From: Candidatus Bathyarchaeota archaeon
GTDB lineage: Archaea > Thermoproteota > Bathyarchaeia > Bathyarchaeales > Bathycorpusculaceae
Reading direction: 5' to 3'
Length of the DNA: 64,000 bases
Assembly: GCA_026014485.1 (NCBI GenBank)
Contig: JAOZIE010000023.1
Coordinates: forward strand, 310,001-374,000
This document shows, piece after piece, positions 1-64,000 of this stretch. Both the position numbers and the translations under genes were made by a program. Every line of letters begins with the position of its first letter. Within the stretch, counting starts at the first letter, position 1. The notes below the pieces were generated by a model, which saw nothing but the letters and a program-made list of their open reading frames with translations, ran no database searches and was not told the origin of the DNA.

Positions 1-1015
1 ATAAGCCATCCGAGCACTTTTCCAGGTTTTAATATTCGATATGCTTCTGTTATAACTTCTTCAAGTTCACTATAGAATTCTTCGGTTTCACTTGATATTA
101 ATCCTATGTTTGCGGGGTGCTCGTTATACTTTATGTTATCTCCATATGGTGAATCGATAAAAACAAGGTCAACACTGTTATCAAATAAAGGAATTTGTCT
201 CGCATCATTCTGTAATATGTCGTTTCTAAACTCTGGTGGCTTTACGTCATAACAAATAGCTTTTCTGCCTTCTTCATTACACACATCTAGAGTGGTGCCA
301 CTGCCACACATCGGGTCAACAACCAAATCACCCGGTTCGGTATATCGCCACACAAGATTCCAAATTAGTTCAGCAGGCGTAACACCTGCATATTTGTTGT
401 TTCCTTTTTTGTTTTTTCCATAGTTTTGTCTCGGGAAGTCCCAAAATGTAGTTGCTTGAAGCTCGGGAATTTCTTCTATATCCTTAATCTTTTGAACTTT
501 ACCAAGTAGTTCCCAATTTCGTGGTTCCAAAATACTCGGTTGAATCTTTCCCGTACCTGTTAGAATTTCTTTGCGCCATTCCTTCACTTCCGTGTTAAGG
601 GGTCTGTAAAAGTCAAGAAGTTTAGTCATTCCTTTTGGAAATAGTACTGATAATCTTCCAATACCCATCTGCTTAAGTAATTTGCCGCCACTCGCTAACG
701 GCAGAATATCTCCCAAGGATTCAACAGTTACTTGATATGGGTAATTGCCTCCCCACGCCTTGGGTTCGATATTCCTTCTGGCATCTGCTGTCGCCCTAAA
801 AACTCCGAAAAGAAAATCATTATCTATGTTAAGAAGAAATAAAATATCTCCTTTTTTGACTCTCATTGCTACGGCTCCATATTGCCTGCTTGTGCCAAAT
901 AGCATTCGAGTTAAGCATTCCTCTTGTGACTTATTAGTACACGCAAAAATGAATCCGTGTATTTCTCTTTCCTTTATGGCTGTTTCTGTTTTAATGATTA
1001 ACGTTGTATCTTCCA
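1..1015 (-). CDS. DCD-like domain fused to DNA methyltransferase (partial)
   Basis: The gene starts at an ATG at 1015 and runs off the left edge, leaving about 338 codons with the C-terminus missing. Residues 230-300 look like an S-adenosylmethionine-dependent methyltransferase: DPMCGSGTT at 234-242 is the SAM-binding motif I, and DSPYGDN at 288-294 fits the amino-methyltransferase catalytic motif (D/N/S)PP(Y/F) with Ser at the second position. A segment WDFPRQNYG at about 192-200 precedes motif I, as in many N4-cytosine/N6-adenine DNA methylases. Residues 19-98 (GFIFACTN, LFGTS, ILFLLN, GVFRA, PKAW) resemble the DCD domain known from plants, a PUA/EVE-like fold. DNA rather than RNA as substrate is inference. 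The stretch is visibly A+T richer than most of the window, hinting at transfer. Confidence 0.75.
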
Positions 1016-1175
1016 TTAGATTGCCTCAAGAGGATTAAGATTGTTCCTACCTTAACCCGCTTAATATATAATCGCCGTGTATATTACTTTTTTATACCCC
1101 GTGGATTGGCATGAGCTGCCAAATGGGTAGGGCATTTTTAAGCATAATCTGCCGTTCAATATGCCTCACATCCAT

Positions 1176-1673
1176 TTAAGAAATTGAATTCACCCACCAG
1201 AAGTTGTTGGCTTCTTTATTTCCGAGGATAATGCCGTAATATGTGCTTCTGGGTTTAGTTGTTTCGATAATGGCTTTGCCTTTGAGTAGCCATGTGTGTT
1301 GTCTCCAAATGCCGTCAGTGCTCAAAGCCCAGCCTGTTGCAATTCTGAGCGTTTTTGGTTGTTTATTCCATAATTGTGCACAGTTGCTATGGCATTTGCA
1401 CGGTGCCATTGGTTTGAAAATAACTTTGCCTTGAATGAGTTGCCCTTTGGTTACGAGATCTTCGAGATCTGGTTCGGGTTGAAGTGCTACCCAATCACCG
1501 CCAAGGGACAACAATATGTCTTGTAGCGGCTTTAGTTCAGGCATCTTTTCAAGGGTTTTTTCAGTTTTGATCCTTGCCCACTCTGCCCATTCGAGGTCAT
1601 TTATCGCTCGGTTTTTGTGAGTATACGTGTGAGTGTGGCTGTTCTTTTTTTCGTTTGCCCCATTTTTGGTCAT
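1176..1673 (-). CDS. hypothetical protein with C-x-C-H motif
   Basis: A 165-residue soluble protein I cannot assign to a named family. The N-terminal third is charged and helical; the C-terminal half has an ordered, conserved look: CKCHSNC near the middle, then GWALSTDGIWRQHTWLL and ETTKPRSTYYGIIL. The Cys/His cluster could bind metal or be catalytic, which is inference. The ATG at 1673 is preferred over an upstream TTG at 1682 because a TATA-like AATAAAATAT lies roughly 20-30 bases upstream on this strand, giving a nearly leaderless message. It lies behind the methyltransferase on the same strand with about 160 bases between, so a joint accessory role is possible but unsupported. Confidence 0.6.
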   Translation of the reverse strand: MTKNGANEKKNSHTHTYTHKNRAINDLEWAEWARIKTEKTLEKMPELKPLQDILLSLGGDWVALQPEPDLEDLVTKGQLIQGKVIFKPMAPCKCHSNCAQLWNKQPKTLRIATGWALSTDGIWRQHTWLLKGKAIIETTKPRSTYYGIILGNKEANNFWWVNSIS

Positions 1674-1689
1674 CCTTAACAACTTCGCT

Positions 1690-2310
1690 GTCGCATATTT
1701 TATTAGTTATCCAATTTTAAAATTGGCTCCTTTTGGCTGCATACGCCAAAATCTGCCAAATAGTTATGGCTTGCATTTGTAAGGTTCCTTGTAAATTGTT
1801 GAATTTATTAATTGCTAACTTTCGTGAGGCTTCTTAGGTGTGTGGAGTTCTGGGTTTTGGCAGGTGCGATTCAGATGCCGTTTGTAGGGGGTGAGTGCCA
1901 GAGAATTAAAGCTAACGTTTTATGGGGCTATTCCGAAAAAGTGCCCGATGCAACTGGTAATTCAGGTTCATATTTGGTGCCTATTAGCGAATCATCGCAG
2001 CAAGCGAGGCGGAGGAAGGCTCTAAACCACGCAGAAAACTGGGAATCCCCCGTATATTTGGCTGCTAATACTGATTCGATGCAAAAATCTATAGGGGGGA
2101 GGTCACTATTGGCGGATTTCACAGCCAAACCAACATGGAAATGCGGTGCAGAAACCCCAGAAACTCGGGCTATACCTAGTCGAGGAACTATCGGCAAATA
2201 CCTGCAGCAGAGCGCCATAGAAAAACATCGCAATCTCATACGGAAACAAGTTAACTTTGCTTTTCGAATGGAAAACGTGAAATACCCCTTGCATGTAACA
2301 GCATTGGAAA
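1690..2310. other. Long intergenic stretch, content unresolved
   Basis: About 600 bases between divergent genes. Reading frames here (for instance a plus-strand frame from 1812) have poor composition, and that one overlaps the convincing gene at 2327. The left end holds the promoter of the minus-strand gene. A segment near 2004-2025 (GGCGGAGGAAGGCTC) faintly recalls the conserved region I of RNase P RNA, but I cannot find the matching conserved region V, so no RNA is called. Confidence 0.4.
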
Positions 2311-2326
2311 TAGGGGAAGTTGTAAC

Positions 2327-2755
2327 TTGGACGAAGTGTTGGAGCTGCTGGACAGAACCACTAAACGAACACAAAAACTATTCGAAGAAACCAAAGAAAC
2401 TGCACAGAGACAAACAAGCGCCTACGAGCAGATTCTGCAGAAAGAAGGCGCAACTGACGTGCAGAAACTCAGAGCCTTCATGGCGAGAATGATAGCGTAC
2501 GACCGCCTAGACCGTTTGTCGTCGCAGTTGAGCCTGCTTTATTCACTGCAGATTTTCGCCTTCAAAGTCAAAGTTCTCGAAGTATCCGTTGACAAAATCG
2601 GCGAGCAACTCGAAAAAACAGCGGGACTGGCAAAAAGCAGCGAAGTCGAAGACATACGCAAACACATAGACGCACTAAAAATCCTTGTTGAAGCACAGTA
2701 CGAATCACTTAAAGAAATAAAAGAAAAAGGCAAAGACATACCGTACATATTCTAA
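2327..2755 (+). CDS. Coiled-coil hypothetical protein
   Basis: A 142-residue, almost entirely helical protein with no membrane segment. It is rich in Glu, Lys, Gln and Leu with heptad-like spacing (residues 5-40 and 75-135), so coiled-coil assembly is likely. It uses a TTG start; AGGGGAAG at about 2311-2318 is a good ribosome binding site 8-10 bases upstream. I do not recognise the family. The next gene on the same strand begins 32 bases after its stop, so the two are probably cotranscribed. Confidence 0.7.
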   Translation: MDEVLELLDRTTKRTQKLFEETKETAQRQTSAYEQILQKEGATDVQKLRAFMARMIAYDRLDRLSSQLSLLYSLQIFAFKVKVLEVSVDKIGEQLEKTAGLAKSSEVEDIRKHIDALKILVEAQYESLKEIKEKGKDIPYIF

Positions 2756-2787
2756 AACCGGCTATAGTAACCCAAAAAGGCGGTCAA

Positions 2788-3315
2788 TTGCCCAAAACCC
2801 CCGACACCGACAACACAGAAACCAACAACACATACAACGCGCTGAAGCAGCTTCTGACCGCAAACAACTGCCGCATAACCAACCAAATCCCGCCCACCAC
2901 CATCACCGCCATCCACGGCTCCATATGGGGAACCACCCCCAAAACCGCAAAGAAAACCCTGACTTTTACGCTCACACAAGATAACACAGACGCCCATGTA
3001 GCAGGCACTGCACACTTAACCGCCAGCTACAAACAGTTTACGCTCGTCGGAATCGTTTTCTCTATGGCGCTGCTGGCGCTGTGCACATGGATCGCCACAG
3101 ACCTGCAAAGCCCCTCCCAAACAAGCTTCTGGAGCTGGCTGGCGCAAACCAACGGACAACTCGACCCCGCCAAAACAGCCACACTCGCCACACTCACAAC
3201 CGTTCTTGCAGCTTTTCTCGCGGGCACACTCGCCATAGAAGCTTGCATCCTCTGGAAAGTACATACAGGAATCAACGCTTTCGCAGAAAACCTCGCCAAA
3301 ACACTGCACAACTAA
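2788..3315 (+). CDS. Two-helix membrane protein, unknown function
   Basis: A 175-residue protein with a Thr/Asn-rich soluble N-terminal half (about residues 1-85) and two hydrophobic segments at about 86-106 and 135-158, followed by a short amphipathic tail. The N-terminal part looks like a small alpha/beta domain placed on one side of the membrane. The start is a TTG behind AAAGGCGG. It follows the coiled-coil gene at 2327 in the same direction, suggesting the coiled-coil protein may work at the membrane with it (inference). No known family recognised. Confidence 0.65.
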   Translation: MPKTPDTDNTETNNTYNALKQLLTANNCRITNQIPPTTITAIHGSIWGTTPKTAKKTLTFTLTQDNTDAHVAGTAHLTASYKQFTLVGIVFSMALLALCTWIATDLQSPSQTSFWSWLAQTNGQLDPAKTATLATLTTVLAAFLAGTLAIEACILWKVHTGINAFAENLAKTLHN

Positions 3316-3332
3316 CCTGAACCGCCTTTGCC

Positions 3333-3764
3333 TTAACGCCACGTTAACGCGCTGTACGCCGTTACAGCCAAAAGGCAAACCAAAACCGCCACCTTCAACA
3401 CCGCAAAAGCCTCAACCAGCGATAACACCAGAAACGCAGCAGGCAAAAGTGCAAGAAGCGCATAGATGACCCCGACAAGGACTTTTCGGTTGCCCACACT
3501 GCCCTTCTTTAGGTATCCCGTGCCGAAGAATACGCCTGCAAGCCTGCCAAAACCGCTTGTGCAGGATTTACAGTAGTAGCAACTGCTGCAGCCAAGTCTG
3601 CGAAGAATCGCGTAGATGGTTACCGCCGTGAAAATCAACAGAAGCCACCCATAAACCTGGCTGTAAAAGTAAGCGCTGAAGAAGGCAAGAAACATCCACA
3701 CCAGCAACGCAAGGTTCCCCAAGACGAGAAATGAACGGGTGAACTCAAGTTTTTCTTCACTCAC
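3333..3764 (-). CDS. Membrane protein with cysteine cluster
   Basis: A 143-residue integral membrane protein with four hydrophobic segments and a central CSSCYYCKSC cluster (residues about 59-68) between helices two and three. Four closely spaced cysteines could bind zinc or an Fe-S cluster, or undergo thiol exchange; which one is not decided by sequence. I choose the GTG at 3764 because GGGAGG lies just upstream of it and falls inside the reading frame if the farther GTG at 3800 is used. It converges on the gene ending at 3315 with only 17 bases between them. Family not recognised. Confidence 0.6.
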   Translation of the reverse strand: MSEEKLEFTRSFLVLGNLALLVWMFLAFFSAYFYSQVYGWLLLIFTAVTIYAILRRLGCSSCYYCKSCTSGFGRLAGVFFGTGYLKKGSVGNRKVLVGVIYALLALLPAAFLVLSLVEAFAVLKVAVLVCLLAVTAYSALTWR

Positions 3765-3800
3765 AACCTGAACCCTCCCATATACAAAGATGAAACCCAC

Positions 3801-4151
3801 TTATAGCTTAATCCAAAAGCGTTTTCCCAAAAGCCCCACCGTAGCGGGGTCTGCGAATCGGCTCAGGCTCTCTCTTGGGGGCGGGGTGCTGCTCGCAGGT
3901 TCATACGGGTTTTTTCTTGTCTGCGTTGCTTACTGCTTTGTTAAGCTGGCTTTGGCTCTGGGATAGTTATCTTTTTTACCTTAAGCTGTTGAATTGATGG
4001 TTTCTGTTCAAGGTTGTTCGAAAAAGGCTGGGTGCACGGTTTTGCATTAAACTGTTTAAAATGCTGGCTTTTGCCTCTGAATAGCACAGAAAAATGCAAC
4101 TTTTTTGAGTGGAAACAAGATAATTTCGGCGAGGATACTTCTCTCCGCTAC
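3801..4151. other. Intergenic region with possible small RNA
   Basis: No protein gene is seen. An ACTTATAGCTTAA box-A-like sequence near 3799-3811 is followed by a GC-rich stretch (about 3826-3910) with a CCCC/GGGG hairpin (CCCCACCGTAGCGGGG) and ending in a T-run at 3910-3915. That layout, promoter-like, structured, T-run, is what a short untranslated RNA would look like, but I recognise no family. Confidence 0.2.
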
Positions 4152-4170
4152 ATGTTCATATTATGAACAT
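4152..4170. promoter_or_regulatory. 19-bp perfect palindrome, likely operator
   Basis: ATGTTCATA-T-TATGAACAT: two 9-base arms around one central base, without mismatch. A TATA-like TTTTAAAG follows immediately (about 4170-4177) and the zinc-binding gene starts at 4219 with GGTGGG at 4205-4210, so the site sits where a homodimeric regulator would control box-A recognition. The regulator is unknown. Confidence 0.5.
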
Positions 4171-4218
4171 TTTAAAGTGTAATGCGGCAAATACGGCTGA
4201 TTACGGTGGGTTAAAAAA

Positions 4219-4521
4219 TTGAACGCGGATTTAACAAAAGAACCTAACGGAACAGCATTCAAAACTACAAATAGATTCATCAGATGCCCAGACTGCGGCG
4301 AAGAAATCATGTTGGTGCCTGTGCTTTCACAGATGATTGAAGCCATAGAAAACCACATATCCACCCACAAAGTCAACCACGAACAACCGAAAACCGAGTT
4401 GACGATGCCCCATCCGGAGCCGCCTGAACTCCGCGACAGCTTAACCGAGCAGGTTCTGCAGAGAGCCGCAGAAATCAGCGACGCCCTAAGCAAGAACGAA
4501 ACATGGATAAACCAGAAATAA
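4219..4521 (+). CDS. Small C2H2-like zinc-binding protein, paralogue A
   Basis: A 100-residue protein. Residues 23-51 carry CPDCGEEIMLVP followed by a helix and H-x3-H, giving Cys-x2-Cys then His-x3-His, a zinc-finger-like set with an unusually long middle. The same pattern occurs in the 79-residue protein at 29366, so this is a small paralogous family in the genome. The C-terminal half is a charged helix. It starts with TTG behind a strong GGTGGG, and a 19-bp perfect palindrome lies upstream at 4152. DNA or protein binding is plausible; no function is known to me. Confidence 0.65.
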   Translation: MNADLTKEPNGTAFKTTNRFIRCPDCGEEIMLVPVLSQMIEAIENHISTHKVNHEQPKTELTMPHPEPPELRDSLTEQVLQRAAEISDALSKNETWINQK

Positions 4522-4593
4522 CCTCTTCCCTCCTTCTCTCCTTTTAGAGCCCTGACTTTTGGTCTGCTTTCTAGTTTGGCTTGCCCAGATAAG

Positions 4594-4602
4594 CTTAAAT
4601 TA
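4594..4602 (+). promoter_or_regulatory. Box A of the tRNA-Gly gene
   Basis: CTTAAATTA about 28-36 bases upstream of the tRNA 5' end, preceded by a purine-rich AGATAAG that could serve as BRE. Spacing fits archaeal tRNA promoters. Confidence 0.5.
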
Positions 4603-4629
4603 CGCAGGGAATATGAACCTTAAGCGAAT

Positions 4630-4708
4630 GCGGTTGTCGTCTAGTCTGGTTTAGGACTCTAGCCTTCCAAGCTAGTGATCCCGGGTTCAAATCCCGGCGA
4701 CCGCACCA
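4630..4708 (+). tRNA. tRNA-Gly (anticodon UCC)
   Basis: A full cloverleaf is readable. The acceptor stem pairs GCGGTTG with CGACCGC (one G-U), the anticodon stem is CTAGC/GCTAG around the loop CTTCCAA (anticodon TCC), and the T arm is CCGGG-TTCAAAT-CCCGG. The discriminator is A at 4705 and the CCA end is encoded at 4706-4708. No intron is seen. Confidence 0.95.
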
Positions 4709-4786
4709 ACCTTCTATTCTCTAAACGCTTTTCTGTTCTGCAGCTTCATCGACAAAGTAAAATATCGCCGTGAACAACTTGAGGCT

Positions 4787-5191
4787 ATGAAATGTAGAGA
4801 TTGCGGTCAAGAAATTCTGCAGGTGCACCCCGAAATGTGCCCCTACTGCCGCAGCAAAAACCTGATTGCCGAAGAGGATGCCCCCCAAGAAATAAAGAAG
4901 GCAGAGCAGCTGGTGAAGGCGGGGCGATACGAGGAGGCAGCGCTGAGGTACGAGGCTCTTGACTTGTGGGATAATGCCCGAGACTGCCGACGGCTAGCCA
5001 AGAAAAAACATGTTGGCGCGACAAATCTGGAGGCAGGTAAAATTGGGGCAGTAACAATGGTTTGTCCCCACTGCGGCGAGTCAAAATCAGTTACTGCAAA
5101 ATCAGCCGAAGAAACGTGCAGCCGTTGCGGAACAACATTTAGGGTTCCAAAAAGAGTGCTCGACCTGCTTGGCTTCGACCAGAAAGCTTGA
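4787..5191 (+). CDS. Double zinc-ribbon protein
   Basis: A 134-residue soluble protein with a zinc ribbon at each end. The N-terminal one is CRDCGQEI...CPYC (residues 3-21), the C-terminal one CPHCGESK...CSRCG (about 93-114). Between them lies a helical TPR-like stretch with an alternating Ala/Glu/Tyr pattern (residues 35-70: AGRYEEAALRYEAL), which suggests a protein interaction surface. The ATG at 4787 places the first ribbon at the very N-terminus. Such proteins are common in archaea and usually uncharacterised; an adaptor role is inference. It stands alone between the tRNA and a small-gene region. Confidence 0.7.
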   Translation: MKCRDCGQEILQVHPEMCPYCRSKNLIAEEDAPQEIKKAEQLVKAGRYEEAALRYEALDLWDNARDCRRLAKKKHVGATNLEAGKIGAVTMVCPHCGESKSVTAKSAEETCSRCGTTFRVPKRVLDLLGFDQKA

Positions 5192-5323
5192 GGCTCTAAA
5201 CGATGGAAAACTGAATTTTTACGCTTCTGCATGGAAAACTTGAATGAAGTCTGCCATTTTCATCGTCCAGTATGGCTTGGATTTGAGGTTTTCTTGTCAA
5301 TATGTTCCAGTTGGAAATCCGCT

Positions 5324-5342
5324 TACTTCGAAGTTCGAAGTA
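5324..5342. promoter_or_regulatory. 19-bp perfect palindrome, likely operator
   Basis: TACTTCGAA-G-TTCGAAGTA, 9-base arms around one base. It has the same geometry as the palindrome at 4152 but a different sequence. It ends 15 bases before a TATA-like GTTATAATTA (5358-5367), itself about 30 bases before the ATG of a 36-codon frame. No gene upstream explains it as a terminator. Confidence 0.45.
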
Positions 5343-5388
5343 GGTGCCACAAGAAGCGTTATAATTACAGCCGCTAAATCACTTATAC

Positions 5389-5499
5389 ATGGTAAACAGT
5401 AATCGGTTGGCGAACTTGGAGGAACACCAAAAACTGGATGACGATTTAGCCCAGCGACTCGCCAAAATAATCGAGTTTCTACACAACATAGAAGACTAA
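5389..5499 (+). CDS. Possible 36-residue microprotein
   Basis: A short frame encoding a highly charged, helical 36-residue peptide (NSNRLANLEEHQKL...QRLAKIIEFLHNIED), with leucine/isoleucine spacing that would make an amphipathic helix. There is no ribosome binding site, but GTTATAATTA lies about 30 bases upstream of the ATG, the spacing expected for a leaderless archaeal message, and a perfect palindrome lies just upstream of that box. Short length means chance is not excluded; the promoter plus operator arrangement is the main support. Confidence 0.4.
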   Translation: MVNSNRLANLEEHQKLDDDLAQRLAKIIEFLHNIED

Positions 5500-5645
5500 C
5501 TGCCCTTTTCGAATCCCAATGAAAATCAGCAAGCGGTCACAATTTTTCCGCGGTTTTAGTTTTTTGTTCAATGGCAACGGGTTTTGCATGTTTAAGCGAA
5601 AAGGTGAAAAGCCACAATTCCCTGAATCTACACAGGTGAACACTA

Positions 5646-5834
5646 ATGAGCGAAGAAGTAAACATGGCAACCATCCAGCTAAATGGTGATAAACAGAATT
5701 TCATACTCGACAAGAAAGACTTCAAAACAGGCAGCAAAGGTTTCTTCGGAATGGGCAAGATGGTGACAGGCGGCAAAAAATACCAAGTTCAAATTCAATG
5801 CGTTGAAATCGGCTCCAAACCCAAAGAGAAGTAA
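5646..5834 (+). CDS. Small basic conserved hypothetical protein
   Basis: A 62-residue protein with many Lys and Gly and alternating beta-strand patterns: TIQLNGDKQNFILDKK, then FKTGSKGFFGMGKM, GGKKYQVQIQ and VEIGSKP. AGGTGA lies 7 bases upstream of the ATG. The pattern of strands separated by glycine turns fits a small beta-barrel. I recall similar short proteins in other archaea without function. It is transcribed alone; the neighbour at 5893 converges on it. Confidence 0.65.
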   Translation: MSEEVNMATIQLNGDKQNFILDKKDFKTGSKGFFGMGKMVTGGKKYQVQIQCVEIGSKPKEK

Positions 5835-5892
5835 CCGATTATCTACCTTTCTTTTCCTAAGTTCCAACAGAAAAGATAGAGAAGATTTTTTC

Positions 5893-6672
5893 TCAGTTTA
5901 GCACGTGTGCACTAATCAACGTGATGGTATCGACAGGCTGCGAATTCTCTCCGGAAGTATTTGATGTCACTGGTACCTGCGATATGTTCATGACAACATC
6001 CATGCCGCTGATGACTTGACCAAAAACGGTGTAGACCTCGTCAAACTTGGTGCCTTCTTGGTCTATTACGTTGTTGCCGTTATCTACCACGTTTATGAAG
6101 AACTGGCTGGTTGCAGAGTTAGGGCTACTGGTTTTTGCCATGGCTATGGTTCCTGCTACGTTGCGGTTGCCCTTGCCGATTTCATCGGAAATTTTGGCGA
6201 CGTTTGCCGTTTGGTTCATTCCGCCCTGAATCATAAAGTCTTCCATGACTCGGTGGAAAACGGTGCCGTCGTATACGCCCTGCTCCACCAGATTCACGAA
6301 GTTCTGTGTCGTAATCGGCTTGTCATCTCGCATCTGCACGATAATGTCGCCCATTGATGTTACCAAGAGAACTTGGGTTCCGTTTGTGCTGTATTGGTCT
6401 GTGGGAAAAGTCGCTGCGGGGGCCAGTGTAGGTAGCGGAGTCGGTGAGGGCGTTGCAGTTGGAGACGCGCTTGGTGAGGGGCTGCTGGAAGGATTAGCAA
6501 ACAAACCGTTCGGGACAAACGCAAAAACTGCTCCGATGACCACAATGACGGCGACGATTGCGCCTATTATAATCAGTTTTTTCCTGTTTTTAGCTTTAGT
6601 CTGCGGGTTGTTTTTGCCCCATTCAGTCTTAGTTTTGTTCTGGCTTTTTCGATATCGGCGTGAGCGCGGCAT
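5893..6672 (-). CDS. Membrane-anchored cyclophilin-type peptidyl-prolyl isomerase
   Basis: Cyclophilins catalyse cis-trans isomerisation at proline and help fold proteins, here probably outside the membrane. The N-terminus is basic, followed by one membrane helix (about residues 33-55), a Ser/Pro/Thr-rich linker (60-85) and a cyclophilin domain from about residue 100 to the end. Recognisable parts are VFHRVMEDFMIQGG, the core ending in SQFFINV, and VFGQVISGMDVV. ATG at 6672 is chosen: CTTTAAATAAA on this strand lies 23-33 bases upstream and would give a leaderless message; a TTG six bases earlier is the alternative. Single-gene unit. Confidence 0.9.
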   Translation of the reverse strand: MPRSRRYRKSQNKTKTEWGKNNPQTKAKNRKKLIIIGAIVAVIVVIGAVFAFVPNGLFANPSSSPSPSASPTATPSPTPLPTLAPAATFPTDQYSTNGTQVLLVTSMGDIIVQMRDDKPITTQNFVNLVEQGVYDGTVFHRVMEDFMIQGGMNQTANVAKISDEIGKGNRNVAGTIAMAKTSSPNSATSQFFINVVDNGNNVIDQEGTKFDEVYTVFGQVISGMDVVMNISQVPVTSNTSGENSQPVDTITLISAHVLN

Positions 6673-6825
6673 ATCCAAACTTAACTGATGAATTTTTATT
6701 TAAAGTTTTCAAACTTTGTCTTCAAAGCCAAGATATAGCAAGCCCTGCAACCTGGACGTCCGTAGAGACAAGCAGCCATACAGGTTAGAGAAAAATGCAA
6801 CTTGAAAGTACCAAAAGAAGAAAGG

Positions 6826-7638
6826 TTACTTGGCTTTAGGATACGACCCTAAAACTTTGATGAACGCAGCGTACTTCTTCAGCGCCTTCAAAGCTTCCGC
6901 GCAGCGCTCTTCAGTTCGGTGCCCATCAAAATCCAAATAGAAATTGTATTCCCACGGCGTCTGCTTGGTGGGTCGGGACTCAATTTTGGTGAGGTTTATG
7001 CCTCTTTTTGCGAACTCGCCTAAAGCGTGGTACAGCGAACCAGGCGCGTGGGCAGCCCCAAAGATTATGGAGGTTTTATCCTTCCCCGTCGCCGCCGAAT
7101 CCTGCTTTGCCAAAACAAAGAACCGCGTGTAGTTTTCAGGGTTATCCGCCATGTCTTCAGCAAGTATCTGCATATTGTAGATTTTGGCGGCTCTTTCGCT
7201 GGCTACGGCTGCTGCGTCCCTGAGCCCCTTTTCTTTGAGCATTTTTACGCTGCCCGCCGTGTCGTAAGTTGGGATAAGCTCACGTCCCAGTTCCTCCAGA
7301 AAACGGCGGCACTGCGCCAGAGCTTGAGGGTGCGAGTACACGGCTTTGATGTCGGCTATCGCGGTGCCTGGATTCGCGATGAGGCAGTGCTCGATTTTAA
7401 CGATGACTTCGCCGCAGACCTTCAAGTCATATTTGAGGAACAGGTCGTAGTTCTGGTTTACGCTGCCTTCTATGCTGTTCTCCATGGGGACAACGCCGTA
7501 GGCTGTTTCCTGTTTCGCTACGTTTTCAAAGACATCCCTGAATTCTTGGCATGGCACGCTTTGCGCCTCTGCGCTAAAGAACTGGAAGACTGCGGTTTCA
7601 CTGTATGCGCCGCGTTCCCCTTGGAAGGCTACTTTCAC
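6826..7638 (-). CDS. pheA: Prephenate dehydratase
   Basis: Converts prephenate to phenylpyruvate in phenylalanine synthesis. The 270-residue length is that of a monofunctional enzyme: catalytic domain at about 1-180 and ACT regulatory domain at about 190-265. Visible signatures are the N-terminal AFQGERGAYSE, the active-site region NYTRFFVLA, and the ACT motif ESRPTKQTPWEYNFY that binds phenylalanine in the family. The GTG start overlaps the end of leuA by four bases, so it is translated as the last gene of the leucine operon, an unusual placement since the product is aromatic. Feedback control through the ACT domain is expected from the family. Confidence 0.95.
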   Translation of the reverse strand: MKVAFQGERGAYSETAVFQFFSAEAQSVPCQEFRDVFENVAKQETAYGVVPMENSIEGSVNQNYDLFLKYDLKVCGEVIVKIEHCLIANPGTAIADIKAVYSHPQALAQCRRFLEELGRELIPTYDTAGSVKMLKEKGLRDAAAVASERAAKIYNMQILAEDMADNPENYTRFFVLAKQDSAATGKDKTSIIFGAAHAPGSLYHALGEFAKRGINLTKIESRPTKQTPWEYNFYLDFDGHRTEERCAEALKALKKYAAFIKVLGSYPKAK

Positions 7639-9173
7639 TTTTTGTTTCCCTGCTTACGGTTTTTCAGTAGGCACTTGTTTATGCCGTTTATCATGGCTTC
7701 CACACTTGCCATAACTATGTCCTCTCGGGCTGCCCTCGCTGACACAACGTTGCCCTTTTCGTCTTCAACTTTGATGACGACTTCAGCAACCGCATTTGAG
7801 CCGCCTGTTATGGCTTCTAACCTGTACTCCTTCAACCTGATTTTCTCTATGCTGTTGGTTAAGCTCTGGATAGACTTCAAAACCGCATCGACGGGGCCAA
7901 CGCCCGTTTCTGCCGCAACGTATTCTTTTCCGTCCAGAACCAGCCTCACCGAAGCAGTCGGAAGCACCTTGACCCCAGTCATCACTGCTAAGTCGCATAA
8001 GTCAATGATTTTCTCTTCGCCTAAGACTTCGCCCATAACTGCACTTGTCAAAGCTATCAGGTCAGCGTCAGTAACCATCTTGCCCTTGTCGCCTAACTCC
8101 TTAACACGTTTAACTATGTCTTTCAACTGGTCCTCAGTCGGGCGGATGCCGATCTCTTCAAGTTCCGCTTTGATGCCCCGGGTACCCGCCAACTTTCCAG
8201 CAACAAGTTTTCGAGTGCGCCCCACCAACTCAGGCTTTATAGGCTCAAAAGTCAGGGGCTTCTCAGCTACACCCCGCGTGTGAATGCCCGACTCATGGGC
8301 AAAGGCGTTCTCGCCGACAATCGCCTTGTTAGCCTGCACTGCCAGCCCCGTCAGCGCCGACACCATACGAGAGGTACTGTAGAGCAGCTTGGTGTTCACC
8401 TTTGTCTTATAGTTGTAGAGCATGTGCAAAGCAACCACCACTTCTTCCAGCGAGGCGTTTCCTGCGCGTTCGCCTAGTCCGTTTATGGTGCAGTGGATTT
8501 GTTGTGCGCCTGCCTCAACGGCTGCCAGCGAGTTGGCGACTGCCATGCCGAAGTCGTCGTGGCAGTGTACGCTTATGGGCACTGAAACTGCTGTTTTGAT
8601 TTCCTGGATTAGTTTGGTCATGGTTTTTGGGGTCATGATGCCTACGGTGTCGGGTACGTTTAGTCGGTCCATGCCTGCTTCTTCTGCTGCTTGGCACACC
8701 TGCTTGAGGAATGGTAGTTCGGAGCGTGTGGCGTCCATGGGGGAGAATTCGCAGGTTAAGCCGTGTTTCTTCACGTAGGCTACGGAGTCAACAGCGGCAT
8801 CTAATACTTGTTGGGGGGTCATGCCGATGGCGTGTTTCATCTGTACGGGGGAGGTGGGTATGAATACGTGTATGGCGTCTACGTTGCAGTCTATGGCTGC
8901 TTCTATGTCGGGTTTGTTGGCTCGGGAGAGTGCGCAGATTTCGGGTTGTAGTTTTTCGGTGGCGATTTGTTTGATGACTTTTTTTTCGCCTTCGGAGGAG
9001 CTTGGGAATCCTGCTTCTATTGTGTCTACGCCTAGTTGGCTTAGTTGGTTTGCGATTTCTATTTTGTCTTCTATGGTAAGGGACACACCTGGCGACTGTT
9101 CGCCGTCCCTTAAAGTTGTGTCAAAAATACGGATGGTGAAAGGGGGGGTTTTGTTTTTCATGTTTTCATTCAA
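7635..9173 (-). CDS. leuA: 2-isopropylmalate synthase
   Basis: Condenses acetyl-CoA with 2-ketoisovalerate, the first committed step to leucine. The 512-residue protein has the HMGL-like TIM barrel (about 12-280) with IFDTTLRDGEQSPG, the metal site SVHCHDDFGMA and GLGERAGNASLEE, then a linker and the LeuA allosteric dimer domain (about 370-505). The complete regulatory domain suggests leucine feedback. Citramalate synthase is a close relative; operon context with leuC, leuD and leuB favours the leucine enzyme. The TTG start overlaps the leuB stop by four bases. Confidence 0.93.
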   Translation of the reverse strand: MNENMKNKTPPFTIRIFDTTLRDGEQSPGVSLTIEDKIEIANQLSQLGVDTIEAGFPSSSEGEKKVIKQIATEKLQPEICALSRANKPDIEAAIDCNVDAIHVFIPTSPVQMKHAIGMTPQQVLDAAVDSVAYVKKHGLTCEFSPMDATRSELPFLKQVCQAAEEAGMDRLNVPDTVGIMTPKTMTKLIQEIKTAVSVPISVHCHDDFGMAVANSLAAVEAGAQQIHCTINGLGERAGNASLEEVVVALHMLYNYKTKVNTKLLYSTSRMVSALTGLAVQANKAIVGENAFAHESGIHTRGVAEKPLTFEPIKPELVGRTRKLVAGKLAGTRGIKAELEEIGIRPTEDQLKDIVKRVKELGDKGKMVTDADLIALTSAVMGEVLGEEKIIDLCDLAVMTGVKVLPTASVRLVLDGKEYVAAETGVGPVDAVLKSIQSLTNSIEKIRLKEYRLEAITGGSNAVAEVVIKVEDEKGNVVSARAAREDIVMASVEAMINGINKCLLKNRKQGNKK

Positions 9174-10207
9174 CCATCAGCTTTCGCTATGGCATCGGCT
9201 ATGGCTTCTGCCATGCCCAGTGTAGTTTTGTTTCCGCCTAAGTCGGGAACCGTGTTCTTCGCTTTTAGCGTTTCAACTACGGCTTCTTCTATGGCGGATG
9301 CTGCTTTTATGCACATGCCGTCGCCGTATCTTTCACCCAGCCAATCCAGCATCATCTTCGCTGCCAAAATCATAGACAGAGGATTCGCGGTCTGCTTGCC
9401 TGCCCTGTTTGGGGCTGAACCATGGATGGGTTCAAAGAGGGCGAAGGTGTCGCCTATGTTTGCGCCTGGAGCCATGCCTAAGCCGCCGACTAGCTGCGCT
9501 GCCTCGTCACTGAGTATGTCACCGAACATGTTGCAGGTGCAGAGCACATCGAATTCGTTTGGCTCTTTTATTAACCGCATAGACGCCGCATCTACGTATA
9601 ACTCGTTAAAGGTGATGTCGGGATAATTTTTGGCGGCTTCTCGGCAGACGCTGGCGAATAATCCGTCGGTTACGCGCATGACGTTGGCTTTGTGGATGGC
9701 GGTGACTTTCTTTTTGCCGTTGCGCAGTCTTGCCATTTCAAAGGCACGTTTAGCTATGCGTTCACAGGCTCTTCGGGTTATGACTCTGATGCAGATTGTT
9801 ACGTCGTCTGCTAAGGTGTGCTCTAAGCCTTTGTAGACGTCTTCGGTGTTTTCTCGAACAAAGAACATGTCAATGCCTTGCCTTGCTGATTCAGGCGCTG
9901 GGTACGTCTTTATAGGTCGCAGGTTAGCGTACAAATCAAACATCAACCGCAACTTGACAATTACGTCCGCTGCAGTTTCCCCCACTGGTCCCTTAAGGCA
10001 AGCGTGGCTTTCTCTAATTTTCTGAACGCTGTCCTCTGGCAGGGGCACACCGCATTTCTCTTTGCAGTCATCGCCCGCGTCAGCGTAGACCATCTTGAGG
10101 GTTAAGCCGAATTTCTTTTGGGTTGCTTCCAGAATTTTTAAGGTGGCTTCGGTTAGTTCTGGTCCTATGCCGTCGCCTGGGATTAAAGATATTTTGTATT
10201 CAGTCAT
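9170..10207 (-). CDS. leuB: 3-isopropylmalate dehydrogenase
   Basis: NAD-dependent oxidative decarboxylation of 3-isopropylmalate. The 345-residue protein has the beta-decarboxylating dehydrogenase fold with GDGIGPELTE at the N-terminus, FVRENTEDVY, the Lys of AIHKANVMR, the metal-binding Asp region CNMFGDILSDEAA, and EPIHGSAPNRAG near the nucleotide site. Archaeal members of this family also include isocitrate and homoisocitrate dehydrogenases; the position between leuD and leuA decides for leucine. Overlaps both neighbours by four bases, indicating tight translational coupling. Confidence 0.92.
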   Translation of the reverse strand: MTEYKISLIPGDGIGPELTEATLKILEATQKKFGLTLKMVYADAGDDCKEKCGVPLPEDSVQKIRESHACLKGPVGETAADVIVKLRLMFDLYANLRPIKTYPAPESARQGIDMFFVRENTEDVYKGLEHTLADDVTICIRVITRRACERIAKRAFEMARLRNGKKKVTAIHKANVMRVTDGLFASVCREAAKNYPDITFNELYVDAASMRLIKEPNEFDVLCTCNMFGDILSDEAAQLVGGLGMAPGANIGDTFALFEPIHGSAPNRAGKQTANPLSMILAAKMMLDWLGERYGDGMCIKAASAIEEAVVETLKAKNTVPDLGGNKTTLGMAEAIADAIAKADG

Positions 10208-10704
10208 TTCTTGTTCATCTTCTTTCGTAGGTTTTCGATTAATCCTCCATCAGACAGAATCTCCATGATAAACGGCGGAAGCTTGGTTCCCTGTAGCGTC
10301 TGCTTTTTGGTCACGTTCTCTATTTTACCCGCTTCCAAATCCACAGACAGCTCGTCGCCGTCGCTTACAGCGTTAGAGATACCCTTGCATTCTATGACTG
10401 GTAAGCCGATGTTTATGCTGTTGCGGTAGAATATGCGCGCAAACGACTCCGCCAAAACGCACTGTACACCCGCATACTTCAACGCCAATGGCGCTTGTTC
10501 TCTGCTGGAGCCGCAGCCGAAGTTCTTGGCACCTACAACTATGACGCCTTCCGCGGCTTTCTGCGGGAACTCGCTGTCTAAGCCTTCCATGGCATGCTTC
10601 GCCAACTCTTTGGGGTCAATCAGCGACAGCCATTTGCCAGGCAGAATCACGTCTGTGTCGATGTTGTTTCCGAATTTTACGGCTTTTCCATTAACTGCTT
10701 TCAT
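10204..10704 (-). CDS. leuD: 3-isopropylmalate dehydratase, small subunit
   Basis: The swivelling small subunit that partners LeuC to isomerise 2- to 3-isopropylmalate. The 166 residues fit the archaeal family. The substrate-recognition loop NFGCGSSREQAPLAL (about 61-75) and the early NIDTDVILPGKWL are diagnostic. It begins two bases after the leuC stop and overlaps leuB by four bases, in the order leuC-leuD-leuB-leuA. Homoaconitase subunits are similar, but operon context points to leucine. Confidence 0.93.
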   Translation of the reverse strand: MKAVNGKAVKFGNNIDTDVILPGKWLSLIDPKELAKHAMEGLDSEFPQKAAEGVIVVGAKNFGCGSSREQAPLALKYAGVQCVLAESFARIFYRNSINIGLPVIECKGISNAVSDGDELSVDLEAGKIENVTKKQTLQGTKLPPFIMEILSDGGLIENLRKKMNKK

Positions 10705-10706
10705 CT

Positions 10707-11969
10707 TTATACCTCCAGTTTCCTTGGGTCAGTTAACTTACCCGTTAACGCTGAAGCCGCCACAACCGCTGGTGACGCTAAGTACACGCTGGCTTCGGGG
10801 CTGCCCATTCGCCCAATGAAGTTCCTGTTGGATGTGCTGATGCATGTTTCGCCTGAAGCCAGCAAGCCGATGTGTCCACCTAAGCATGGCCCGCAGGTTG
10901 CTCCACACATCAAGGCGCCTGCTTCAGTGAAGACTTCGACTAATCCCTCTTTCAACGCTTGCGCGTAAACCTCTTGGGACGCGGGAATTACTAAGCAGCG
11001 GACGCCTGACTTGACTTTTTTGCCTTTCATGATTTGGGCAGCTACCTGAAGGTCTTCAATTCTGCCGTTAGTGCAAGACCCGACGAATGCCTGATTAACT
11101 TCCACTTCGCCTACCTCGCTGATTGGCTTCACATTATCCACCGAGCTTGGGCAAGCAACTTGAGGCTCTAGCTCAGCGATGTTAACTTCGATGGTTTTTT
11201 CGTATTTTGCTTCTGCATCGCTTCTCCACTCTTCAATAGAAAACTTGTTTGCCACTCTGCCCGTCAGGAATTTACGGGTGGCTTCGTCTGGCTCAACGAC
11301 GCCATTCTTAGCACCCATCTCCACCGCCATGTTACACACCGTCATTCTGCCCGCTATACTCATGTCCCGCATGGTCTGACCCGTGAACTCAACGCTTTTG
11401 TATATAGCACCATCCACGCCGACCTTGCCGATTATGGACAACACAAGGTCTTTTGGGGTGACGTATTTGGGGAATTTCCCTTCTACGTTGAATCTGATGG
11501 TTTCAGGAACCTTCATCCACAGCTTACCCGTGGCAAACACGGCTGCAGCTTCAGTTGACCCTATGCCTGTGGCGAATGCGCCAAAGGCGCCGTAGGTGCA
11601 TGTGTGCGAGTCTGCGCCCACTATCAACTTACCCGGAGAAACGTAGCCTTTCTCAGGCATGACTTGGTGGCATATGCCGCCCTCGCCCACATCGTAGAGG
11701 CGGATAGCCTGTTCCTTGGCGAATTTACGGAGCATCTTGTGCAGTTCCGCCATCTTCACAGACTCAGCCGGAATTTGATGATCCAGAATTATGACTACTT
11801 CTTTGTTGTTCCAAACTTGCGAAACGCCTATCCTCTTGAAGGCTTCTATAGCTAAAGGACCCGTTAAGTCGTGAACCATTATACAGTCCACGTTGGCGTC
11901 GACGATTTCGCCTGGGTGCACAACTGTTTTTCCTGATGCTTTAGCCAGGATTTTTTCGGATATGTTCAT
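10707..11969 (-). CDS. leuC: 3-isopropylmalate dehydratase, large subunit
   Basis: Aconitase-family large subunit, 420 residues, the usual archaeal length. The three Fe-S ligands are visible as VGSCTNGR (about 299) and the pair in CGATCGPCLGG (about 357-363). GADSHTCTYGAFGAFATGIG is the active-site region. It is the first gene of the leucine operon; about 210 bases separate it from ilvH upstream, which may hold its own promoter. The oxygen-sensitive cluster fits an anaerobic host. Confidence 0.95.
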   Translation of the reverse strand: MNISEKILAKASGKTVVHPGEIVDANVDCIMVHDLTGPLAIEAFKRIGVSQVWNNKEVVIILDHQIPAESVKMAELHKMLRKFAKEQAIRLYDVGEGGICHQVMPEKGYVSPGKLIVGADSHTCTYGAFGAFATGIGSTEAAAVFATGKLWMKVPETIRFNVEGKFPKYVTPKDLVLSIIGKVGVDGAIYKSVEFTGQTMRDMSIAGRMTVCNMAVEMGAKNGVVEPDEATRKFLTGRVANKFSIEEWRSDAEAKYEKTIEVNIAELEPQVACPSSVDNVKPISEVGEVEVNQAFVGSCTNGRIEDLQVAAQIMKGKKVKSGVRCLVIPASQEVYAQALKEGLVEVFTEAGALMCGATCGPCLGGHIGLLASGETCISTSNRNFIGRMGSPEASVYLASPAVVAASALTGKLTDPRKLEV

Positions 11970-12179
11970 TTTTCTGCCTCTTTTCGGTTTTCTGGTAATT
12001 TTCGATTACTTTACTTAATTGAGACCCATTTTTGTGTGGCGTGAAGTTAAGTGTTTCTCTGAGCAAGTTCCCGTTGGAATGTTGCACTTGTCTGTCTCAA
12101 TAGGGCTATTTGCCTAATTAGCCGTTGCTACGGCTTGGTTTCTGTAATGAAATAGGAAAGTGAGAGATTTAGGGGCGAA

Positions 12180-12692
12180 TTACTCTTCTAAGCTGACGGC
12201 TCTTGCTCCCCGTGAAAGTGCAGTTATTCCTGTCCGCGCAAGCTCTATTATGCCGAAGGTTCTCATAAGGTTCAGGAACGCATCTATCTTGTCAGGTGTA
12301 CCTGTTATCTCCACCATCAAGCTCTCCGGGGAAACATCGACTACGCGTCCACGGAAAACTTGAACGCAACTGATTATGTCAGATCTTTCTTCGACGCTGG
12401 GAACGTTGACTTTGACGAGCGCCAATTCCCTGGTGACGATGCTGTCGGGTTCCAATTCGGCAACGCCTACCACATCCACCAGCTTGTCAAGTTGCTTAAC
12501 AACTTGGTCAAGAGTTTTTTCGTCTGCGTTGACGGTTATTGTTATGCGGGCTAAGTCTTTGGTTTCGGTGGGTCCAACTGTTATGCTTTCGATGTTAAAG
12601 TTGCGTCTGCGGAATAGGTTGGATACGCTGTGGAGAACACCTGGTTTGTTTTCCACGATTGCTGAAACTACTCTGTTGTGTGTGTGCTCCAT
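12180..12692 (-). CDS. ilvH: Acetolactate synthase, regulatory (small) subunit
   Basis: A 170-residue protein with an N-terminal ACT domain (about 6-80; VSAIVENKPGVLHSVSNLF, RRRNFNIESITVG) and the C-terminal ALS_ss_C domain (about 85-165; LVKVNV, VFRGRVVDVSPESLMVEITG). It binds valine-type effectors and stimulates IlvB in the family. Its ATG directly follows the ilvB stop with no gap, so the two subunits are made from one message. Confidence 0.95.
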   Translation of the reverse strand: MEHTHNRVVSAIVENKPGVLHSVSNLFRRRNFNIESITVGPTETKDLARITITVNADEKTLDQVVKQLDKLVDVVGVAELEPDSIVTRELALVKVNVPSVEERSDIISCVQVFRGRVVDVSPESLMVEITGTPDKIDAFLNLMRTFGIIELARTGITALSRGARAVSLEE

Positions 12693-14399
12693 TTAGTAGT
12701 CGCCTCTTTGTTGAGGTAAGCCGCAGCCAGGCGGCACAAATGGTACCACGTCCTCTTCAGAGCCGATGGGTACATCGATGACTGTGGTGACTTTGCTTTT
12801 AAGTGCTTGTTTTACTGCGTTATGGAATTCTGGGATTGAACCAACACGGAAGCCTTGGGCGCCGAACGCTTCTGCCAGCTTGACAAAGTCTGGGGTCTTT
12901 CCTAAGTGAACTGCCATGTATCTTTTGCCGTAGAGGAGCCTTTGCCATTGAGCTACCATGCCTAACACGGAATTGTTTAGGACGATGACGGTGACTGGAA
13001 TGTTCTCCATTATTGAACACGCCAGTTCCTGCTCGGTCATTATGAAGCTGCCGTCACCAGCAATGTCAACTACTGCTCGGTCGGGGCAAGCTACTTTGGC
13101 GCCTAACGCAGCTGGGAATCCGAAGCCCATGGTTCCTAAGCCTCCTGAACTGATGAAGGTTCTAGGCTTAAGAGCTTGGAAGTACAGGGCTGACCACATT
13201 TGGTTTTGCCCCACTTCGGTGGTGACTATAGCGTTTTCAGGCAGCAGCTTTCTTAATTCTGAAAGCAAAGTTTTCGGCACAACATCTTTTGGGGTGTCTT
13301 GTATGAGGGGGCTGAGTTTCTCTTTTGCCTCTTTCACACGCTTCGCCCACGCCAAGCCCCTGTTCTTTTGCAGTTTCTTGGCTACCGCTGCATAAATTAT
13401 GGATAGAGTTTTTTTAGCGTCGCCTACAATTGCGATGTTGACATCAATGTTTTTGCCGATTTCAGCTGGGTCTATATCGATATGGATTTTCTTTGCTTCT
13501 GCAGCGAAGGTGTTAAGGTTGGCAGTTGCCCTGTCCGAGAATCTTGTTCCCACTGCAAGCAGCACGTCGGCTTCTGAAATCAGCCTGTTTGCAGCTGGAT
13601 TGCCGTGCATGCCTATGCTTCCCAAGGACAAGGGATGAATTTCTGGGAATGCGCCTTTACCCATGAATGTTGTAGCAACAGGTGCCATCAGGAAATCTGA
13701 GAGTTTCACCAGTTCATCGGAGGCGTTTGCGATTATTACTCCGCCGCCTGCCAGTATGATTGGTTTCTCCGCTTTCGATAGCAAATCAACGGCTATGCTG
13801 ATTTGAGCCAAGTCTGGCTGCGTTACTAGATTGTATCCTCTTGCGTCTATTTGGTTTGTGATTTCCACTTCAGCCGTTTCCGCCTGTATATTTTTAGGCA
13901 GGTCGATAAGTACGGGTCCTGGTCTGCCTGTGGTTGCGATGTAGAAGGCGGTGTTAACCATTTTCGGGATTTCAGTTACCGCCCGAGGTTGGCAATTAAA
14001 TTTTGTTATAGGCGTGGTGATGCCGATTATGTCGGCTTCTTGGAAGGCGTCTCTGCCAATCATGTAGGACGTGTTGGTTCCTGTTGAAGGCACCTGCCCA
14101 GTTAACGCGACAACGGGGCTGCTGTCCATGTAGGCGTTGGCTATACCCGTAACCAGGTTTGTTGCACCTGGACCTGATGTTGCCATGCACACACCTGGCC
14201 TACCCGAAGCTCGCGCATAGCCTTCAGCGGCGTGTGCTGCACATTGTTCGTGCCTTGCGATTATGTGCCGAATGTTTTGGTCTCCACAAAGAGCATCGTA
14301 AACGGGCAGGATAGCGCCTCCTAAAATTCCAAATATCGTGTCTACTTTCTGGTTTTTAAGGGATTGAATTAGGGCTTTTGCACCTGAGGTTTTAGTCAT
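12693..14399 (-). CDS. ilvB: Acetolactate synthase, catalytic (large) subunit
   Basis: Thiamine-diphosphate enzyme of 568 residues making acetolactate or acetohydroxybutyrate, first step of valine, leucine and isoleucine synthesis. All three domains are present: the pyrimidine-binding domain with the catalytic Glu in RHEQCAAHAAEGYARA, the central domain with VGTRFSDRATAN, and the pyrophosphate domain with GDGSFIMTEQELAC and NN. It heads ilvB-ilvH; no ilvC follows, so ketol-acid reductoisomerase must be encoded elsewhere. A second, more divergent TPP enzyme lies at 59033. Confidence 0.95.
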   Translation of the reverse strand: MTKTSGAKALIQSLKNQKVDTIFGILGGAILPVYDALCGDQNIRHIIARHEQCAAHAAEGYARASGRPGVCMATSGPGATNLVTGIANAYMDSSPVVALTGQVPSTGTNTSYMIGRDAFQEADIIGITTPITKFNCQPRAVTEIPKMVNTAFYIATTGRPGPVLIDLPKNIQAETAEVEITNQIDARGYNLVTQPDLAQISIAVDLLSKAEKPIILAGGGVIIANASDELVKLSDFLMAPVATTFMGKGAFPEIHPLSLGSIGMHGNPAANRLISEADVLLAVGTRFSDRATANLNTFAAEAKKIHIDIDPAEIGKNIDVNIAIVGDAKKTLSIIYAAVAKKLQKNRGLAWAKRVKEAKEKLSPLIQDTPKDVVPKTLLSELRKLLPENAIVTTEVGQNQMWSALYFQALKPRTFISSGGLGTMGFGFPAALGAKVACPDRAVVDIAGDGSFIMTEQELACSIMENIPVTVIVLNNSVLGMVAQWQRLLYGKRYMAVHLGKTPDFVKLAEAFGAQGFRVGSIPEFHNAVKQALKSKVTTVIDVPIGSEEDVVPFVPPGCGLPQQRGDY

Positions 14400-14968
14400 T
14401 TTTTGGCACCTTTTTTACAACTAACAAAGTTAGAGATAATTGAAGAAAACTGCGCTGTTGCGGTTGATGAGGAAATCTTGGACGGTGTCCTAGAGGGTTG
14501 CCTGGACAAAACGGCGAACGAATACTGCACAGAGGTGGCGATCCCTCACGTTCTTTCCTCCAAGGAATATACTTTCCGTAATCATCACGGATGGAAATAA
14601 AAAGATTGCGGTTATTGGCATGTTTGCTTTATACGTTTTCCTCATTGGCTCTCCGAGCAACAACAGTTTTTTCTGTTTCTTTTCCTTCAACATGATTTTG
14701 TGGTACGTTGCTTACTAACACTGTGAACGGTGCCCATTTCATTTTGCATAACTTTCTTGGCTGTTGGTTTTTGTTTCTTTGACGCTGCGGCAGAGTTTCC
14801 TGATTGCAGTTGTCGGTTTTTATGGATGTGTAGACCTCAACTTTTTTATGTACGTGTCATTTCATCTTTGGAAATGTGTTTCAAACGTGAACATGTTTAA
14901 ACACAGTTAAAATTAAAAATAACACATCCAACTCATAGTAGACTTATGCCAAGGAGAAAAGGCGCGTA
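14400..14968. other. Divergent intergenic region upstream of ilvB
   Basis: About 570 bases between ilvB and the zinc-ribbon gene at 14969. It includes a short inverted repeat CTAAC-AAA-GTTAG just before ilvB (14424-14436) that could be an operator, the possible leader peptide at 14490, and A+T-rich promoter-like sequence at about 14880-14930 facing right. No convincing full-length gene. Confidence 0.4.
14490..14549 (-). CDS. Possible 19-residue leader peptide upstream of ilvB
   Basis: In the long space before ilvB a GTG at 14549 follows a strong ribosome binding site (GGAGGAAAG, plus-strand complement at 14553-14561) and opens a 19-residue frame with four valines/leucines near its end (AVFVRRFVQATL), then a stop 90 bases before ilvB. 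A longer in-frame start exists upstream. Leader-peptide control of ilv genes is known in bacteria; it is not established in archaea, so this is a weak call. Confidence 0.2.
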   Translation of the reverse strand: MRDRHLCAVFVRRFVQATL

Positions 14969-15934
14969 GTGGACAAAACGGACTCAGCCGGTAACTTCGA
15001 CGACCCAGACAAAGAGGCTTTGCTTAGCAGATTCTTAAGCGGCGAGATAAAAGTTCTTGAGCCCACCTATAATCCAGAAGTCGGTTATCACTACCCCGAA
15101 GCTGAAGCTATAGTCGGAGATGCTGCCAAGCTGCAGTCTGTCCTTAACAAGCTGGTCAGCGAGAAAGTTCTTGAGGCAAAACTTTTCGACAAAGTAATTT
15201 ACTGCCCTGGATGCGGGTCTGCAGGCATCAACTTCCGTTACTGTTGCCCTTTCTGCAAATCATTCAACATCAAAAAAAGCAGCCTTATCGAGCACGTGAA
15301 ATGTGGCTATTTAGACTTAGAAGAGAACTTCCACAAGGACGGCAAACTTGTCTGCCCCAAATGCCACCAAGAACTCCGCAGATTGGACGCTGACTATCGG
15401 AAAGCGGGGGTTTGGTGCGCCTGCAAAGATTGCGGAAAAAGCTTCGATATACCTGTGCCTGAGCATTATTGTACTCGCTGTCATTCTGTCAGCAATTTTG
15501 AGCAAGCCATAATCAAAGAGGTTTACTCATACACTTTAAGCGAGAAAGCTAAGGAAGACCTTTCTTCTAACCTGTTTTTAGCTGCGCCTCTGCGGGAACT
15601 GCTTCTTCAGCAGGGACTGAGGGTTGAAAGCCCCGCTCAACTCGTTGGCAAGTCAGGAGCAACGCACAACTTCAATCTTGCAGCTTACGCGGATAACCAA
15701 AGCAAAGTGATGGTAATCGACTTGGCTATGTCTACTGACGGCTTGGTTTCAGAGCAGCCTGTTATAGCCTTGTTTGCTAAGATTTTTGATGTTTCACCCG
15801 ACAAGGCTTTTCTTGTGGCTATCCCTCGACTTAACGAAAACGCTAGAAAAATGGCTGAACTCTACAACATAGAGGCAATTGACGCCAGAAACCAAGCTGA
15901 GGCAGTTGCGGCTTTGAAGCAGAAACTTGCTTAA
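14969..15934 (+). CDS. TackOD1-like zinc-ribbon protein
   Basis: A 321-residue protein. After an N-terminal helical segment (1-70), residues 79-175 hold a dense set of Cys pairs: CPGCGS, CCPFC, the HVKCG turn, CPKC, CKDCG and CTRC. This order matches the thaumarchaeal/TACK output domain TackOD1, a zinc-ribbon module found at the end of archaeal signalling proteins. Residues 200-320 form an alpha/beta domain (VMVIDLAMSTDG, AFLVAI) recalling the restriction-endonuclease-like fold. GTG start with AAGGAG at 14951-14956. It converges on the pilus operon, overlapping its last gene by four bases. A link to pilus control is inference. Confidence 0.7.
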   Translation: MDKTDSAGNFDDPDKEALLSRFLSGEIKVLEPTYNPEVGYHYPEAEAIVGDAAKLQSVLNKLVSEKVLEAKLFDKVIYCPGCGSAGINFRYCCPFCKSFNIKKSSLIEHVKCGYLDLEENFHKDGKLVCPKCHQELRRLDADYRKAGVWCACKDCGKSFDIPVPEHYCTRCHSVSNFEQAIIKEVYSYTLSEKAKEDLSSNLFLAAPLRELLLQQGLRVESPAQLVGKSGATHNFNLAAYADNQSKVMVIDLAMSTDGLVSEQPVIALFAKIFDVSPDKAFLVAIPRLNENARKMAELYNIEAIDARNQAEAVAALKQKLA

Positions 15935-17799
15935 CTTTGCCAGTTGGTTGAGTTTACCGCTATGTTCCCTCTTTCCGTAACCGCTTTAACCATGTAATCG
16001 CCTGCTGGCACCGTTATATCTTCCCCGAAGACGTATGTGGTGGATTCTCCTGCATTCAAAAACACGTTCACGTCGTAGCGTACGTGATCATTTTGGTTTG
16101 TTATCCATAACGCCATAATGTGCACGCTTATTGGGCTTGCGTTTCTTAATCCGATGCTTGTTGCGCCGACCATAATCCTTACGCCCAGAAAGTCCACTCC
16201 GATGCTGGTTTGAGTGGCTCCTATGCTTCCATCATGCAACTGCAAAAGTACCGTTCCGTCTGCGTCAACGTAGTTTGCCCAATCACCCGATATGCTCAGA
16301 GCGTACGTGTACCAAGACCCCGCAGTTTGCGGCTGAGTTCCGATCGTGCTGTTGAAGCCTACATCGCTGAAGCGCTGAGAAACCCAGTTGTACGCTTTTA
16401 TCAACCATCTCTCGCTTATGCTTGAAGCGTTGTATCTGAGAAGCAGCTCCAAGCCGTCGGCGTCATCTAATGGGTAACTTTCCAAATCAATTCGAAAGCT
16501 GTTTTGTAAGTTGAGATTGTATGAACTCGACGAGGAAATTCCTGTGATTCTTGTCTGGTCACTCTCCGCTAAAGCTTGGTCGTCTATTCTTAAATGAGCA
16601 TTTACTGTGCTGGCAACCGAGACATCGACAAAATAGTCTACTTCAAGAAAGTCTGTTTGGTTGACAACTGCATATCCCTCAAAGGAATAAGTTGCAGAAA
16701 GTGTAGCTGGCGACGTTGTCAAGCTGCTTGAAGACGCCACGTTTGTCGCTAAGGTTGCCCTTGTGGATCCGTCGGACGTTATCACCTTCAAATCAGCGCT
16801 TATGTGCCCTGTTGCTGCCCCAATCGAGTAAGTGACTTCGACGGGTATCCAGTCAAGACTAACTGAATCGGCTCCCCCGCTTTTTTTGTGAACAACCTGA
16901 GTCTGGAGACTACCCCCGTTCAGATTTGCAGGAGTCCAGCTTGTCCAACTGGTGACATCAACCCAGTGCGTTCCTTCGGTCGTTGACAAGTACACAGATG
17001 TGGTACTGAGCCACCCAGAGCCACCGTCAGCAGAAACCCTCAGCTGAAGATAATCATTGTCCGCACAGAAAGCGTCTAACCGCACACGCACCTGCGTTAT
17101 TTGAGCGCCTGCGGGAATACTGTAGCCGTAGCCTCCGTATGTTTCTGTCTGGTCTTTAGTGGGTGAGTTAGCGTAACTGGCGTCGTTAGAGTATGCGTTC
17201 TGAGGGTTTTCCCAGTTACCTGAGCATGTGCTGGGGCTTCTAGTTAACGTTGCGGTCGAAGCAGAATCCTGCCACGCTCGGTAGTACATGGTCCATGTGC
17301 TGGCTGGAAGCGCCAAAACTCCTTGAAGGCTGTACACGGACTTGGCAATAAGGTTTCTTCCCGTGGAACTCATGGAGACGTCAACCGTTTGACCTGAATT
17401 GTCAGCGGCGCTGTCCAACAGACGGTAATAGTTTGCTGCTCCAATTGTGACTGTTTCCCTGTGGGCAAAAAGCGTCTGTCCCGTTGACTCCGTGAAAGTT
17501 TCAAAATCAAAGTCTCCTGCAGCTTGTGTTCCGCTGTAGGTTCCCGTGTAGGTGCCCACGTTTACTGTGAATTCTTGTTGTGCAGTAAACCACGTAGAGG
17601 CGCCTGCTTGGGTGATGTGGGTTATGTTTAGGTTTTCCTGCATTTTTTCGGTGTCCACTTGGTTCATTTGGTAACTGCTTATGAAAACGTTGCCGACGAT
17701 AACGACAAGCAGAACAAGGCTCAGCATCACCGTTATGACAGTGCTTATGCCCCGTTTGTCCCGTTTGAGCCGCCTAAGTTGCTTTGTAATTACCTGCAA
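15931..17799 (-). CDS. Pilin-like protein with large ectodomain
   Basis: The N-terminus is a class III (type IV pilin/archaellin) signal: basic residues, KRDKRG, then a hydrophobic helix starting ISTVITVMLSLVLLVVIVGN. A prepilin peptidase would cut after the KR. Unlike ordinary archaeal pilins of 100-200 residues, this one is 622 residues; the rest is Ser/Thr-rich beta structure, including a segment like a carbohydrate-binding jelly roll (about 205-335). It may be a tip adhesin or minor pilin. Last gene of the pilus operon; its start overlaps the small pilin gene by 26 bases. Confidence 0.8.
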   Translation of the reverse strand: MQVITKQLRRLKRDKRGISTVITVMLSLVLLVVIVGNVFISSYQMNQVDTEKMQENLNITHITQAGASTWFTAQQEFTVNVGTYTGTYSGTQAAGDFDFETFTESTGQTLFAHRETVTIGAANYYRLLDSAADNSGQTVDVSMSSTGRNLIAKSVYSLQGVLALPASTWTMYYRAWQDSASTATLTRSPSTCSGNWENPQNAYSNDASYANSPTKDQTETYGGYGYSIPAGAQITQVRVRLDAFCADNDYLQLRVSADGGSGWLSTTSVYLSTTEGTHWVDVTSWTSWTPANLNGGSLQTQVVHKKSGGADSVSLDWIPVEVTYSIGAATGHISADLKVITSDGSTRATLATNVASSSSLTTSPATLSATYSFEGYAVVNQTDFLEVDYFVDVSVASTVNAHLRIDDQALAESDQTRITGISSSSSYNLNLQNSFRIDLESYPLDDADGLELLLRYNASSISERWLIKAYNWVSQRFSDVGFNSTIGTQPQTAGSWYTYALSISGDWANYVDADGTVLLQLHDGSIGATQTSIGVDFLGVRIMVGATSIGLRNASPISVHIMALWITNQNDHVRYDVNVFLNAGESTTYVFGEDITVPAGDYMVKAVTERGNIAVNSTNWQS

Positions 17800-18187
17800 T
17801 ATGTGTTCCTCTGCTGGTTAAAACGTCTATGTAATAGGTTTCGCCTACAATCCATGGCGGTGCGATTCTGACAACTCCGTCTTCACCTACCGCTAACTGC
17901 AGGTTTGAAGTGTAACCCACATGTTCCACGTAAACGTTGGAGATAGTTATTGCAACTTTACCTACGTTGTAAACGTAGATATCCACGGTTTGGCTTTCGC
18001 TGTTAAACCACACATCCTCAATCACAGCGCGTTCGTTCATGTTATCCCGAAGGTTTGTGGTTATAACGTACGTGGCTGTTGTGGCGATGGACATTGCCGC
18101 TACTGCAATCACCATGAGGAGTAGTTCACTGAGAATCGGGGTGATGGCGCGTTTGTTCCGCAAAAACTTTCTTAGGGTTTTTTTCAT
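17774..18187 (-). CDS. Archaeal type IV pilin
   Basis: A 137-residue protein of normal pilin size. The class III signal is RNKRAITPILSELLLMVIAVA, with cleavage expected before AITPILSE, then a 20-residue hydrophobic helix (about 15-40) and a short beta-rich domain. The ITPILSELLLMVIAV pattern is typical of the DUF1628/archaeal pilin group. It lies nine bases after the TadC-like gene and before the large pilin-like gene, so it is probably the major subunit. Confidence 0.88.
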   Translation of the reverse strand: MKKTLRKFLRNKRAITPILSELLLMVIAVAAMSIATTATYVITTNLRDNMNERAVIEDVWFNSESQTVDIYVYNVGKVAITISNVYVEHVGYTSNLQLAVGEDGVVRIAPPWIVGETYYIDVLTSRGTHIAGNYKAT

Positions 18188-18196
18188 TTTGTTGCC

Positions 18197-19024
18197 TCAC
18201 ATGAACAGTTTTAGCGCCGCGTAGCCCACAAGCATCATCAATAAACTGTGCTTGAGCCCTGCCTCTATGGAGCCTTCGCCCATTTTTCCCGCTACCAAAC
18301 CTCCGAAGAAGCCTTGTACGAGGGTCATGTGAAGGAAAATCCTCTGCATTTCCTCGGAAGAAGCGGTTGGCGTGGCCATTAACGGTACGCCCTCTGCGGC
18401 TGAAAAGAACGTTTTGAAAAGCAGTATTATAGTGAATAAGAAGACGAATAGTGCAACGTAAATTATGAGTACGTAGGGGCGGGTCTGAGTTTTCCGCTCT
18501 TTTTCCATCAGATTGTTTGTGTTTATGAACCTACCCATGGGCGCAAAAACTTTCTCCACGTTTCCTCCCGCATGGCTGGCCTCAATTATGAGAGGCAAAA
18601 CCCGCTGCGTAAGGTTAGTGCCGACACGTTTCCCAAAAGCCGTCAACGCCTCTTCAAAGCTGTATCCCCACGACATCTGCACCGTCATCTTCTTCAACTC
18701 CGCAGTTAAAGGCCCAAAATCCCTTTTTGCGGCTTCATCCATCGCCTGAGGCAACGTCATACCCACTTCCTGAGCCTGAACTATGGTCCTGAAGAGGTCT
18801 GGCAGATTCTGGTTTATGCCCTTCTGCCAACGATAATCAACGTAGTTCAAGGCTGCCAAAGGAGCCAAAATCGCAACTATACCAAACGTGACGTAGTCGT
18901 CCAGCGCTGCTGTTGCGCCGACTTTGAAGAACCCGAAGAGGATTATGGCTAACGCTGCGCAAACCGCTGCGACGGTGACTATCTTTCGGGTTTTCTTGTC
19001 TATTTTCGGCATGTACGTTACCAT
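18197..19024 (-). CDS. Type II secretion F family platform protein (TadC-like), second
   Basis: Integral membrane platform protein of the pilus, 275 residues. Hydrophobic segments lie at about 15-35, 40-55, 180-205 and 250-270, around a cytoplasmic helical domain (60-170) of the T2SSF type, with FRTIVQAQEVGMTLPQAMDEAAKRDFGPL and EASHAGGNVEKVFAPMGRF. It works as a pair with the preceding gene, overlapping it by seven bases, as in FlaJ/TadB-TadC systems. An in-frame ATG four codons later (M5) is an alternative start. Confidence 0.88.
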   Translation of the reverse strand: MVTYMPKIDKKTRKIVTVAAVCAALAIILFGFFKVGATAALDDYVTFGIVAILAPLAALNYVDYRWQKGINQNLPDLFRTIVQAQEVGMTLPQAMDEAAKRDFGPLTAELKKMTVQMSWGYSFEEALTAFGKRVGTNLTQRVLPLIIEASHAGGNVEKVFAPMGRFINTNNLMEKERKTQTRPYVLIIYVALFVFLFTIILLFKTFFSAAEGVPLMATPTASSEEMQRIFLHMTLVQGFFGGLVAGKMGEGSIEAGLKHSLLMMLVGYAALKLFM

Positions 19025-19992
19025 TTCGGTGAGGTTGAATCAACAACAATCAGGAATACTGCAGCCGCGAATGGGATGGCTACATAGGTGATTAATCTAA
19101 GCAGCATATCCGAGCTGAGTCCGCCTACCCCGCCGCCCCCCATAACTGACATAACTGAGAGCATTATGACGAAAAGCAGCGGCGCCGTCAAAAGCAGTGC
19201 CACGTAAACCTCCGCCAGCATCGACAGGGTATCAGCGTATTTTTTGAGGGTTAGTTTTCTCAGTTTTATGTATGCTGTGAATTTTCCCCTTAGAAATACT
19301 GCTAGGTTGCCTCCGCTGTGCATTGTGGATATGATGCCTTCTAAGATTTCCTTGAATTTCTCCGAGGGCGTGCGGTTGGAGGCTTTTTCTAAAGCTGATA
19401 TGATATCTGTTCCAAACAGGTTGATGTGGCTGACGATGTCCTTGGCCTCTGCGGATGCTGCCAACGGCTGTTTTAGCGTTGCAAGTGAGTCAAAGATTTT
19501 TTCTGGTGAAACCCCTGCGTTTGCTAGGATAGCCATATAACCCGTGGTGAACGGCAGTTCGTCTTCTACTTCGTGTTTATGCTTATCTGCGCGGTAAATG
19601 GGAAAAAAGTAGAAACAGACCACAGAGCATGAACCTGCAAGCAGGGCTCCACCTAAGCCGAAAAGTAGCAAAGACAAAAGCGGCATACCCATCGTAACCC
19701 AGAGCAAGGTGGGAAGGACAACCCCTACTGATACCGCGGCTATCAGTGTTGTGAAGACTGTTAAGCTGACGTAGGCTTTGAAGTTGATTTTTAACCTTGC
19801 CTTCTGCAGGTTAGAATCCAAGTCTCGGAAAATGGGTAAGGCACGTCCAATTTTTTCACCCACCAGAAAATACGCTGTTCCGTTAAGCCGCTCAAACCCC
19901 GTTTCCGAGACGCCTTCTTTTTTTTGTTTTTTAGGTTTAGCCGTTTGGAAGACGCCTCGAAGCTTGGTTTTAATTTTTTCTGAAGCTTTCAT
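19018..19992 (-). CDS. Type II secretion F family platform protein, first
   Basis: A 324-residue membrane protein with a basic cytoplasmic N-terminus (1-70), paired membrane helices at about 75-135, a cytoplasmic T2SSF domain (150-250; TGYMAILANAGVSPEKIFDSL, GIISTMHSGGNLAVFLRGKF) and terminal helices at 255-318. It overlaps the ATPase gene by four bases upstream and the second platform gene downstream. Its partner ATPase would power pilin insertion through this platform. Confidence 0.88.
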   Translation of the reverse strand: MKASEKIKTKLRGVFQTAKPKKQKKEGVSETGFERLNGTAYFLVGEKIGRALPIFRDLDSNLQKARLKINFKAYVSLTVFTTLIAAVSVGVVLPTLLWVTMGMPLLSLLLFGLGGALLAGSCSVVCFYFFPIYRADKHKHEVEDELPFTTGYMAILANAGVSPEKIFDSLATLKQPLAASAEAKDIVSHINLFGTDIISALEKASNRTPSEKFKEILEGIISTMHSGGNLAVFLRGKFTAYIKLRKLTLKKYADTLSMLAEVYVALLLTAPLLFVIMLSVMSVMGGGGVGGLSSDMLLRLITYVAIPFAAAVFLIVVDSTSPKW

Positions 19993-21575
19993 TTCAATCC
20001 CAGTTTTGCTTTCTGGAAAACACGGCTTGGATTCACGTAGTATTCTCTGATGACTTGGGCTACGTCACTATGGCGGCGGATGTTCTGTTTAACCATCCAT
20101 TCAAGGACGGCTTTGCGGTACCTTATTTCACGGTTGATTTCATCCGCATCTAACCCCATTTTCTCCATATGTTTCTCCAAGAAGGTGCTGTGTCCCTGAA
20201 ACGTAAATCTGTCAAACTTGGGGCTCCAACGGAAAACTTCCTCGGTTTTCAAATCTTGTGATTCCGAAGTTACGCCTTTGAGTTCTGTGGTGACGGATGC
20301 TCTGCGGGCGGGTTTCCCGTTGACTTCGGTTCGCGTCATAACCATGATTACGTTGGTCATGGCAATCAGAGCTTTAGGTATGTTCATAGGCTCGGATTCT
20401 AATCGGTTTATGACGCTTTCCACTGATTCAGCGTGGAATGTACACATGCCAAGGTGCCCAGTTGCCATGGCTTGAAAGAGAGTGTAGGCTTCTTCCCCAC
20501 GGACTTCGCCAACTATAATGTAGTCGGGTCTCTGCCGCATGGCTGCCTTTAGCAGGTCAAACAGGGTGATGGTGCTGCTGTTTTTGTCTTCACCTTTAAA
20601 GCTGGATCTCACAACCGAGGGAATCCAGTTTTCATGCGCCAAGTTCAGCTCCTGCGTGTCCTCGACGCTGACAATTTTCATCTCAGGCTTGATGAACATG
20701 GATAGGCAGTTGAGCACTGTGGTTTTTCCACAGGCTACTCCACCAGCGACCAAGACTGAAGCGCGGTTTTCTATGATGTACCAGAGGTAAGCCGCCATCT
20801 CTGAGCTGATGGTGTTGAATGCAATCAGGTCGCTTATGGTTAACGGGTCCGCTTTGAAGCGGCGTATCGTGAAGGTGGAGCCTCTTCGGGTTATTTCTTT
20901 GCCGAAGGTAAGCTGTATACGGCTGCCCTCTGGCAGAGACGCGTCCAAAATCGGCGAAGCTACCGATATGTTTTTTCCCGCCATGTAGGCTAGGCGAACT
21001 ATGAAGGAATCCAGTTCCTCCGCGTTTGCGAATTTTATGTTGGTAGGTGTAGACTCGTACTGCCTGTGCCAAACATATAAGGGAACGTTTATGCCGTCGG
21101 CGGATATGTCCTCAATCAGGTGGTCCTTCATGAGCGGGTCGATTTTTCCGTAGCCTATAAAGTCCCGTACGATATAGTAGGCGAGTTTATCCACAGCGGC
21201 AGGCTGAATTTTCATGCGGTACCTCTTCACGGTCTCCGCGATTTTGCGTTTTAGATAACTCTCTGCTTTTTCCCTGCTTTCGATTTCTTTAAAGTTAACG
21301 TCGAGTTCTTCCATAAGAAATGTCTTCAAATCCGAAAGCGACTTCTCCTCTTCCTTCTGCAGGGTGGGCTCTATAATTTCATAGTGAATTTTCTGCGTTT
21401 CAGGATCCTTCACTATCGCCCCATAAACGTAAGGTTCTTGAATAGGGTAAACCTCTTTGAAGGCAGCGGGTCTTCTAGGTTCACTTTCGTTGCCTGCCGA
21501 AATAGTTGGCACTGCCTGTTCTACAGAATCAACTGCCTTCGAGGATTGCCTAATCTTCGTTGCTTCTCCCTTCAA
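19989..21575 (-). CDS. Type II/IV secretion ATPase for pilus assembly (TadA/FlaI-like)
   Basis: Hexameric ATPase of 528 residues. Residues 130-250 form the N-terminal domain typical of archaeal FlaI/TadA proteins; the motor domain has Walker A GGVACGKTT (a Cys where Ser/Gly is common), the Asp box VSVEDTQELNL, Walker B DYIIVGEVRGEEA and the His box GHLGMCTFHAES. First gene of the operon ATPase-platform-platform-pilin-pilin. No archaellum accessory genes (flaH, flaG, flaF) are present, so an adhesive pilus is more likely than an archaellum. Confidence 0.93.
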   Translation of the reverse strand: MKGEATKIRQSSKAVDSVEQAVPTISAGNESEPRRPAAFKEVYPIQEPYVYGAIVKDPETQKIHYEIIEPTLQKEEEKSLSDLKTFLMEELDVNFKEIESREKAESYLKRKIAETVKRYRMKIQPAAVDKLAYYIVRDFIGYGKIDPLMKDHLIEDISADGINVPLYVWHRQYESTPTNIKFANAEELDSFIVRLAYMAGKNISVASPILDASLPEGSRIQLTFGKEITRRGSTFTIRRFKADPLTISDLIAFNTISSEMAAYLWYIIENRASVLVAGGVACGKTTVLNCLSMFIKPEMKIVSVEDTQELNLAHENWIPSVVRSSFKGEDKNSSTITLFDLLKAAMRQRPDYIIVGEVRGEEAYTLFQAMATGHLGMCTFHAESVESVINRLESEPMNIPKALIAMTNVIMVMTRTEVNGKPARRASVTTELKGVTSESQDLKTEEVFRWSPKFDRFTFQGHSTFLEKHMEKMGLDADEINREIRYRKAVLEWMVKQNIRRHSDVAQVIREYYVNPSRVFQKAKLGLK

Positions 21576-21685
21576 TAACCTTGTGCTGATGGTTTTTGTT
21601 CAAGAATTGGGTGTGTCGTGAGTGTTAATAAACTATATGTACTTGAAATATTGACTGAACTTAAATTGTGCACTCACGGAAACTA

Positions 21686-23101
21686 TCAACTACGCAAATG
21701 CGGCTTTTTCTTAAACATAAAAACCCCTGCGACAACCCCTATGACAACAACCGCCGCTAAACATCCATAGATAAACGTCTCGGACACCTCGTAATTCTTT
21801 ACTGAACTAGGACTAGACGTCTGCGTGGACCCTGTTGACGTGCTTGGCGCAGGTGTAGTAGAATACTTAGGTGTGGGTATCGGCAGGTAACCAGGTGGCC
21901 ACCTGTCCGCTACAGCGCTGGGGTCATTCCAGTAAATTATGTTTTTGTAGCCGTAGGTTTCGCCTGATTGCATGGCATCTTCGTAGATTACATCCAGTTT
22001 TGAGCCGTACTTTTCCATCATGATGTAGACGCTTATGCTGAGCACGAAAGAGGTCATATCTGCTTCCCATACGCCCCAGATTTTGTCGAGAGGACCCCGG
22101 AAACCGTAGGCGTAAGCCTCAGGTAGTACATACGCTGTTCTTTCGTTAACGGGGTAAGTTTCTCTTGGGTGGTCCTGAGTATACTGCCAGAACTGCTGCA
22201 TCGCCATATAGTGTTCTTCGGTGAGGATACCCCCAGTCCAGTCTGGGTTTGAGTTGAAAACCACAATATACTTGGCTCCGCTGTCGTAAGCGTAAATCAG
22301 GTCATGATAAAGTTCAGTTGGTGACTCTATGTACGGCGGCTCCGTATACTCGTATGTGACGATGACGCCCCATTCTTTATTCAGTACGTTTGCGGCTCCC
22401 CTGCACATAACCATGTTCAGTTGTCTGCTGTAGTTCCAGCCGAACTCCGCGAAGAGACCGTCATATCCCGCTTTGTAGTCGAAATAGTAAAGTGCATAAT
22501 CGGATGTGAAAACGGGGTAGCCTGTTACCATCTTTGTTCGGTTTAAATCCATAAACCAAACTGAATCAATGAACTGCTGCTCCGCATCCACATAGGTGGT
22601 GTTTTCGGTCTTTGTGATGTTTGCAGGGCGATAGCTGTTCCCGCCCGAAACCATGTCTAATTGGTGTCCACCCGGTTCATCTTCATATGGATATAACAAG
22701 CCAACATATCGGTTGCCCCAATTGGCTTTTGCGTAATCAAGCCATGCTTGTGTCGCGTTTGGAACGGCGAAGGGAGAAGAGAAATTGCGAGTGTACAAAG
22801 ACGGCGGGTAGCTCATAAAATACATCCCTTTGTCGTAGGCGTACTGCAGGGTCTGGTTCAGTTGTGTAATGCTATCAGATAGAGCTGACGCGCCAAGTAC
22901 AAAGAAATTCGTGAAGGAGCTAACTTGGTCGATTAGGCTTTTTGCACCTGCAACGTCGGTTCCGTAGCCCATGTCAACGCCGAAATATACGTCTGGTGTT
23001 GTCTGAGTTGTGCTGATGGCTGCGGCTGGGAAAATGTTCAACAGAACCGACATAATGAGCAAGAGAGAAACCAGAACAACTACAAGTTGCCTTAACTTCA
23101 T
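21686..23101 (-). CDS. Membrane-anchored surface protein, tandem paralogue 2
   Basis: A 471-residue exported protein: signal peptide (1-28), a large domain (35-400), a short Ser/Thr/Pro linker (about 405-430) and a C-terminal membrane helix with a basic tail (440-471). The domain begins DVYFGVDMGYG and contains YPYEDEPGGHQLD and [19 protein letters not shown], all shared with the neighbour at 23180. Alternating strands and helices with acidic pairs (EDEP) suggest a TIM-barrel carbohydrate-active enzyme, which is inference; I cannot name the family. Likely faces outside and is glycosylated. Confidence 0.75.
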   Translation of the reverse strand: MKLRQLVVVLVSLLLIMSVLLNIFPAAAISTTQTTPDVYFGVDMGYGTDVAGAKSLIDQVSSFTNFFVLGASALSDSITQLNQTLQYAYDKGMYFMSYPPSLYTRNFSSPFAVPNATQAWLDYAKANWGNRYVGLLYPYEDEPGGHQLDMVSGGNSYRPANITKTENTTYVDAEQQFIDSVWFMDLNRTKMVTGYPVFTSDYALYYFDYKAGYDGLFAEFGWNYSRQLNMVMCRGAANVLNKEWGVIVTYEYTEPPYIESPTELYHDLIYAYDSGAKYIVVFNSNPDWTGGILTEEHYMAMQQFWQYTQDHPRETYPVNERTAYVLPEAYAYGFRGPLDKIWGVWEADMTSFVLSISVYIMMEKYGSKLDVIYEDAMQSGETYGYKNIIYWNDPSAVADRWPPGYLPIPTPKYSTTPAPSTSTGSTQTSSPSSVKNYEVSETFIYGCLAAVVVIGVVAGVFMFKKKPHLRS

Positions 23102-23179
23102 TTAATGAATAGGTAACACGAGATACCCCTAATAAAATTTCTCCAGAATTGGCTTAGCAAACCTGAAATGACGCCCGCA

Positions 23180-24745
23180 TCAGTTCTTAAATGTGCCTCT
23201 TTTAAACACAAGTAAGGCTCCAACAGAAACAATCACCGCAATTCCCACAATCAAACAAACCCAGTATACGGGCAAAGGCGGTTCAGCGGGGTCTGGTGTG
23301 GTTGTAGGCTGCTCCGTAGGAACGGGTGAGGGTGTTGGCGACGGTGTAGGGCTTTCCTCTGGTGTAGGTGAGGGCGATGGGCTTGGAGTCGGTGAAGGTG
23401 TGGGTTCCAGCGTAGGAGTTGGAGTTGGGGAAGGTGTAAGCGTAGGTGTCGGGGTCGGTGTGGGTGAGGGCCAAGGTGTGGGCATGGGGGAAGGCAAGAG
23501 GCTTGTGTCGTTCCAGTAAAGCAGAGCACGATAGTTGCTGGTGTCTTGTGGTTGCAGGTGGTCGTCGTAGATTATGTCAAGTTTGTCTCCGTATTCCTGT
23601 AGGAGGCTGTGGACGATTACACTTTGGTTGAAAGAGAAGTTGTCTGTCTCGTTGTTTGATTCCCAAAGCCCCCAGATTTTGTCTTCTGGTCCACGGAAAC
23701 CGTAGGCGTAAGCGTATGGAAGAACATACGCAGTTCGTTCGCTAACTGCGTGGCTGTTTCTGGGGTGGCTTTTTGCGTAGTCCCAGAACTTCTGCATGGC
23801 TTGCAGATGCTCAGGCTGCAGAATGTTCTGAGTATAATTCTTGTTCGTGTTAAACACGACGATGTATTTTGCGCCGCTATTGTAGGCTAGTACCATGTCT
23901 TCGTAGAGTTTATCGCCTGACTCGATGTATGGTGGATTTGTGTACGTGTAGGTTATTACTATTCCCCAGTCTTTGTTTTGCATCTGAGCCGCGCCCCTGC
24001 AGAGAGCCACGTTTAGTTGTCTGCTGTAGTTCCAGCCGAACTCCGCAAAAACGGTGTCATATCCACCTTTATAATCAAACCAGTACAGCGCATAATCCGA
24101 AGTGAACAACGGATACTGCGTTGTCGAGTTAACGTCATTCAGTACCGATTTATTCAGTTCACTGTTAAGGAGCGCCTCAAATTTGGCTGCCGCCTCCTCA
24201 TAGCTAGTGACGTAATAGTTGGTGTAGTTGCCGAAGGAAGGAAGACCTGAAAGGTCGTTTGTCAACCATATAGGGCCTGAGTGGCTACGGTCAAGCACCT
24301 GTCCGCCTGGCTCGTCTTCAACGGGTTCCAAGAAGCCAATCAGGTGGTCGCCCCAGTTAGCTTGGGCATCCTCCAGCCACTGGGTTGCTTGGGGAAAGAA
24401 GTTCGGGTCTGACTCACTGCTGGCGTTTCCGAACTTTTTGGGCAAGAAACTCACAAAGGACAAGCCGTGGTTATATGCATACTGTAGCACGTCGCTGAGT
24501 ACTGTGGCGTTGTCGGTTATTCCTGTAGTGCCAACCACAAAGAAGTTCGTGAATCCGCTGACTTGGTCTATGAGTGCTTTAGCTGCATCTGGACCCAACG
24601 TGCTGTTGCCGTAAGCCATATCGACGCCCACGTAGACATCGAGAGGCGCCTCCGCTACGGCACTGTTCTGAATGTTGCTGGTTAGAAAAACTGTTGAAAT
24701 CAGCAGCAAAGAAACTAGAACAATGCTTAGTCCTTTGCGCTTCAT
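23180..24745 (-). CDS. Membrane-anchored surface protein, tandem paralogue 1
   Basis: A 521-residue paralogue of the next gene downstream. Signal peptide (1-31), main domain (35-430) with [24 protein letters not shown] and [19 protein letters not shown], a long Pro/Thr/Ser repeat stalk (about 430-488), then one membrane helix and a basic tail. It differs mainly in an insertion near residue 155-190 and the longer stalk. The pair arose by tandem duplication and lies next to the pilus operon on the same strand, which suggests surface attachment or polymer handling. Function unknown. Confidence 0.75.
23297..23462 (-). repeat. Pro-Thr-Ser codon repeat encoding a cell-surface stalk
   Basis: Low-complexity DNA inside the surface-protein gene, built of variants of a six- to nine-base unit reading (S/T)P(T/S)P. 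It encodes an extended linker of about 55 residues. Such tracts expand and contract easily, so length may vary among strains. Confidence 0.8.
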
Positions 24746-24868
24746 GGTTGTTCGAATGGACTTCGCCGAAGTTACTTAATAATGATTTCCCAAATTGTTT
24801 CCAACAGTAAAAGTTGCAGTCTCAAGCAATTTTTTTCCCTGATTCCGTAGTTGTTTTCAGGTTGTTGT

Positions 24869-25660
24869 TTAGGGGAAGCCTAAAAGTCCCCGTACGGTTG
24901 GGATGGGCACGTAGAAGAACGCGTAGACGGTCAGCACCAGTAAAGCTATGATTATCGCCAGCAACGCGTAGTCGCCTCGGTGTAGCTTTAGGGCGTACAG
25001 GTTTGTGCGTTTTTTGGTGGCGCCCCATGCTCGGCTTTCCATGGCTTCTGCCAATTCTAAGCTTCGTCTGATGGCGCTTACAATCAGTGGGATAAGTACG
25101 GGTATGTAGTTGCGGATGCGCTTCATGAAGTTGCCTTTTTCCAGTTCTAACCCGCGGGCTTTCTGGGCATCCATGATGGTCTGTGCCTCCTCGGCGAGGA
25201 CAGGTACGAAGCGGACGGCGGTGGTGAAGGCGAAGCTGAATTCGTAGGGAACGTGGCTTTGTTCCAGCGCTAAGCCCAAGTGGTCGGGCGAAGTGGTGAG
25301 GAAGAAGACGGAGAAGGATTCTACGAGGACGACGAAGCGTAAGGTCATGGCGGCGGCGTCTTCCCAGTTTGCTGCTGTGAGGACGAAACCTTGGGTGAAG
25401 AAGTTGCTTGCTATGTTCACGATGAATATGAATGTCGCTAGGAAAAGTGCGCCTCGCAGGGAGCGGACCCACTGCTTCTGTACCCGTGCCATTAGCACGA
25501 AGGGTATCTGTATGGCGAACAGCGCCAGTAGTGGTATGATTGAGCCGAAGAGTATGGCTGCCACGAAAACGGCTATGACGTAGATGAATTTCATCCGTGG
25601 GTCCAAGTTGTGGATGGGCGAGTAGACCTTGCGGAATTTTAAGCCGTCAAAAATGCTCAT
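24869..25660 (-). CDS. ecfT: ECF transporter T component
   Basis: Transmembrane coupling subunit of an energy-coupling factor importer, 263 residues, with about five to six hydrophobic helices. The two coupling motifs that touch the ATPases are visible: QKARGLELE (around 165-175) and ESRAWG (around 208-213). It is the last gene of a run ecfA-ecfA-ecfT with four-base overlaps. No substrate-binding S component is adjacent, so the module probably serves several S proteins encoded elsewhere (group II ECF). Confidence 0.93.
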   Translation of the reverse strand: MSIFDGLKFRKVYSPIHNLDPRMKFIYVIAVFVAAILFGSIIPLLALFAIQIPFVLMARVQKQWVRSLRGALFLATFIFIVNIASNFFTQGFVLTAANWEDAAAMTLRFVVLVESFSVFFLTTSPDHLGLALEQSHVPYEFSFAFTTAVRFVPVLAEEAQTIMDAQKARGLELEKGNFMKRIRNYIPVLIPLIVSAIRRSLELAEAMESRAWGATKKRTNLYALKLHRGDYALLAIIIALLVLTVYAFFYVPIPTVRGLLGFP

Positions 25661-26484
25661 GTCTGCCTCTCCTTTAGCACCTTAAGCAGTAGCCGCTTAG
25701 CTTCGTATATGTCGATAATGTTCTTTGGCAGCCCCTCCGAGGCAAGCTGCGTGAAAACCTGCGCTATCTGGGGGAGCACAATTGAGGATTCCTCCAGTAG
25801 TTGGGGGGTGGTTAGTATCTCTTTTCCTTCGCCGTCAGCGACGATTTTGCCTCCCCGCATCAAAATCACGCGGGGGTTACATTCCGCGACGAACTCCACG
25901 TCATGTGTAACTATCACGATGGTTTTGCCCTGTGTCTGCAACTGGATGATGAATTGGCGCAGGTTCTCTTTCTGCTGGTGATCCTGCCCGATGGTGGGTT
26001 CGTCCAAGATGAGAATTTGGGGGTCCCACGCCAATACGCTGGCTAAGGCGACGCGTTTGCGTTCTCCGCCGCTGAGCATGAACGGCGATGTCTTGCGGTA
26101 CTGGCTTAGTCCCAGAAGGTTAACTGCCCAGTTTATACGTTCCTCTATCGCGTTTTGGTCATACCCGAAGTTTTTGAGGGCGAAAGAGATTTCTTCCTCC
26201 ACCGTCTCACTGAAAAGTTGGTGGTCGGGGTTCTGGAAAACGAAGCCGACACTTCGCGCAAGAGATGCGACGCTGGTTTTAGTGGTTTCTACATCGTCTA
26301 CGGTGACTCTGCCGCTGGTCGGTTTGAGAAGCCCGTTAAAATGTTTAACCAAAGTGGTTTTGCCTGCTCCGTTTTGTCCCATGATGGCGACGAATTCGCC
26401 GTTCTTGACTGTTAAGGAGACGCCTTTGAGAGCTTCGACTCCGCTGGGATAAGTGAAATGTAGGTCTTCAATTTCCAGCGTCAA
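25657..26484 (-). CDS. ecfA: ECF transporter ATPase (A component), second
   Basis: ABC ATPase of 275 residues. Walker A GQNGAGKTTL, Q-loop region FVFQNPDHQLF, signature LSGGERKRVALASVL, Walker B ILILDEPT, and the switch His in IVTHDVEFV are all intact. The C-terminal extension (about 230-275) is the dimerisation part typical of EcfA/CbiO. It pairs with the preceding ATPase as a heterodimer on EcfT. Confidence 0.93.
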   Translation of the reverse strand: MTLEIEDLHFTYPSGVEALKGVSLTVKNGEFVAIMGQNGAGKTTLVKHFNGLLKPTSGRVTVDDVETTKTSVASLARSVGFVFQNPDHQLFSETVEEEISFALKNFGYDQNAIEERINWAVNLLGLSQYRKTSPFMLSGGERKRVALASVLAWDPQILILDEPTIGQDHQQKENLRQFIIQLQTQGKTIVIVTHDVEFVAECNPRVILMRGGKIVADGEGKEILTTPQLLEESSIVLPQIAQVFTQLASEGLPKNIIDIYEAKRLLLKVLKERQT

Positions 26485-27326
26485 CGCATCGCCTCCAGCA
26501 GTATCTTAGCGAGTTCCTCCGAAGATAGAGGAGTGTCGCCGTTGAGGTCTGCGCCTTCCCTGTTTAGCATCTCGTATAGCAGGGTGGATTTGGGGATGCC
26601 TACGCCGATGAGGCGGGTTTCCTCGTTGCTGAGGACTTTGCGGGTTTCGCCGTCGAAGCGCACCTTGCCTTGGTCCATGATTATTATGTGATTCGCGTAC
26701 TTTGCCGTCAAGTCTAATCTGTGTTCCACAAGGACGACGGTTAAGCCGAGTTTTTGGTTGAGGTCGTGGATTACCTCGAAGATTTTTTCGGCGCTAAGCG
26801 GGTCCAGAAAGCTTGTGGGCTCGTCAAGTACTATGATTTCGGGTTGCATGGCGAGCACCGCGGCTATGGCTACCCGTTGCTGTTGCCCGCCTGACATTTC
26901 GTGGGGGGACCGCTCCCGAAGGTCATATATGCCTGTTCGGTTAAGCGCCCAATCTACCCTTTTGCGCATTTCTTGCCTGTCAAAACCCAAATTTTCCAGC
27001 CCGAACGCCACATCTTTCTCGACGCTGAGGGCGAAAAGCTGGTTCTCAGGGTTCTGGAAAACTAGCCCCACCGATTTAGCCATCTCGTAGGTTGGGTGTG
27101 TGGCGGCGTCTAAGCCTGTTACTTCGATTTCGCCTGACAACTCGCCTTGGTAAAACTGGGGAATTAATCCGTTGAAGGTTCGGCACAAAGTGGTTTTTCC
27201 GCAGCCGCTGGGTCCGGTGATGAGGACAAATTCGCCTTTCTCCACTTTTATGGAGACGTCGCTGATTGAAGGCTTTGCGGCGCCTGGGTACGTGTAAGTC
27301 AAGTTTTTTGTTTCAATGACTGCCAT
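26481..27326 (-). CDS. ecfA: ECF transporter ATPase (A component), first
   Basis: ABC ATPase of 281 residues with Walker A GPSGCGKTTL, FVFQ-type Q-loop (LVFQNPENQLF), signature MSGGQQQRVAIAAVL, Walker B IIVLDEPTSFLDP and switch HRLDL. Start ATG at 27326 follows 51 bases after the DHH gene; the run pfdB-DUF3194-DHH-ecfA-ecfA-ecfT may be one transcript. Confidence 0.93.
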   Translation of the reverse strand: MAVIETKNLTYTYPGAAKPSISDVSIKVEKGEFVLITGPSGCGKTTLCRTFNGLIPQFYQGELSGEIEVTGLDAATHPTYEMAKSVGLVFQNPENQLFALSVEKDVAFGLENLGFDRQEMRKRVDWALNRTGIYDLRERSPHEMSGGQQQRVAIAAVLAMQPEIIVLDEPTSFLDPLSAEKIFEVIHDLNQKLGLTVVLVEHRLDLTAKYANHIIIMDQGKVRFDGETRKVLSNEETRLIGVGIPKSTLLYEMLNREGADLNGDTPLSSEELAKILLEAMR

Positions 27327-27377
27327 GATGTTTGTGCCTGCCTAAGTTAGGCACACGGTTGCTTCATTTAAGAGTAA

Positions 27378-28373
27378 CTACTCGTTTTTGGAGAAGCATT
27401 CCTTCAAAAGACGCAAACAATGCTTCAGACCCGTCTTCACGTCACCACTCGCGTTAACTCCTGCAGCCATGGCGTGCCCGCCTCCTTGACCCTGCATGGA
27501 TTCACCAAGCGGTTTAGCGAGGTCTCTGCCCAGATGAATTCCTGTTTTCTCGGCGAATTCGCGGGTGCACCGCATGCTGATTTCGATACCTTGACCCTTC
27601 TGTCCCGCCACAGCCGCCATGTGCGCACCTAAATCAGTCAGTGCCCGCGCTGCGGAAGCTTGAAAAGCGCTGACGTGGCTCAAGGCGATTATCCAGTTGT
27701 CGATGCGTATGATTTTGGCTCTGTGGCATGCTTTGATGCGGGCGACGCGCTCCGAGAAGTCCATGGGCATCGCAAGCATAGCAAGGGCTTCTTGGGCGTT
27801 GACGCCGCTATCTTGGAGGTCTGCGACGGCTTTGAAGGTTGCCGAGTTAGCCAAAACGAAGTGCCGCGTGTCAAAAGCCATGCCCAAAAACAGCGCTTTT
27901 GCTTCTTCAGGGTCTGGTTTGATGTTTTGTTCTTTGTAGAAGCCGTATACGATGTCGCATGTTGAGGCGGCTTCCTCGTTGGTTATGCAGAGCCTACAGA
28001 TAGCTTGCGTTTCTGGGTGCGCCGCGTGATGGTCTACGACGATGATAGGCACCTTGGTTTGGCTAATTTTCTCGGTTAAATCGTCTAACTGCTGAATTGT
28101 GTTTGTGTCCAAAAGAATAATGGCCTGCGCTTTATCCACGTCGGGCTGTAGATTCACGGTTATTGGCATCTGTCTGAGCAGGTTTTTGGTGAGTCGGCTC
28201 ACGCCGTGCCCCGTTCCAATCTCCATCGCCAGTTTCGGTCGAACCTTCTTAAGCAAACCCATAAACGCGTAGGCGCTACACACCGCGTCGGGGTCGCTGT
28301 TGTGGTGGCATAGCAAAACCACGTTCTCAGCGCCTATTTCATCTAGGAGAGTCACGATTTCGTTAAAGGTCAT
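27378..28373 (-). CDS. DHH-family phosphoesterase (NrnA/RecJ-like)
   Basis: A 331-residue metal-dependent phosphoesterase. The DHH domain (1-185) shows CHHNSDPDAVCSAYAF, LLDTNT and IVVDHHAAH, all metal-binding motifs; the DHHA1 domain (about 220-325) ends in the substrate-binding GGGHAMAAGV. Family members degrade short oligonucleotides or cyclic dinucleotide products. In archaea it usually follows prefoldin beta and DUF3194, as here (four-base overlap), next to exosome genes, so a role in finishing RNA decay is a fair inference. Confidence 0.9.
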   Translation of the reverse strand: MTFNEIVTLLDEIGAENVVLLCHHNSDPDAVCSAYAFMGLLKKVRPKLAMEIGTGHGVSRLTKNLLRQMPITVNLQPDVDKAQAIILLDTNTIQQLDDLTEKISQTKVPIIVVDHHAAHPETQAICRLCITNEEAASTCDIVYGFYKEQNIKPDPEEAKALFLGMAFDTRHFVLANSATFKAVADLQDSGVNAQEALAMLAMPMDFSERVARIKACHRAKIIRIDNWIIALSHVSAFQASAARALTDLGAHMAAVAGQKGQGIEISMRCTREFAEKTGIHLGRDLAKPLGESMQGQGGGHAMAAGVNASGDVKTGLKHCLRLLKECFSKNE

Positions 28374-28654
28374 GTCAGTTTTCTCAGATAATTCTCTATA
28401 ACCTCAAAAGCGGCTTGCACGGCTTCCTCCGTCAGAGCCTTTTCATTGACGCCTTTAACTTGGGGCAGCAACACCAAATCTACTTCCACCGTGAAGCTCA
28501 CTGGTTTTGTGCCCTCCGCCTCCACGCTGATGTTGAGCGTTTCAACTTGTTTCTGGCTAACTTTATCAAAGATGTGTTTTCTGGCGGCGTCCTCGGCTAA
28601 CCCGCTGGCTTCCTCGATTTGTAGTTCGGTTAACTCGGGTATGCCAAGCTCCAC
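28370..28654 (-). CDS. DUF3194 family protein
   Basis: A 94-residue archaeal protein with a helix-rich N-terminus (ELTELQIEEASGLAEDAAR) and a strand pair (VETLNISVEAEG, SFTVEVDLVLLP), the pattern of the DUF3194 family that accompanies prefoldin beta in many archaeal genomes. It lies 20 bases after pfdB and overlaps the DHH gene by four bases. Function is unknown; the conserved position suggests a link with RNA processing or protein folding. Confidence 0.8.
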   Translation of the reverse strand: MELGIPELTELQIEEASGLAEDAARKHIFDKVSQKQVETLNISVEAEGTKPVSFTVEVDLVLLPQVKGVNEKALTEEAVQAAFEVIENYLRKLT

Positions 28655-28674
28655 CAGAATTTTCCCCCTGTGGG

Positions 28675-29046
28675 TTAAGCTGGCGGTGGCGAAGAGGACT
28701 GCAAGTCAGCTTGAAGTTGCGTCTGCAGGTCTTTGAGTTGGGTGCGGAGGCGTTCTTCTTGGCGTGCCAGCACGGTCTGCCTTGTCGAGAGAAGGTCTTT
28801 GCGTTCTGTTAGGTCTGCGGAAACTTTGGCTTTTTCAGATTTGATGAGAAGGCTGCCTGCAGCTTTGTAGATGACGGCGTCATCGGCGGTTTTTTCGAGT
28901 TCCTTGAGGGTTTGGTCGATTTCCGATGACTCCATGTCGACCTGCTGTTTCTGCTGCATGATAGTCTGCAGGGTCTGCTGGGCTTGCTGGAGCCTCATTA
29001 GGCGTTCTTGGACTTGAGGAGGTAACTTGGATAGTTCGTCACTCAT
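28675..29046 (-). CDS. pfdB: Prefoldin subunit beta
   Basis: Subunit of the hexameric jellyfish-shaped chaperone that passes unfolded proteins to the thermosome. The 123 residues form two long coiled-coil helices (about 8-50 and 78-115) joined by a hairpin region (55-75: DDAVIYKAAGSLLIKSEK) that builds the beta-barrel platform. The ATG at 29046 is chosen because AAGGA lies eight bases upstream; a frame extending to 29091 adds 15 unconserved residues. The C-terminal Ser/Pro tail is disordered. Confidence 0.92.
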   Translation of the reverse strand: MSDELSKLPPQVQERLMRLQQAQQTLQTIMQQKQQVDMESSEIDQTLKELEKTADDAVIYKAAGSLLIKSEKAKVSADLTERKDLLSTRQTVLARQEERLRTQLKDLQTQLQADLQSSSPPPA

Positions 29047-29365
29047 AACATGTTCCTTCTGTTTAATCAGACAAAGGAGAAACACGCCCAATTAAATAAG
29101 CATTATCTAAAAGAAAAATCGTTTACACTTAAAATGTGCTGTTTATGAAAACCTGCCTTTACTCCCGTCTGTGAACCTGGTCTGGCCCCATATTTTAGTT
29201 ATCTGTAAAATCAGTCTTTTGGGCAAATCGAAAAATGCTCTTTTGCTTGTGTACACCTTTTTTTAGACTTGTGACTGTATGACGCCTACTACAAATTTTT
29301 ATTACTGTTTTTGATTAAATTACTAAATTCATTCCTGAATTTAGGCTTAAAGCTGAAGGATTGGC

Positions 29366-29605
29366 ATGAAGAAAAAAATCAAATTGGAATTAAGTCAAGA
29401 AACCAAAAATGTGGGTGGAAAGAACGCCCACAAGTCTAGCATGCCAACTTTCAAATGTAGTTGTGGCGACCAAATTTTGGTGGTTCCTGATTTAGCTGCG
29501 ATGAACAAAGCCATAAAAAACCACATACGTCAACATAAGGGCGTCAAAGAACAGTTTTTAACTGAAGAAACCGTCAAGGCAGTCAGCCTACACGAAACTC
29601 AATGA
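29366..29605 (+). CDS. Small C2H2-like zinc-binding protein, paralogue B
   Basis: A 79-residue basic protein. The core is CSCGDQILVVP, a helix with M-x3-AI, and H-x3-H, matching residues 23-51 of the protein at 4219 (CPDCGEEIMLVP...MIEAIENHISTH). Only the first Cys pair differs in spacing (Cys-x-Cys here against Cys-x2-Cys). The basic N-terminus (about 1-25) could contact nucleic acid. It is a single gene between two operons pointing away from each other. Confidence 0.7.
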   Translation: MKKKIKLELSQETKNVGGKNAHKSSMPTFKCSCGDQILVVPDLAAMNKAIKNHIRQHKGVKEQFLTEETVKAVSLHETQ

Positions 29606-29804
29606 ACCTTGGTAAACTCAACTATCTCCGACTTCAGAAAACCCATCACTTAGAATACGCTCCCTTCTTCACATGAAGGTCAAATCAAAAAACCTCTTTA
29701 AATAAGCGGGCTATAGCTCTCCGAGCAGACAGCTCCACTTGGATGACACAAGTGACTTAATCGCAAGCAACATTTTTCATTTTTTGAACAGAAAAATAGG
29801 TTTG

Positions 29805-30383
29805 TTAAAAGTGGATGGCGAACTTGCACTCTTTGGCTCCCGAAATCGCTGACTGCAACAAGTCCACTTTGACTGGTTTCTCCAAAACTGCTTCCCAGTA
29901 TTTCTCAACAAACCCCTTTGAGCAGTTGCAGTACGTGAGCGAAACCGTTTTTTCAGGTGGCAGCCCCCGGAATAAACTACAGTAGCACCGCATGGGTCTG
30001 GTAAATTCCTGAGGCGTGTAAACCTGGTATAGGGTGTCTCCGTCGCGTGAAAGTTTGGTTCCCTTCATTGGTTTTTTCAGTTCAGCCGCCAAAAAGTCTT
30101 CGTCACTCGCGTATTTTTTTCGTCTCGCAACCGCTCTTTCTATCACTTTATGATTTTTCTTGGCACAGTTGTAGCCACAATTCTGCATGGCTTGAACTCG
30201 GGTTTTTTCGTCAACCGCCGCGTCAAGCCGTTCCACTGCGCCTTTAGCCCACTGAGCGATTTTCTTTTGGTCGGTTTTCTCAGTGATTTGTTCGCTGCCT
30301 TCCATAACTTTCACTGCCGCCGATTTGCCTGCAGCCTGCTCTATACATTTCTCCATTGCGATTAACATTCCATATTTAGCCAT
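29805..30383 (-). CDS. Cysteine-rich DUF6144-like protein
   Basis: A 192-residue soluble protein. The centre and C-terminus have conserved Cys residues in NCGYNCAKKNH, RCYCSLFRGLPPE, YCNCSKGFVEKYWE and KECKFAIHF. That order (GxxC, then CxC, then C-x-CS-x-G[FW], then a C-terminal ECxFxI strand) is what I recall for the DUF6144 group; the end also resembles V4R-type sensor domains. Metal binding or a redox role is inference. It sits between the two halves of the split exosome/prefoldin neighbourhood on the minus strand. Confidence 0.6.
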   Translation of the reverse strand: MAKYGMLIAMEKCIEQAAGKSAAVKVMEGSEQITEKTDQKKIAQWAKGAVERLDAAVDEKTRVQAMQNCGYNCAKKNHKVIERAVARRKKYASDEDFLAAELKKPMKGTKLSRDGDTLYQVYTPQEFTRPMRCYCSLFRGLPPEKTVSLTYCNCSKGFVEKYWEAVLEKPVKVDLLQSAISGAKECKFAIHF

Positions 30384-30710
30384 ACCATCCGCTCCTGACC
30401 CGCGATTAATATTGGGAAATGTTTTGCATTTAAGGATTGTTTACACCAAGAAATGACTACAAGAAACCGCAAAAAATGTGACTTCACGTTAACGGTGCAC
30501 AATTTATTCCGAAAGCGGCGAGGTAGTCAAAACATGACGTGTCCAACGATGCCTAGACGTAGCCGTTTTGTTTAGGCAACAAATTCATAACCCTACATAA
30601 ATAGCCCTTCAGCACTGCTTTTCCATACATATTTAAAAGGAAAGGTTTTTAGTGTTGCTTACCCATCTGAATCTGCGAATAGCGAAAAGAGTTAAAAAGA
30701 GGTTAAAATT
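30384..30710 (+). promoter_or_regulatory. Upstream region and promoter of the psmA-exosome operon
   Basis: CATATTTAAAAGG at 30628-30640 is a clear box A about 75 bases before the psmA ATG, and AGAGGT at 30698-30703 is the ribosome binding site. The left part serves the divergent DUF6144-like gene. Nothing else is seen in this 327-base interval. Confidence 0.6.
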
Positions 30711-31439
30711 ATGTCCGTATTTGCAGCCCCCGGCGCATATGACCGCGCAATAACAGTTTTCAGCCCAGACGGCAGACTATTCCAAGTCGAATACGCAATG
30801 GAACTCGTGAATCGAGGAGCAACCATACTGGGCCTTCAAAGCGCAGAAGGCATAATCCTAGGCGCAGAAGAATCAATCGAACCCCTCGAAGAAGCAGGAT
30901 ACAGCTGGAAACTCTTCCGCGTCGACGAGCACATCGGCGCAGCCATCGTCGGCTTAAGTAGTGATGCACGAATACTTATTGACCAAGCACGTATCTATGC
31001 TCAAAGCAACAAATTAACCTACGACGAACCCATAGACACCGAAGTCGTCACCAAACGCATCTGCGACATACAACAAATGTACACACAGCATGCAGGAGTC
31101 AGACCCTTCGGCGTAAGCCTCATTTTCGGCGGAGTCGACAAAACCGGTGCAAGAGTTTTCGGAACCCACCCAAGCGGAACATACCGAGGATACAAAGCCA
31201 CCGCACTGGGCGCAGGACGTGAAACCGTCCTCAATATCCTCAAAGAAGAATACAAAGAAACCCTAAGCCTAGAAGAAATCAAAAAACTCGCCGTAAAATG
31301 CCTCGTAAAAGCACTTGAAGCCAGAACGCTGCCACCGAGAATCAAAATCTCCGTGATTCCAACAGAAACAAAGAAACTGGAAATGCTCTCAGACGAAGCT
31401 GTAGACGGATACGTCAAAGAGTTCAGCGCCGGCAAGTGA
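30711..31439 (+). CDS. psmA: Proteasome subunit alpha
   Basis: Forms the outer rings of the 20S proteasome and gates substrate entry. The 242 residues have the alpha-type N-terminus YDRAITVFSPDGRLFQVEYAMELV, whose first residues form the gate, then the Ntn-hydrolase-like fold without the catalytic N-terminal Thr. The HbYX-docking pocket Lys lies within the GATILGLQS region as in the family. First gene of psmA-SBDS-rrp4-rrp41-rrp42-L37Ae, with AGAGGT eight bases before the ATG. Confidence 0.97.
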   Translation: MSVFAAPGAYDRAITVFSPDGRLFQVEYAMELVNRGATILGLQSAEGIILGAEESIEPLEEAGYSWKLFRVDEHIGAAIVGLSSDARILIDQARIYAQSNKLTYDEPIDTEVVTKRICDIQQMYTQHAGVRPFGVSLIFGGVDKTGARVFGTHPSGTYRGYKATALGAGRETVLNILKEEYKETLSLEEIKKLAVKCLVKALEARTLPPRIKISVIPTETKKLEMLSDEAVDGYVKEFSAGK

Positions 31440-31446
31440 CAGTCTG

Positions 31447-32136
31447 ATGAGCGAAAAGTTCACCATCGCACGATACTCAAAAGACAACAATCATTTTGAA
31501 ATACTTGTGAAGCCGCAGAAAGCCCTTGACTACCGCAACGGAAAAATCAGCGGCATAACCGACGTTCTCGCTGCAGAAACAATATACAGCGACGCAAACA
31601 AAGGCACCAGAATCGCAGACGAAGACCTAAAAAAAGCCTTCGACACAACCGACCCCCTCAAAATCGCTGATATCATCATCAAAAAAGGTCAACTGCAGCT
31701 CACTACGGAACAACGTCGAAAGATGGTGGAAGACAAACGCAGACAAGTAATTGACTACATCAGCCGACAAGCAGTCGACCCCAAAACCAATCTGCCCCAC
31801 CCACCTATGCGTATCGAAAACGCCATGGAACAAATTCGCTACCCCATTGACCCATACAAAAGCATAGAAGAGCAAGCAAGAGAAATAGTCAAGCTTCTCA
31901 GACCAATCTTACCCCTAAAAGTGGAACAAATCTCCGTTGGCGCGCATGTTCCCGCGCAATACGCCCAACGCGCCTACGGCGCCTTAAAAACCTTCGGCAC
32001 CATCAAACGTGAAGAATGGCGAAGCGACGGCTCATGGTTTGGCGTGCTAGAAATGCCTGCTGGCAGCTACGCCTCGTTTCTCAACAAGTTGGGCGAAGTA
32101 ACCAAAGGCAACGGAGAAGCAAAAATAATCAAATAA
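31447..32136 (+). CDS. Ribosome maturation protein SBDS homologue
   Basis: Archaeal SDO1/SBDS, 229 residues, which releases the anti-association factor aIF6 from the large ribosomal subunit. Three domains are seen: N-terminal FYSH domain (1-90; ARYSKDNNHFEILVKPQKALDYR), a helical middle (about 95-160; LTTEQRRKMVEDKRRQ, LPHPPMRIENAME) and a ferredoxin-like C-terminal domain (165-229). It begins seven bases after psmA and is in the usual superoperon position. Confidence 0.95.
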   Translation: MSEKFTIARYSKDNNHFEILVKPQKALDYRNGKISGITDVLAAETIYSDANKGTRIADEDLKKAFDTTDPLKIADIIIKKGQLQLTTEQRRKMVEDKRRQVIDYISRQAVDPKTNLPHPPMRIENAMEQIRYPIDPYKSIEEQAREIVKLLRPILPLKVEQISVGAHVPAQYAQRAYGALKTFGTIKREEWRSDGSWFGVLEMPAGSYASFLNKLGEVTKGNGEAKIIK

Positions 32137-32167
32137 CAAACTTGAAATGGAGGAAGAAAAACAAACC

Positions 32168-32875
32168 ATGCCAACATATTTTGAAGCAAAACAGCTGGTT
32201 ACGCCCGGCGAACTTCTTGCAGAAGGCGAGTACCACGCTGGAGAAAACACATACGTCGAGACTGGCAAAATCTTTGCCTCAAGAATCGGACTTGTAGACT
32301 TAGACAACAAAAAAGTCAACGTCGTCGCGTTAAGAGCCTTCTACATGCCAAAAGTAGGCGACGTAATAATCGGCTCAGTTAAAGAAGTCGGATTCAACGG
32401 CTGGACCATCGACATAAAAGCACCCTACGACGCGCTGCTGCGCGCATCAGATGTGCTGAGCAGACCCTTCAAACCCCAAAACGACGAACTCTGCCAAGTC
32501 CTTGACCAAGGAGACCTCATCGTCGCCAAGATAGCCTCATACGACAGAGCCCATGACCCACAGCTTACCGTCGGTGAACCCGGTTTGGGAAAAATCACTC
32601 GTGGCCAACTCATGCAGGTCACTCCAACTAAGATTCCCCGGGTCATAGGCAGAAAGGGTTCAATGATATCGATGATAAAGCAGGAAACCAACTGCCAAAT
32701 TATCTTGGGCGTAAATGGCTTAATTTTGGTCACTGGAAAAGACCAAGAAAACGAAGATCTTGCCATGAAGGCCATTAGGAAAATCGAAGAGGAATCCCAC
32801 ACAACCGGTCTGACAGACCGTATTACCCAACTGCTTAAAGAAGAGAAAGCTAAACGTGAGGAACAAAAACAATGA
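32168..32875 (+). CDS. rrp4: Exosome complex RNA-binding protein Rrp4
   Basis: Cap subunit of the RNA exosome, here about 235 residues: N-terminal domain with [14 protein letters not shown]1 domain (about 60-140; [20 protein letters not shown]) and KH domain (about 150-215; [15 protein letters not shown]). It guides RNA into the Rrp41-Rrp42 ring. I choose the ATG at 32168 because GGAGG at 32149-32153 precedes it; an ATG at 32147 would overlap that binding site and add seven residues. Overlaps rrp41 by four bases. Confidence 0.95.
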
Positions 32876-33624
32876 GTGAAAAACACGAAAAACTAATCAA
32901 CAAAAAAGGTATACGCCTCGACGGGCGAAAAGCCGACGAGTTGCGTCCTTTAAAACTTGAAGTTGGCGTTATACCCAGCGCTGACGGATCAGCCTACATT
33001 GAGCACGGGAAAAACAAGATTCTGGTCGGAGTTTTTGGACCACGCGAAGTGCATCCAAAACATCTTTCGCGCCCAGACCGAATGGTCCTTAAATGTCGCT
33101 ATCACATGGCTCCGTTCAGTGTGCAGGAACGCAAGTCCCCCGCGCCTTCACGCAGGGAAATAGAGCTCAGCAAAGTCATAAGGGAATCTCTTGAACCTGC
33201 TTTGTTCTTGGAGCTCTATCCACGTACAGGTGTTGATGTGTTCGTAGAGGTTTTGCAGGCTGACGGCGGAACCCGATGTGCAAGCATAACTGCTGCGGCT
33301 TTGGCTTTGGCTGATTCAGGTTTACCTATGCGTGACCTTGTGGTTGCGTGTGCGGCTGGAAAAGTTGAGGACTCAATTGTCTTGGACCTGTACGACGCCG
33401 AAGATAAACTGGGCGATGCAGATGTCCCCGTGGCGTATATGCCGAATCTGAATGCAGTTACCCTGCTACAGATGGACGGCATCTTGTCACCAGAGGAATT
33501 TGAGAAAGCCGTCAATATGGCTATGGATGGCTGCAAGCAGATATACCCCCTTCAAAAGGAAGCGTTAAAAACAAAGTACCTGAAAGTCAAGGAAGAAACA
33601 AAGGACGAGGAGATTGAAGAGTAA
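32872..33624 (+). CDS. rrp41: Exosome complex exonuclease Rrp41
   Basis: Catalytic RNase PH-like subunit, 250 residues, which phosphorolytically degrades RNA from the 3' end in a hexamer with Rrp42. RNA-binding arginines are seen in [15 protein letters not shown] and [11 protein letters not shown]; the phosphate/catalytic region has [15 protein letters not shown] and the Asp in [12 protein letters not shown]. Length is normal. Overlaps rrp4 and rrp42. Confidence 0.96.
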
Positions 33625-34415
33625 TGTCAAGTCTAATAACTAAAGTTCGGCAGAAACAGATTGCCCAAACAATCGACGCTGGAAACCGCTTGGATGGCAG
33701 AGCACTGACGGATTACCGTGAATTCACACTTGAACAAGGCGTAATCGAGAAAGCTGAGGGTTCAGCGCGGGTTCGCTTAGGCAAAAGTGAAGTTCTCGTC
33801 GGTGTAAAAGTTGCAACTGGAGAGCCCTTCTCGGACACACCAAACGCTGGCGTAATGACAGTTAACGCTGAGCTTGTACCTTTAGCTTCGCCTTCTTACG
33901 AACCTGGTCCACCAGACGAAAACAGCATCGAGTTAGCCCGTATTGTTGACCGTGGAATCCGCGAGTCTAAAGCAATTGATACGGAGAAATTGTGCATTGA
34001 GAGTGGCAAGAAGGTTTTCGTAGTTTTCGTGGATATCTACGTGTTGAATTACGACGGGAACTTGATTGATGCTGCTGCTTTGGCTGCGATGGGTGCTTTG
34101 CTGAACACTAAGATGCCAAATTACGAAGTTGTAGATGGCGAAGTCAAACTTAAGCAGGGTTACACTCCATTGCCGATGAAGAGCCACCCGATAACCGTGA
34201 CCACTGGAAAAATCAATGACAAACTCATCGTTGACCCCGGATTTGAAGAGGAGCAGGTGATGGATGCAAGGATTTCGATGGCGATTAACGATGAAGGCAA
34301 CATTTGCGCTATTCAGAAGGGTTTAGCAGGCTACTTCACACCGCAACAGATAATAGAAGCGTCGAAGCTTGCTCAAGAAAAAGCTGTTGAGATGCGTAAA
34401 AAGCTTAAATGGTGA
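33624..34415 (+). CDS. rrp42: Exosome complex protein Rrp42
   Basis: Non-catalytic RNase PH-like partner of Rrp41, 263 residues. It shows NRLDGRALTDYREFTLEQGVIEKAEGSA, GVKVATGEPFSDTPNAGV and PPDENSIELARIVDRGIRES, typical for the subunit, and lacks the catalytic Asp arrangement of Rrp41. Its ATG overlaps the rrp41 stop by one base, so equal synthesis is expected. Confidence 0.96.
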   Translation: MSSLITKVRQKQIAQTIDAGNRLDGRALTDYREFTLEQGVIEKAEGSARVRLGKSEVLVGVKVATGEPFSDTPNAGVMTVNAELVPLASPSYEPGPPDENSIELARIVDRGIRESKAIDTEKLCIESGKKVFVVFVDIYVLNYDGNLIDAAALAAMGALLNTKMPNYEVVDGEVKLKQGYTPLPMKSHPITVTTGKINDKLIVDPGFEEEQVMDARISMAINDEGNICAIQKGLAGYFTPQQIIEASKLAQEKAVEMRKKLKW

Positions 34416-34422
34416 GTAACAG

Positions 34423-34725
34423 TTGCCACGAACAAAGAAAGTTGGTCCAACTCGCGGTTTAGGGACAAGGTACGGTTCCACAGTCCGCAAACGCTACATA
34501 AAAGTCATTTCTGGGCTCAAGAAAGCTCAGAGGTGCCCTCAATGTGGCTTTGTGCGGGTTAAACGTAAAAGCGTTGGCGTCTGGCAATGTGGAAAATGTA
34601 ACTTCACCTTCACTGGTGGAGCGTACATGCCTTCAACAAAGCTTGGCGTTGTGGCGAAGCGTGCTGCTAAAAGCGAAGTTGCCGCTGCTGCAGCTGCAAA
34701 ACCCGTCAAAGAAGGAAACGCATAG
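34423..34725 (+). CDS. rpl37ae: 50S ribosomal protein L37Ae
   Basis: Zinc-ribbon protein of the large subunit (eL43), 100 residues. The first 75 residues are the conserved part with CPQCGFVRVKRKSVGVWQC-x2-C, the four zinc ligands; the last 25 are an Ala/Lys-rich tail that is longer than the usual archaeal protein. TTG start seven bases after rrp42. It follows the exosome genes as in most archaea. Confidence 0.95.
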   Translation: MPRTKKVGPTRGLGTRYGSTVRKRYIKVISGLKKAQRCPQCGFVRVKRKSVGVWQCGKCNFTFTGGAYMPSTKLGVVAKRAAKSEVAAAAAAKPVKEGNA

Positions 34726-34805
34726 TTTCTTTTTCTTCCCTGCCCTTTTCTGTTTTTGATTAATCTATTTTAGTTTGTTTGTCTTCTTTTTGCTATGTGA
34801 TTTGC

Positions 34806-35051
34806 TTGAACGCCAAGGCTTCGGTTCGTTTGCCTTTTCAATCACACAAACAGTTGAGGTCGCTACTGGACGCTTTAACTCCTGAGGTTAAACGGCAGGT
34901 TGGCGTGCGTTCAAGGGTCTCTTTGAATGCAGAGGCGCAAACTCTTGTTTTGGAGGTTGAAGCTGAAGATACGGTGGCTTTGCGTGCAGCACTGAATACG
35001 TACCTGCGGTGGATAAACTCAACAATAAACGTGCTTGAATCTGTGGTTTGA
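34806..35051 (+). CDS. pcc1: KEOPS complex subunit Pcc1
   Basis: Small dimerisation subunit of KEOPS, which makes the t6A tRNA modification. About 81 residues with a two-strand, two-helix pattern: LDALTPEVKRQ, then RSRVSLNAEAQTLVLEVEAED, then the helix TVALRAALNTYLRWINST. The start is unsure: TTG at 34806 gives the usual length, while TTG at 34779 or GTG at 34797 also fit and no ribosome binding site decides. It is in its normal place after L37Ae; prefoldin beta, normally next, is on the other side of the operon. Confidence 0.85.
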   Translation: MNAKASVRLPFQSHKQLRSLLDALTPEVKRQVGVRSRVSLNAEAQTLVLEVEAEDTVALRAALNTYLRWINSTINVLESVV

Positions 35052-35104
35052 TTTTTAGTCTTCTTCGAAGTTGTTCTTGTATTCTGTTTTTCTGGTGTAC
35101 ATAG

Positions 35105-35114
35105 TTATATATGG
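35105..35114 (+). promoter_or_regulatory. Box A of the histidine kinase gene
   Basis: TTATATATGG about 85-95 bases before the start codon, with no other gene between. A transcript starting near 35135 would have a leader of about 60 bases. Confidence 0.45.
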
Positions 35115-35197
35115 AGTCTGACGAATTGACTCAGGCGTTGAGGGCTACAACCGATGGTGGGTGACAACAAAGCTCTGGAGGCATGGGGGGCGACCGT

Positions 35198-36922
35198 ATG
35201 AACATTTTTCCTTTTATTTCGATAGTTGCCAGTGTTATCTGTGTTTTATCAGGGTTGTTTGTGCTTTCCCTAAATCGGAAATCCCTTTTGAACAAGCTTT
35301 TCATGATGGTTATTTTCGCTAACGCTTACTGGGCCTTTAGTGAATTCATGATCCGCCAAGCAGCCAATGTTGAAACCGCGGTTTTGTGGAGCAAATTTCT
35401 CTTCTTGTGGCCTTTTTTGGTACCGTTGATGTTGCATTTTGCCTTTGTCTTTACTGAAAGTGACCTGCTGACGAGAAAAATTACCTGCGTGTTTTTGTAT
35501 GTTCCAGCTCTGTTTTTCTCGCTAATCGATTTAACAACTAACTGGATATATGACGCTCCCGTTAAGCAGGTATGGGGTTACTATCCTGTTACCCCCGTTG
35601 GTTCTTGGGTTTGCCACCTAGAGGGTATTTGGGCGGCATCGCTCTCAATTTTGGCAGTTATTTTGTTTGTTTCATATTATACACGTGTTACAGACGAGAC
35701 TCGGAAAAAACAAACCAAATATGTCGGGGTAGGCATAGCAATTCCCGTTTTTCTCTCAATACTTACAGATTCTGTTTTTCCCGTTATCGGTATTCAATTT
35801 CCCGGTTTAGGCAGTATTTCGGGGGCTGCTTTTAGCGGTTTTGCAGTTTTTGCTATCTGGAAGTACGACCTGTTCACTTTGAACCCTGTAGTCGCCGCGG
35901 AAAATATTGTCTCCACGATGCCTGACTCGCTGGTTTTGGCTAACCTCAACGGCAAAATTCTGAGCGTGAATCAGTCTCTTATGGATTTTTTTGGTTACAA
36001 AGAAAATGAGATAATCGGTAAACCCGCTTATGAACTCTGTTTGGAAAAAATGGTTTGCCTCAAAGTTTTTGTTGAACTTAAGGAAAAACGCGAAATTAGG
36101 AACCGAGAAATCATCTGCGTCACTAAAGCGGGTGACAGGAAGTTTGTGACTGTTTCAGCTTCAGTTGTCAGAAGCAAAAGGGGTCGTGATGTCGGAGTTA
36201 ACTGTGTTATCCATGATATTACTCGGCAGAAGCAGATGGAGCAGAAGCTTCTTGAAGCAAAGAGGTATGCGTCCATCGGCGAGTTAGCTGGCATGATTGG
36301 TCATGACCTGCGTAATCCCCTCACAAGCATAAAGGGTGCTGTGTACTACTTGAAAGCTAAATACAGTTCAACGCTGGATGCTCAAGACGCCGTGATGTTT
36401 GAAACCATCGAGAAAAGCATCGACTACTCCAACAAAATCATAAACGACCTGATAGATTATTCTAGTGAAATCAAACTTGAAACAGAATCTGCTACTCCGA
36501 AACTGTTGGTGGAAACCGCTTTGTCTGCTATTCAAATTTCACCAAGCATCAAAGTAGTTGACGCCGTTGAAGCTGACTATACGGTTGTTGTTGACAGAGC
36601 CCAAATGACAAGGGTGTTTGTAAGCATTCTAAAAAACGCTGTAGACGCTATGCCAAAAGGGGGAACACTGACGATTAAAAGCCAAAAAGTAGGCGAACAT
36701 GTTGTGCTCAGTTTTGAGGACACGGGAATCGGAATGACCCCTGAGATAATGGACAAACTTTGGAATCCGCTTTTTACAACAAAGGCTAAAGGAATGGGTT
36801 TTGGCTTGGCAATATGCAAACGTATTGTGGAAGCGCACGAAGGCAAAATCTGGGTAGAAAGTGTTGTGGGGCAGGGAACAAAAGTAATGGTGCAACTTCC
36901 CATCATAAACACTTCAGGGTAG
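35198..36922 (+). CDS. Membrane-bound sensor histidine kinase
   Basis: A 574-residue sensor kinase. The N-terminal 215 residues form seven hydrophobic helices (HisKA-7TM type), followed by a PAS domain (about 235-345; MPDSLVLANLNGKILSVNQSL), the H-box with the phosphorylated His (IGHDLRNPLTSIKG, about residue 368) and an ATPase domain with N-box LKNAVDAM, G1 DTGIGM and G2 GFGLAICKRIV. ATG at 35198 is chosen because GGGGG lies seven bases upstream; an ATG five codons earlier sits on top of GGAGG. No response regulator is adjacent (orphan kinase). Confidence 0.92.
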   Translation: MNIFPFISIVASVICVLSGLFVLSLNRKSLLNKLFMMVIFANAYWAFSEFMIRQAANVETAVLWSKFLFLWPFLVPLMLHFAFVFTESDLLTRKITCVFLYVPALFFSLIDLTTNWIYDAPVKQVWGYYPVTPVGSWVCHLEGIWAASLSILAVILFVSYYTRVTDETRKKQTKYVGVGIAIPVFLSILTDSVFPVIGIQFPGLGSISGAAFSGFAVFAIWKYDLFTLNPVVAAENIVSTMPDSLVLANLNGKILSVNQSLMDFFGYKENEIIGKPAYELCLEKMVCLKVFVELKEKREIRNREIICVTKAGDRKFVTVSASVVRSKRGRDVGVNCVIHDITRQKQMEQKLLEAKRYASIGELAGMIGHDLRNPLTSIKGAVYYLKAKYSSTLDAQDAVMFETIEKSIDYSNKIINDLIDYSSEIKLETESATPKLLVETALSAIQISPSIKVVDAVEADYTVVVDRAQMTRVFVSILKNAVDAMPKGGTLTIKSQKVGEHVVLSFEDTGIGMTPEIMDKLWNPLFTTKAKGMGFGLAICKRIVEAHEGKIWVESVVGQGTKVMVQLPIINTSG

Positions 36923-36971
36923 CCTGCCTTTTATGAAATAAAGACGGGGAAAATTCTGAGTGCCCGTGTTT

Positions 36972-38039
36972 TTACTTTTCACGCAGAACTTTGGGTATGT
37001 ATGCGCATTGGGGGTCGGGTCCAAGGATGTCGCCTGTGAGGAATAGCGCTGAGGTTCGGCAGCCTCCGCAGATGTCTTTGTATTCGCAGACGCCGCATTT
37101 GCCCTTGAGGTTGGTTTTGTCACGAACTTGGGCGAAGAATTCGCTGTCTTGCATTTCGTTCCAGATGCTCTGTACGCTTTGGGTTTTGATATTGCCGAAG
37201 CGGTATACGTCGTTGTAGCTGCATGGAATGGCGTCGCCGTTCTCTGCGATGCTCATGAATTTGCCAAAGAAGCATCTGCCAAGGAAGAAGTGGTTAAACC
37301 AGTTATCCCAATCCGCGATTCCACGTTGCTTGGCTACCCGCGCAAACGACGGATAATACACGTTGATGTCGGGTTTGCCCTTGTAGACGCCGCGTAAGTC
37401 GTAGAGTTTGTTCCATGCCCACTCGTTCTGTTCTGCTGAGGGGCACGCCTTAAGGGTGGCGGGGTCTTTGCTGTAGGGAATCATGCCGTGGTAGATGACC
37501 CATCTTGCCCCGTACTTTTCCGCGAGGTCCAGCACGGCTCTGAAGTCGGCTTCGTTGACGTTTGTGACTGATTCGTTCACGTTAGCGAGGGTGTAAACAA
37601 GGCAGTTTAGCAGTTTCTCCCGTGACAGCCGCTCAATTGCCTTAACAGAACCCGTGTATGCACCTTTTCCTCTGACAAGGTCGTTTGTGGCTTCGCCGCC
37701 GTCGACGCTTACGGAAACCTTTACCTCATTCTTGACGATTTGGTCGAAGGCTTTATCGTCCAGCAGGCGACCGTCGGTTATTATGCTTGCGTCCATACCG
37801 ACTTTACGGGCATACGAAATCACATCAAAGAGGTCCTTGCGAAGCAGGGCTTCTCCACCTGTTACTCCAAAGAAGGTGGCGCCGAACTCGTAGGCTTGGT
37901 CAACAAGCTTCTTTGCGTCTTCAGTGCTGATTTCGTCAGCTACGGGTGGTTTCCCCGCGGATGTGCAGTGGGCGCAGTTAAAATTGCAGCCGAACGTGCA
38001 TCGCCAAGGTAGAATGTACAAAGGTCCCTTTCGTTGCAT
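36972..38039 (-). CDS. Radical SAM/SPASM protein
   Basis: A 355-residue radical SAM enzyme. The 4Fe-4S motif is CNFNCAHC (residues about 18-25), with an extra Cys just before (CTFGC). GVTGGEALLR and the TIM-barrel strands follow. The C-terminal SPASM-like cluster shows GRCFFGKF, IPCSYNDVYRFGNI and CGVCEYKDICGGCR-type cysteines (about 305-345), which bind one or two more Fe-S clusters, as in heme d1 and peptide-modifying enzymes. Substrate unknown. Third gene of a run with the Lrp-like regulator and MBL protein; 56 bases after the latter. Confidence 0.9.
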   Translation of the reverse strand: MQRKGPLYILPWRCTFGCNFNCAHCTSAGKPPVADEISTEDAKKLVDQAYEFGATFFGVTGGEALLRKDLFDVISYARKVGMDASIITDGRLLDDKAFDQIVKNEVKVSVSVDGGEATNDLVRGKGAYTGSVKAIERLSREKLLNCLVYTLANVNESVTNVNEADFRAVLDLAEKYGARWVIYHGMIPYSKDPATLKACPSAEQNEWAWNKLYDLRGVYKGKPDINVYYPSFARVAKQRGIADWDNWFNHFFLGRCFFGKFMSIAENGDAIPCSYNDVYRFGNIKTQSVQSIWNEMQDSEFFAQVRDKTNLKGKCGVCEYKDICGGCRTSALFLTGDILGPDPQCAYIPKVLREK

Positions 38040-38095
38040 GCTTACTCAAGCCCCAAAATGTTATTTAACTCTTCAGAGACTCCTCTCATCTTCTT

Positions 38096-39085
38096 TCATA
38101 CCTCGTAGAGGTTCCCTACGCTGTTCCAGACGAAAGCGTCAGGCATCTCTTGGGATAGGGCACACATGGCTTTCCAACCCGTGCAGTGGCAAGGCACAAC
38201 AAGTTTTGGGTTTATCCGCTTCAACTCGTTGATGGTTTGTTCAATTCTTTTTTCATTTTCTTTTCCAGCCAAATGAAAGCCGCCTATAACCGCGTAGACC
38301 TCGGGAATTCCTGTGATTTGTTTTGCGTAGTTTACGGTGTTGATTATGCCTGCGTGTGCGCAGCCCGACAAAACAACTAGCCCTTTCCCTTTTACATTAA
38401 GGACCACGCCGCGGTCATCTAAAACTGCAGGGTCTGGCTGCCATTCGCCGTTGGTTAAAGCGCGGTGGCGCATGAAGCCTTTTTCGAAGCTTGTTTCTCT
38501 TGGAATCTCGCCTGTTACACATACCTTGTTGTGGGCTACCAAAAACGGCTTTTTTGTGCTGACAAGGCGAGCTGGACTTAGCTGTGCCTCAGTTGGGAAG
38601 TCAGTGTATTTTCGAACTGCCCCATCTGGATAGGCGCTTCCTCTACTCTTGAACATGTCGTCATGGACAATTATGGGTATGCCGCTTCTGCCAATTTCTT
38701 TCACCACAGAAATTAACCCGCCAAAATGGTCGTAATGCCCATGAGACAAAACAATACACTCTACTTCTTTCAGGTCCAGCCCGACTCGTCTTGCGTTTTC
38801 CACAGCCGTTTCAGGGCTGCCTCCTGCGTCGAATAGTATGCTTTCAGGTTTATTGTCGCTGAGTGTGCGGATGAGCATTGAGAATCCGTGTTCCGCGAGA
38901 GGAAACTGTTTGTGGGTATGCATCCATTCTTGTCCATGCCTTTCTCTTGCCCATCTTCCGAAAGGCTTGACCTGTTTATGTGTGGTTGCTGATAGGAAAT
39001 CAACGGTGTTATCTACTATGCTGATGATTTCTGCGCCGTCAACTTCTCTGAGTGTGCCCCCGTTTTTTGCTTCTGTTTCCATCAT
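38096..39085 (-). CDS. Metallo-beta-lactamase fold hydrolase (MptA/dihydropterin-synthase-like group)
   Basis: A 329-residue MBL-fold protein. The metal site LSHGHYDHFGG (HxHxDH) is followed by later ligands in SGCAHAGIINTV and IGGFHLAG. This arrangement is that of the group annotated as 7,8-dihydropterin-6-methyl-4-(beta-D-ribofuranosyl)-aminobenzene-phosphate synthase, a name given by homology to one methanogen protein; true substrates vary. I take the ATG at 39085, preceded by GAGGGAAAG; a longer frame to 39142 overlaps the end of the upstream gene. It sits between the Lrp-like gene (11 bases) and the radical SAM gene. Confidence 0.88.
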   Translation of the reverse strand: MMETEAKNGGTLREVDGAEIISIVDNTVDFLSATTHKQVKPFGRWARERHGQEWMHTHKQFPLAEHGFSMLIRTLSDNKPESILFDAGGSPETAVENARRVGLDLKEVECIVLSHGHYDHFGGLISVVKEIGRSGIPIIVHDDMFKSRGSAYPDGAVRKYTDFPTEAQLSPARLVSTKKPFLVAHNKVCVTGEIPRETSFEKGFMRHRALTNGEWQPDPAVLDDRGVVLNVKGKGLVVLSGCAHAGIINTVNYAKQITGIPEVYAVIGGFHLAGKENEKRIEQTINELKRINPKLVVPCHCTGWKAMCALSQEMPDAFVWNSVGNLYEV

Positions 39086-39096
39086 AGTGCTTTCCC

Positions 39097-39666
39097 TCAG
39101 AGGCTTCCTCTGTATTTGCTTGTGGTTGGGCAGCCTACGCATTTTCCTTTTTCGTAGCGGGCGCAGGGGTTGCAGTCGACATTGCAGGGGGAAATTTTCT
39201 TTTCTTTACGAGCCAGATTTTCTCTTATTTGGAGGAACGGAGAAAAGTAAGTGTCGCTTATCGGGTAGAATTCTGAGCGGCGGATTCCTTTGCTGCATCT
39301 CAGGGAGCATTTTTCCATGGATATGCTTTCGAGGGTTTCGGGTGTTTCTGCGACAACAAGTGCAATTAGGTTGTAGCCGCCTATTGTTTTGAATATCTGA
39401 ATCACTCTGGGGCACTCTTCAAATCGGTTAAGGAGGTCTTGCATTGCCTCAGCGCTTTCCATTTCAAGCATTACAATTGCGGGGTGAAGTTTGAGGGCGC
39501 TTGGGTTAATCAAAGCTGACACCTTGATTGTGCCGTTTTTAAGCAGTTTTTCCACCCTTTTTTTGGTGCCCATGCTTGTAAAGCCGATTACCTTGGAGAG
39601 TTCTTCGAGGGTTGCTCTTCCGTTTTCTTGGAGTTGTGCAACTATTTTTTTGTCGTTTTCGTCCAA
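39097..39666 (-). CDS. Lrp/AsnC-type regulator with C-terminal cysteine cluster
   Basis: A 189-residue transcription factor. The helix-turn-helix (about 3-50; LQENGRATLEELSKVIGFTSMGTKKRVEKL) is followed by an Lrp-like ligand-binding domain (60-130). The tail adds CNVDCNPCARYEKGKCVGC (about 160-178), five cysteines that could hold an Fe-S cluster or zinc, so the protein may sense metal or redox state (inference); CSLRC at about 119-123 adds two more. TTG start. The upstream region carries a 48-bp element that recurs upstream of the Mrp operon. Confidence 0.85.
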   Translation of the reverse strand: MDENDKKIVAQLQENGRATLEELSKVIGFTSMGTKKRVEKLLKNGTIKVSALINPSALKLHPAIVMLEMESAEAMQDLLNRFEECPRVIQIFKTIGGYNLIALVVAETPETLESISMEKCSLRCSKGIRRSEFYPISDTYFSPFLQIRENLARKEKKISPCNVDCNPCARYEKGKCVGCPTTSKYRGSL

Positions 39667-39677
39667 CCTGCTCGCCT

Positions 39678-39725
39678 GTTTACTTTATAAACATAAACCG
39701 TTAATAAGGTTTATCTATTAAACTG
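39678..39725. promoter_or_regulatory. 48-bp shared promoter/operator element, copy A
   Basis: The element lies 11 bases upstream of the Lrp-like gene. It contains GTTTACTTTATAAAC, then AAACATAAACC and GGTTTATCTATTAAAC, which form partly overlapping inverted repeats. On the minus strand GTTTATAAAG serves as box A. A second copy at 42456 matches at 42 of 48 positions. On the plus strand a 16-codon frame (39732-39782) follows, probably by chance. Confidence 0.6.
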
Positions 39726-40002
39726 TATTTGATGGCAACACATCAAAGTACACAAACCAGCAAACCAAACATACCCCTCTAATCCAATTGACCCGCTGGT
39801 GAAGCAAAAATTTCAAGACTCACCGTTACATCCTTCCAAGAACTCGCGCTCTGACTGCCACAAGCCACCAACCAAAAAACATTCACAGTCATTTTTCGGC
39901 GTTTAACCTACCTCGCTTTTCCATTTATTTGAAATGCCCTACGTATTGCTTGAACACACCGGGCAGAATCCAGCGGCGCTTTCTTTAACTGTTGACGTAT
40001 TC

Positions 40003-40449
40003 TTATTTGACTATCAACACTGGGCATGTGGCATTGTCGGCGACCGCGGAGCTAACACTTCCAAGACCATACCCTCGGTGGCCCAACCCTCGGCTCCCCA
40101 TGACGATGATTTCAAACTTTTCCCTTTTTGCTATTTCAACAATTACCTCATCAGGACTTCCATGTTCAAGTTTTGTCGAAACCTTTAGAGTGGTTTTCTT
40201 TGCTTTCTCCTCTGCCTTGGATAATACCCCCCTGAAACTCCTCTCTAATTGTGCGGTCATGTCTGCAATCGCCTCGGATTTCGCGACATCAAAGGAGTAG
40301 GCCGGTAAGAGAACTGGTGGAACAACAGTCAGCAGTTGAATCTCGGCAGAATACTGATGCGCCAATTCAAGGGCAAAATCCAATGCGTGCTCAGAAATTT
40401 CGGATCCGTCCAGTGCTACCAGAATTTTATTAATCAAAAAATAACCCAT
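40003..40449 (-). CDS. Universal stress protein, UspA family
   Basis: A 148-residue single-domain Usp. The N-terminal strand INKILVALDGSEISEHAL and the C-terminal ATP-binding signature IVMGSRGLGHRGYGLGSVS (G-x2-G-x9-G-S/T) are intact, so it is likely the nucleotide-binding type. ATG at 40449 is used; a TTG at 40437 would give the family's usual short start. It stands alone. Stress-related role from family only. Confidence 0.9.
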   Translation of the reverse strand: MGYFLINKILVALDGSEISEHALDFALELAHQYSAEIQLLTVVPPVLLPAYSFDVAKSEAIADMTAQLERSFRGVLSKAEEKAKKTTLKVSTKLEHGSPDEVIVEIAKREKFEIIVMGSRGLGHRGYGLGSVSSAVADNATCPVLIVK

Positions 40450-40641
40450 TAACAATACTGTTTACGCTTGAATTAAACTTTTTTAAGAGGACGCGGCGTT
40501 TGGAGAACTCGCATCTGTTTTTCTGTATCTTTCGACCTTTTAATCGTGATGTGCCGTAGGTGACGTGCTTCTCGGGAAAAGCAATTTTAGTTGGTGCGCC
40601 TAATTAACTAGTGCTGAGTACCTATCTGGTGGGATCTATTT

Positions 40642-41022
40642 TTGGGTACGCGCTGTAATGAAACCAAAGACCCGCTACGTGTTGTTCCCTACACCGAAGG
40701 CTTTCATTTTTACACGGCTGTTGGGCATTACTGTGGAGTAACCAGCACTAGCTTGGGGGAGTTTGTTAATGCCCTTCAGTATCTTTGTTCTGAATCCATA
40801 ATTTTTCATTTTGACCGTGGGGATTTTCAGAATTGGATACGAAAAGTGATAGGTGACGCTGAACTTGCCCAAAGGTTAGATGAGATAAAGATGTGCTCGC
40901 GCCAGTTGGATGCAGATTGCTGCAGACGGGAACTGGTGGAGACAATACGAATTCGCATTCTTCAACTAGAAGTGGCTAAAGGTCCCCCATGTTTTGGTAA
41001 CCCAGAAACGCAAAAGCATTGA
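40642..41022 (+). CDS. DUF5752 family protein
   Basis: A 126-residue protein with the conserved order of the DUF5752 group: FHFYTAVGHYCGVTSTSLGEFVNAL, then SIIFHFDRGDFQNWI and VIGDAELAQRLDEI. The fold is mostly helical. The segment FHFDRGDFQNWI suggests an acidic or metal-binding site but no reaction is known. It uses TTG as start. It is followed on the same strand by two unrelated genes at spacing of 43 and 164 bases. Confidence 0.75.
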   Translation: MGTRCNETKDPLRVVPYTEGFHFYTAVGHYCGVTSTSLGEFVNALQYLCSESIIFHFDRGDFQNWIRKVIGDAELAQRLDEIKMCSRQLDADCCRRELVETIRIRILQLEVAKGPPCFGNPETQKH

Positions 41023-41065
41023 CAATTAATGCGCCAAACAGAGTGCACGCAGTATACGCTTCAGA

Positions 41066-41578
41066 GTGTGGTTGAGTAACTTGACGAAAACGGATGAGGT
41101 TTTACGTGACCTAAGGATAGCTTTTGCTGACTACCTGAACAGTTTTTTCCCTTTTGACTATGAGAACCAAACCTGCCGTTTAGTTGACAATTACGTTGCG
41201 TCGCCTTGGATTAGATGTGACTCATGCGGTAACTATCCGATACAGGCTGTCTCGGTAATACGGAGCAGTGACGGTCAAGAGATGCGTGTTGGAAACAAAT
41301 GTATCGACCAAATAACGCGCCGTAAAGTGTCAGACTGGTTTAAAGAATTAAGAACCAAACAGGCGAATGTTACCCTAAACAGACGATACATAGATGGGAT
41401 TGCTTCGATTTTGACCGCCTACAGAAACAACGAACTCCCATTTCAGATATCCAAAGATGATGTGGAGAGGCTGCAAAAAGCATTAGAGCGGATGTGTAAC
41501 GGGTTCAACCCCACCAGAGCGCAAGCACAACTGTCTGAATGCTACATACGACAGAGTGCGGGTGCCACAACCAGATGA
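41066..41578 (+). CDS. Hypothetical protein with embedded zinc ribbon
   Basis: A 170-residue soluble protein. CDSCGNYPIQAVSVI followed by GNKCIDQI (about residues 51-80) looks like a treble-clef or half zinc ribbon, followed by a helical C-terminal half. I cannot assign the family. The start is GTG at 41066 or TTG at 41072, with no clear ribosome binding site. Composition and codon use look native. Confidence 0.55.
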   Translation: MWLSNLTKTDEVLRDLRIAFADYLNSFFPFDYENQTCRLVDNYVASPWIRCDSCGNYPIQAVSVIRSSDGQEMRVGNKCIDQITRRKVSDWFKELRTKQANVTLNRRYIDGIASILTAYRNNELPFQISKDDVERLQKALERMCNGFNPTRAQAQLSECYIRQSAGATTR

Positions 41579-41742
41579 CTTGCAGAACAGCTTGCTCTAC
41601 GAAAACTGAGCAGCAGCGGCATGTTTAATTTTTTTGCGAATTATGCGTGTGTTTTTGTGTTTTTAGTTTGGTGTTGGCGAAACATCCATATTGGTGTGGG
41701 GCTCTTTTGAGTTACAACCCGAACTTGGTTCAGTTGAGATAA

Positions 41743-42435
41743 ATGGTTTGCAAGCTGTTTATTTTCAGGCATGCTGAAACGTTTGATAACAGCCGCGATT
41801 TGTTCTCGGGCTGGCGTGATTCAGGACTTACTCCAAAGGGACTTTTTCAGGCGCAGAAAATTGCTCAACAACTGAAGCCGCATCAAATTGACTATGCGTT
41901 TACCTCGCACCTTAAACGAGCCCGAAGAACCCTTGAAATTGTTCTTCAGGGTCGCCCGGGTGTTCCCGTTTTCATTGATGACAGGCTCATTGAGCGTTGC
42001 TACGGCTTGCTCCAAGGCAAAGATAAAAGAAAACTGGAAAATGAAAACCCTGATTGGTACGCTCAGATTCACAGAGGCTACAGCTTAGCCCCCCCTGAGG
42101 GAGAAAGCTTGGCAATGGTTGATAGACGGGTTACTTCTTTTCTTGAGCAACTCAGAGAATGGCTTAAACAGAAACCCGGTAACGTGGCGATTTCTTGTCA
42201 CAATAATTCTATTCGTCCTTTCAGGCGGGTTTTTGAAAACCTGAGCATAGCCCAAATGTGCAAGCTTGAGAGTCCGCAGGATTGTGCAACAATCTACGAG
42301 ATTCATCAGAACGAGTCAAGTGTTGACCTATCAAAAGGAAATCCGGCTGAGCTGGGTTGGGAGGGGGTTGTTCTTTCGCGAAGGGTGAAGTTGGCAACTG
42401 ACCCTTTGAATTTGCTGCGTGTGTATTACTTATAG
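41743..42435 (+). CDS. Histidine phosphatase family protein
   Basis: A 230-residue member of the phosphoglycerate-mutase/phosphatase superfamily. The catalytic motif is FRHAET (His of the usual RHG, here RHA), with Arg in TSHLKRARRTL, the acid ERCYGLLQG and the second His in SCHNNSIRPFRR. The ERCYGLLQG-K pattern resembles cofactor-dependent phosphoglycerate mutase, but the changed RHA and the 230-residue length leave phosphatase activity possible. It ends 20 bases before the 48-bp element copy B. Confidence 0.85.
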   Translation: MVCKLFIFRHAETFDNSRDLFSGWRDSGLTPKGLFQAQKIAQQLKPHQIDYAFTSHLKRARRTLEIVLQGRPGVPVFIDDRLIERCYGLLQGKDKRKLENENPDWYAQIHRGYSLAPPEGESLAMVDRRVTSFLEQLREWLKQKPGNVAISCHNNSIRPFRRVFENLSIAQMCKLESPQDCATIYEIHQNESSVDLSKGNPAELGWEGVVLSRRVKLATDPLNLLRVYYL

Positions 42436-42455
42436 CGTGAAGAGGTACGTCATTA

Positions 42456-42503
42456 GTTTATTTTGTAAACATAAAGTATTAATATGGTTTATCTATTAAA
42501 CTG
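42456..42503. promoter_or_regulatory. 48-bp shared promoter/operator element, copy B
   Basis: Copy of the element at 39678, in the same orientation relative to the plus strand, with identical 3' half GGTTTATCTATTAAACTG. It lies 22 bases upstream of the Mrp ATG at 42526 and probably contains its box A. Six of 48 positions differ, all in the left two thirds. Confidence 0.6.
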
Positions 42504-42525
42504 CCGATGTGAAGCGGTGAAAAAA

Positions 42526-43458
42526 ATGAACAATACTGCTAAACAAGTTAACACTTCCGACGAATGCGACGGAACATGCAATTCCTGCTCAACCTCAAAC
42601 GAATGCACCGACCAAAAAAAGGAGCAATACACGCAGGAACAAAAACTAAAACTCAAATTAAGTAAAATCAAATATAAAATCGCCGTAATGAGCGGCAAAG
42701 GCGGCGTCGGCAAAAGCACTGTCACTGCAAACCTCGCTGTGGCCTTAGCTCTTAATGGATACAACGGCAAAGTAGGCGTTCTCGACGCAGACATCCACGG
42801 ACCCTGTATTCCGAAAATGCTGGGGCTAAAAGGGCAAACAATGAAGGGCACACCCGACGGAGCAATTTCTCCAGTTGGAAGCACTTCCGGCGTCAAAGTG
42901 GCGTCTGTGGATTTCTTGCTGCCAAACGATGAAGCTCCAGTCATCTGGCGTGGTCCCCTAAAGATGCAGCTTATTCGGCAGTTTCTTTCAGATATCGCGT
43001 GGGGCGACCTTGACTTCTTGTTTATAGATTTGCCTCCTGGAACAGGCGATGAGCCTTTGAGCGTTGTCCAGTTGATTCCTAATTTGGACGGCGTGATAAT
43101 TGTGACAATGCCCTCTGAAGTTTCAGAAGCAGTTGTTAAGAAGTCAGTTTCCTTTGCCAAACAGGCTGATGTCCCCATAATCGGGGTAGTGGAGAACATG
43201 AGCGGCTTTGTCTGCCCAGATTGCGGTGCCAAAGTTGACATATTCAAGGCAGGTGCAGGGAAAAGAATATCCAGCGACCCCTCAGTGCCTTTCTTGGGAA
43301 CTATCCCAATTGACCCTCAGATTTGCAGTGACTCTGACAGCGGCGTATCCTTCACCAAAAATCAGTCTTCTGCATCCGCAAAGGCATTCAAGGAGATAGT
43401 GCAGAAAATTGAACAGTTTGCACAAAACAATCAGCCACGGGGGGAACCCAAGCAATGA
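42526..43458 (+). CDS. Mrp/NBP35-type Fe-S carrier ATPase
   Basis: P-loop ATPase of 310 residues that assembles and transfers Fe-S clusters in the family. An N-terminal Cys segment (CDGTCNSCSTSNEC, residues about 10-23) resembles the NBP35 cluster; the deviant Walker A is GKGGVGKST; LFIDLPPGTGD is switch II, and CPDCGAK carries the bridging CxxC. ATG at 42526 has GGTGA upstream; a frame from 42484 overlaps the promoter element. First gene of a five-gene run with overlaps. Confidence 0.93.
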   Translation: MNNTAKQVNTSDECDGTCNSCSTSNECTDQKKEQYTQEQKLKLKLSKIKYKIAVMSGKGGVGKSTVTANLAVALALNGYNGKVGVLDADIHGPCIPKMLGLKGQTMKGTPDGAISPVGSTSGVKVASVDFLLPNDEAPVIWRGPLKMQLIRQFLSDIAWGDLDFLFIDLPPGTGDEPLSVVQLIPNLDGVIIVTMPSEVSEAVVKKSVSFAKQADVPIIGVVENMSGFVCPDCGAKVDIFKAGAGKRISSDPSVPFLGTIPIDPQICSDSDSGVSFTKNQSSASAKAFKEIVQKIEQFAQNNQPRGEPKQ

Positions 43459-43826
43459 AAGCCTGTGTAACTGCTACCTCAACCAGCTTGGATGCACAAC
43501 TTGACCCGCGCTTTGGTAGATGCGCCTACTTCATAATAATTGATCTTGACACCATGCAGTTTGAAGCCTTTTCTAACCTCGCTCAAGCTGCAACAGGCGG
43601 GGCAGGAATTAAATCGGCTCAGTCAATCGTGGACAAAGGCGCAAAGGTGCTGATAACGGGGAACGTTGGACCGAACGCTTTCAACGCTTTGAACGCGGCG
43701 GGCGTCGAGATCATAACAGGTGCTTCTGGGGTTGTCCGCGATGTTATTGAACAGTTCAAGCAGGGTAAACTGACGAAGACAAATGCTCCCACCGTCGGCG
43801 ACCACTCTGGTATGGGAGGTAAATAG
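43455..43826 (+). CDS. NifX/NifB-type dinitrogenase iron-molybdenum cofactor family protein, first
   Basis: A 123-residue single-domain protein with an RNase H-like fold: the start ACVTATSTSLDAQLDPRFGRCAYFIIID, then GAGIKSAQSIVDKGAKVLITGNVGPNAF and GASGVVRDVIEQF. Such domains bind iron-sulfur precursors of nitrogenase cofactor, but no nif genes are here; in archaea they often accompany Mrp and MinD-ferredoxin proteins. Overlaps Mrp by four bases. Confidence 0.9.
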   Translation: MKACVTATSTSLDAQLDPRFGRCAYFIIIDLDTMQFEAFSNLAQAATGGAGIKSAQSIVDKGAKVLITGNVGPNAFNALNAAGVEIITGASGVVRDVIEQFKQGKLTKTNAPTVGDHSGMGGK

Positions 43827-44201
43827 TTGTCCCCCCGAATAGTAATCCCCGTGGCAGAAGATAATGGCTTAGATGCTCCTTTGTCAGAGCATTTTGGACC
43901 CGCTCCTTACTTTGCAGTGGTTGATCTAAACGAAGCTGGGGAGGTCTTGGAAGTAAAAACCATCAGGAACACGAGTAAACACGAGGAAGGGACATGTCAA
44001 ACCCCTAGCTACGTGGCAGAATTGAAACCTGATGTCGTCGTTGTCTATGATATGGGGCCGAAAGCTCTGCAAGCATTCCACGATGCAGGCATAACCGTGA
44101 TGAAAACTGAAGCGGAAACAGTCAACCAACTACTCGTTGCCTACAAAGCGCAAAAGTTGGAAGAACTCATCGAAGGGTGCCCACACGCCCACCACGGATA
44201 A
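43827..44201 (+). CDS. NifX/NifB-type dinitrogenase iron-molybdenum cofactor family protein, second
   Basis: A 124-residue paralogue of the preceding gene, starting with TTG right after its stop. It shows IVIPVAEDNGLDAPLSEHFGPAPYFAVVDL, the conserved SEHFG region, and VVVYDMGPKALQAFHDAGI. It ends with a His-rich tail (CPHAHHG) that could bind metal. The two copies probably act as a pair with Mrp. Confidence 0.9.
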   Translation: MSPRIVIPVAEDNGLDAPLSEHFGPAPYFAVVDLNEAGEVLEVKTIRNTSKHEEGTCQTPSYVAELKPDVVVVYDMGPKALQAFHDAGITVMKTEAETVNQLLVAYKAQKLEELIEGCPHAHHG

Positions 44202-44267
44202 TCGCCAACAGGGCAGTGCATAGACAAACCCTCAGTTTCAACTAACTTCCTTGACGGAGAAAACCAG

Positions 44268-45104
44268 ATGATTGTAACTGTGGCAAGCGGCAAAGGTGGC
44301 ACAGGAAAAACCTCTATAGCTGTAAACATGGCTCTTTCAGTGGGAAATCTTCAGTTTTTCGACTGTGACGTAGAGGAACCCAACGCCTACCTGCTTTTAA
44401 ACCCTGAACTTCATGGAACCGAGCCTGTTTACGCTTCAATTCCAATGGTAAACAAGGAGCTATGTAATTTCTGTGGGGAATGCTCCCGATTCTGTCAATT
44501 CAACGCATTGTTTGTGGCTCCAGAGAAAATCCTTGTTTTCCCCGAGTTATGTCACAGCTGCGGTGGATGTGCTCTTGTTTGCCCCCAAAAAGCCATAACT
44601 TGGGAAAAACACCAAATTGGGACACTGAAGTTTTGCGGGGTTGACGACTTGACGCTTGTTTACGGCGAACTTGACGTGGGCAAACCGTTGGCTGTTCCCA
44701 TAATAAAAGCTGTAAAGAACCATATTGCAGCAGACAAAGACGCGATTGTTGATTCGCCCCCTGGAACTTCCTGTCCCTTCGTGGAAACGGTGCGGGGCAG
44801 CGACTTTTGTGTTCTCGTCACGGAGCCAACGCCGTTTGGCTTACATGACCTAAAGATAGCCCTCCAAGTCCTTAAAACCATGCAGATTCCCTTCGGCGTT
44901 GTAGTGAACCGTGCAGGCTTAGGAGACAGAAAAATTTACGATTACTGCAACGACCAAAACGTCCGTATACTAATGGAAATTCCTTACCAGCGGCAAATAG
45001 CAGAGCTCTACTCAAAAGGTGTCCCCTTCAGTGTGGAAATGCCTGAATGGAAAGAGCAGTTTCAGAAGCTTTTTGACGAAATTAAGAGGTTGACCAAGAA
45101 ATGA
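44268..45104 (+). CDS. MinD-superfamily ATPase with inserted ferredoxin domain, first
   Basis: A 278-residue P-loop ATPase. The deviant Walker A GKGGTGKTS is at residues 6-14, and a two-cluster ferredoxin domain is inserted at about 58-110 (CNFCGECSRFC and CHSCGGCALVC). PPGTSCPFVE is the switch II region. These proteins are seen in tandem pairs in anaerobes next to NifX-like and Mrp genes; electron transfer coupled to ATP use is a likely role, inferred. The ATG at 44268 leaves a 66-base gap from the previous gene. Confidence 0.92.
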   Translation: MIVTVASGKGGTGKTSIAVNMALSVGNLQFFDCDVEEPNAYLLLNPELHGTEPVYASIPMVNKELCNFCGECSRFCQFNALFVAPEKILVFPELCHSCGGCALVCPQKAITWEKHQIGTLKFCGVDDLTLVYGELDVGKPLAVPIIKAVKNHIAADKDAIVDSPPGTSCPFVETVRGSDFCVLVTEPTPFGLHDLKIALQVLKTMQIPFGVVVNRAGLGDRKIYDYCNDQNVRILMEIPYQRQIAELYSKGVPFSVEMPEWKEQFQKLFDEIKRLTKK

Positions 45105-45961
45105 AGCAGCTAACAATTTTAAGCGGCAAAGGTGGCACAGGAAAAACCTCAATAACTGCTTCTTTTGCTGTTTTGGCGAAAAACGCTGTTGTCGCCGACT
45201 GCGACGTTGACGCACCTGACCTTCACATGCTTTTACACCCTGAAATTATGGAGACACGCAAGTTTTCCGTTTCAAAGGTCGCCGTCATCGACAACAAAAA
45301 ATGCACCCATTGCGGATTGTGCAGAGAAAACTGCCATTTCGACGCGATAACAACCGATTTGACAGTTGAGGTTTCCGCTTGTGAAGGCTGCGGCTTATGT
45401 GAACGCGTTTGCCCCGCCAGTGCAGTAACTATGGTTTCGCGGGTGTCTGGGGAATCATACGTTTCCAAGACAGCATACGGGTTCATGTCACATGCCATGC
45501 TTTATCCGGGAGAATCCAACTCTGGTAAACTGGTCACTCTGGTTCGGCAAAACGCCCGACTGTTAGCTGAGAAAGAAAACTGCAACATAGTAATCATTGA
45601 TGGTTCGCCGGGTATTGGCTGTCCAGTTATTGCCTCAATTACAGGTGCAGACGCAGCCTTGGTGGTTACGGAGCCCACTCTCTCAGGCATCCATGACCTT
45701 GAGCGGGTGCTGAAGTTGCTTGACCACTTCAACGTTGTTTCCTTCGTTTGCATAAACATGTACGACATAAACACGGAGAACACAAACCAGCTTCTGAGTT
45801 TCTGCAAAGAAAACGGTGTGGAAATTGTGGGGCTTCTTCCTTTTGACCCTGAAGTAACTCGTGCATTGGTTAACGGGAAAACTGTGGTTGAATATGCCCC
45901 CGAGGGCGGAGTGGCAAAAGAAATAGAGCGCATGTGGAAAAACCTGTCAGGCTCTCTTTGA
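45101..45961 (+). CDS. MinD-superfamily ATPase with inserted ferredoxin domain, second
   Basis: A 286-residue paralogue, overlapping the first by four bases. Walker A GKGGTGKTS; ferredoxin insert with CTHCGLCRENC and CEGCGLCERVC (about 68-108); switch II GSPGIGCPV. The two ATPases likely form a heterodimer, as Mrp/MinD proteins dimerise through Walker A, each bringing two 4Fe-4S clusters. Confidence 0.92.
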   Translation: MKQLTILSGKGGTGKTSITASFAVLAKNAVVADCDVDAPDLHMLLHPEIMETRKFSVSKVAVIDNKKCTHCGLCRENCHFDAITTDLTVEVSACEGCGLCERVCPASAVTMVSRVSGESYVSKTAYGFMSHAMLYPGESNSGKLVTLVRQNARLLAEKENCNIVIIDGSPGIGCPVIASITGADAALVVTEPTLSGIHDLERVLKLLDHFNVVSFVCINMYDINTENTNQLLSFCKENGVEIVGLLPFDPEVTRALVNGKTVVEYAPEGGVAKEIERMWKNLSGSL

Positions 45962-46075
45962 ACTGCCCCTTAACTGTTGATGCCAACCTTGTCTTTAGGC
46001 ACGGAAAGTTATCCTTTGGGTGTAAATAATCCTTTAAAACAACGGTGCGTAATTTAACCTACAAGACAGGAGTGG

Positions 46076-46366
46076 ATGTGTTTGTTGTCAAAAATTCCTA
46101 TAGACCTTGAAAAAATAACTAAAGAAAACCTAGACAAAGAAATCCTCCGTGCTGGTATAATCGCCGAGTTGGACGCCATCAACCTTTATGAGCAAATGGC
46201 TGCCTTGGCTCAAAATCCAGACATAAAAGTGATTCTGCTGGACATAGCCAAAGAGGAAAAAACACACGTAGGCGAATTCCAAGCGTTATTGCTGGCGAAT
46301 GATGCTGAGCAAGTCAAAGAACTGGCCGCTGGCAAAGAAGAAGTCGAAGAAGAACTTAGCAAATAA
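46076..46366 (+). CDS. Encapsulin-type ferritin-like protein, standalone
   Basis: A 96-residue helical protein. AELDAINLYEQMA and DIAKEEKTHVGEF carry the Glu and Glu-x2-His residues of a ferritin-like di-iron site, one site per dimer as in encapsulated ferritins. The whole length recalls the N-terminal ferritin-like part of the Pyrococcus furiosus encapsulin shell protein (from memory), but here no shell domain is fused and none is in the window. AGGAG at 46068-46072 suggests that TTG at 46082 or 46085 may be the true start. Iron oxidation/storage is inferred. Confidence 0.85.
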   Translation: MCLLSKIPIDLEKITKENLDKEILRAGIIAELDAINLYEQMAALAQNPDIKVILLDIAKEEKTHVGEFQALLLANDAEQVKELAAGKEEVEEELSK

Positions 46367-46410
46367 TGAAAAGCCTCAAAGCAGGATTTTCTGAAACCAC
46401 TTTTCTTTTT

Positions 46411-46917
46411 TCATTTGAGTATTTCTAGATTTGGATGCTGTTTTGCTTCTTCAATTATTGGCCCTTTCACTGAAAAACCTATGGCAAGTCGACTGCCTCT
46501 CACAGAAAGTATGTTGCTATATCCCGGGGTTATCCCATATTTTTTCAGTGTTTCTGCTGGAACCGTGATGCTTCCGTTTTTGCTAAGTTTAACCCAACAG
46601 TAGGTTTTTCCCTTAATTTCGATGGCTTCGCCTTCAGGAGTCTGAAATTCTGATAGTTTAGCGTTTTCATCTAAAATTACGTGAAGTGGCGAATTCTTTA
46701 GCAAATCTTTTGATGTTAACCCGAATCCCCCTGAACGTTTGCTGCCCGGCATTAGAATAACGTTTTTACACTTCAGCAAATCGTACTCAACCAGTGCTTC
46801 ATGAGGCACCACAATCCTGCCTTTGCTGCCTACCGCTGACCACGCATAGACAAATTTTCCGCCCTTCACAAGCTGAGGCACCGTTTCCAACCCCAAAGTA
46901 AAACTGCACTTTTTCAA
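46411..46917 (-). CDS. Hypothetical protein with two AbrB-like repeats
   Basis: A 168-residue protein made of two similar halves. The first has VGSKGRIVVPHEALVEYDLLKCKNV, the second VKLSKNGSITVPAETLKKYGITPG, both of the pattern strand-GxI-VPxEaL-xxYgi that resembles the SpoVT/AbrB swapped hairpin. Each is followed by a glycine-rich segment (GSKRSGGFG, RGSRLAIGF). An AbrB-like dimer in one chain could bind DNA, but the length and glycine segments are unusual, so the assignment is tentative. It is a single gene. Confidence 0.6.
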   Translation of the reverse strand: MKKCSFTLGLETVPQLVKGGKFVYAWSAVGSKGRIVVPHEALVEYDLLKCKNVILMPGSKRSGGFGLTSKDLLKNSPLHVILDENAKLSEFQTPEGEAIEIKGKTYCWVKLSKNGSITVPAETLKKYGITPGYSNILSVRGSRLAIGFSVKGPIIEEAKQHPNLEILK

Positions 46918-46989
46918 CGCATAAATTTTGCGTCAGTAAAACGGTTAGGCAAATAAAAAAGGAGAGTAGGATAGTTGGTGTTCCTAGGA

Positions 46990-47211
46990 TTACTGAATTG
47001 CGGCTGTTCCCGTTTTAGAGAGCATGTACTTGTTTTCTGTTTGTTCTACGAACCCTGCGTTTTTTAGTTCCCGAAGACCGCTTCTTACTCGGAACAGGGG
47101 TTGACCTGTTTTGCCTGCGACTTCTTCAGGGGACAATGCGCCGTCCTGTAGCGCTTTCAGCGTTGCCATTCCCGTCGGGGTGGGTTTTCCGTCAGCGGAT
47201 ATGCAGGGCAT
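46990..47211 (-). CDS. Small winged-helix regulator
   Basis: A 73-residue winged-helix protein: GMATLKALQDGALSPEEVAGKTGQPLFRVRSGLRELKNAGFVEQTENKYMLS has the helix-turn-helix plus wing pattern of MarR/ArsR-like domains without an effector domain. It begins four bases after the peroxiredoxin stop, so the two are one operon. It may regulate the peroxide response, which is inference from position. Confidence 0.75.
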   Translation of the reverse strand: MPCISADGKPTPTGMATLKALQDGALSPEEVAGKTGQPLFRVRSGLRELKNAGFVEQTENKYMLSKTGTAAIQ

Positions 47212-47215
47212 GCGC

Positions 47216-47875
47216 TCAGCTCTCGGGGAGTTTCTTCTTGCAGAGGTACCAGTCTTTGCATTCGTAGCCTTCTTTTAGTCTCTCCTCTGCTCCCTCGATG
47301 GTTGCAGGTGGAGGAACAACAACGGGTTCGCCTGGCTTCCAGTTTGCGGGGGTGGCTACTTTGTGTTTGTCGGTTGTCTGCAGGGCATCAATTATTCTGA
47401 GGATTTCCTGCATGTTTCTGCCTGTGGTTAACGGGTAGTAAAGCATGGCTCGTATCTTGCTTTCGGGGTCAATGATGAACACGCAGCGTACTGTTTCGGT
47501 TTTGCTTTGTTCTGGGTGTATCATGCCGTATTTTTTGGCAACTTCTTTGTTTAGGTCTGCGATTATGGGGAAGGGTATCTTTACGCCCATTTTTTCCTCG
47601 CAGTTTCTTATCCAAGCGATGTGGGAGGAGACGCTGTCAACGCTTAACCCTAAGAGCTCCACGTTTCGCTTCTTCAATTCATCGTAGATTTCAGAAAACG
47701 CTATGAACTCGGTTGTGCAGACGGGAGTGAAATCGGCTGGGTGAGAGAACAGGATAAGCCACATGCCTTCGTAGTCAGATAGCCTCAACGTTCCTTGGGT
47801 TGTTAAGGCCTCAAAATCAGGTGCTTTCTGTCCCAATACGGGGAATGTGTTTTCTTCTTTTTGACTTTCTGTCAT
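47216..47875 (-). CDS. Peroxiredoxin (archaeal Prx6-like type)
   Basis: Thiol peroxidase of 219 residues. The peroxidatic Cys is C53 in FTPVCTTEF; the C-terminal pair CKDWYLC (about 208-214) matches the archaeal 2-Cys variants of the Prx6 group in which these cysteines resolve the sulfenic acid. An extra Cys sits in IRNCEEK. A TGTGC-TTA-GCACA palindrome lies 92 bases upstream. The gene protects an apparent anaerobe against peroxide. Confidence 0.95.
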   Translation of the reverse strand: MTESQKEENTFPVLGQKAPDFEALTTQGTLRLSDYEGMWLILFSHPADFTPVCTTEFIAFSEIYDELKKRNVELLGLSVDSVSSHIAWIRNCEEKMGVKIPFPIIADLNKEVAKKYGMIHPEQSKTETVRCVFIIDPESKIRAMLYYPLTTGRNMQEILRIIDALQTTDKHKVATPANWKPGEPVVVPPPATIEGAEERLKEGYECKDWYLCKKKLPES

Positions 47876-47966
47876 CTGTTTTTCACCTTATTTCTCTAAA
47901 ATGGACATTAAACATATCCTGTTTGATTGATAAAAATATTATCGTCATAAAGTTTAGAAACTATAC

Positions 47967-47979
47967 TGTGCTTAGCACA
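47967..47979. promoter_or_regulatory. TGTGC-N3-GCACA palindrome upstream of peroxiredoxin
   Basis: TGTGC-TTA-GCACA, 5-base arms. Nearly the same as the site at 48365, which has one more central base. It lies 92 bases before the peroxiredoxin start and downstream of the DUF5320 gene. Confidence 0.45.
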
Positions 47980-48053
47980 AGCGTGCAGGGTACATCAAAA
48001 ACGTCTGTACCTGATTTATACTAAATGAAAAAGAGAGGTTTGAGGACTTGACT

Positions 48054-48338
48054 CTATTTGTTGAGTTCTTTTAGTCGCTCTTGGATTTTGTTTAGCGTTT
48101 CTTGCATTGTTTTGAGTTGTTCTTCTACCAGAGCTTTTTGTTCAGCCAACAGCGCTGTCTCGTCTTCAGGTTTTATTGCTGGTGGTGTTATGGGCGCGTT
48201 CGGAGCGTATGTTCCGTACAGGCGCCAGCATGCTCCTCTACCGTAGAGCCATCCAGGTCTTTGCCACGGCGGTAGGTTGCTGTATGGTCCTGCTCCAGGC
48301 CAGTTTCCTCTGCCTCTATATCCGTATCCCCAAGGCAT
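48054..48338 (-). CDS. DUF5320 family protein
   Basis: A 94-residue protein with a Gly/Trp/Tyr-rich N-terminal half (MPWGYGYRGRG, then WPGAGPY) and a coiled-coil C-terminal half (about 58-94, LLAEQKALVEEQLKTMQETL). This is the DUF5320 pattern, which accompanies Mrp, NifX-like and MinD-ferredoxin genes in anaerobes. ATG at 48338 gives the usual MPWG start and has GAGGTG upstream. Function unknown. Confidence 0.85.
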   Translation of the reverse strand: MPWGYGYRGRGNWPGAGPYSNLPPWQRPGWLYGRGACWRLYGTYAPNAPITPPAIKPEDETALLAEQKALVEEQLKTMQETLNKIQERLKELNK

Positions 48339-48364
48339 ATGTTTTTTCACCTCTTCAGTTTATT

Positions 48365-48378
48365 TGTGCTTATGCACA
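48365..48378. promoter_or_regulatory. TGTGC-N4-GCACA palindrome between DUF5320 and DUF134 genes
   Basis: TGTGC-TTAT-GCACA in the divergent promoter region, 26 bases upstream of the DUF5320 start and 67 before the DUF134 start. The DUF134 protein, a putative DNA-binding protein, is a natural candidate to bind it. Confidence 0.5.
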
Positions 48379-48445
48379 TATTCAATTATGGAATTAGTCA
48401 CAAAAATATATAAAAGTTCCGCCGCAAACACATAATACGATTACA

Positions 48446-48778
48446 ATGGGCTGGAGACACAGATGCAGACACGGACAAAGAGGGCGCCTACCAAAGCCAA
48501 TCACAATGCAGACCCCTCCCACAATCAAAGCGTTCTCCCCGATACCCCAAACAAACTCGCTTCCAATCTTCATAGAATCAGCGGAAATCGAAGCCTTCAG
48601 ACTCGTCGACTTGGAAGACCTCTCACAGGAGGAAGCTGGAGAAAAAATGGGCGTTTCCAGAGGAACAATCTGGAGACTTGTTCAGGGCGCAAGAAAAAAA
48701 ACCGCGCAAGCTTTGACTGAAGGCAGACCCTTATTCGTTGATGCATACAATTCGGCAACTAAAGACCGCCAAAAATAG
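48446..48778 (+). CDS. DUF134 family putative DNA-binding protein
   Basis: A 110-residue protein. The part from about 43 to 95 is the sigma-70 region 4-like helix-turn-helix of DUF134: ESAEIEAFRLVDLEDLSQEEAGEKMGVSRGTIWRLVQGARKKTAQAL. The N-terminal Cys is replaced by a basic, His-rich stretch (GWRHRCRHGQRGR) that differs from the PRPRKCRR start common in the family. Divergent from the DUF5320 gene, with a palindrome between; autoregulation is likely. Confidence 0.88.
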   Translation: MGWRHRCRHGQRGRLPKPITMQTPPTIKAFSPIPQTNSLPIFIESAEIEAFRLVDLEDLSQEEAGEKMGVSRGTIWRLVQGARKKTAQALTEGRPLFVDAYNSATKDRQK

Positions 48779-48936
48779 CTTTCTCCGCCTGAACCTGTTT
48801 ACCTATTTTTTTGTTTTTACGGTTCCCAATTTTTAATTTGCCCTGTTGTTATGCTGATTAAAGTTCAAAATTGAAGTTCATGCTTATTAACAGGGCAAGA
48901 ATAGGTTTTTTGTTCAAAATCTGGGGACTAACGATT

Positions 48937-50142
48937 ATGACGCCCTACAGCATCATAACCGATGTTTTGATAGTGCTGGCAGCAGCGCTTTTAATCGGAG
49001 AATTGTTTGAACGATTTTCCCTTCCCTCCGTGGTGGGTGAAATCTTAAGCGGCATGATAATCGGGCCCTCCATGCTTGGCTTAGTCGCTGCCGATGATGC
49101 CATACGCGCAGTTTCATCCATTGCATTGTTCTTCATAATATTCCACATAGGTTTTGAAATGAGAACCCAGATGGTTCGCAGCAAGCTTTTTGTTGCTTCA
49201 TTGCTGTCGGTTACGAGTTTTCTGGTGCCTCTTGCCCTGATGGTTTTAGCCGCTCTGTTTCTTTTCCCTTTTGGCACGGAAGAAAGTTTCATTGTCGCCT
49301 TGGCAATATCTGTGCCGTCAATTTCAATCATATCCGTTCTCGTCTGCCAATACAACCTGCTCCGCAGCACGACAGGACAAATCATACTCTCCTCCGTCAC
49401 AATATCCGACCTATTGGCTTTTGTCATCCTCGTCGGCGTCGTACGCCCTCTAGAAAGCACCTTAACGATAGTTAGTGAAATCACAATTTTCGTGTTTGTC
49501 TTTCTTATTTTGGACTGGATTTTGAACCGAAAACCCGACGCCTTCCAGCAGCTTTTGGTAAGCTCTTCAAGATTTTTCAGGAGAGAAGACTTCTCCTTTG
49601 TATTCCTAATTATTGTTGCTCTTACGGTTTCAGTTATCTTCCAAAGCATGGGCTTAAGCTACATTTTGGGGGCTTTCTTTGCGGGGCTAATTGTTCACGA
49701 CGGACTAATTGGAAGAAAAGCCTTCGGCAGGATTTCCCAGACCCTCTCAACCATGAACAAGGTTTTCTTTATACCGCTCTTTTTCGGTTTTGCAGGTCTA
49801 GAAGTAATGCTGGGTAGCATAGACAGCTTTTTCTACGTAGGTTTGACTGTGCTCATCGTTATAGCCTTAGGCGTTGGAGTTTCCTTGACGTATTATGCCT
49901 CAAAAAAGACGTTGCACACCAAGCTGGATATAGCACCTAAGCAGGTAGCAGGAATACTCGGGGGAAGAGGCGCCATCGGCATCGTTATAGCAACAGTTGC
50001 CTTCAGCGAAGGCTCAATAAAAGAGGCAGGTTTTTCCCTTGTCATTCTCGCGACGCTAATTATGTCGCTGGCAATTCCTTTTCTGGCAGGAAAAATAATT
50101 CAGAGCAAAAAAAGTGAATGCGACATCCAACAACTCAGCTAA
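48937..50142 (+). CDS. Cation:proton antiporter (CPA2, NapA/KefB-like)
   Basis: A membrane antiporter of about 401 residues with 11-13 hydrophobic helices. The N-terminal conserved segment is GELFERFSLPSVVGEILSGMIIGPSMLG, and GAFFAGLIVHD plus GGRGAIGIVIATVAFSEG are typical of the CPA2 family. The unwound helix Asp lies in VTISDLLAFVIL. ATG at 48937 is preferred; a TTG at 48871 would add 22 residues. No regulatory TrkA domain is attached. Single gene. Confidence 0.9.
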   Translation: MTPYSIITDVLIVLAAALLIGELFERFSLPSVVGEILSGMIIGPSMLGLVAADDAIRAVSSIALFFIIFHIGFEMRTQMVRSKLFVASLLSVTSFLVPLALMVLAALFLFPFGTEESFIVALAISVPSISIISVLVCQYNLLRSTTGQIILSSVTISDLLAFVILVGVVRPLESTLTIVSEITIFVFVFLILDWILNRKPDAFQQLLVSSSRFFRREDFSFVFLIIVALTVSVIFQSMGLSYILGAFFAGLIVHDGLIGRKAFGRISQTLSTMNKVFFIPLFFGFAGLEVMLGSIDSFFYVGLTVLIVIALGVGVSLTYYASKKTLHTKLDIAPKQVAGILGGRGAIGIVIATVAFSEGSIKEAGFSLVILATLIMSLAIPFLAGKIIQSKKSECDIQQLS

Positions 50143-50284
50143 AACGACTTGTAGCAACGTCATTTTTTCGGGAAAAGAAAACTGACCCGCCTTCAAGAAA
50201 GAGGAAAACTTGGAACCCCCTCCTGTGGATTCCCCGAAGTTTCCTTTGACTGGCTTTTTCAGTTGTGTTTGCTGTGGACGTTGT

Positions 50285-53200
50285 CTATGAGGGTGACTTT
50301 TTGGAGCGTTTATTCAATGCAACCGAAACTGCTATGATAACTCCTGCAATTCCGACTGCGATACCTGCGAAGGCAATGTACTCGGCGTTCTGTAGGTTGC
50401 TATTTAGGTCTGTGATTTGGTTGTGGAGCGTATCCAACGAAGTGTTCAGGTCGGTTCCTAAATTGTCCAATTGGTTCTGCAGGGCAGATTGCGTTGAGTT
50501 CAAGTTGTCGATGTTGCTGGTAAGGTTGCCTCCTAAGTCGTTTAGTTGATTTTGCAACGCTGACTGTGACGAATTTAGGCTGTTCAGTTTCTCGCTAAGG
50601 CTACCCAGTTGATTCTGCAGGGATGACTGCTCCAAATTCAAGATGTTGATGTCGTTGGTGAGGTTGTTTTCTAGGTCTTTTAGTTGGCTTTCTAGGTCGA
50701 AAAGTTGTTTTTGCAATGCCGATTGTGTCAAGCTCATGTTGTTTAGGTTGTTTTGTAGGCTGTTGATTTGATTCTGTAGCGCTATTTGGGTTGCATTCAA
50801 AGCCGCCAAATCGGAAAACAACGAACTTGCCTGATTAACGAACTGCATTGTCCTGTTTGCAGAGGCGCTTACGCTGTTTGTTTGAGTGGCTGTTACCTCC
50901 ATGAAGTAGGTTCCGTCAGGGTAGCCTGCGCTTTGCAAAGTGAAGCTATGCGTTCCGTTGCCGCTGAAGGTTTGTATGAGTTGACCATTAAGGGTCACTA
51001 CAACAGAGTCAACGTCGCTTCCCAAGACCGAAACGGTTAGGGCTAAGTTGCCTTCGTAGCTGCCTGCGTTTGCTGGAGACAAAATCTGAATGGTCGGAGG
51101 CGCAGGGTCAATTGCTCCATAGCTTGATGAAGTCAACGAGAGTTCTGAGTTTGTGGTGGTTATGGCGGCTACATCGGAGTTAATCAGGTTTAAGGAGCTG
51201 TTGACCGCGACTATGTTTCCTCCGTGGACGCCTCTGAGGGTTAGATTGGAGTCTGTAACATAGAGGGTCCCGTTTATCACTGAGTCCGAAATTGTCGCGG
51301 TTGATGCCTGCACATAATTCGATTCCACAAAAACATTGTTGGACAAGTCCGCTGACCCTGCTATAGTGACGCCGTTCAAAGCCAGCCCCCAACTCTGCTG
51401 CGTAGAAGAGAGCACCTGATTCTCAACGTAAACGTATGGTTGAATTAAGAAGCCTTTTTGTGCGGACAGTGCAGCCGTGGTTGGGACGCCATCGTAGGCG
51501 AGTCCTGTAACGTAGGCTGCGTAGGGTCCAGCGTAGTCGAGTGAACTGCCGTTCAAGAAGGAGATTACCCCCGCATCATAGGGGGATGGCAGAGTGATGT
51601 TGGCTGTCCATCTGTTCAGTGTCGGATTATACGTCAACGGCGTCAACTTAGCGTCAATGTATCCTGCGTATGTGATTTGGGCGTACTGGTCCTGCATCTG
51701 CTGCGGATAAACCACCAAGGTATACTGACCAAACGTTACCTCCTGACCGTCAGGGTAGCGGATGTCAACGGAGATTTGCGCGGTCTGACCCATATACAAC
51801 GTGGACGGCGACACAGTAATCTGCGGGGTAGTCATGCCGTCTGAAACCCAGACCTGCCCAAAGAACCAACCGTACAAGGTGGCTTGAAGCGTTGCTGATT
51901 CATAACTTGCCCCCAGCAGAATAGTATACAGCCCCGACGAAGCATTTTCGGGCACTTGCAGGGTGCCTCTGATTTTTGCATTTTGATAAACGAGGCTTGA
52001 ATTAGCAACTGTTTCCCCGGAAGAGTTTACCAGCAAAGCAACCACGCTGGAACCCGCGGCTATGTCTGAACCAATCGTTCCCCCGCTGTCATACGAGAAG
52101 ATGTCAGCTACGTTAACTGGGGCTTTAGGTGAAGCAACAATTGTGAGGTATTGACCTGGCGCCAGTGAGCCCGGTTCTGCGGCTACTTCTGGATACATGA
52201 CGGTGGACTGCAGGTAAATCCCGTTTGTGAAGGGCAAGATTCCGTATGTGCCCTCTTGAATCATCAACGTTAAAGGTCCCGCAGGGTATGGGTCAGTCAA
52301 GTTTACGGTGGAGACAAGACCCCGCTGCGAATCGTTTGTCGGCGACAAAGCCACTGTGTCAACGGTAGTGTATGCGTTGTCTAAAATTGAGTACGATTTT
52401 ATCTGCATTGACAGCGTGGGGTCTGTTGGCGCTGGATTTCCCGCTAAATCCGTTGAAGCTACAATAACCTGTAGTCCGCCGTGTGCTGTAGTCCACGGGT
52501 CAGTCGGCGTCGGATTATAGAAGGTTGCGAAGTACCCCACATATGTTTCAGCTACGCCCTCGCCTGAAACGCCCTCTGAAGTGCCCGCGACGTCAAAATA
52601 GGCAACGCCTGCCTGCTGACCCATCGTCACAGAGCAAGCCCAAACCTGATTCGCGCTGTCAAAAACCATCGGCGTAACAAGTGAAGTGTCTGCCAAAGTA
52701 ACAAGTTTCGCGGTAAACTCCCCGTTTGTCACTGTAGTGTTGCCGTTGGCAATTTGCGCCGTTACCTGTATTGTCTGGTCAGGGAAGACTTCAAGGGGAT
52801 ATTGACCGTTTGAATCCACAAGGCCAACTTCCACTGATAGGCTCGCCTGGGAGGGTTGAGTCTTGTAGAAGGCGGCGATTTCCCCGATGTTTGGCGCTCC
52901 CCAACCAGCGGCGAGGTTGTAGCCGTAAGACGCCGTCCATGGAATGATGTAGCCGAACGTAACGGGCGTAAACGCCTTCGTGTATAGGGTTTCGTTGTTG
53001 CCTAAACTGTACAGAAACGGATTAATCAAGCCCAGAGGTCTGCCGGAGGATTGCGCCATCAAAGCAACAAACCCAGCCAGAATCGGCGCGGAAGCTGAAG
53101 TGCCACCTGTGATTCTCACTGAGCCTGCGTCGATTATGTTTATGCCTGGGAAGATGCCTCCCTGCAGGCTGAGGTCAGGTTCCATTCTGCCGTTCGGATA

Positions 53201-54577
53201 CGAGGGTGGTGTCTGCTGGCTTTGTTGGTACCATGGTTTGGGCTGCATGAAGCTGACGCCTCCTCCGCCTCCGCCTGCGTTGAAGCCGTCGGGTACATAT
53301 GCGCGGTTAGACCACGCTGTTTGAACAGACGCTTGGGATCCGTTTGGCTGAGTGTAAATGTAGGTTTGGGTTCCGCCTACGCTGGTGACGTAGGCTGAAT
53401 TAGATGGGAACGCCGAGTTTCCTGATGTTCCCGAACTGAATCCGCTTCCTCCTCCATCTCCCGATGAGCTCAGGAAGGTGATTCCCTGAAGCGAGCCCAG
53501 CATGAAGTAGAGGTCTGGGAGGAACATGTTGAAGTAGAACCATTCGGCGCTTATGGTATAGTAATTCCACTCATGGGCAAACGAGAGACTCATCGAGAGG
53601 GTGGTGATTCTGTTGAGAGACACGATTTGGGCTATGTCTGAGGCAACTGACCGTGCTCCAGTGGCGACGTAGAGGTCTAATGTTGCGGCTGGCGCCATTG
53701 CATGAGCCATCTGGACGTCAAGGGAGACCTCGGTGCTCCAGCCCTTGTAAGCGCCCAAGTTAGGGTTATAGGGTCCAATGGGAATAACGTTTAGTGTCGC
53801 AGAGGGAAAACCATAAAGGGCGTTAAAAATCTCTAAGTCTTCGTAGACTGTGGGTGACCCATAGAAGTCCAGTATCCCGATGGTTTGGTTTTCCCCTTGG
53901 AAGCCCTGCTCATATAGCACAGTGGCGTTGTAGACTTCTGGCAGGTCTTTTGCTGACAGCCCAGATTTTGTGTAAGTCACGTTTACTGTCTGCTCCGCTG
54001 GGGAGATGCCTGCAAGTTTAGGCTTAACCATGAGGGCAGTGGCGTTTGACGCTATGAAACGGGCTCCATGAAACTCCGAGTTCCCAGTTGTAATATAATA
54101 AGAGCATGTGCCGTTAGTGTACATGTTCACGTCTGCATCAAAATACTGTTTAACCTGCGCAGCCGTAGCCTGAACAACAATAACCGAATCTAACGCTTCA
54201 GCAACCACCTGCAGCCCTGCGCTTTCAAGATACGCAAGCATAGCCTTGTATTGTCCAACTGGCAAAAATTCCTGCTCAATCTGCGCTGGCGTAAGGAAAC
54301 ATCCAAACGAAGGCGAGGACGGGTCAGAAACTTCCTTCACCATGGAACTCAAAAGACCCACATTTCTCAGCGGGATGGCGATATCCACAGAAACCGTTAG
54401 GTCCGACGGTGCCGGACCAGCAGGAACATAGCCTGGAAGCGGCTGATCCAAAACAGGTTGAGCGGTGGACAAACCTGCTGCAAATATGCTGCTACATGAA
54501 GAAACCAGCAGTAAAGCCGCCAAAACGACAGCGACTATTGGTTTAACCGTTAAAATTTTAGCTTTAAGTGAGCCCAT
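50285..54577 (-). CDS. Membrane-anchored S53 (sedolisin/kumamolisin) peptidase, large
   Basis: A 1,430-residue exported serine-carboxyl peptidase. Signal peptide (1-34), pro-domain (about 55-195), and catalytic domain (200-570) with the Glu283/Asp287 pair (STEVSLDVQMAHAMAP), Asp374 of SSGDGG and nucleophile Ser494 of GGTSASAP. Long beta-rich domains (about 580-1250) follow, then a coiled coil of Asn/Gln/Leu heptads (about 1290-1400) and a C-terminal membrane helix with a basic tail. Sedolisins usually work in acid; the coiled coil is unusual and could hold the enzyme off the membrane. Alone in its transcription unit. Confidence 0.93.
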   Translation of the reverse strand: MGSLKAKILTVKPIVAVVLAALLLVSSCSSIFAAGLSTAQPVLDQPLPGYVPAGPAPSDLTVSVDIAIPLRNVGLLSSMVKEVSDPSSPSFGCFLTPAQIEQEFLPVGQYKAMLAYLESAGLQVVAEALDSVIVVQATAAQVKQYFDADVNMYTNGTCSYYITTGNSEFHGARFIASNATALMVKPKLAGISPAEQTVNVTYTKSGLSAKDLPEVYNATVLYEQGFQGENQTIGILDFYGSPTVYEDLEIFNALYGFPSATLNVIPIGPYNPNLGAYKGWSTEVSLDVQMAHAMAPAATLDLYVATGARSVASDIAQIVSLNRITTLSMSLSFAHEWNYYTISAEWFYFNMFLPDLYFMLGSLQGITFLSSSGDGGGSGFSSGTSGNSAFPSNSAYVTSVGGTQTYIYTQPNGSQASVQTAWSNRAYVPDGFNAGGGGGGVSFMQPKPWYQQSQQTPPSYPNGRMEPDLSLQGGIFPGINIIDAGSVRITGGTSASAPILAGFVALMAQSSGRPLGLINPFLYSLGNNETLYTKAFTPVTFGYIIPWTASYGYNLAAGWGAPNIGEIAAFYKTQPSQASLSVEVGLVDSNGQYPLEVFPDQTIQVTAQIANGNTTVTNGEFTAKLVTLADTSLVTPMVFDSANQVWACSVTMGQQAGVAYFDVAGTSEGVSGEGVAETYVGYFATFYNPTPTDPWTTAHGGLQVIVASTDLAGNPAPTDPTLSMQIKSYSILDNAYTTVDTVALSPTNDSQRGLVSTVNLTDPYPAGPLTLMIQEGTYGILPFTNGIYLQSTVMYPEVAAEPGSLAPGQYLTIVASPKAPVNVADIFSYDSGGTIGSDIAAGSSVVALLVNSSGETVANSSLVYQNAKIRGTLQVPENASSGLYTILLGASYESATLQATLYGWFFGQVWVSDGMTTPQITVSPSTLYMGQTAQISVDIRYPDGQEVTFGQYTLVVYPQQMQDQYAQITYAGYIDAKLTPLTYNPTLNRWTANITLPSPYDAGVISFLNGSSLDYAGPYAAYVTGLAYDGVPTTAALSAQKGFLIQPYVYVENQVLSSTQQSWGLALNGVTIAGSADLSNNVFVESNYVQASTATISDSVINGTLYVTDSNLTLRGVHGGNIVAVNSSLNLINSDVAAITTTNSELSLTSSSYGAIDPAPPTIQILSPANAGSYEGNLALTVSVLGSDVDSVVVTLNGQLIQTFSGNGTHSFTLQSAGYPDGTYFMEVTATQTNSVSASANRTMQFVNQASSLFSDLAALNATQIALQNQINSLQNNLNNMSLTQSALQKQLFDLESQLKDLENNLTNDINILNLEQSSLQNQLGSLSEKLNSLNSSQSALQNQLNDLGGNLTSNIDNLNSTQSALQNQLDNLGTDLNTSLDTLHNQITDLNSNLQNAEYIAFAGIAVGIAGVIIAVSVALNKRSKKSPS
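50380..50790 (-). repeat. Heptad-coding repeat (SQSALQNQL units)
   Basis: Inside the peptidase gene, a unit of about 84 to 105 bases recurs at least five times, each coding for a variant of LNxxQxxLQNQLxxLxxxL. Neighbouring copies keep the same wording (TQSALQNQL, SQSALQNQL), which suggests expansion by recombination. Confidence 0.7.
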
Positions 54578-54807
54578 TCTTTTCCCTCAGATTCCTATTC
54601 TGATCTGTTTGGTGTTTATCTTGTGGATTCCCTTAAAGCTTTGTCAAAAACATCGTTAAGCTTGTGTGGCGAAACGTGAGATAGGTGTTCTGGAAAAATG
54701 TCTTATTACAAGACGATCCAAATCTGTTGTGGACTTGGCTGATTAGTCCCTTCCCCCGCGAGATAAGCCTTGCAGCGGATCAGAGCCAACAGGTAGATGA
54801 ACCGTGA

Positions 54808-56037
54808 TTATAGGTTGTTGCAGTATTCTTCGATCTTTTCTGATGCTTTTTTTGCGAAGGCGACTGCTTCGATGACCGTTTTGGGGCCAGTAACGACGTC
54901 TCCTGCGGCGAATACGCCTTTTTGTGATGTTCTGCCGAACTCGTCAACTTGCAGTAGCCCTCTTTGGGTGACTTTTGCGCTGCCGACGCTGACTACGTCT
55001 GCACCTGGACCCTGACCGATGGCGATGATGACGGAGTCAGTTGGCACTTCAAACGAGGACTGAAAGTCTTCCTTATAATTCACAGAGCCGTCTTCAGCGA
55101 TGGTTTTATCGATTTTCACGCATTTTACGGAGTCTTCTGTAATGCGGACAGCTTGGCAGTCATGAAGCATTTTTACGCCGTCGATTGTTGCCATTTCCAC
55201 TTCCGCTTTGTCTGCACTTATTTCTTCCACGCTTCTATTGTTAAGAATGGTGACTTCGGAATGTTGTTTCCTGATGGCAGTTCTTGCTGCATCCATGGCG
55301 ACGTTCCCCGCACCGAGGATGACGACTTTTTTGCCCAGTTTGTAGGCATCAGGAGACCTCAAATAGTCTATGGCAAAGTGTACATGCCCAAGAGTTTCAC
55401 CCAAAAGACCATACCGATTAGGTCGGCTTGTGCCCGTGCAAATAAAGATGGCATCATAGCCGTCTAGGAACATGTCTTCAGTGGTGATGTTTGTGCCTAT
55501 TCGAGTGTTCGGGCGGAATTTAACGTCCAAAGAATCAAGAATTTTTTTGTATAACTCGAGTATGTTTTTAGGTAATCTGAACTCTGGGATACCATACCGC
55601 AGAGTACCGCCGATGCTGTCCATCGCCTCAAATAATGTGATGGAATAACCCTTCAGGGCTAGAATGATGCTCATGGTCATTCCGGCTGGACCTGCGCCCA
55701 CAACACCGACTGTTTTGCCGTTTTTTTCGACAAGCGGCGGTTGGAAGGTTTCTAGGTAAAAACGAGAAATATACTGTTCTACTTTGTAGAATTCAACAGG
55801 CTGACCCTTTTTACCCAATATACAATGACCTTTACAGTTTCTTTCGTGAGGACAGATGATGGAGGTAACGGCGGATAGGGGATTGTTGTTGAAGAGCATT
55901 TCTCCCGCTTCTTTCAATTTGCCTTCTAGAAATAAATTGAAAACTTGCGGGATTGGGGTCGAAGCGGGGCAGCCCTTGGCGCATCCGGGCACTTTACATT
56001 TCAGACATCGTTCGGCTTCGGCTTTCATTGTTGACAT
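54808..56037 (-). CDS. GltD-like FAD/NAD(P) oxidoreductase
   Basis: A 409-residue protein related to the beta subunit of glutamate synthase. The N-terminal cysteines CLKCKVPGCAKGCPAS and CPHERNCKGHC bind 4Fe-4S clusters; VGAGPAGMTMSIILA is the FAD Rossmann motif, VVILGAGNVAMDAARTA the NAD(P) one, and VFAAGDVVTGPKTV closes the FAD site. No glutamate synthase large subunit is adjacent, so another electron partner is likely (as in NfnB or Sud-type proteins). It ends the RsbU-RsbW-RsbV run, 32 bases after the STAS gene. Confidence 0.9.
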   Translation of the reverse strand: MSTMKAEAERCLKCKVPGCAKGCPASTPIPQVFNLFLEGKLKEAGEMLFNNNPLSAVTSIICPHERNCKGHCILGKKGQPVEFYKVEQYISRFYLETFQPPLVEKNGKTVGVVGAGPAGMTMSIILALKGYSITLFEAMDSIGGTLRYGIPEFRLPKNILELYKKILDSLDVKFRPNTRIGTNITTEDMFLDGYDAIFICTGTSRPNRYGLLGETLGHVHFAIDYLRSPDAYKLGKKVVILGAGNVAMDAARTAIRKQHSEVTILNNRSVEEISADKAEVEMATIDGVKMLHDCQAVRITEDSVKCVKIDKTIAEDGSVNYKEDFQSSFEVPTDSVIIAIGQGPGADVVSVGSAKVTQRGLLQVDEFGRTSQKGVFAAGDVVTGPKTVIEAVAFAKKASEKIEEYCNNL

Positions 56038-56069
56038 ATAAAGTCTCCTTTGTTTATTGTGTTATTTGA

Positions 56070-56405
56070 TTAAGGTTGGTTCAGGCTTTGTAAAGCTTCT
56101 TTTTGGGAAGGGAATATTTTAAAAATCTGTGTGAAACCCGATATTTCAAATACCTCATACACATAAGGTTTCATGGAAACTAATAGAATTTGGCCGTCTG
56201 TTTTTTGTAAATTTTTAGCTGAAGACAGAAGAACCCTCAAACCCGCACTGGCTACATACTCAGTTTGAGAAAAATCGCAAACAATTTTTTTTGTTCCTTT
56301 TGCAATTAGCTCTCGTAGTACCATATCAACATCGTTAGCAGTATAGGCGTCGAACCTGGGTACCATGACTGCTATAGTTACGTCGTCTTCTGTCCTTATC
56401 TCCAT
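56070..56405 (-). CDS. STAS-domain anti-anti-sigma-type protein, first
   Basis: A 111-residue RsbV/SpoIIAA-like domain: VPRFDAYTANDV, the phospho-site region CDFSQTEYVASAGLRVLLSSA with Ser at the usual place, and YEVFEISGFTQIFKIF. In bacteria such proteins bind the kinase RsbW when unphosphorylated. ATG at 56405 follows GTGAGG; the longer frame to 56432 overlaps the kinase gene. It is close in sequence to the protein at 58686. Confidence 0.9.
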   Translation of the reverse strand: MEIRTEDDVTIAVMVPRFDAYTANDVDMVLRELIAKGTKKIVCDFSQTEYVASAGLRVLLSSAKNLQKTDGQILLVSMKPYVYEVFEISGFTQIFKIFPSQKEALQSLNQP

Positions 56406-56415
56406 GTTCCTCACT

Positions 56416-56898
56416 TCATTTTGAAGATTCATTTTTTTTTATATACTTCCCTATTATTAATAGATTCATATCATTACTCCGAACGTACTCTACCTCATCC
56501 ATAAATTTTCTCATAAAAAAAATTCCCAACCCGCCTACTTTTCGTTCATTCAAATCGCTTTCGGTATCCGGATTTGGTATAGTGGTCGGGTCAAACGGTT
56601 TCCCCCAATCCATAATATTAACTATAAATTTTTCACCGGAGATAGGTAGCATGCAACGGATTACAATGGTGCCCTCACTTTTGTTAGAGTATGCATGTTT
56701 GATGATGTTTGTGCAGGCTTCATCAACCGACAATTGAACTGCATATATGTCTTTGATGCTTTGTATCTTGCATTGTTTCATTGTTTCCTCTATGAATTCG
56801 CTTATTACCGGTAGCTTTTCGAGCTTACTTTCCACTGTAAGTTCAAACTTTTCTTCCGTAGTCTCATTCTCAGTTTCTGTCCTTTGCTTGCCTTTCAA
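56416..56898 (-). CDS. RsbW/SpoIIAB-type serine kinase (HATPase)
   Basis: A 160-residue GHKL ATPase. The N-box is SVDEACTNIIKHAY, the G1 region DWGKPFDP, and the G2 region KVGGLGIFFMRKFMDEVEY. In the bacterial system it phosphorylates the STAS partner and sequesters a sigma factor. Archaea have no such sigma factor, so its second partner is unknown. TTG start six bases after the phosphatase stop; the order phosphatase-kinase-STAS is that of an rsb operon. Confidence 0.9.
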   Translation of the reverse strand: MKGKQRTETENETTEEKFELTVESKLEKLPVISEFIEETMKQCKIQSIKDIYAVQLSVDEACTNIIKHAYSNKSEGTIVIRCMLPISGEKFIVNIMDWGKPFDPTTIPNPDTESDLNERKVGGLGIFFMRKFMDEVEYVRSNDMNLLIIGKYIKKNESSK

Positions 56899-56904
56899 CG
56901 CACA

Positions 56905-58512
56905 TCAGGTCCCCTTGATAACAAGCAGTGTGATGTCATCAAACTGTGGCATATCCACGGTGAACGCCTTTACCTCGGATAAAATCTGCTCGAGAATCGC
57001 CTGTGCCGGAAGATGGGCATTTTTCTGAATGATTTCGATGAGGCGTTTTTCCCCGAACAGTTCTTCCTTAGAATTGATTGCCTCTGTAACACCATCAGTA
57101 TACATGACGATGGCATCACCTTTCTCGATTGTCACTCTTCGGGATTTATATTCCCCGTTCTCGACAGCCCCAAGCACAATGCCCGTAGGCATAAGCTTCT
57201 CAACTGTCTCGTTATGACTCCGGAAAACCACTGGGGGGTTGTGGCCGGCATTAACGTAGGTAAGGGACCTGTCTTTCTCGTTTAGCATACCAAAAAAGAG
57301 GGTTACAAACATCCCTGACTTTGAATCTTGGGTTATCGTATTGTTGGAATTGTAGATTACTTTCGCTGGGTCGTGATGCCAGAGTGCGTTTACCCTGACC
57401 ACAATCCTTGATAACGCCATAAAAAGAGCTGCTGGAACGCCTTTTCCGGAGACATCTGCAACAAGTAGTCCATGCGTGCCCTTGTCAAGAGTCATAACCT
57501 CGTAGGGGATCACGTCAAAGAAGTCTCCTCCGACCTCCTTTGCCATGACGGTCTGGGCGGCGATATCAAATTCTGGAATCTGAGGGATTGTCTCTGGTAG
57601 AAAGCTTTTCTGTATTTCTGCCGCAATCTGAAGCTCCGCATTTGAACGGGCAAGTCGCCCTTCCATCTCACGGCGTTCGGTGATGTCGCGGATTGTTTCG
57701 ATGGCGCCAATAACCTCCCCGTTAGTTGGGTCGTAGAGTGGGCTTGCCTTTGCCCAGAAATAGGCGCCGCCTGGTCGAAAGTCTGGAATAAAGACATCAA
57801 CAACAAGAGTGTCTACATTCCGCTCCACCGTGTTGTATCTTTTTCTTATCTCATCTTCTGGCATGAAAACTAAGTCTGCCAGCATTGGTCTGCGTTCCTT
57901 GTAGAATGGAAGGGCATATTCATAATTTCCTTTGCCGAGCATGGCACCTTCGGGGATGCTGGTTAGCATTTCCATGGCGCTGTTCCACGCGATGACTTTG
58001 CCTTTTGTGTCTATGACAAGTGTGGCGTCGGGGAGGAAACTGAGGATATCTGCAAGGCTGCGGCGTGACCGCGCTATCTCTTGTTCTGCCAGTTTTCGTT
58101 CGGTGATGTCGCGGATTGTTTCGATGGCGCCGATAACGTTTCCAGTATTGGGGTCGTAGAGTGGGCTTGCCTTTGCCCAAAGATAGGCACCGCCTGGTCG
58201 AAAGTCTGGAATAAAAATCTCGACAACAAGTGTATCGTCTATTCGTTCGACTGTGTCATATTTCTTTTCTACCTCGACTTCAGGCATGAAAACTAGATCC
58301 GCCAATATTGGTCTGCGTTCTTTATAGAACGGAAGCGCGTACTCGTAGTTGCCTTTTCCGAGTATGGAGTTTCGGGGGATGCTGGTTAGCATTTCCATTG
58401 CGCTGTTCCACATGATGACTTTGCCTTTTGTGTCTATGACAAACGTGGGGTCGGGTAAAAATTCGATTATTGCATCGCGGACTTTCTTGCCATCGGCGTT
58501 CATGTTTTGCAC
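56905..58512 (-). CDS. PAS-PAS-SpoIIE-type serine phosphatase (RsbU-like)
   Basis: A 535-residue protein: two PAS domains (about 14-140 and 155-281) and a PP2C-type SpoIIE phosphatase (about 300-535). The PAS copies are near identical with a 141-residue period (FLPDPTFVIDTKGKVI and FLPDATLVIDTKGKVI). The phosphatase shows KEVGGDFFDVIP, LLVADVSGKGVPAALFMA and MYTDGVTEA, whose Asp residues bind the two metals. It would dephosphorylate the STAS proteins in response to the PAS signal. The first gene of the run. Confidence 0.93.
   Translation of the reverse strand: MQNMNADGKKVRDAIIEFLPDPTFVIDTKGKVIMWNSAMEMLTSIPRNSILGKGNYEYALPFYKERRPILADLVFMPEVEVEKKYDTVERIDDTLVVEIFIPDFRPGGAYLWAKASPLYDPNTGNVIGAIETIRDITERKLAEQEIARSRRSLADILSFLPDATLVIDTKGKVIAWNSAMEMLTSIPEGAMLGKGNYEYALPFYKERRPMLADLVFMPEDEIRKRYNTVERNVDTLVVDVFIPDFRPGGAYFWAKASPLYDPTNGEVIGAIETIRDITERREMEGRLARSNAELQIAAEIQKSFLPETIPQIPEFDIAAQTVMAKEVGGDFFDVIPYEVMTLDKGTHGLLVADVSGKGVPAALFMALSRIVVRVNALWHHDPAKVIYNSNNTITQDSKSGMFVTLFFGMLNEKDRSLTYVNAGHNPPVVFRSHNETVEKLMPTGIVLGAVENGEYKSRRVTIEKGDAIVMYTDGVTEAINSKEELFGEKRLIEIIQKNAHLPAQAILEQILSEVKAFTVDMPQFDDITLLVIKGT
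57640..58480 (-). repeat. Tandem duplication of a PAS-coding unit
   Basis: The DNA of the two PAS domains is directly repeated at a distance of 423 bases (exactly 141 codons); for example the same 30-base-plus stretch begins at 57676 and at 58099. The high identity at DNA level points to recent duplication or gene conversion. Confidence 0.8.
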
Positions 58513-58615
58513 TCTACGGGGATAGGTATTATTCGGTATAGCTAATTAGCTTTTAGAGCAAGCGAAACCGGGCTTTTTGTATTGAGATTTTTCTTCAAGA
58601 AACATTTGATGCAAA

Positions 58616-58624
58616 CTATAAATA
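58616..58624 (+). promoter_or_regulatory. Box A of the STAS/TPP-enzyme operon
   Basis: CTATAAATA 70 bases before the STAS start, in the divergent region opposite the phosphatase operon. GAGGG at about 58675-58679 is the ribosome binding site. Confidence 0.5.
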
Positions 58625-58685
58625 CGCCCGCAACGTCAAGAAAAATGAATTAACAATAACAAGTTTCTATACTGAGGGTTTGCAG

Positions 58686-59030
58686 ATGAATGTTGAAGTA
58701 AAAACTGTTGACGATTCAAAAATAATTGTTGTCCCCAAGAGATTTGATGCCTATACTGCCAATTCGGTAGAGGAAGAACTAACCCGACTAATTGGTGAGG
58801 GTACTCGCAAGATAGTTTGTGATTTCTCCCAAACTGACTATCTTGCCAGTGCAGGACTAAGAGTTCTCATTGCCGCATCGAAAAACCTGCAGAGAGCAAA
58901 CGGCAAGATGGTTCTCTGCTCAATAAAAGCATACGTGCTTGAAGTATTCGAGATATCGGGCTTAAACAAAATCTTCAAAATTTTTGGGTCAGTTGACGCT
59001 GCCCTACAAGACCTAAAGCAGGTTGTATAA
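58686..59030 (+). CDS. STAS-domain anti-anti-sigma-type protein, second
   Basis: A 114-residue RsbV-like protein, clearly a paralogue of the one at 56070 (VPKRFDAYTANSV, CDFSQTDYLASAGLRVLIAAS, LEVFEISGLNKIFKIF). It is divergent from the kinase/phosphatase operon and two bases before a TPP enzyme gene. ATG at 58686 has GAGGG seven bases upstream; a TTG at 58680 is less likely. Both STAS proteins could compete for the one kinase. Confidence 0.9.
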   Translation: MNVEVKTVDDSKIIVVPKRFDAYTANSVEEELTRLIGEGTRKIVCDFSQTDYLASAGLRVLIAASKNLQRANGKMVLCSIKAYVLEVFEISGLNKIFKIFGSVDAALQDLKQVV

Positions 59031-59032
59031 CT

Positions 59033-60757
59033 ATGAAACTGACAAACGCAGACCTTTTACTAAAATACCTTGAGAACGAAGGCGTCGAGTACATGTTCGG
59101 CGTCCCCGGACTCAGCCTAGTTTCCCTATTCGCCGCATGTAACCGCAACACTAAGATCAAGCCGATCCTCGCCAAACATGAGGAAGGCGCCGCATTCATG
59201 GCTGATGGCTATGCTCGCGTCAAAGGAACCTTAGGCGTATGCTTTGCCACATCAGGTCCCGGCGCAACCAACCTCGTAACGGGTGTGGCAACCTCTTATT
59301 TGGATAACATTCCGGTACTGGTTCTCACTGGTCAAGTGGCAACATCGACTTCTGGCGGTGGCGCTTTTCAGGATTCCACCAAATACGGCGTCGACTCCGT
59401 GGCCATGTTTGACCCCATCACTAAGTACAGTTCCATGGCGATTTCTAAATACCGCGTCGGCGAGGAAATACGTGAAGCCTTAAGGATAGCCTTAACCGGC
59501 AAAAAAGGGCCTGTTCACCTGAGTTTACCTAAAGATATAATGTCTGAAGAAGTAGAAGCAGACCTCCCCACCTCAACCTCCTACAGGCCGCCAACCGAAT
59601 ATTTTGATAGACGTCTAGTAATTGAGGCTGCAGAGCAACTTGTCAATGCCCAGAACCCCGTTATATTGATTGGTAGCGGCGCTTTAGCTTCAAAAGCTTG
59701 CGATGAAATCCGCGATTTAGCCGAGACCCTCGATATTCCTGTTGCTACTTCCCCCAAGGCAAAAGGCGCCTTTCCCGAAGACCATCCGCTCTCTTTGGGT
59801 GTGCTTGGTTTCTGTGGGTCTCCTGTTGCCGAACGATGCCTAACTGAGGGACAAACTGATGTGCTTTTAGTTGTTGGGTCTAGCCTTAACCAGATGACAA
59901 CTAGCTCTTGGGACCCCAGATTGGCGCCAACAAAATGTCTAATTCACATAAACATTGATGCAACTGAAATGGGCAAAAACTACCAAACCGACATCCCGCT
60001 GGTTGGCGATGCCCGTACTATAATCAACGAGATATCCTTCCGTATTATGCGCTACATTGTTGAGAACCAGAAGCCTAAAAGTAACGGTGCAGAAAGGGTC
60101 GCAAAAATCCGACAAGAAGTCGGCATATGTGTTGGAGCCGAGAAGATGGAGTCTGATGCGGTTCCAGTTTTGCCGCAACGTTTAATCAAGGAACTTGAAC
60201 GTGCTCTACCCAAAGACGCCATCCTGTTCGTGGATACAGGGAACCCCATGTGCTGGGTAATTCATCACATGCAAGCCCGTACCCCGTACTCATTCATCTG
60301 CCCCTTCGGTCTTTTAACTATGGGGTACTCCACCGCTGCGGCTATAGGCGGCAAATTAGCTGCCCCCAACCGCCCAGTCGTTTCCATAATTGGCGACGGA
60401 TGCTTCCTCATGAACGGCATGGAAATCCAAACCGCCGTCAGCTACGACATACCCGTCGTCTGGATTGTGGAGAACAACGCAAAACTTGGGTTAGTGCATG
60501 AATTCCAAAGGTTAAACTTCGGCGAAAAGACGGTTGTTACCCGATTCAAAAAGATCGACGCCGCCAAAGTAGCTGAAGGACTAGGCGCCAAAGGCTACAC
60601 TATCGAGCGCCCAGGCGAACTAGAAGAATTACTGCCAAAAGTTATCGAAGAGAACAAACCCGCTGTCATCGACTGCACCATCGCCGACGAAGTACCCCCG
60701 CTGGCACCATTTGTACAGGGACTGAAAAACTTCTCAGAACGCCTAGCAAACATCTAA
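59033..60757 (+). CDS. Acetolactate synthase-like TPP-dependent enzyme
   Basis: A 574-residue thiamine-diphosphate enzyme. The N-terminal domain has MFGVPGLSLVSLFAA and the catalytic Glu in KHEEGAAFMADGYARV, then SGPGATNLVTGVATSYLDNIP; the C-terminal one has GDGCFLMNGMEIQTAVSYDIP. It resembles IlvB (12693) but lacks an adjacent small subunit and differs in the active-site loop, so it may be a catabolic acetolactate synthase, sulfopyruvate/oxalyl-type decarboxylase or related enzyme. Cotranscription with a STAS gene is unusual and suggests its expression or activity follows the stress switch. Confidence 0.85.
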   Translation: MKLTNADLLLKYLENEGVEYMFGVPGLSLVSLFAACNRNTKIKPILAKHEEGAAFMADGYARVKGTLGVCFATSGPGATNLVTGVATSYLDNIPVLVLTGQVATSTSGGGAFQDSTKYGVDSVAMFDPITKYSSMAISKYRVGEEIREALRIALTGKKGPVHLSLPKDIMSEEVEADLPTSTSYRPPTEYFDRRLVIEAAEQLVNAQNPVILIGSGALASKACDEIRDLAETLDIPVATSPKAKGAFPEDHPLSLGVLGFCGSPVAERCLTEGQTDVLLVVGSSLNQMTTSSWDPRLAPTKCLIHINIDATEMGKNYQTDIPLVGDARTIINEISFRIMRYIVENQKPKSNGAERVAKIRQEVGICVGAEKMESDAVPVLPQRLIKELERALPKDAILFVDTGNPMCWVIHHMQARTPYSFICPFGLLTMGYSTAAAIGGKLAAPNRPVVSIIGDGCFLMNGMEIQTAVSYDIPVVWIVENNAKLGLVHEFQRLNFGEKTVVTRFKKIDAAKVAEGLGAKGYTIERPGELEELLPKVIEENKPAVIDCTIADEVPPLAPFVQGLKNFSERLANI

Positions 60758-60830
60758 TCAGTCCCTCCATTCTTTTCTTACCCTTATTGTAAAAACTAAT
60801 AGAGAACCGAGAATTAGTGCATTGATGTTG

Positions 60831-60880
60831 TGGTGGGTTGGGGGATTTGAAACCCTGACAAGCTCGAGATCCCACTTGCA
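60831..60880 (-). other. tRNA 3'-end-like remnant
   Basis: Read on the minus strand, GGGTTTCAAATCCCCC followed by AACCCACCA looks like the T arm, acceptor strand and CCA of a tRNA. The T loop has one extra T, and no 5' half with a matching acceptor strand lies upstream, so it is not a working tRNA. Such 3' pieces are left when elements integrate into tRNA genes. It lies just left of the RiPP-like locus. Confidence 0.3.
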
Positions 60881-61056
60881 AGCACCTTTTTTTGTGTAGA
60901 TGGCAAAGGCGAAACAAATGGAGCAAAAAAGCAGCCGCCAAATACTATTATTATTACCGCATTGTCCCTATCGCCATAATGTTGATATATGAAGTAATGG
61001 TTAGACGACTAAACGTAATGTATTATGGTTACCCTTTCCTGACGGAGGCTTGAATC

Positions 61057-61788
61057 ATGGACTTTTTTGACCTTATGAATATATCACACCGCTATATGGA
61101 GATACTCAACCCTTCTACGTCTGAAAAAATCATCCAACTCGGCAAACTGCTCAAGTTGAAAAAAGGTAGTCGAGTTATAGACTTCGGTTGTGGTTGTGCC
61201 GAATCTCTCGCTCTTTGGGCTGAGGAATTCGGTATTACCGGTATTGGCATAGATATTTCTGGGGATTTCTGCGACCGTGCCAGGGATAAGTTGGTTAAGA
61301 GAGGGTTGTCGGGTCAAATCGAACTCGTATGCTCCCCCGCGGCTGACTACGTGTTCGAGGAGGGGGCTTTCGATGCCGCAACATGTATTGGGGCAACTTT
61401 TGTTTTTGGCGGTTTCCAGCAGACAATTCAGGCGATGAAGCGGGCTGTGCATCAGAATGGGCGCCTCGGCATCGGTGAAACTCACTGGCTTAGCAGTCAG
61501 GTACCTCCGGAATATGCCCAAAAACAGACAACTACCCACACGGAACCCGAACTGGCCCAATTTATCCGAAACGAAGGCTTTGAACTTGAATATATCATCC
61601 GTTCCAGCCGCGATGACTGGGACAGGTACATTTCGGATAATTGGTATGGACTGTTACGTTGGCTTGAAGAAAATCCCAACCACCCTGACCGTGAACAGGT
61701 ATTCAAACACTTCCGTACTGACCAGGATGATTATTTGCAGTTTCAAAGTCAATATATGGGCTGGGCTATGTACTGCCTTTCTTCGTAA
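61057..61788 (+). CDS. Class I SAM-dependent methyltransferase
   Basis: A 243-residue methyltransferase of the Rossmann type. Motif I is VIDFGCGCAESLALWAEEFG (about 41-60), motif II has GIDISGDFCDRAR, and motif III is FDAATCIGATFVFGG. It resembles the ubiquinone/menaquinone or small-molecule group rather than DNA methylases. It starts with ATG behind GACGGAGG-type sequence. It stands just before the putative RiPP precursor and radical SAM enzyme on the same strand, so methylation of the peptide product is possible but unsupported; a new promoter follows its stop. Confidence 0.85.
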   Translation: MDFFDLMNISHRYMEILNPSTSEKIIQLGKLLKLKKGSRVIDFGCGCAESLALWAEEFGITGIGIDISGDFCDRARDKLVKRGLSGQIELVCSPAADYVFEEGAFDAATCIGATFVFGGFQQTIQAMKRAVHQNGRLGIGETHWLSSQVPPEYAQKQTTTHTEPELAQFIRNEGFELEYIIRSSRDDWDRYISDNWYGLLRWLEENPNHPDREQVFKHFRTDQDDYLQFQSQYMGWAMYCLSS

Positions 61789-61789
61789 A

Positions 61790-61800
61790 TTTTATATATT
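61790..61800 (+). promoter_or_regulatory. Box A after the methyltransferase gene
   Basis: TTTTATATATT directly behind the methyltransferase stop. It would start a transcript near 61820 toward the small frames and precursor downstream. Confidence 0.4.
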
Positions 61801-61856
61801 TAATGCAAATAGACAACCAGCTTGGTGATAACCTGTCAAAACCTCAAAAAGGAGAT

Positions 61857-61952
61857 GTGACAGAGATAGGCAACATTTACGCTTCCCCCGATCATTCATA
61901 TTCACATGTGGACATATACACTTACGATGGGCAAGGGGAGAAAACAAACTGA
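61857..61952 (+). CDS. Possible 31-residue small protein
   Basis: A GTG at 61857 follows AAAAAGGAG by a few bases and opens a short frame (TEIGNIYASPDHSYSHVDIYTYDG...) ending 66 bases before the precursor. An in-frame ATG at 61803 would give 49 residues. The ribosome binding site and the box A at 61790 support translation; no homology is recognised. Confidence 0.2.
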   Translation: MTEIGNIYASPDHSYSHVDIYTYDGQGEKTN

Positions 61953-61976
61953 GGAACCTGGCTTTTCTGTTAAGTA

Positions 61977-61986
61977 GTTATATGCT
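61977..61986 (+). promoter_or_regulatory. Box A of the putative RiPP precursor gene
   Basis: AGTTATATGC, about 33-42 bases before the ATG at 62019. A transcript starting near 62004 would carry GGTGG (62009-62013) five bases before that ATG and would exclude the ATG at 62001. Confidence 0.45.
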
Positions 61987-62018
61987 CACCAGTTAGGTTA
62001 ATGCGAACGGTGGATACA

Positions 62019-62243
62019 ATGTACAAAATTGAGCAGAACGAGTCAATTAAAATAGCCGAACATATGCATGAAGAACTTGCATCAATAAATTTCTTCAAAC
62101 CTGTTTTTAAAACGCACGAAGTATTAGCAGCAACTGCACAGGGCACCATATGTGAAGACTTGTGCGAAACCCCCTGTTCTTCCGGTTGTGAAAAAGATTG
62201 CATGAGTGGCTGTTATAATAGCTGTATTATAACAAGTAAGTAG
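62019..62243 (+). CDS. Putative cysteine-rich RiPP precursor peptide
   Basis: A 74-residue peptide. Residues 1-43 are a helical, charged leader-like part (EQNESIKIAEHMHEELASIN...). Residues 45-69 hold seven cysteines at positions 45, 49, 53, 57, 61, 65 and 69, spaced exactly Cys-x3-Cys throughout (CEDLCETPC, SSGCEKDC, MSGCYNSC), then IITSK. Leader plus Cys-rich core immediately before a radical SAM/SPASM gene is the layout of sactipeptide and ranthipeptide loci. ATG at 62019 is chosen for its GGTGG and promoter spacing; ATG at 62001 adds six residues. Not recognised as a known precursor family. Confidence 0.75.
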   Translation: MYKIEQNESIKIAEHMHEELASINFFKPVFKTHEVLAATAQGTICEDLCETPCSSGCEKDCMSGCYNSCIITSK

Positions 62244-62276
62244 GGCAATCGCGTTAACGACTAGATTACGTATGTG

Positions 62277-62286
62277 TCTATAATTA
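62277..62286 (+). promoter_or_regulatory. Box A-like site before the radical SAM gene
   Basis: TCTATAATTA about 60 bases before the GTG start; GGTGGG at 62319-62324 is the nearest ribosome binding site but lies 19 bases from that GTG. The maturase may thus have its own transcript as well as read-through from the precursor. Confidence 0.3.
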
Positions 62287-62343
62287 ACATCAAATCCTCA
62301 ATTGTCTGTTTATCGTTTGGTGGGAAGTTGAACGATTAAAAAA

Positions 62344-63825
62344 GTGGCAGAAACTACTCCAATTAAGCAAGAATTACATTCATTTAATAGTAAAGATGTC
62401 TTGGTTTTAGATTCAAAATGGGTTTTGAGGAACGACAAAACCTACGTTGTGCTCTACTTAGTTAGCTCTTCGGAAACAAAAGTGTGGATTCTGCCAGCGC
62501 CTCTATCATATGCGATTGCTTTTATTAATGGTAGAAACACGTTCGATCAAATTTGCTTTTATATTGGTAAAGTTTTTGGCATTGAAAAGGAGTTTGAGGC
62601 GAAACAAAAAACTACAAAAATCATCAACGTTTTGAAACATAATGGTGTTGGGGTATCCATTCTTGCAGAGAACCAAGGTTATCATCCAAATATTTATGAA
62701 ACAAAAGACTTCTTTGTTCCAGTAAGAAATTATAAAGGTCCTTTCAGAAATAGGCTCAAGGTGCCCACAAGTATCAATTTGTTTACTACAAAAAAATGCA
62801 ATACGAACTGTCTTTACTGCTATGCTGATCGAAGACCTGATGATCAAGGGAACCTTTTGTCTATGAATGAATGGAAAGCGATTATTGATGAATGTATTGC
62901 TTTAAATATTTGGAACATAGGGCTTGTGGGCGGTGACCAACTTGCGTCAAGTGATAGCTTTGCTGTTGTCAAGTACCTTTTAGGCAAACAGGTTCCAGTA
63001 TTTATATCTACTAAGTGCGAAGTGACTGATAAAATTGCAAAGGACTTAGTGGTTGCAGGTTTTCTCTCGGCGTCTCTCAGGAACTTGAACGAACTTCAAT
63101 TAAGTGTTGATAGCGCGAATTCAAGAAATGCAGATTTGTTAACCGGTACCTCGGGGTTCCTTGAAAGAGTTTGCCGAAGTATTGACTGTTGCACGGCGCA
63201 TGGAATCGTGCCAAAGATTAAGGCAGTTTTGACTCCGTTTAATTATATGGAAATCGAAGAAATAATTAGTTATTTTTCGGAGAAAGGTATTGTAGATTTT
63301 CAATTTGTCCATTGCGGTCGTAGTTATTTTAAAGAGAACAAAAACCTCTTGCTGACAGAGGACATGAAAAAGTGGATTCATGACTCAAAAGAACAAGTCC
63401 TCGCCAAATATCCAAACTTCAAAATAACCATACAAGATGAACCGCCTAGGAACATAAGCAGAACCGAAAAAATCGAAACGTGGAAGAGGCGGGCTAAATG
63501 CAGCGGCGGATATAGTTCACTTACCATTTTGCCAACAGGATTTGTTATTGCTTGCGAGCAAATTCCACAGATACCCCAATATTTCATGGGGAATATACGA
63601 GATGGGGGCATAATGGGAGTTTGGAATAATGAGAAAATAGAGCGCTTTCTTTTTCCTGAACAAAGCCTGTTCAAAGGTTCACCTTGCGGAAAATGTGACG
63701 AATTCGTGAATTGCTTTGATAATGCTGGATTTTGTTTCCGAGATGCTATATTTGCTTACGATGATATCTTTCAGGCACCGCCAAGTTGCCCCAACCAGAA
63801 TCGAAAACCAAGAAGATTATCTTAG
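62344..63825 (+). CDS. Radical SAM/SPASM peptide maturase with PqqD-like N-terminus
   Basis: A 493-residue enzyme. Residues 20-105 (VLRNDKTYVVLYLV, ILPAPLSYAIAFINGRNTFDQIC, a helix ending VLKHNG) look like the PqqD-type RiPP recognition element. The radical SAM motif is C152-x3-C156-x2-C159 (CNTNCLYC), with GLVGGDQ following. From about residue 385 a SPASM region has CSGG, IACEQ, CGKC, NCFD, GFCF and PSCP cysteines for two further Fe-S clusters. Fit: it binds the leader of the peptide at 62019 and modifies its core. GTG start is uncertain. The gene is visibly A+T richer than the window average. Confidence 0.9.
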   Translation: MAETTPIKQELHSFNSKDVLVLDSKWVLRNDKTYVVLYLVSSSETKVWILPAPLSYAIAFINGRNTFDQICFYIGKVFGIEKEFEAKQKTTKIINVLKHNGVGVSILAENQGYHPNIYETKDFFVPVRNYKGPFRNRLKVPTSINLFTTKKCNTNCLYCYADRRPDDQGNLLSMNEWKAIIDECIALNIWNIGLVGGDQLASSDSFAVVKYLLGKQVPVFISTKCEVTDKIAKDLVVAGFLSASLRNLNELQLSVDSANSRNADLLTGTSGFLERVCRSIDCCTAHGIVPKIKAVLTPFNYMEIEEIISYFSEKGIVDFQFVHCGRSYFKENKNLLLTEDMKKWIHDSKEQVLAKYPNFKITIQDEPPRNISRTEKIETWKRRAKCSGGYSSLTILPTGFVIACEQIPQIPQYFMGNIRDGGIMGVWNNEKIERFLFPEQSLFKGSPCGKCDEFVNCFDNAGFCFRDAIFAYDDIFQAPPSCPNQNRKPRRLS

Positions 63826-63832
63826 AGTAGGA

Positions 63833-63991
63833 ATGCAAACGGTACCTGTTTCTATGTGTTCAGGCATGAGCCGAAACCTTAAGATCTACACATCCGAGGC
63901 GCTGCAAGCTTTCACAAGCAAGTTGGTTAACGCACCGTTTACATCGAGCACGTTGTTGTTCCCAACTCAATCGGAAACGAACAAAAACTGA
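63833..63991 (+). CDS. Possible small protein after the maturase
   Basis: A 52-residue frame starting ATG seven bases after the maturase stop (MQTVPVSMCSGMSRNLKIYT...). The sequence GTAGGA directly precedes the ATG, too close for an ideal ribosome binding site. It ends just before the window edge. It has one Cys only, so it is not a second copy of the precursor. Weak call. Confidence 0.2.
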   Translation: MQTVPVSMCSGMSRNLKIYTSEALQAFTSKLVNAPFTSSTLLFPTQSETNKN

Positions 63992-64000
63992 TTGCTCATC

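Follow-up and report, generated by a model that had tools for sequence, protein, structure and literature searches.

Thioether formation is one among several reactions of SPASM enzymes, and RiPP cassettes of this type usually serve for competition or signalling. SuiB, the enzyme of the streptide system, and PqqE form C-C links in Lys-Trp or Glu-Tyr cores. For the ranthipeptide maturase PapB it was reported that Cys-x3-Asp is needed, and freyrasin carries six Cys-Asp links (PMC8172795). It was also reviewed that peptide recognition is lost in ThnB without its RRE and that SkfB and CteB bear RREs (PMC8172795), a domain which by definition shows the order strands-then-helices (PMC12710340). Radical-SAM RiPP clusters have been reported to belong to the RiPP classes that abound in archaeal genomes, and few products have been identified (PMC12144867). 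The archaeal ranthipeptide and sactipeptide clusters predicted by antiSMASH are of the radical-SAM RiPP kind, like the locus described here, and are predictions at the level of a survey.

The stretch of DNA analysed here, called the window in the following, comprises 64 kb (contig C9, 310001-374000) of an archaeal genome of 2.37 Mb. It harbors a precursor peptide gene (62019-62243, + strand, 74 aa), which was recognized by ORF reading and by the Cys-rich ORFs beside the enzymes of relatives, and the gene of a radical SAM/SPASM maturase (62344-63825, + strand, 493 aa, GTG start), which was identified by Pfam, alignment, AlphaFold and Foldseek. It is likely that these two genes constitute a minimal RiPP cassette that was probably acquired horizontally. 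In the original prediction they had been grouped with a class I methyltransferase gene (61057-61788, + strand, 243 aa), and ORF reading confirmed the positions of all three ORFs on the + strand. A ribosomal protein S28e of the archaeal/eukaryal type is encoded on the same 612-kb contig as the cassette, and an Mrp-type gene about 12 kb to the right of the enzyme gene showed 73-83% identity to congener orthologues. Judged by S28e and by the identity of the Mrp-type gene, the contig carrying the cassette is archaeal. An SSU rRNA was not found in the assembly. Neither a dedicated protease nor an exporter was found near the peptide-enzyme pair, and the predicted lack of a transporter or peptidase holds past the right edge of the window as well, where a tRNA/integrase remnant and then a second integrated element follow.

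Translation from the ATG at 62019 yields the peptide MYKIEQNESIKIAEHMHEELASINFFKPVFKTHEVLAATAQGTICEDLCETPCSSGCEKDCMSGCYNSCIITSK, with seven Cys at every fourth residue. About residues 1-44 form the putative leader, and the core as read from the sequence (62151-62225, + strand) is CEDLCETPCSSGCEKDCMSGCYNSC, in which the seven Cys stand in perfect C-x3 register. An alternative in-frame ATG at 62001 would lead to a peptide of 80 aa instead of 74 aa; a GGTGG motif resembling a ribosome-binding site stands directly before the ATG at 62019, and translation presumably starts there rather than at 62001. A further ORF of 49 aa between the methyltransferase and the peptide gene (61803-61952) contains no Cys.

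The enzyme was matched by the Pfam families Radical_SAM (PF04055, E 2e-12) and SPASM (PF13186, E 2e-8). In its radical SAM motif CNTNCLYC (62797-62820, + strand; C152-x3-C156-x2-C159) the three Cys are invariant in 16 aligned relatives, and the same holds for Cys386, 404, 448, 451, 457, 464 and 482 of the SPASM domain (63499-63789, + strand) and for its C-terminal P-x-C-P. The radical SAM motif and the SPASM cysteines, which had been claimed from the sequence, are thus borne out by Pfam and by invariant columns. The AlphaFold model of the full enzyme reached a pLDDT of 88 and a pTM of 0.88. None of the curated NCBIfam models came near its cut-off: the best one, the mycofactocin maturase, gave 73 of 265 bits, and the models of PapB (35 of 340 bits), AlbA (48 of 850), SkfB (31 of 300) and PqqE (50 of 381) stayed below theirs. 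The subfamily of the enzyme has no name in NCBIfam, and no description of it was found in the open-access literature.

A PqqD-like domain at the N-terminus of the enzyme had been guessed by eye. A Pfam scan of this enzyme alone missed such a domain, and with the single N-terminal domains of 17 sequences no significant PqqD match was obtained (best E 0.14, in 2 of the 17), so that the assignment rests on profile and fold. When a profile of residues 1-139 built from 17 sequences was compared with 177,635 PDB sequences (limit E 10), three entries were retrieved, all of them PqqD (5sxy, E 2.5e-4; 5vrd, E 0.007; 3g2b, E 0.92). AlphaFold predicted four strands and then three helices for the domain (pLDDT 84), and in Foldseek this model matched PqqD 5sxy at the top (E 1.6e-3, probability 1.0) together with 6jx3 and 5v1u/5v1v, proteins that bind the leaders of lasso peptides; the PbtF RRE was listed too. 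By profile and predicted fold, the N-terminal domain (about residues 17-106; 62392-62661, + strand) is therefore a PqqD-like RRE with PqqD as its nearest relative. The profile search that had been proposed as a check of the RiPP reading thus leaves this reading standing, as the fold is present.

Single-sequence scans of genome contigs and viral contigs gave no relatives of the enzyme. The first ones, with 23-26% identity across 84-98% of the length, turned up on Rhizobium, Mesorhizobium and Paenibacillus plasmids, and an alignment seeded with these plasmid matches detected 20 loci in the GTDB genome collection and no relatives in viral contigs. The best GTDB relative, from a Bacteroidales genome, showed 35% identity over nearly the whole protein. 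The 17 full-length relatives belong to Bacteroidota, Chloroflexota, Ignavibacteriota, Pseudomonadota, Desulfovibrio, Paenibacillus and the archaeon Methanothrix. Two unannotated phage records matched a part of the enzyme weakly. Among 257 genomes of the class no relative was detected at E 1e-30 except the enzyme itself, and when 398 genomes were sampled from the phylum, all other matches at E 1e-20 spanned just the radical SAM/SPASM part.

Pairing of peptide and enzyme was scored strictly: a short ORF had to share the strand of the enzyme gene, lie no more than 400 bp away from it and contain four or more Cys among its 50 C-terminal residues. Such an ORF was present at 15 of the 17 full-length relatives, while about 0.02 per locus were expected, with the remainder of the same DNA as background, and the pairing is therefore real. 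At the remaining two loci, both from Afifella (L035 and L037), a Gly/Ser/Cys-rich peptide was seen by eye at the same place, with a spacing outside this definition, and three more plasmid loci also show the pair. In the Melioribacteraceae locus the peptide lies downstream of the enzyme, and in Paenibacillus two peptides stand beside it. The relatives are partly non-independent, since the rhizobial group and the Paenibacillus group each form one clade in the tree; counted by clades, the pairing is still found in six or more bacterial phyla and in a second archaeon. The precursor claimed beside the enzyme is accordingly more than a chance neighbour, and the co-occurrence of the small peptide with the enzyme, on which the prediction could have failed, was found in the relatives. 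The partner peptides have cores such as GCDSCTVCPCMICW (rhizobia and relatives), CTMGCSMRCTSCSPGCS (Paenibacillus) and CITYCVNGCQTSCEDGRQYGQC (Methanothrix). A common core or leader motif was not established among the peptides of different relatives, and their sole recurrent trait is the presence of many closely spaced Cys. On the Methanothrix contig an mtrH-like gene was also noticed by eye.

This pairing bears on the proposal that the short ORF encodes an unmodified Cys-rich protein which binds a metal or cluster, with the enzyme acting elsewhere. Metal binding is possible for CxxxC arrays, and the peptide of one relative (L023) weakly resembles a heterodisulfide reductase subunit (E 0.009). 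However, the enzyme carries a peptide-binding RRE, and very different Cys-rich peptides adjoin it in no fewer than six bacterial phyla as well as in the other archaeon, which makes an unmodified protein very unlikely. That the enzyme performs peptide maturation can be assumed with good confidence.

In the preferred reading, the 74-aa peptide would be the substrate of the enzyme. Its leader would bind to the RRE domain at the N-terminus of the enzyme. At the CxxxCxxC cluster the radical SAM core would cleave S-adenosylmethionine, and the resulting 5'-deoxyadenosyl radical would take hydrogen atoms from core residues, with the SPASM clusters accepting electrons and probably binding the sulfur of a peptide Cys. 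The product would carry several C-S thioether cross-links in the C-x3 repeat, with a loss of 2 Da per link, and removal of the leader and export, if any, would be carried out by host proteins encoded elsewhere. Leader-RRE binding, thioether chemistry, how many links form and in which pattern, and the biological role are all presumed. Closely spaced Cys are all that stays constant among the partner peptides, and for this reason we consider Cys-to-carbon thioethers the likeliest product, with some confidence. The best matches of the enzyme leave room for a true peptide maturase with another chemistry (C-C cross-link, epimerisation or side-chain cleavage), in which the Cys would serve as disulfides or metal ligands: the top match in the PDB profile search was PqqE (E 3e-26) and the top Foldseek match of the whole-enzyme model was SuiB (E 1e-16), both of them C-C cross-linkers. 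In both searches, however, the thioether formers SkfB and CteB also ranked high (with PqqE again among the best fold matches), and no trait other than closely spaced Cys recurs in the partner peptides. We regard a different chemistry as unlikely, though by no means negligible.

The methyltransferase was assigned to class I by Pfam. It lies on the same strand, and about 210-230 bp separate its stop from the start of the peptide, an arrangement that would suit a three-gene RiPP cluster in which it also acts on the peptide. Orthologues of the methyltransferase were found in the class, eight with 79-94% identity and one with 53%, and the eight sit in genomes without a close relative of the enzyme. 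In one of these relatives (G096) the methyltransferase gene is located 0.1 kb from a tRNA-Ala(TGC), past which lies the Mrp-type gene, and DNA homology to this genome ends at the methyltransferase stop codon, where peptide and enzyme begin in the window genome. At the other loci of the enzyme no relative of the methyltransferase was detected. The methyltransferase was therefore rejected as a member of the cassette; it is a neighbour that is separable from the peptide-enzyme pair. Its place in the RiPP locus, as given in the original prediction, was not borne out, and a three-gene cluster is largely refuted already and extremely unlikely. The acetolactate-synthase-like gene at 59033 has relatives of just 36-39% in the genomes checked and therefore could not anchor a comparison with an empty site.

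The pair of peptide and enzyme genes is located between the methyltransferase and a tRNA-Ala and adjoins a decayed tRNA/integrase remnant. The intact tRNA-Ala was located at about C9 385584-385658, roughly 12 kb to the right of the enzyme; a tyrosine integrase lies beside this tRNA. A second copy of the tRNA-Ala 3' end together with an integrase C-terminal remnant was found at about C9 374003-374196 (L009 3004-3197), 0.2-0.4 kb to the right of the enzyme; the copy comprises 53 bp with 89% identity, and the remnant of the integrase C-terminus lies before it. A more decayed copy of the tRNA-Ala 3' end on the left flank (60791-60859, - strand) was detected by blastn and alignment, with a local score of 41 against 29 as the best of 200 shuffles; upstream of the methyltransferase of five relatives no tRNA copy was found. 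Two other genomes (G100 and G099) have different DNA between methyltransferase and tRNA-Ala, the former with an additional tRNA copy and the latter with an integrase remnant. The tRNA-Ala site is used repeatedly. The G+C content at the cassette (about 0.37-0.41 vs 0.45-0.50 in the left flank) is in line with its arrival on an element. From its position between methyltransferase and tRNA-Ala, beside the tRNA/integrase remnant, the cassette was probably gained horizontally at the tRNA-Ala integration site. In the simplest reading, the pair would have arrived on an element at tRNA-Ala whose integrase then decayed, and a second element would later have inserted between the cassette and the tRNA-Ala.

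In the tree the window enzyme joins the Bacteroidales enzyme (support 100/99), both on long branches. We infer that the origin of the cassette is most likely bacterial; the donor phylum is not fixed by the tree. The Methanothrix enzyme is closest to Paenibacillus, so that two separate entries of the enzyme into archaea probably took place. The description as an archaeal RiPP locus consequently stands in one part, the RiPP-type pair of a Cys-rich precursor and an RRE-fused maturase, whereas the locus is not archaeal as such: it is a bacterial-type cassette at a tRNA-Ala site.

As a single copy beside decayed integration sites, the cassette could be a passenger that is losing its function, though all catalytic residues are intact. 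It could even be a non-functional remnant, the unexpressed cargo of a dead integrated element: the flanking integration sites and the integrase are decayed, and the enzyme relative on one Paenibacillus plasmid is frameshifted. Against this, the frames of the window pair are open over their full length and all conserved Cys are kept, and the decayed integrase adjacent to it is a C-terminal fragment. A remnant is thus distinctly unlikely.

The preferred reading, a functional two-gene cassette, would provide a compact archaeal RiPP example in which a single enzyme with intact catalytic residues serves a single substrate, at a locus with signs of transfer at a tRNA gene. The locus also marks an unnamed maturase subfamily that occurs on rhizobial plasmids and in Paenibacillus, Afifella, Desulfovibrio, Bacteroidota, Chloroflexota and Methanothrix. 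Since the precursors of this subfamily vary widely in their Cys pattern, it lends itself to the question of how diverse Cys arrays are dealt with by a single family of enzymes. A bolder proposal, which we consider rather unlikely, is that the subfamily, whose members come from six or more bacterial phyla and two lineages of archaea, turns Cys arrays into a new type of product, such as a ladder of i,i+4 links or a macrocycle that binds metal, and that mobile elements carry its two genes as one unit from bacteria to archaea or back.

The general kind of the locus, an RRE-guided radical SAM/SPASM RiPP maturase with its precursor, is already known, and the locus shows its CxxxCxxC radical SAM core, SPASM/twitch Cys set, RRE and conserved adjoining precursor. 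With the sactipeptide enzymes SkfB and AlbA and the SCIFF/ranthipeptide enzymes CteB and Tte1186 it shares the N-terminal RRE, the radical SAM core, the C-terminal SPASM/twitch cluster region and a short Cys-rich precursor next door; it differs from them in the seven Cys of the precursor with their strict four-residue spacing and in the lack of a transporter or protease nearby. The CXXX-repeat targets TIGR04117 and TIGR04118 with their partner TIGR04115 have the same core, with Cys every four residues, as the target of a radical SAM maturase. Yet the window peptide reached 18.7 bits against NCBIfam TIGR04117 (cut-off 50), a match confined to the Cys repeat, and in a TIGR04115 scan of the genome, which gave nothing over the cut-off, the enzyme was not among the matches. 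PapB/freyrasin (CX3D repeats) resembles the locus in the four-residue spacing of the donor Cys and in the single maturase, whereas position +4 of the window peptide is always Cys and not Asp, so that the acceptors would be either residues of the x3 loops or the Cys; the PapB score of the enzyme, given above, likewise falls far short. SuiB and PqqE remain the best fold and profile matches of the enzyme, and unlike their cores, that of the window peptide is a Cys array.

Within this archaeal family, the tRNA-Ala(TGC) gene is an integration hot spot. At the corresponding sites of two genomes of the same archaeal class, G100 (locus L071) and G099 (locus L074), different cargo separates the methyltransferase gene from tRNA-Ala(TGC); an additional tRNA copy was found at the G100 site and an integrase C-terminal remnant at the G099 site. 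A second integrated element lies at tRNA-Ala just right of the window (positions 3855-14529 of L009, the stretch of contig C9 that extends beyond it; about 374854-385528 of C9). Clustered in it are genes for a tyrosine integrase, a PriCT_1 primase-like protein, a type II DNA methyltransferase, a BrxC/D-like ATPase (Pfam E 4e-16), a Csa1/Cas4-family nuclease (E 1e-25) and an uncharacterised 309-aa protein. This gene cluster is possibly a so far undescribed defence module.

In alphaproteobacterial loci harboring the cassette (L010 7514-8875; L011 7538-8839; L027 7512-8867; L028 5549-6907; L030; L031), a second radical SAM gene is located immediately 3' of it, and the peptide ends C-terminally in CxxCTVCPCMICW or a similar sequence. 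On a Paenibacillus peoriae plasmid (L012 5923-7460) the maturase gene is broken up by frameshifts, with two intact Cys-rich peptide genes upstream. The genome of the window itself encodes a further radical SAM protein (L078, contig C2 151743-152738), which scored 116 bits against the CXXX-repeat maturase model TIGR04115 (cut-off 350).

Within the window, reading by eye alone suggests two STAS anti-sigma antagonist-like proteins (56070-56432 and 58680-59030), a HATPase-type kinase-like protein (56416-56898) and, at 56905-58512, a double-PAS SpoIIE-like phosphatase, for which PADLOC gave no match. As judged from sequence, 56070-59030 reads as a partner-switching set of bacterial type in an archaeon.

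Follow-up and report, generated by a model that had tools for sequence, protein, structure and literature searches.

A period-4 cysteine ladder peptide beside an RRE–radical SAM–SPASM enzyme: a probable archaeal RiPP precursor and its maturase

Cys-x3 repeat systems and the archaeal locus

Small peptides with C-terminal Cys-x3 repeats are already named in NCBIfam as radical SAM targets (TIGR04117, Syntroph_Cxxx, and TIGR04118, Cxxx_AC3_0185), together with an adjoining radical SAM/SPASM maturase (TIGR04115, rSAM_Cxxx_rpt), and a further named system, CefB (NF038107) and its target, has a Cys at every fifth position. Many sactipeptide precursors consist of separate donor and acceptor halves. 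Freyrasin contains six CX3D rings (PMC9413430), and published work counts QhpD, like PapB and CteB, among the non-alpha linkers. Our search of the open literature turned up no account of the chemistry behind a Cys-x3 repeat peptide, and no paper mentioning TIGR04115 or pairing a CXXX repeat with radical SAM.

Here we describe an archaeal peptide–enzyme pair near the end of a 64,000-nucleotide stretch of DNA (the window, meaning the whole stretch analysed). Like the TIGR04117/TIGR04118/TIGR04115 systems, the pair combines a small peptide bearing C-terminal Cys-x3 repeats with an adjoining radical SAM/SPASM maturase. However, it lies below every cut-off: the window peptide scores 18.7 bits against TIGR04117 (cut-off 50), with only the profile end aligned (70–97 of 98), and 9.5 bits against TIGR04118 (cut-off 35), whereas TIGR04115 (cut-off 350 bits) has five matches in the genome at E 1e-3, none of them at the window locus. 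Unlike TIGR04115, the window maturase, which does not match that model at E 1e-3, carries a fused PqqD-like domain. Because NCBIfam names these targets and their maturase, the category of Cys-x3-repeat radical SAM targets already exists, and uniqueness of the uninterrupted ladder, which the preliminary description set apart from known ranthipeptides, is not supported.

The ladder peptide and its partner enzyme

The features of the locus are as follows, in window coordinates.

61057–61788, + strand: class I SAM methyltransferase, upstream (Pfam Methyltransf_25/11)
62019–62243, + strand: putative precursor ORF, 74 aa, with an ATG start at 62019 and the stop at 62241–62243
62019–62150, + strand: putative leader, residues 1–44, its role suggested by its position and by the PqqD-like domain of the neighbouring maturase
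62151–62240, + strand: core CEDLCETPCSSGCEKDCMSGCYNSCIITSK, with seven Cys, one at every fourth residue (ladder 62151–62225)
62344–63825, + strand: RRE–radical SAM–SPASM peptide maturase, 493 aa, GTG start, assigned from Pfam and from homologues beside Cys-rich peptides
62344–62676, + strand: PqqD-like RiPP recognition element, maturase residues 1–111 (hhalign)
62797–62820, + strand: radical SAM motif C152-x3-C156-x2-C159, invariant in the eight-member alignment A3
63499–63789, + strand: SPASM domain (Pfam SPASM; alignment A3)

Translation from the ATG at 62019, which is preceded by GGTGGA, gives MYKIEQNESIKIAEHMHEELASINFFKPVFKTHEVLAATAQGTICEDLCETPCSSGCEKDCMSGCYNSCIITSK and then the stop; an alternative in-frame ATG lies six codons upstream, at 62001. 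The only cysteines are residues 45, 49, 53, 57, 61, 65 and 69, confirming the unbroken period of four reported earlier, with the first Cys codon starting at 62151 and the last ending at 62225. If seven Cys were placed randomly in the last 30 residues, an exact step-4 series would arise with a probability of 3e-6. The residue at i+4 is Cys for six of the seven ladder cysteines and Ser for the last, the gap triplets are all different (EDL, ETP, SSG, EKD, MSG, YNS) and include five acidic residues, and only IITSK follows C-terminally. An origin of the ladder in a DNA repeat can be ruled out, as Tandem Repeats Finder detected no tandem repeat at this position.

It had been proposed that the i, i+4 array would place all cysteines on roughly one side of a helix. 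This is not supported by the composition of the core, in which G, N, D, S, T and P account for 57% of the non-Cys residues compared with 20% in the leader, and the mean helix propensity is worse than that of the leader. The same bias holds across the period-4 cores, where these residues make up 57–80% of the gap positions, compared with 20–33% of the leaders. Because the gap residues are turn formers, the idea of a helical face is weakened, and we reject a helical stripe for the ladder.

The radical SAM neighbour sought for the ladder is present: the radical SAM/SPASM gene lies directly downstream on the same strand, separated by 100 bp, and its product matches Pfam Radical_SAM with 48 bits and SPASM with 34.8 bits. 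At its N-terminus, a Pfam search alone of the RRE region gave no match, and hhalign against five PqqD proteins gave a probability of 94.9% (E 4.5e-8), compared with <0.1% for controls with reversed PqqD and an unrelated PqqE slice. The SPASM region follows the pattern C386-x12-G399-x4-C404, C448-x2-C451-x5-C457-x6-C464 and C482, and all seven of these cysteines are invariant in the alignment. The enzyme thus has the CX3CX2C and SPASM Cys motifs general to radical SAM/SPASM RiPP maturases, and the locus pairs a PqqD-like element and maturase with an adjacent short candidate leader–core precursor, as in RRE-dependent RiPP pathways. Since RRE, radical SAM and SPASM domains occur in one protein, the enzyme appears to be self-contained, with one chain to bind the leader, generate the radical and house the auxiliary clusters. 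We regard it as highly probable that the pair is a RiPP precursor and its maturase, and the radical enzyme very probably acts on the adjoining ladder peptide.

The upstream methyltransferase is a possible but unproven partner in the pathway; none was seen beside homologous maturases at the relatives' loci examined. No peptidase or exporter adjoins the precursor–maturase pair. Past the window end lie genes for a DNA methyltransferase, a BrxC/D-like ATPase and a Cas4-like protein (L059:5855-10083), as well as for a primase-like protein, and these genes downstream of the maturase possibly form a defence or mobile island. A defence role for the maturase itself was considered and rejected, its viperin matches being generic and at the superfamily level only. 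Elsewhere in the window (56070–59030) is a partner-switching set comprising two STAS genes, of which the second is divergent, together with an RsbW-like HATPase and a SpoIIE phosphatase with two PAS domains. An Alba gene found in a genome of the same family supports an archaeal lineage, in agreement with the preliminary description.

Enzyme–peptide pairs in bacteria and a second ladder in the same genome

No convincing close orthologue of either the window peptide or the enzyme was found in 256 genomes of the class and approximately 400 of the phylum, the genus included, and the pair is unique among these genomes; searches with the peptide in related genomes returned weak matches only (E 0.04 to 0.6). 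Viral contigs contained no relatives of the peptide or the maturase. A six-Cys DNA pattern run over the whole genome matched on four further contigs, of which C5, C11 and C23 gave low-complexity or off-frame sequence; on C2, the match at 185083 is apparently low-complexity, and that at 153186–153446 is a second true coding ladder. Across 398 genomes, the pattern mostly retrieved low-complexity repeats, and two promising matches, G141:C67 and G423:C9, were discarded since no plausible Cys-ladder gene occurs there. In a same-genus genome (L062:8424-9806, G001:C4), a Cys-rich ladder, CPFVCAIGCGAGCVVICAAACAAPC, occurs at the C-terminus of a rhodanese-like protein that is probably exported.

Searches that did not rely on the peptide recovered full-length relatives of the maturase (25–30% identity) in a few bacteria, and most of these adjoin a small peptide with a Cys-rich core. 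On rhizobial plasmids (Rhizobium, Mesorhizobium, Bradyrhizobium), the maturase is 26–28% identical and the neighbouring peptide ends in SCTVCPCMICW. These clusters (L063:4668-7875, L064:4604-7839, L069, L070, L071), in which the SCTVCPCMICW precursor and the RRE–radical SAM enzyme are joined by a second radical SAM enzyme, resemble a so far uncharacterised symbiont RiPP locus with two enzymes. A Paenibacillus plasmid, on which the maturase gene is annotated as two pieces in different frames, encodes two precursors, ICGQCEAGCINCQTGCNNG and RCTMGCSMRCTSCSPGCSTGG. In a Melioribacteraceae MAG (maturase 28–30% identical), the adjoining core NCWPSCTDCVTGCTICVTDCVKCVSNCTECVTDCIQC has 11 Cys with spacings alternating 4/3. 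The core SCVTNCDSDCVTNCTDGCTLACDSDCRTGCTSGCTFS, with nine Cys and every spacing 4, stands beside the maturase in two further genomes that share the GTDB phylum of this MAG, Bacteroidota. Extending the search to the order level around these two genomes brought no additional members. Near two more distant enzymes of this phylum (L082:7338-8810, L083:7065-8537), no Cys-rich peptide was seen; these RRE–radical SAM–SPASM-type enzymes adjoin TonB-receptor-like proteins and C39-peptidase-like transporters.

In a tree that took in PqqE, MftC and other radical SAM proteins and left out the Paenibacillus maturase, seven ladder-associated enzymes, the window's included, lie together on the same side of a branch supported at 74/80, and the Melioribacteraceae and two period-4 enzymes are closest to that of the window. 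The tree thus lends moderate support to a clade uniting the window and the ladder-associated bacterial maturases. The precursors of the two period-4 bacterial genomes show 34 amino-acid-changing and 18 silent codon differences in their 117-codon leader, but none and five, respectively, in their 33-codon core (Fisher p 9e-5 when amino-acid changes are counted per codon; p 0.008 when they are set against silent ones). In this branch, the core is therefore under constraint, including its gap residues.

The preliminary description had predicted that homologues would keep the period while the intervening residues varied, and had taken freely drifting spacing as evidence against the ladder. The prediction holds in one distant branch, where the two period-4 bacterial genomes share the period with the window and have entirely different gap residues, and in other branches of the maturase family the spacing is 4/3 (Melioribacteraceae and Paenibacillus) or shorter (rhizobia), so that both outcomes are seen in part. 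Because of this shift in spacing within the family, dense Cys spacing is the family trait and strict period 4 a trait of two branches only.

The second coding ladder of the genome, on contig C2 (L058:6552-9887), belongs to a protein of 594 aa and 63 Cys; in its C-terminal part, 34 spacings are of 4 and 14 of 3. The protein has no NCBIfam match and is followed by a P/Q/N-rich ORF and then by a PapB-like radical SAM/SPASM enzyme that scores 224 bits against PapB (cut-off 340), 116 against TIGR04115 (cut-off 350) and 108 against CefB (cut-off 600). Another seven genomes of the class encode orthologues of this enzyme, at 62–67% identity and in one case 42% (L099-L106, L107-L114), and all copies adjoin large or multiple Cys-ladder proteins with about 30–60 Cys. 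In contrast to the window system, the C2 enzyme groups with PapB and QhpD, and apart from the Cys array its substrate has no likeness to the window peptide. The C2 system nevertheless shows that ladders of Cys spaced by 3 or 4 turn up repeatedly in this lineage as apparent radical SAM substrates. Since a different enzyme stands beside the giant C2 ladder, the coupling of such ladders to radical SAM chemistry seems to have arisen here no fewer than two times.

Possible chemistry of the ladder and comparison with known systems

Our preferred reading, to which we assign a probability of roughly 60% on the basis of sequence, is that the 74-aa ORF encodes a RiPP precursor and that the downstream enzyme cross-links its Cys ladder with local thioethers. 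As a plausible sequence of events, the leader would dock on the PqqD-like domain fused to the enzyme, the radical SAM cluster would abstract hydrogens from residues near each Cys, and the SPASM clusters would handle the Cys sulfur and electrons, thereby converting the ladder into a chain of small thioether rings before release of the mature peptide. As the ladder is not followed by any acceptor segment, the rings would be local, within or between neighbouring repeat units, rather than a nested hairpin, which we exclude. No residue type other than Cys dominates all cores, which makes Cys the likely site of modification; we infer a thioether product from what SPASM enzymes are known to do with substrates rich in Cys (reviews PMC8326336 and PMC11002830). 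An S-to-alpha-carbon bond would be a weakly favoured first guess and an S-to-beta/gamma bond the second, since its sequence places the enzyme closer to PqqE, SuiB and SkfB than to PapB and QhpD; among solved structures, these three are the nearest to the family profile in a PDB comparison, closer than CteB and anSME. Against the preferred reading stand the C–C bonds that PqqE and SuiB form, the low identity to relatives, the moderate clade support, the uniqueness of the window pair among the genomes sampled, and the lack of an adjoining peptidase or exporter. More tentatively, and with doubt prevailing, a separate family of RRE-fused radical SAM enzymes might make continuous thioether-ring chains from uninterrupted Cys-x3 ladders, with Cys possibly acting in turn as donor and acceptor. 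If true, this would be a scaffold unlike the known sacti- and ranthipeptides, and one present in archaea.

A rather unlikely alternative is ranthipeptide-type chemistry, in which the Cys sulfurs would be linked to the beta or gamma carbon of nearby acidic, Asn, Ser or Thr residues by thioethers like those of freyrasin, SCIFF and NxxcA. The acidic residues within the window ladder could serve such a reaction, freyrasin (PMC9413430) resembles ladder precursors in having no separate acceptor half, and the tolerance of PapB for C-Xn-D (n from 0 to 6) means that spacing can be loose. However, the window maturase scores only 35.2 bits against the PapB model (NF047865, cut-off 340) and does not fall on the QhpD/PapB side, and the bacterial period-4 ladder, with gaps of mostly Thr, Ser, Asn, Asp and Gly, offers no acceptor common to all repeats. 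The window peptide itself has no PapB-type Cys-x3-Asp/Glu pair, as i+4 is Cys rather than Asp or Glu, and in this respect the contrast with Cys-x3-Asp ranthipeptides drawn at the outset was fair.

Less probable still is a metal or Fe-S ladder, in which the thiols stay free to bind metal and the enzyme acts on another target or on just a portion of the peptide. The high Cys density, and the alternation of Cys-x2-Cys and Cys-x3-Cys in some relatives, would be compatible with metal binding, but the RRE-fused maturase recurs beside such peptides in several phyla, and Cys is the only common core residue, leaving no evident alternative target. That the peptide is genuine and the adjoining enzyme serves another substrate, the archaeal adjacency being coincidental, we consider very improbable: although the class yielded no close orthologues of the archaeal pair, distant bacterial loci repeat the pairing, including an exact period-4 ladder beside a homologous enzyme.

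To our knowledge, few archaeal RiPPs have a known product, and the window pair looks like a real but chemically uncharacterised modified-peptide system. Its compact two-gene unit, a 74-aa precursor and a self-contained RRE–SAM–SPASM enzyme, would allow enzymatic processing of a strictly repeated Cys array without designated acceptors to be probed. The homologous ladders with period 4, 4/3 or shorter spacing form a natural series for distinguishing residue counting from Cys density.

Compared with the described families, the window maturase shares radical SAM and SPASM domains with AlbA, SkfB and PqqE, but it scores far below the respective cut-offs of the sactipeptide models (AlbA 48.4/850, SkfB 30.9/300 and StsB 34.1/625 bits) and of PqqE (50 bits, cut-off 381). 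The separate donor and acceptor halves of many sactipeptide precursors are absent from the window peptide. CefB and its target, judging by the family name, likewise make a periodic Cys ladder a radical SAM target, with period 5 rather than 4, and the CefB model is absent among the 25 matches listed for the window enzyme. Freyrasin and PapB resemble the window pair in combining a Cys ladder with three-residue gaps, a single SPASM maturase and no separate acceptor half; in freyrasin, each Cys is paired with the Asp at i+4 (PMC9413430), whereas in the window peptide that position is held by the next Cys.
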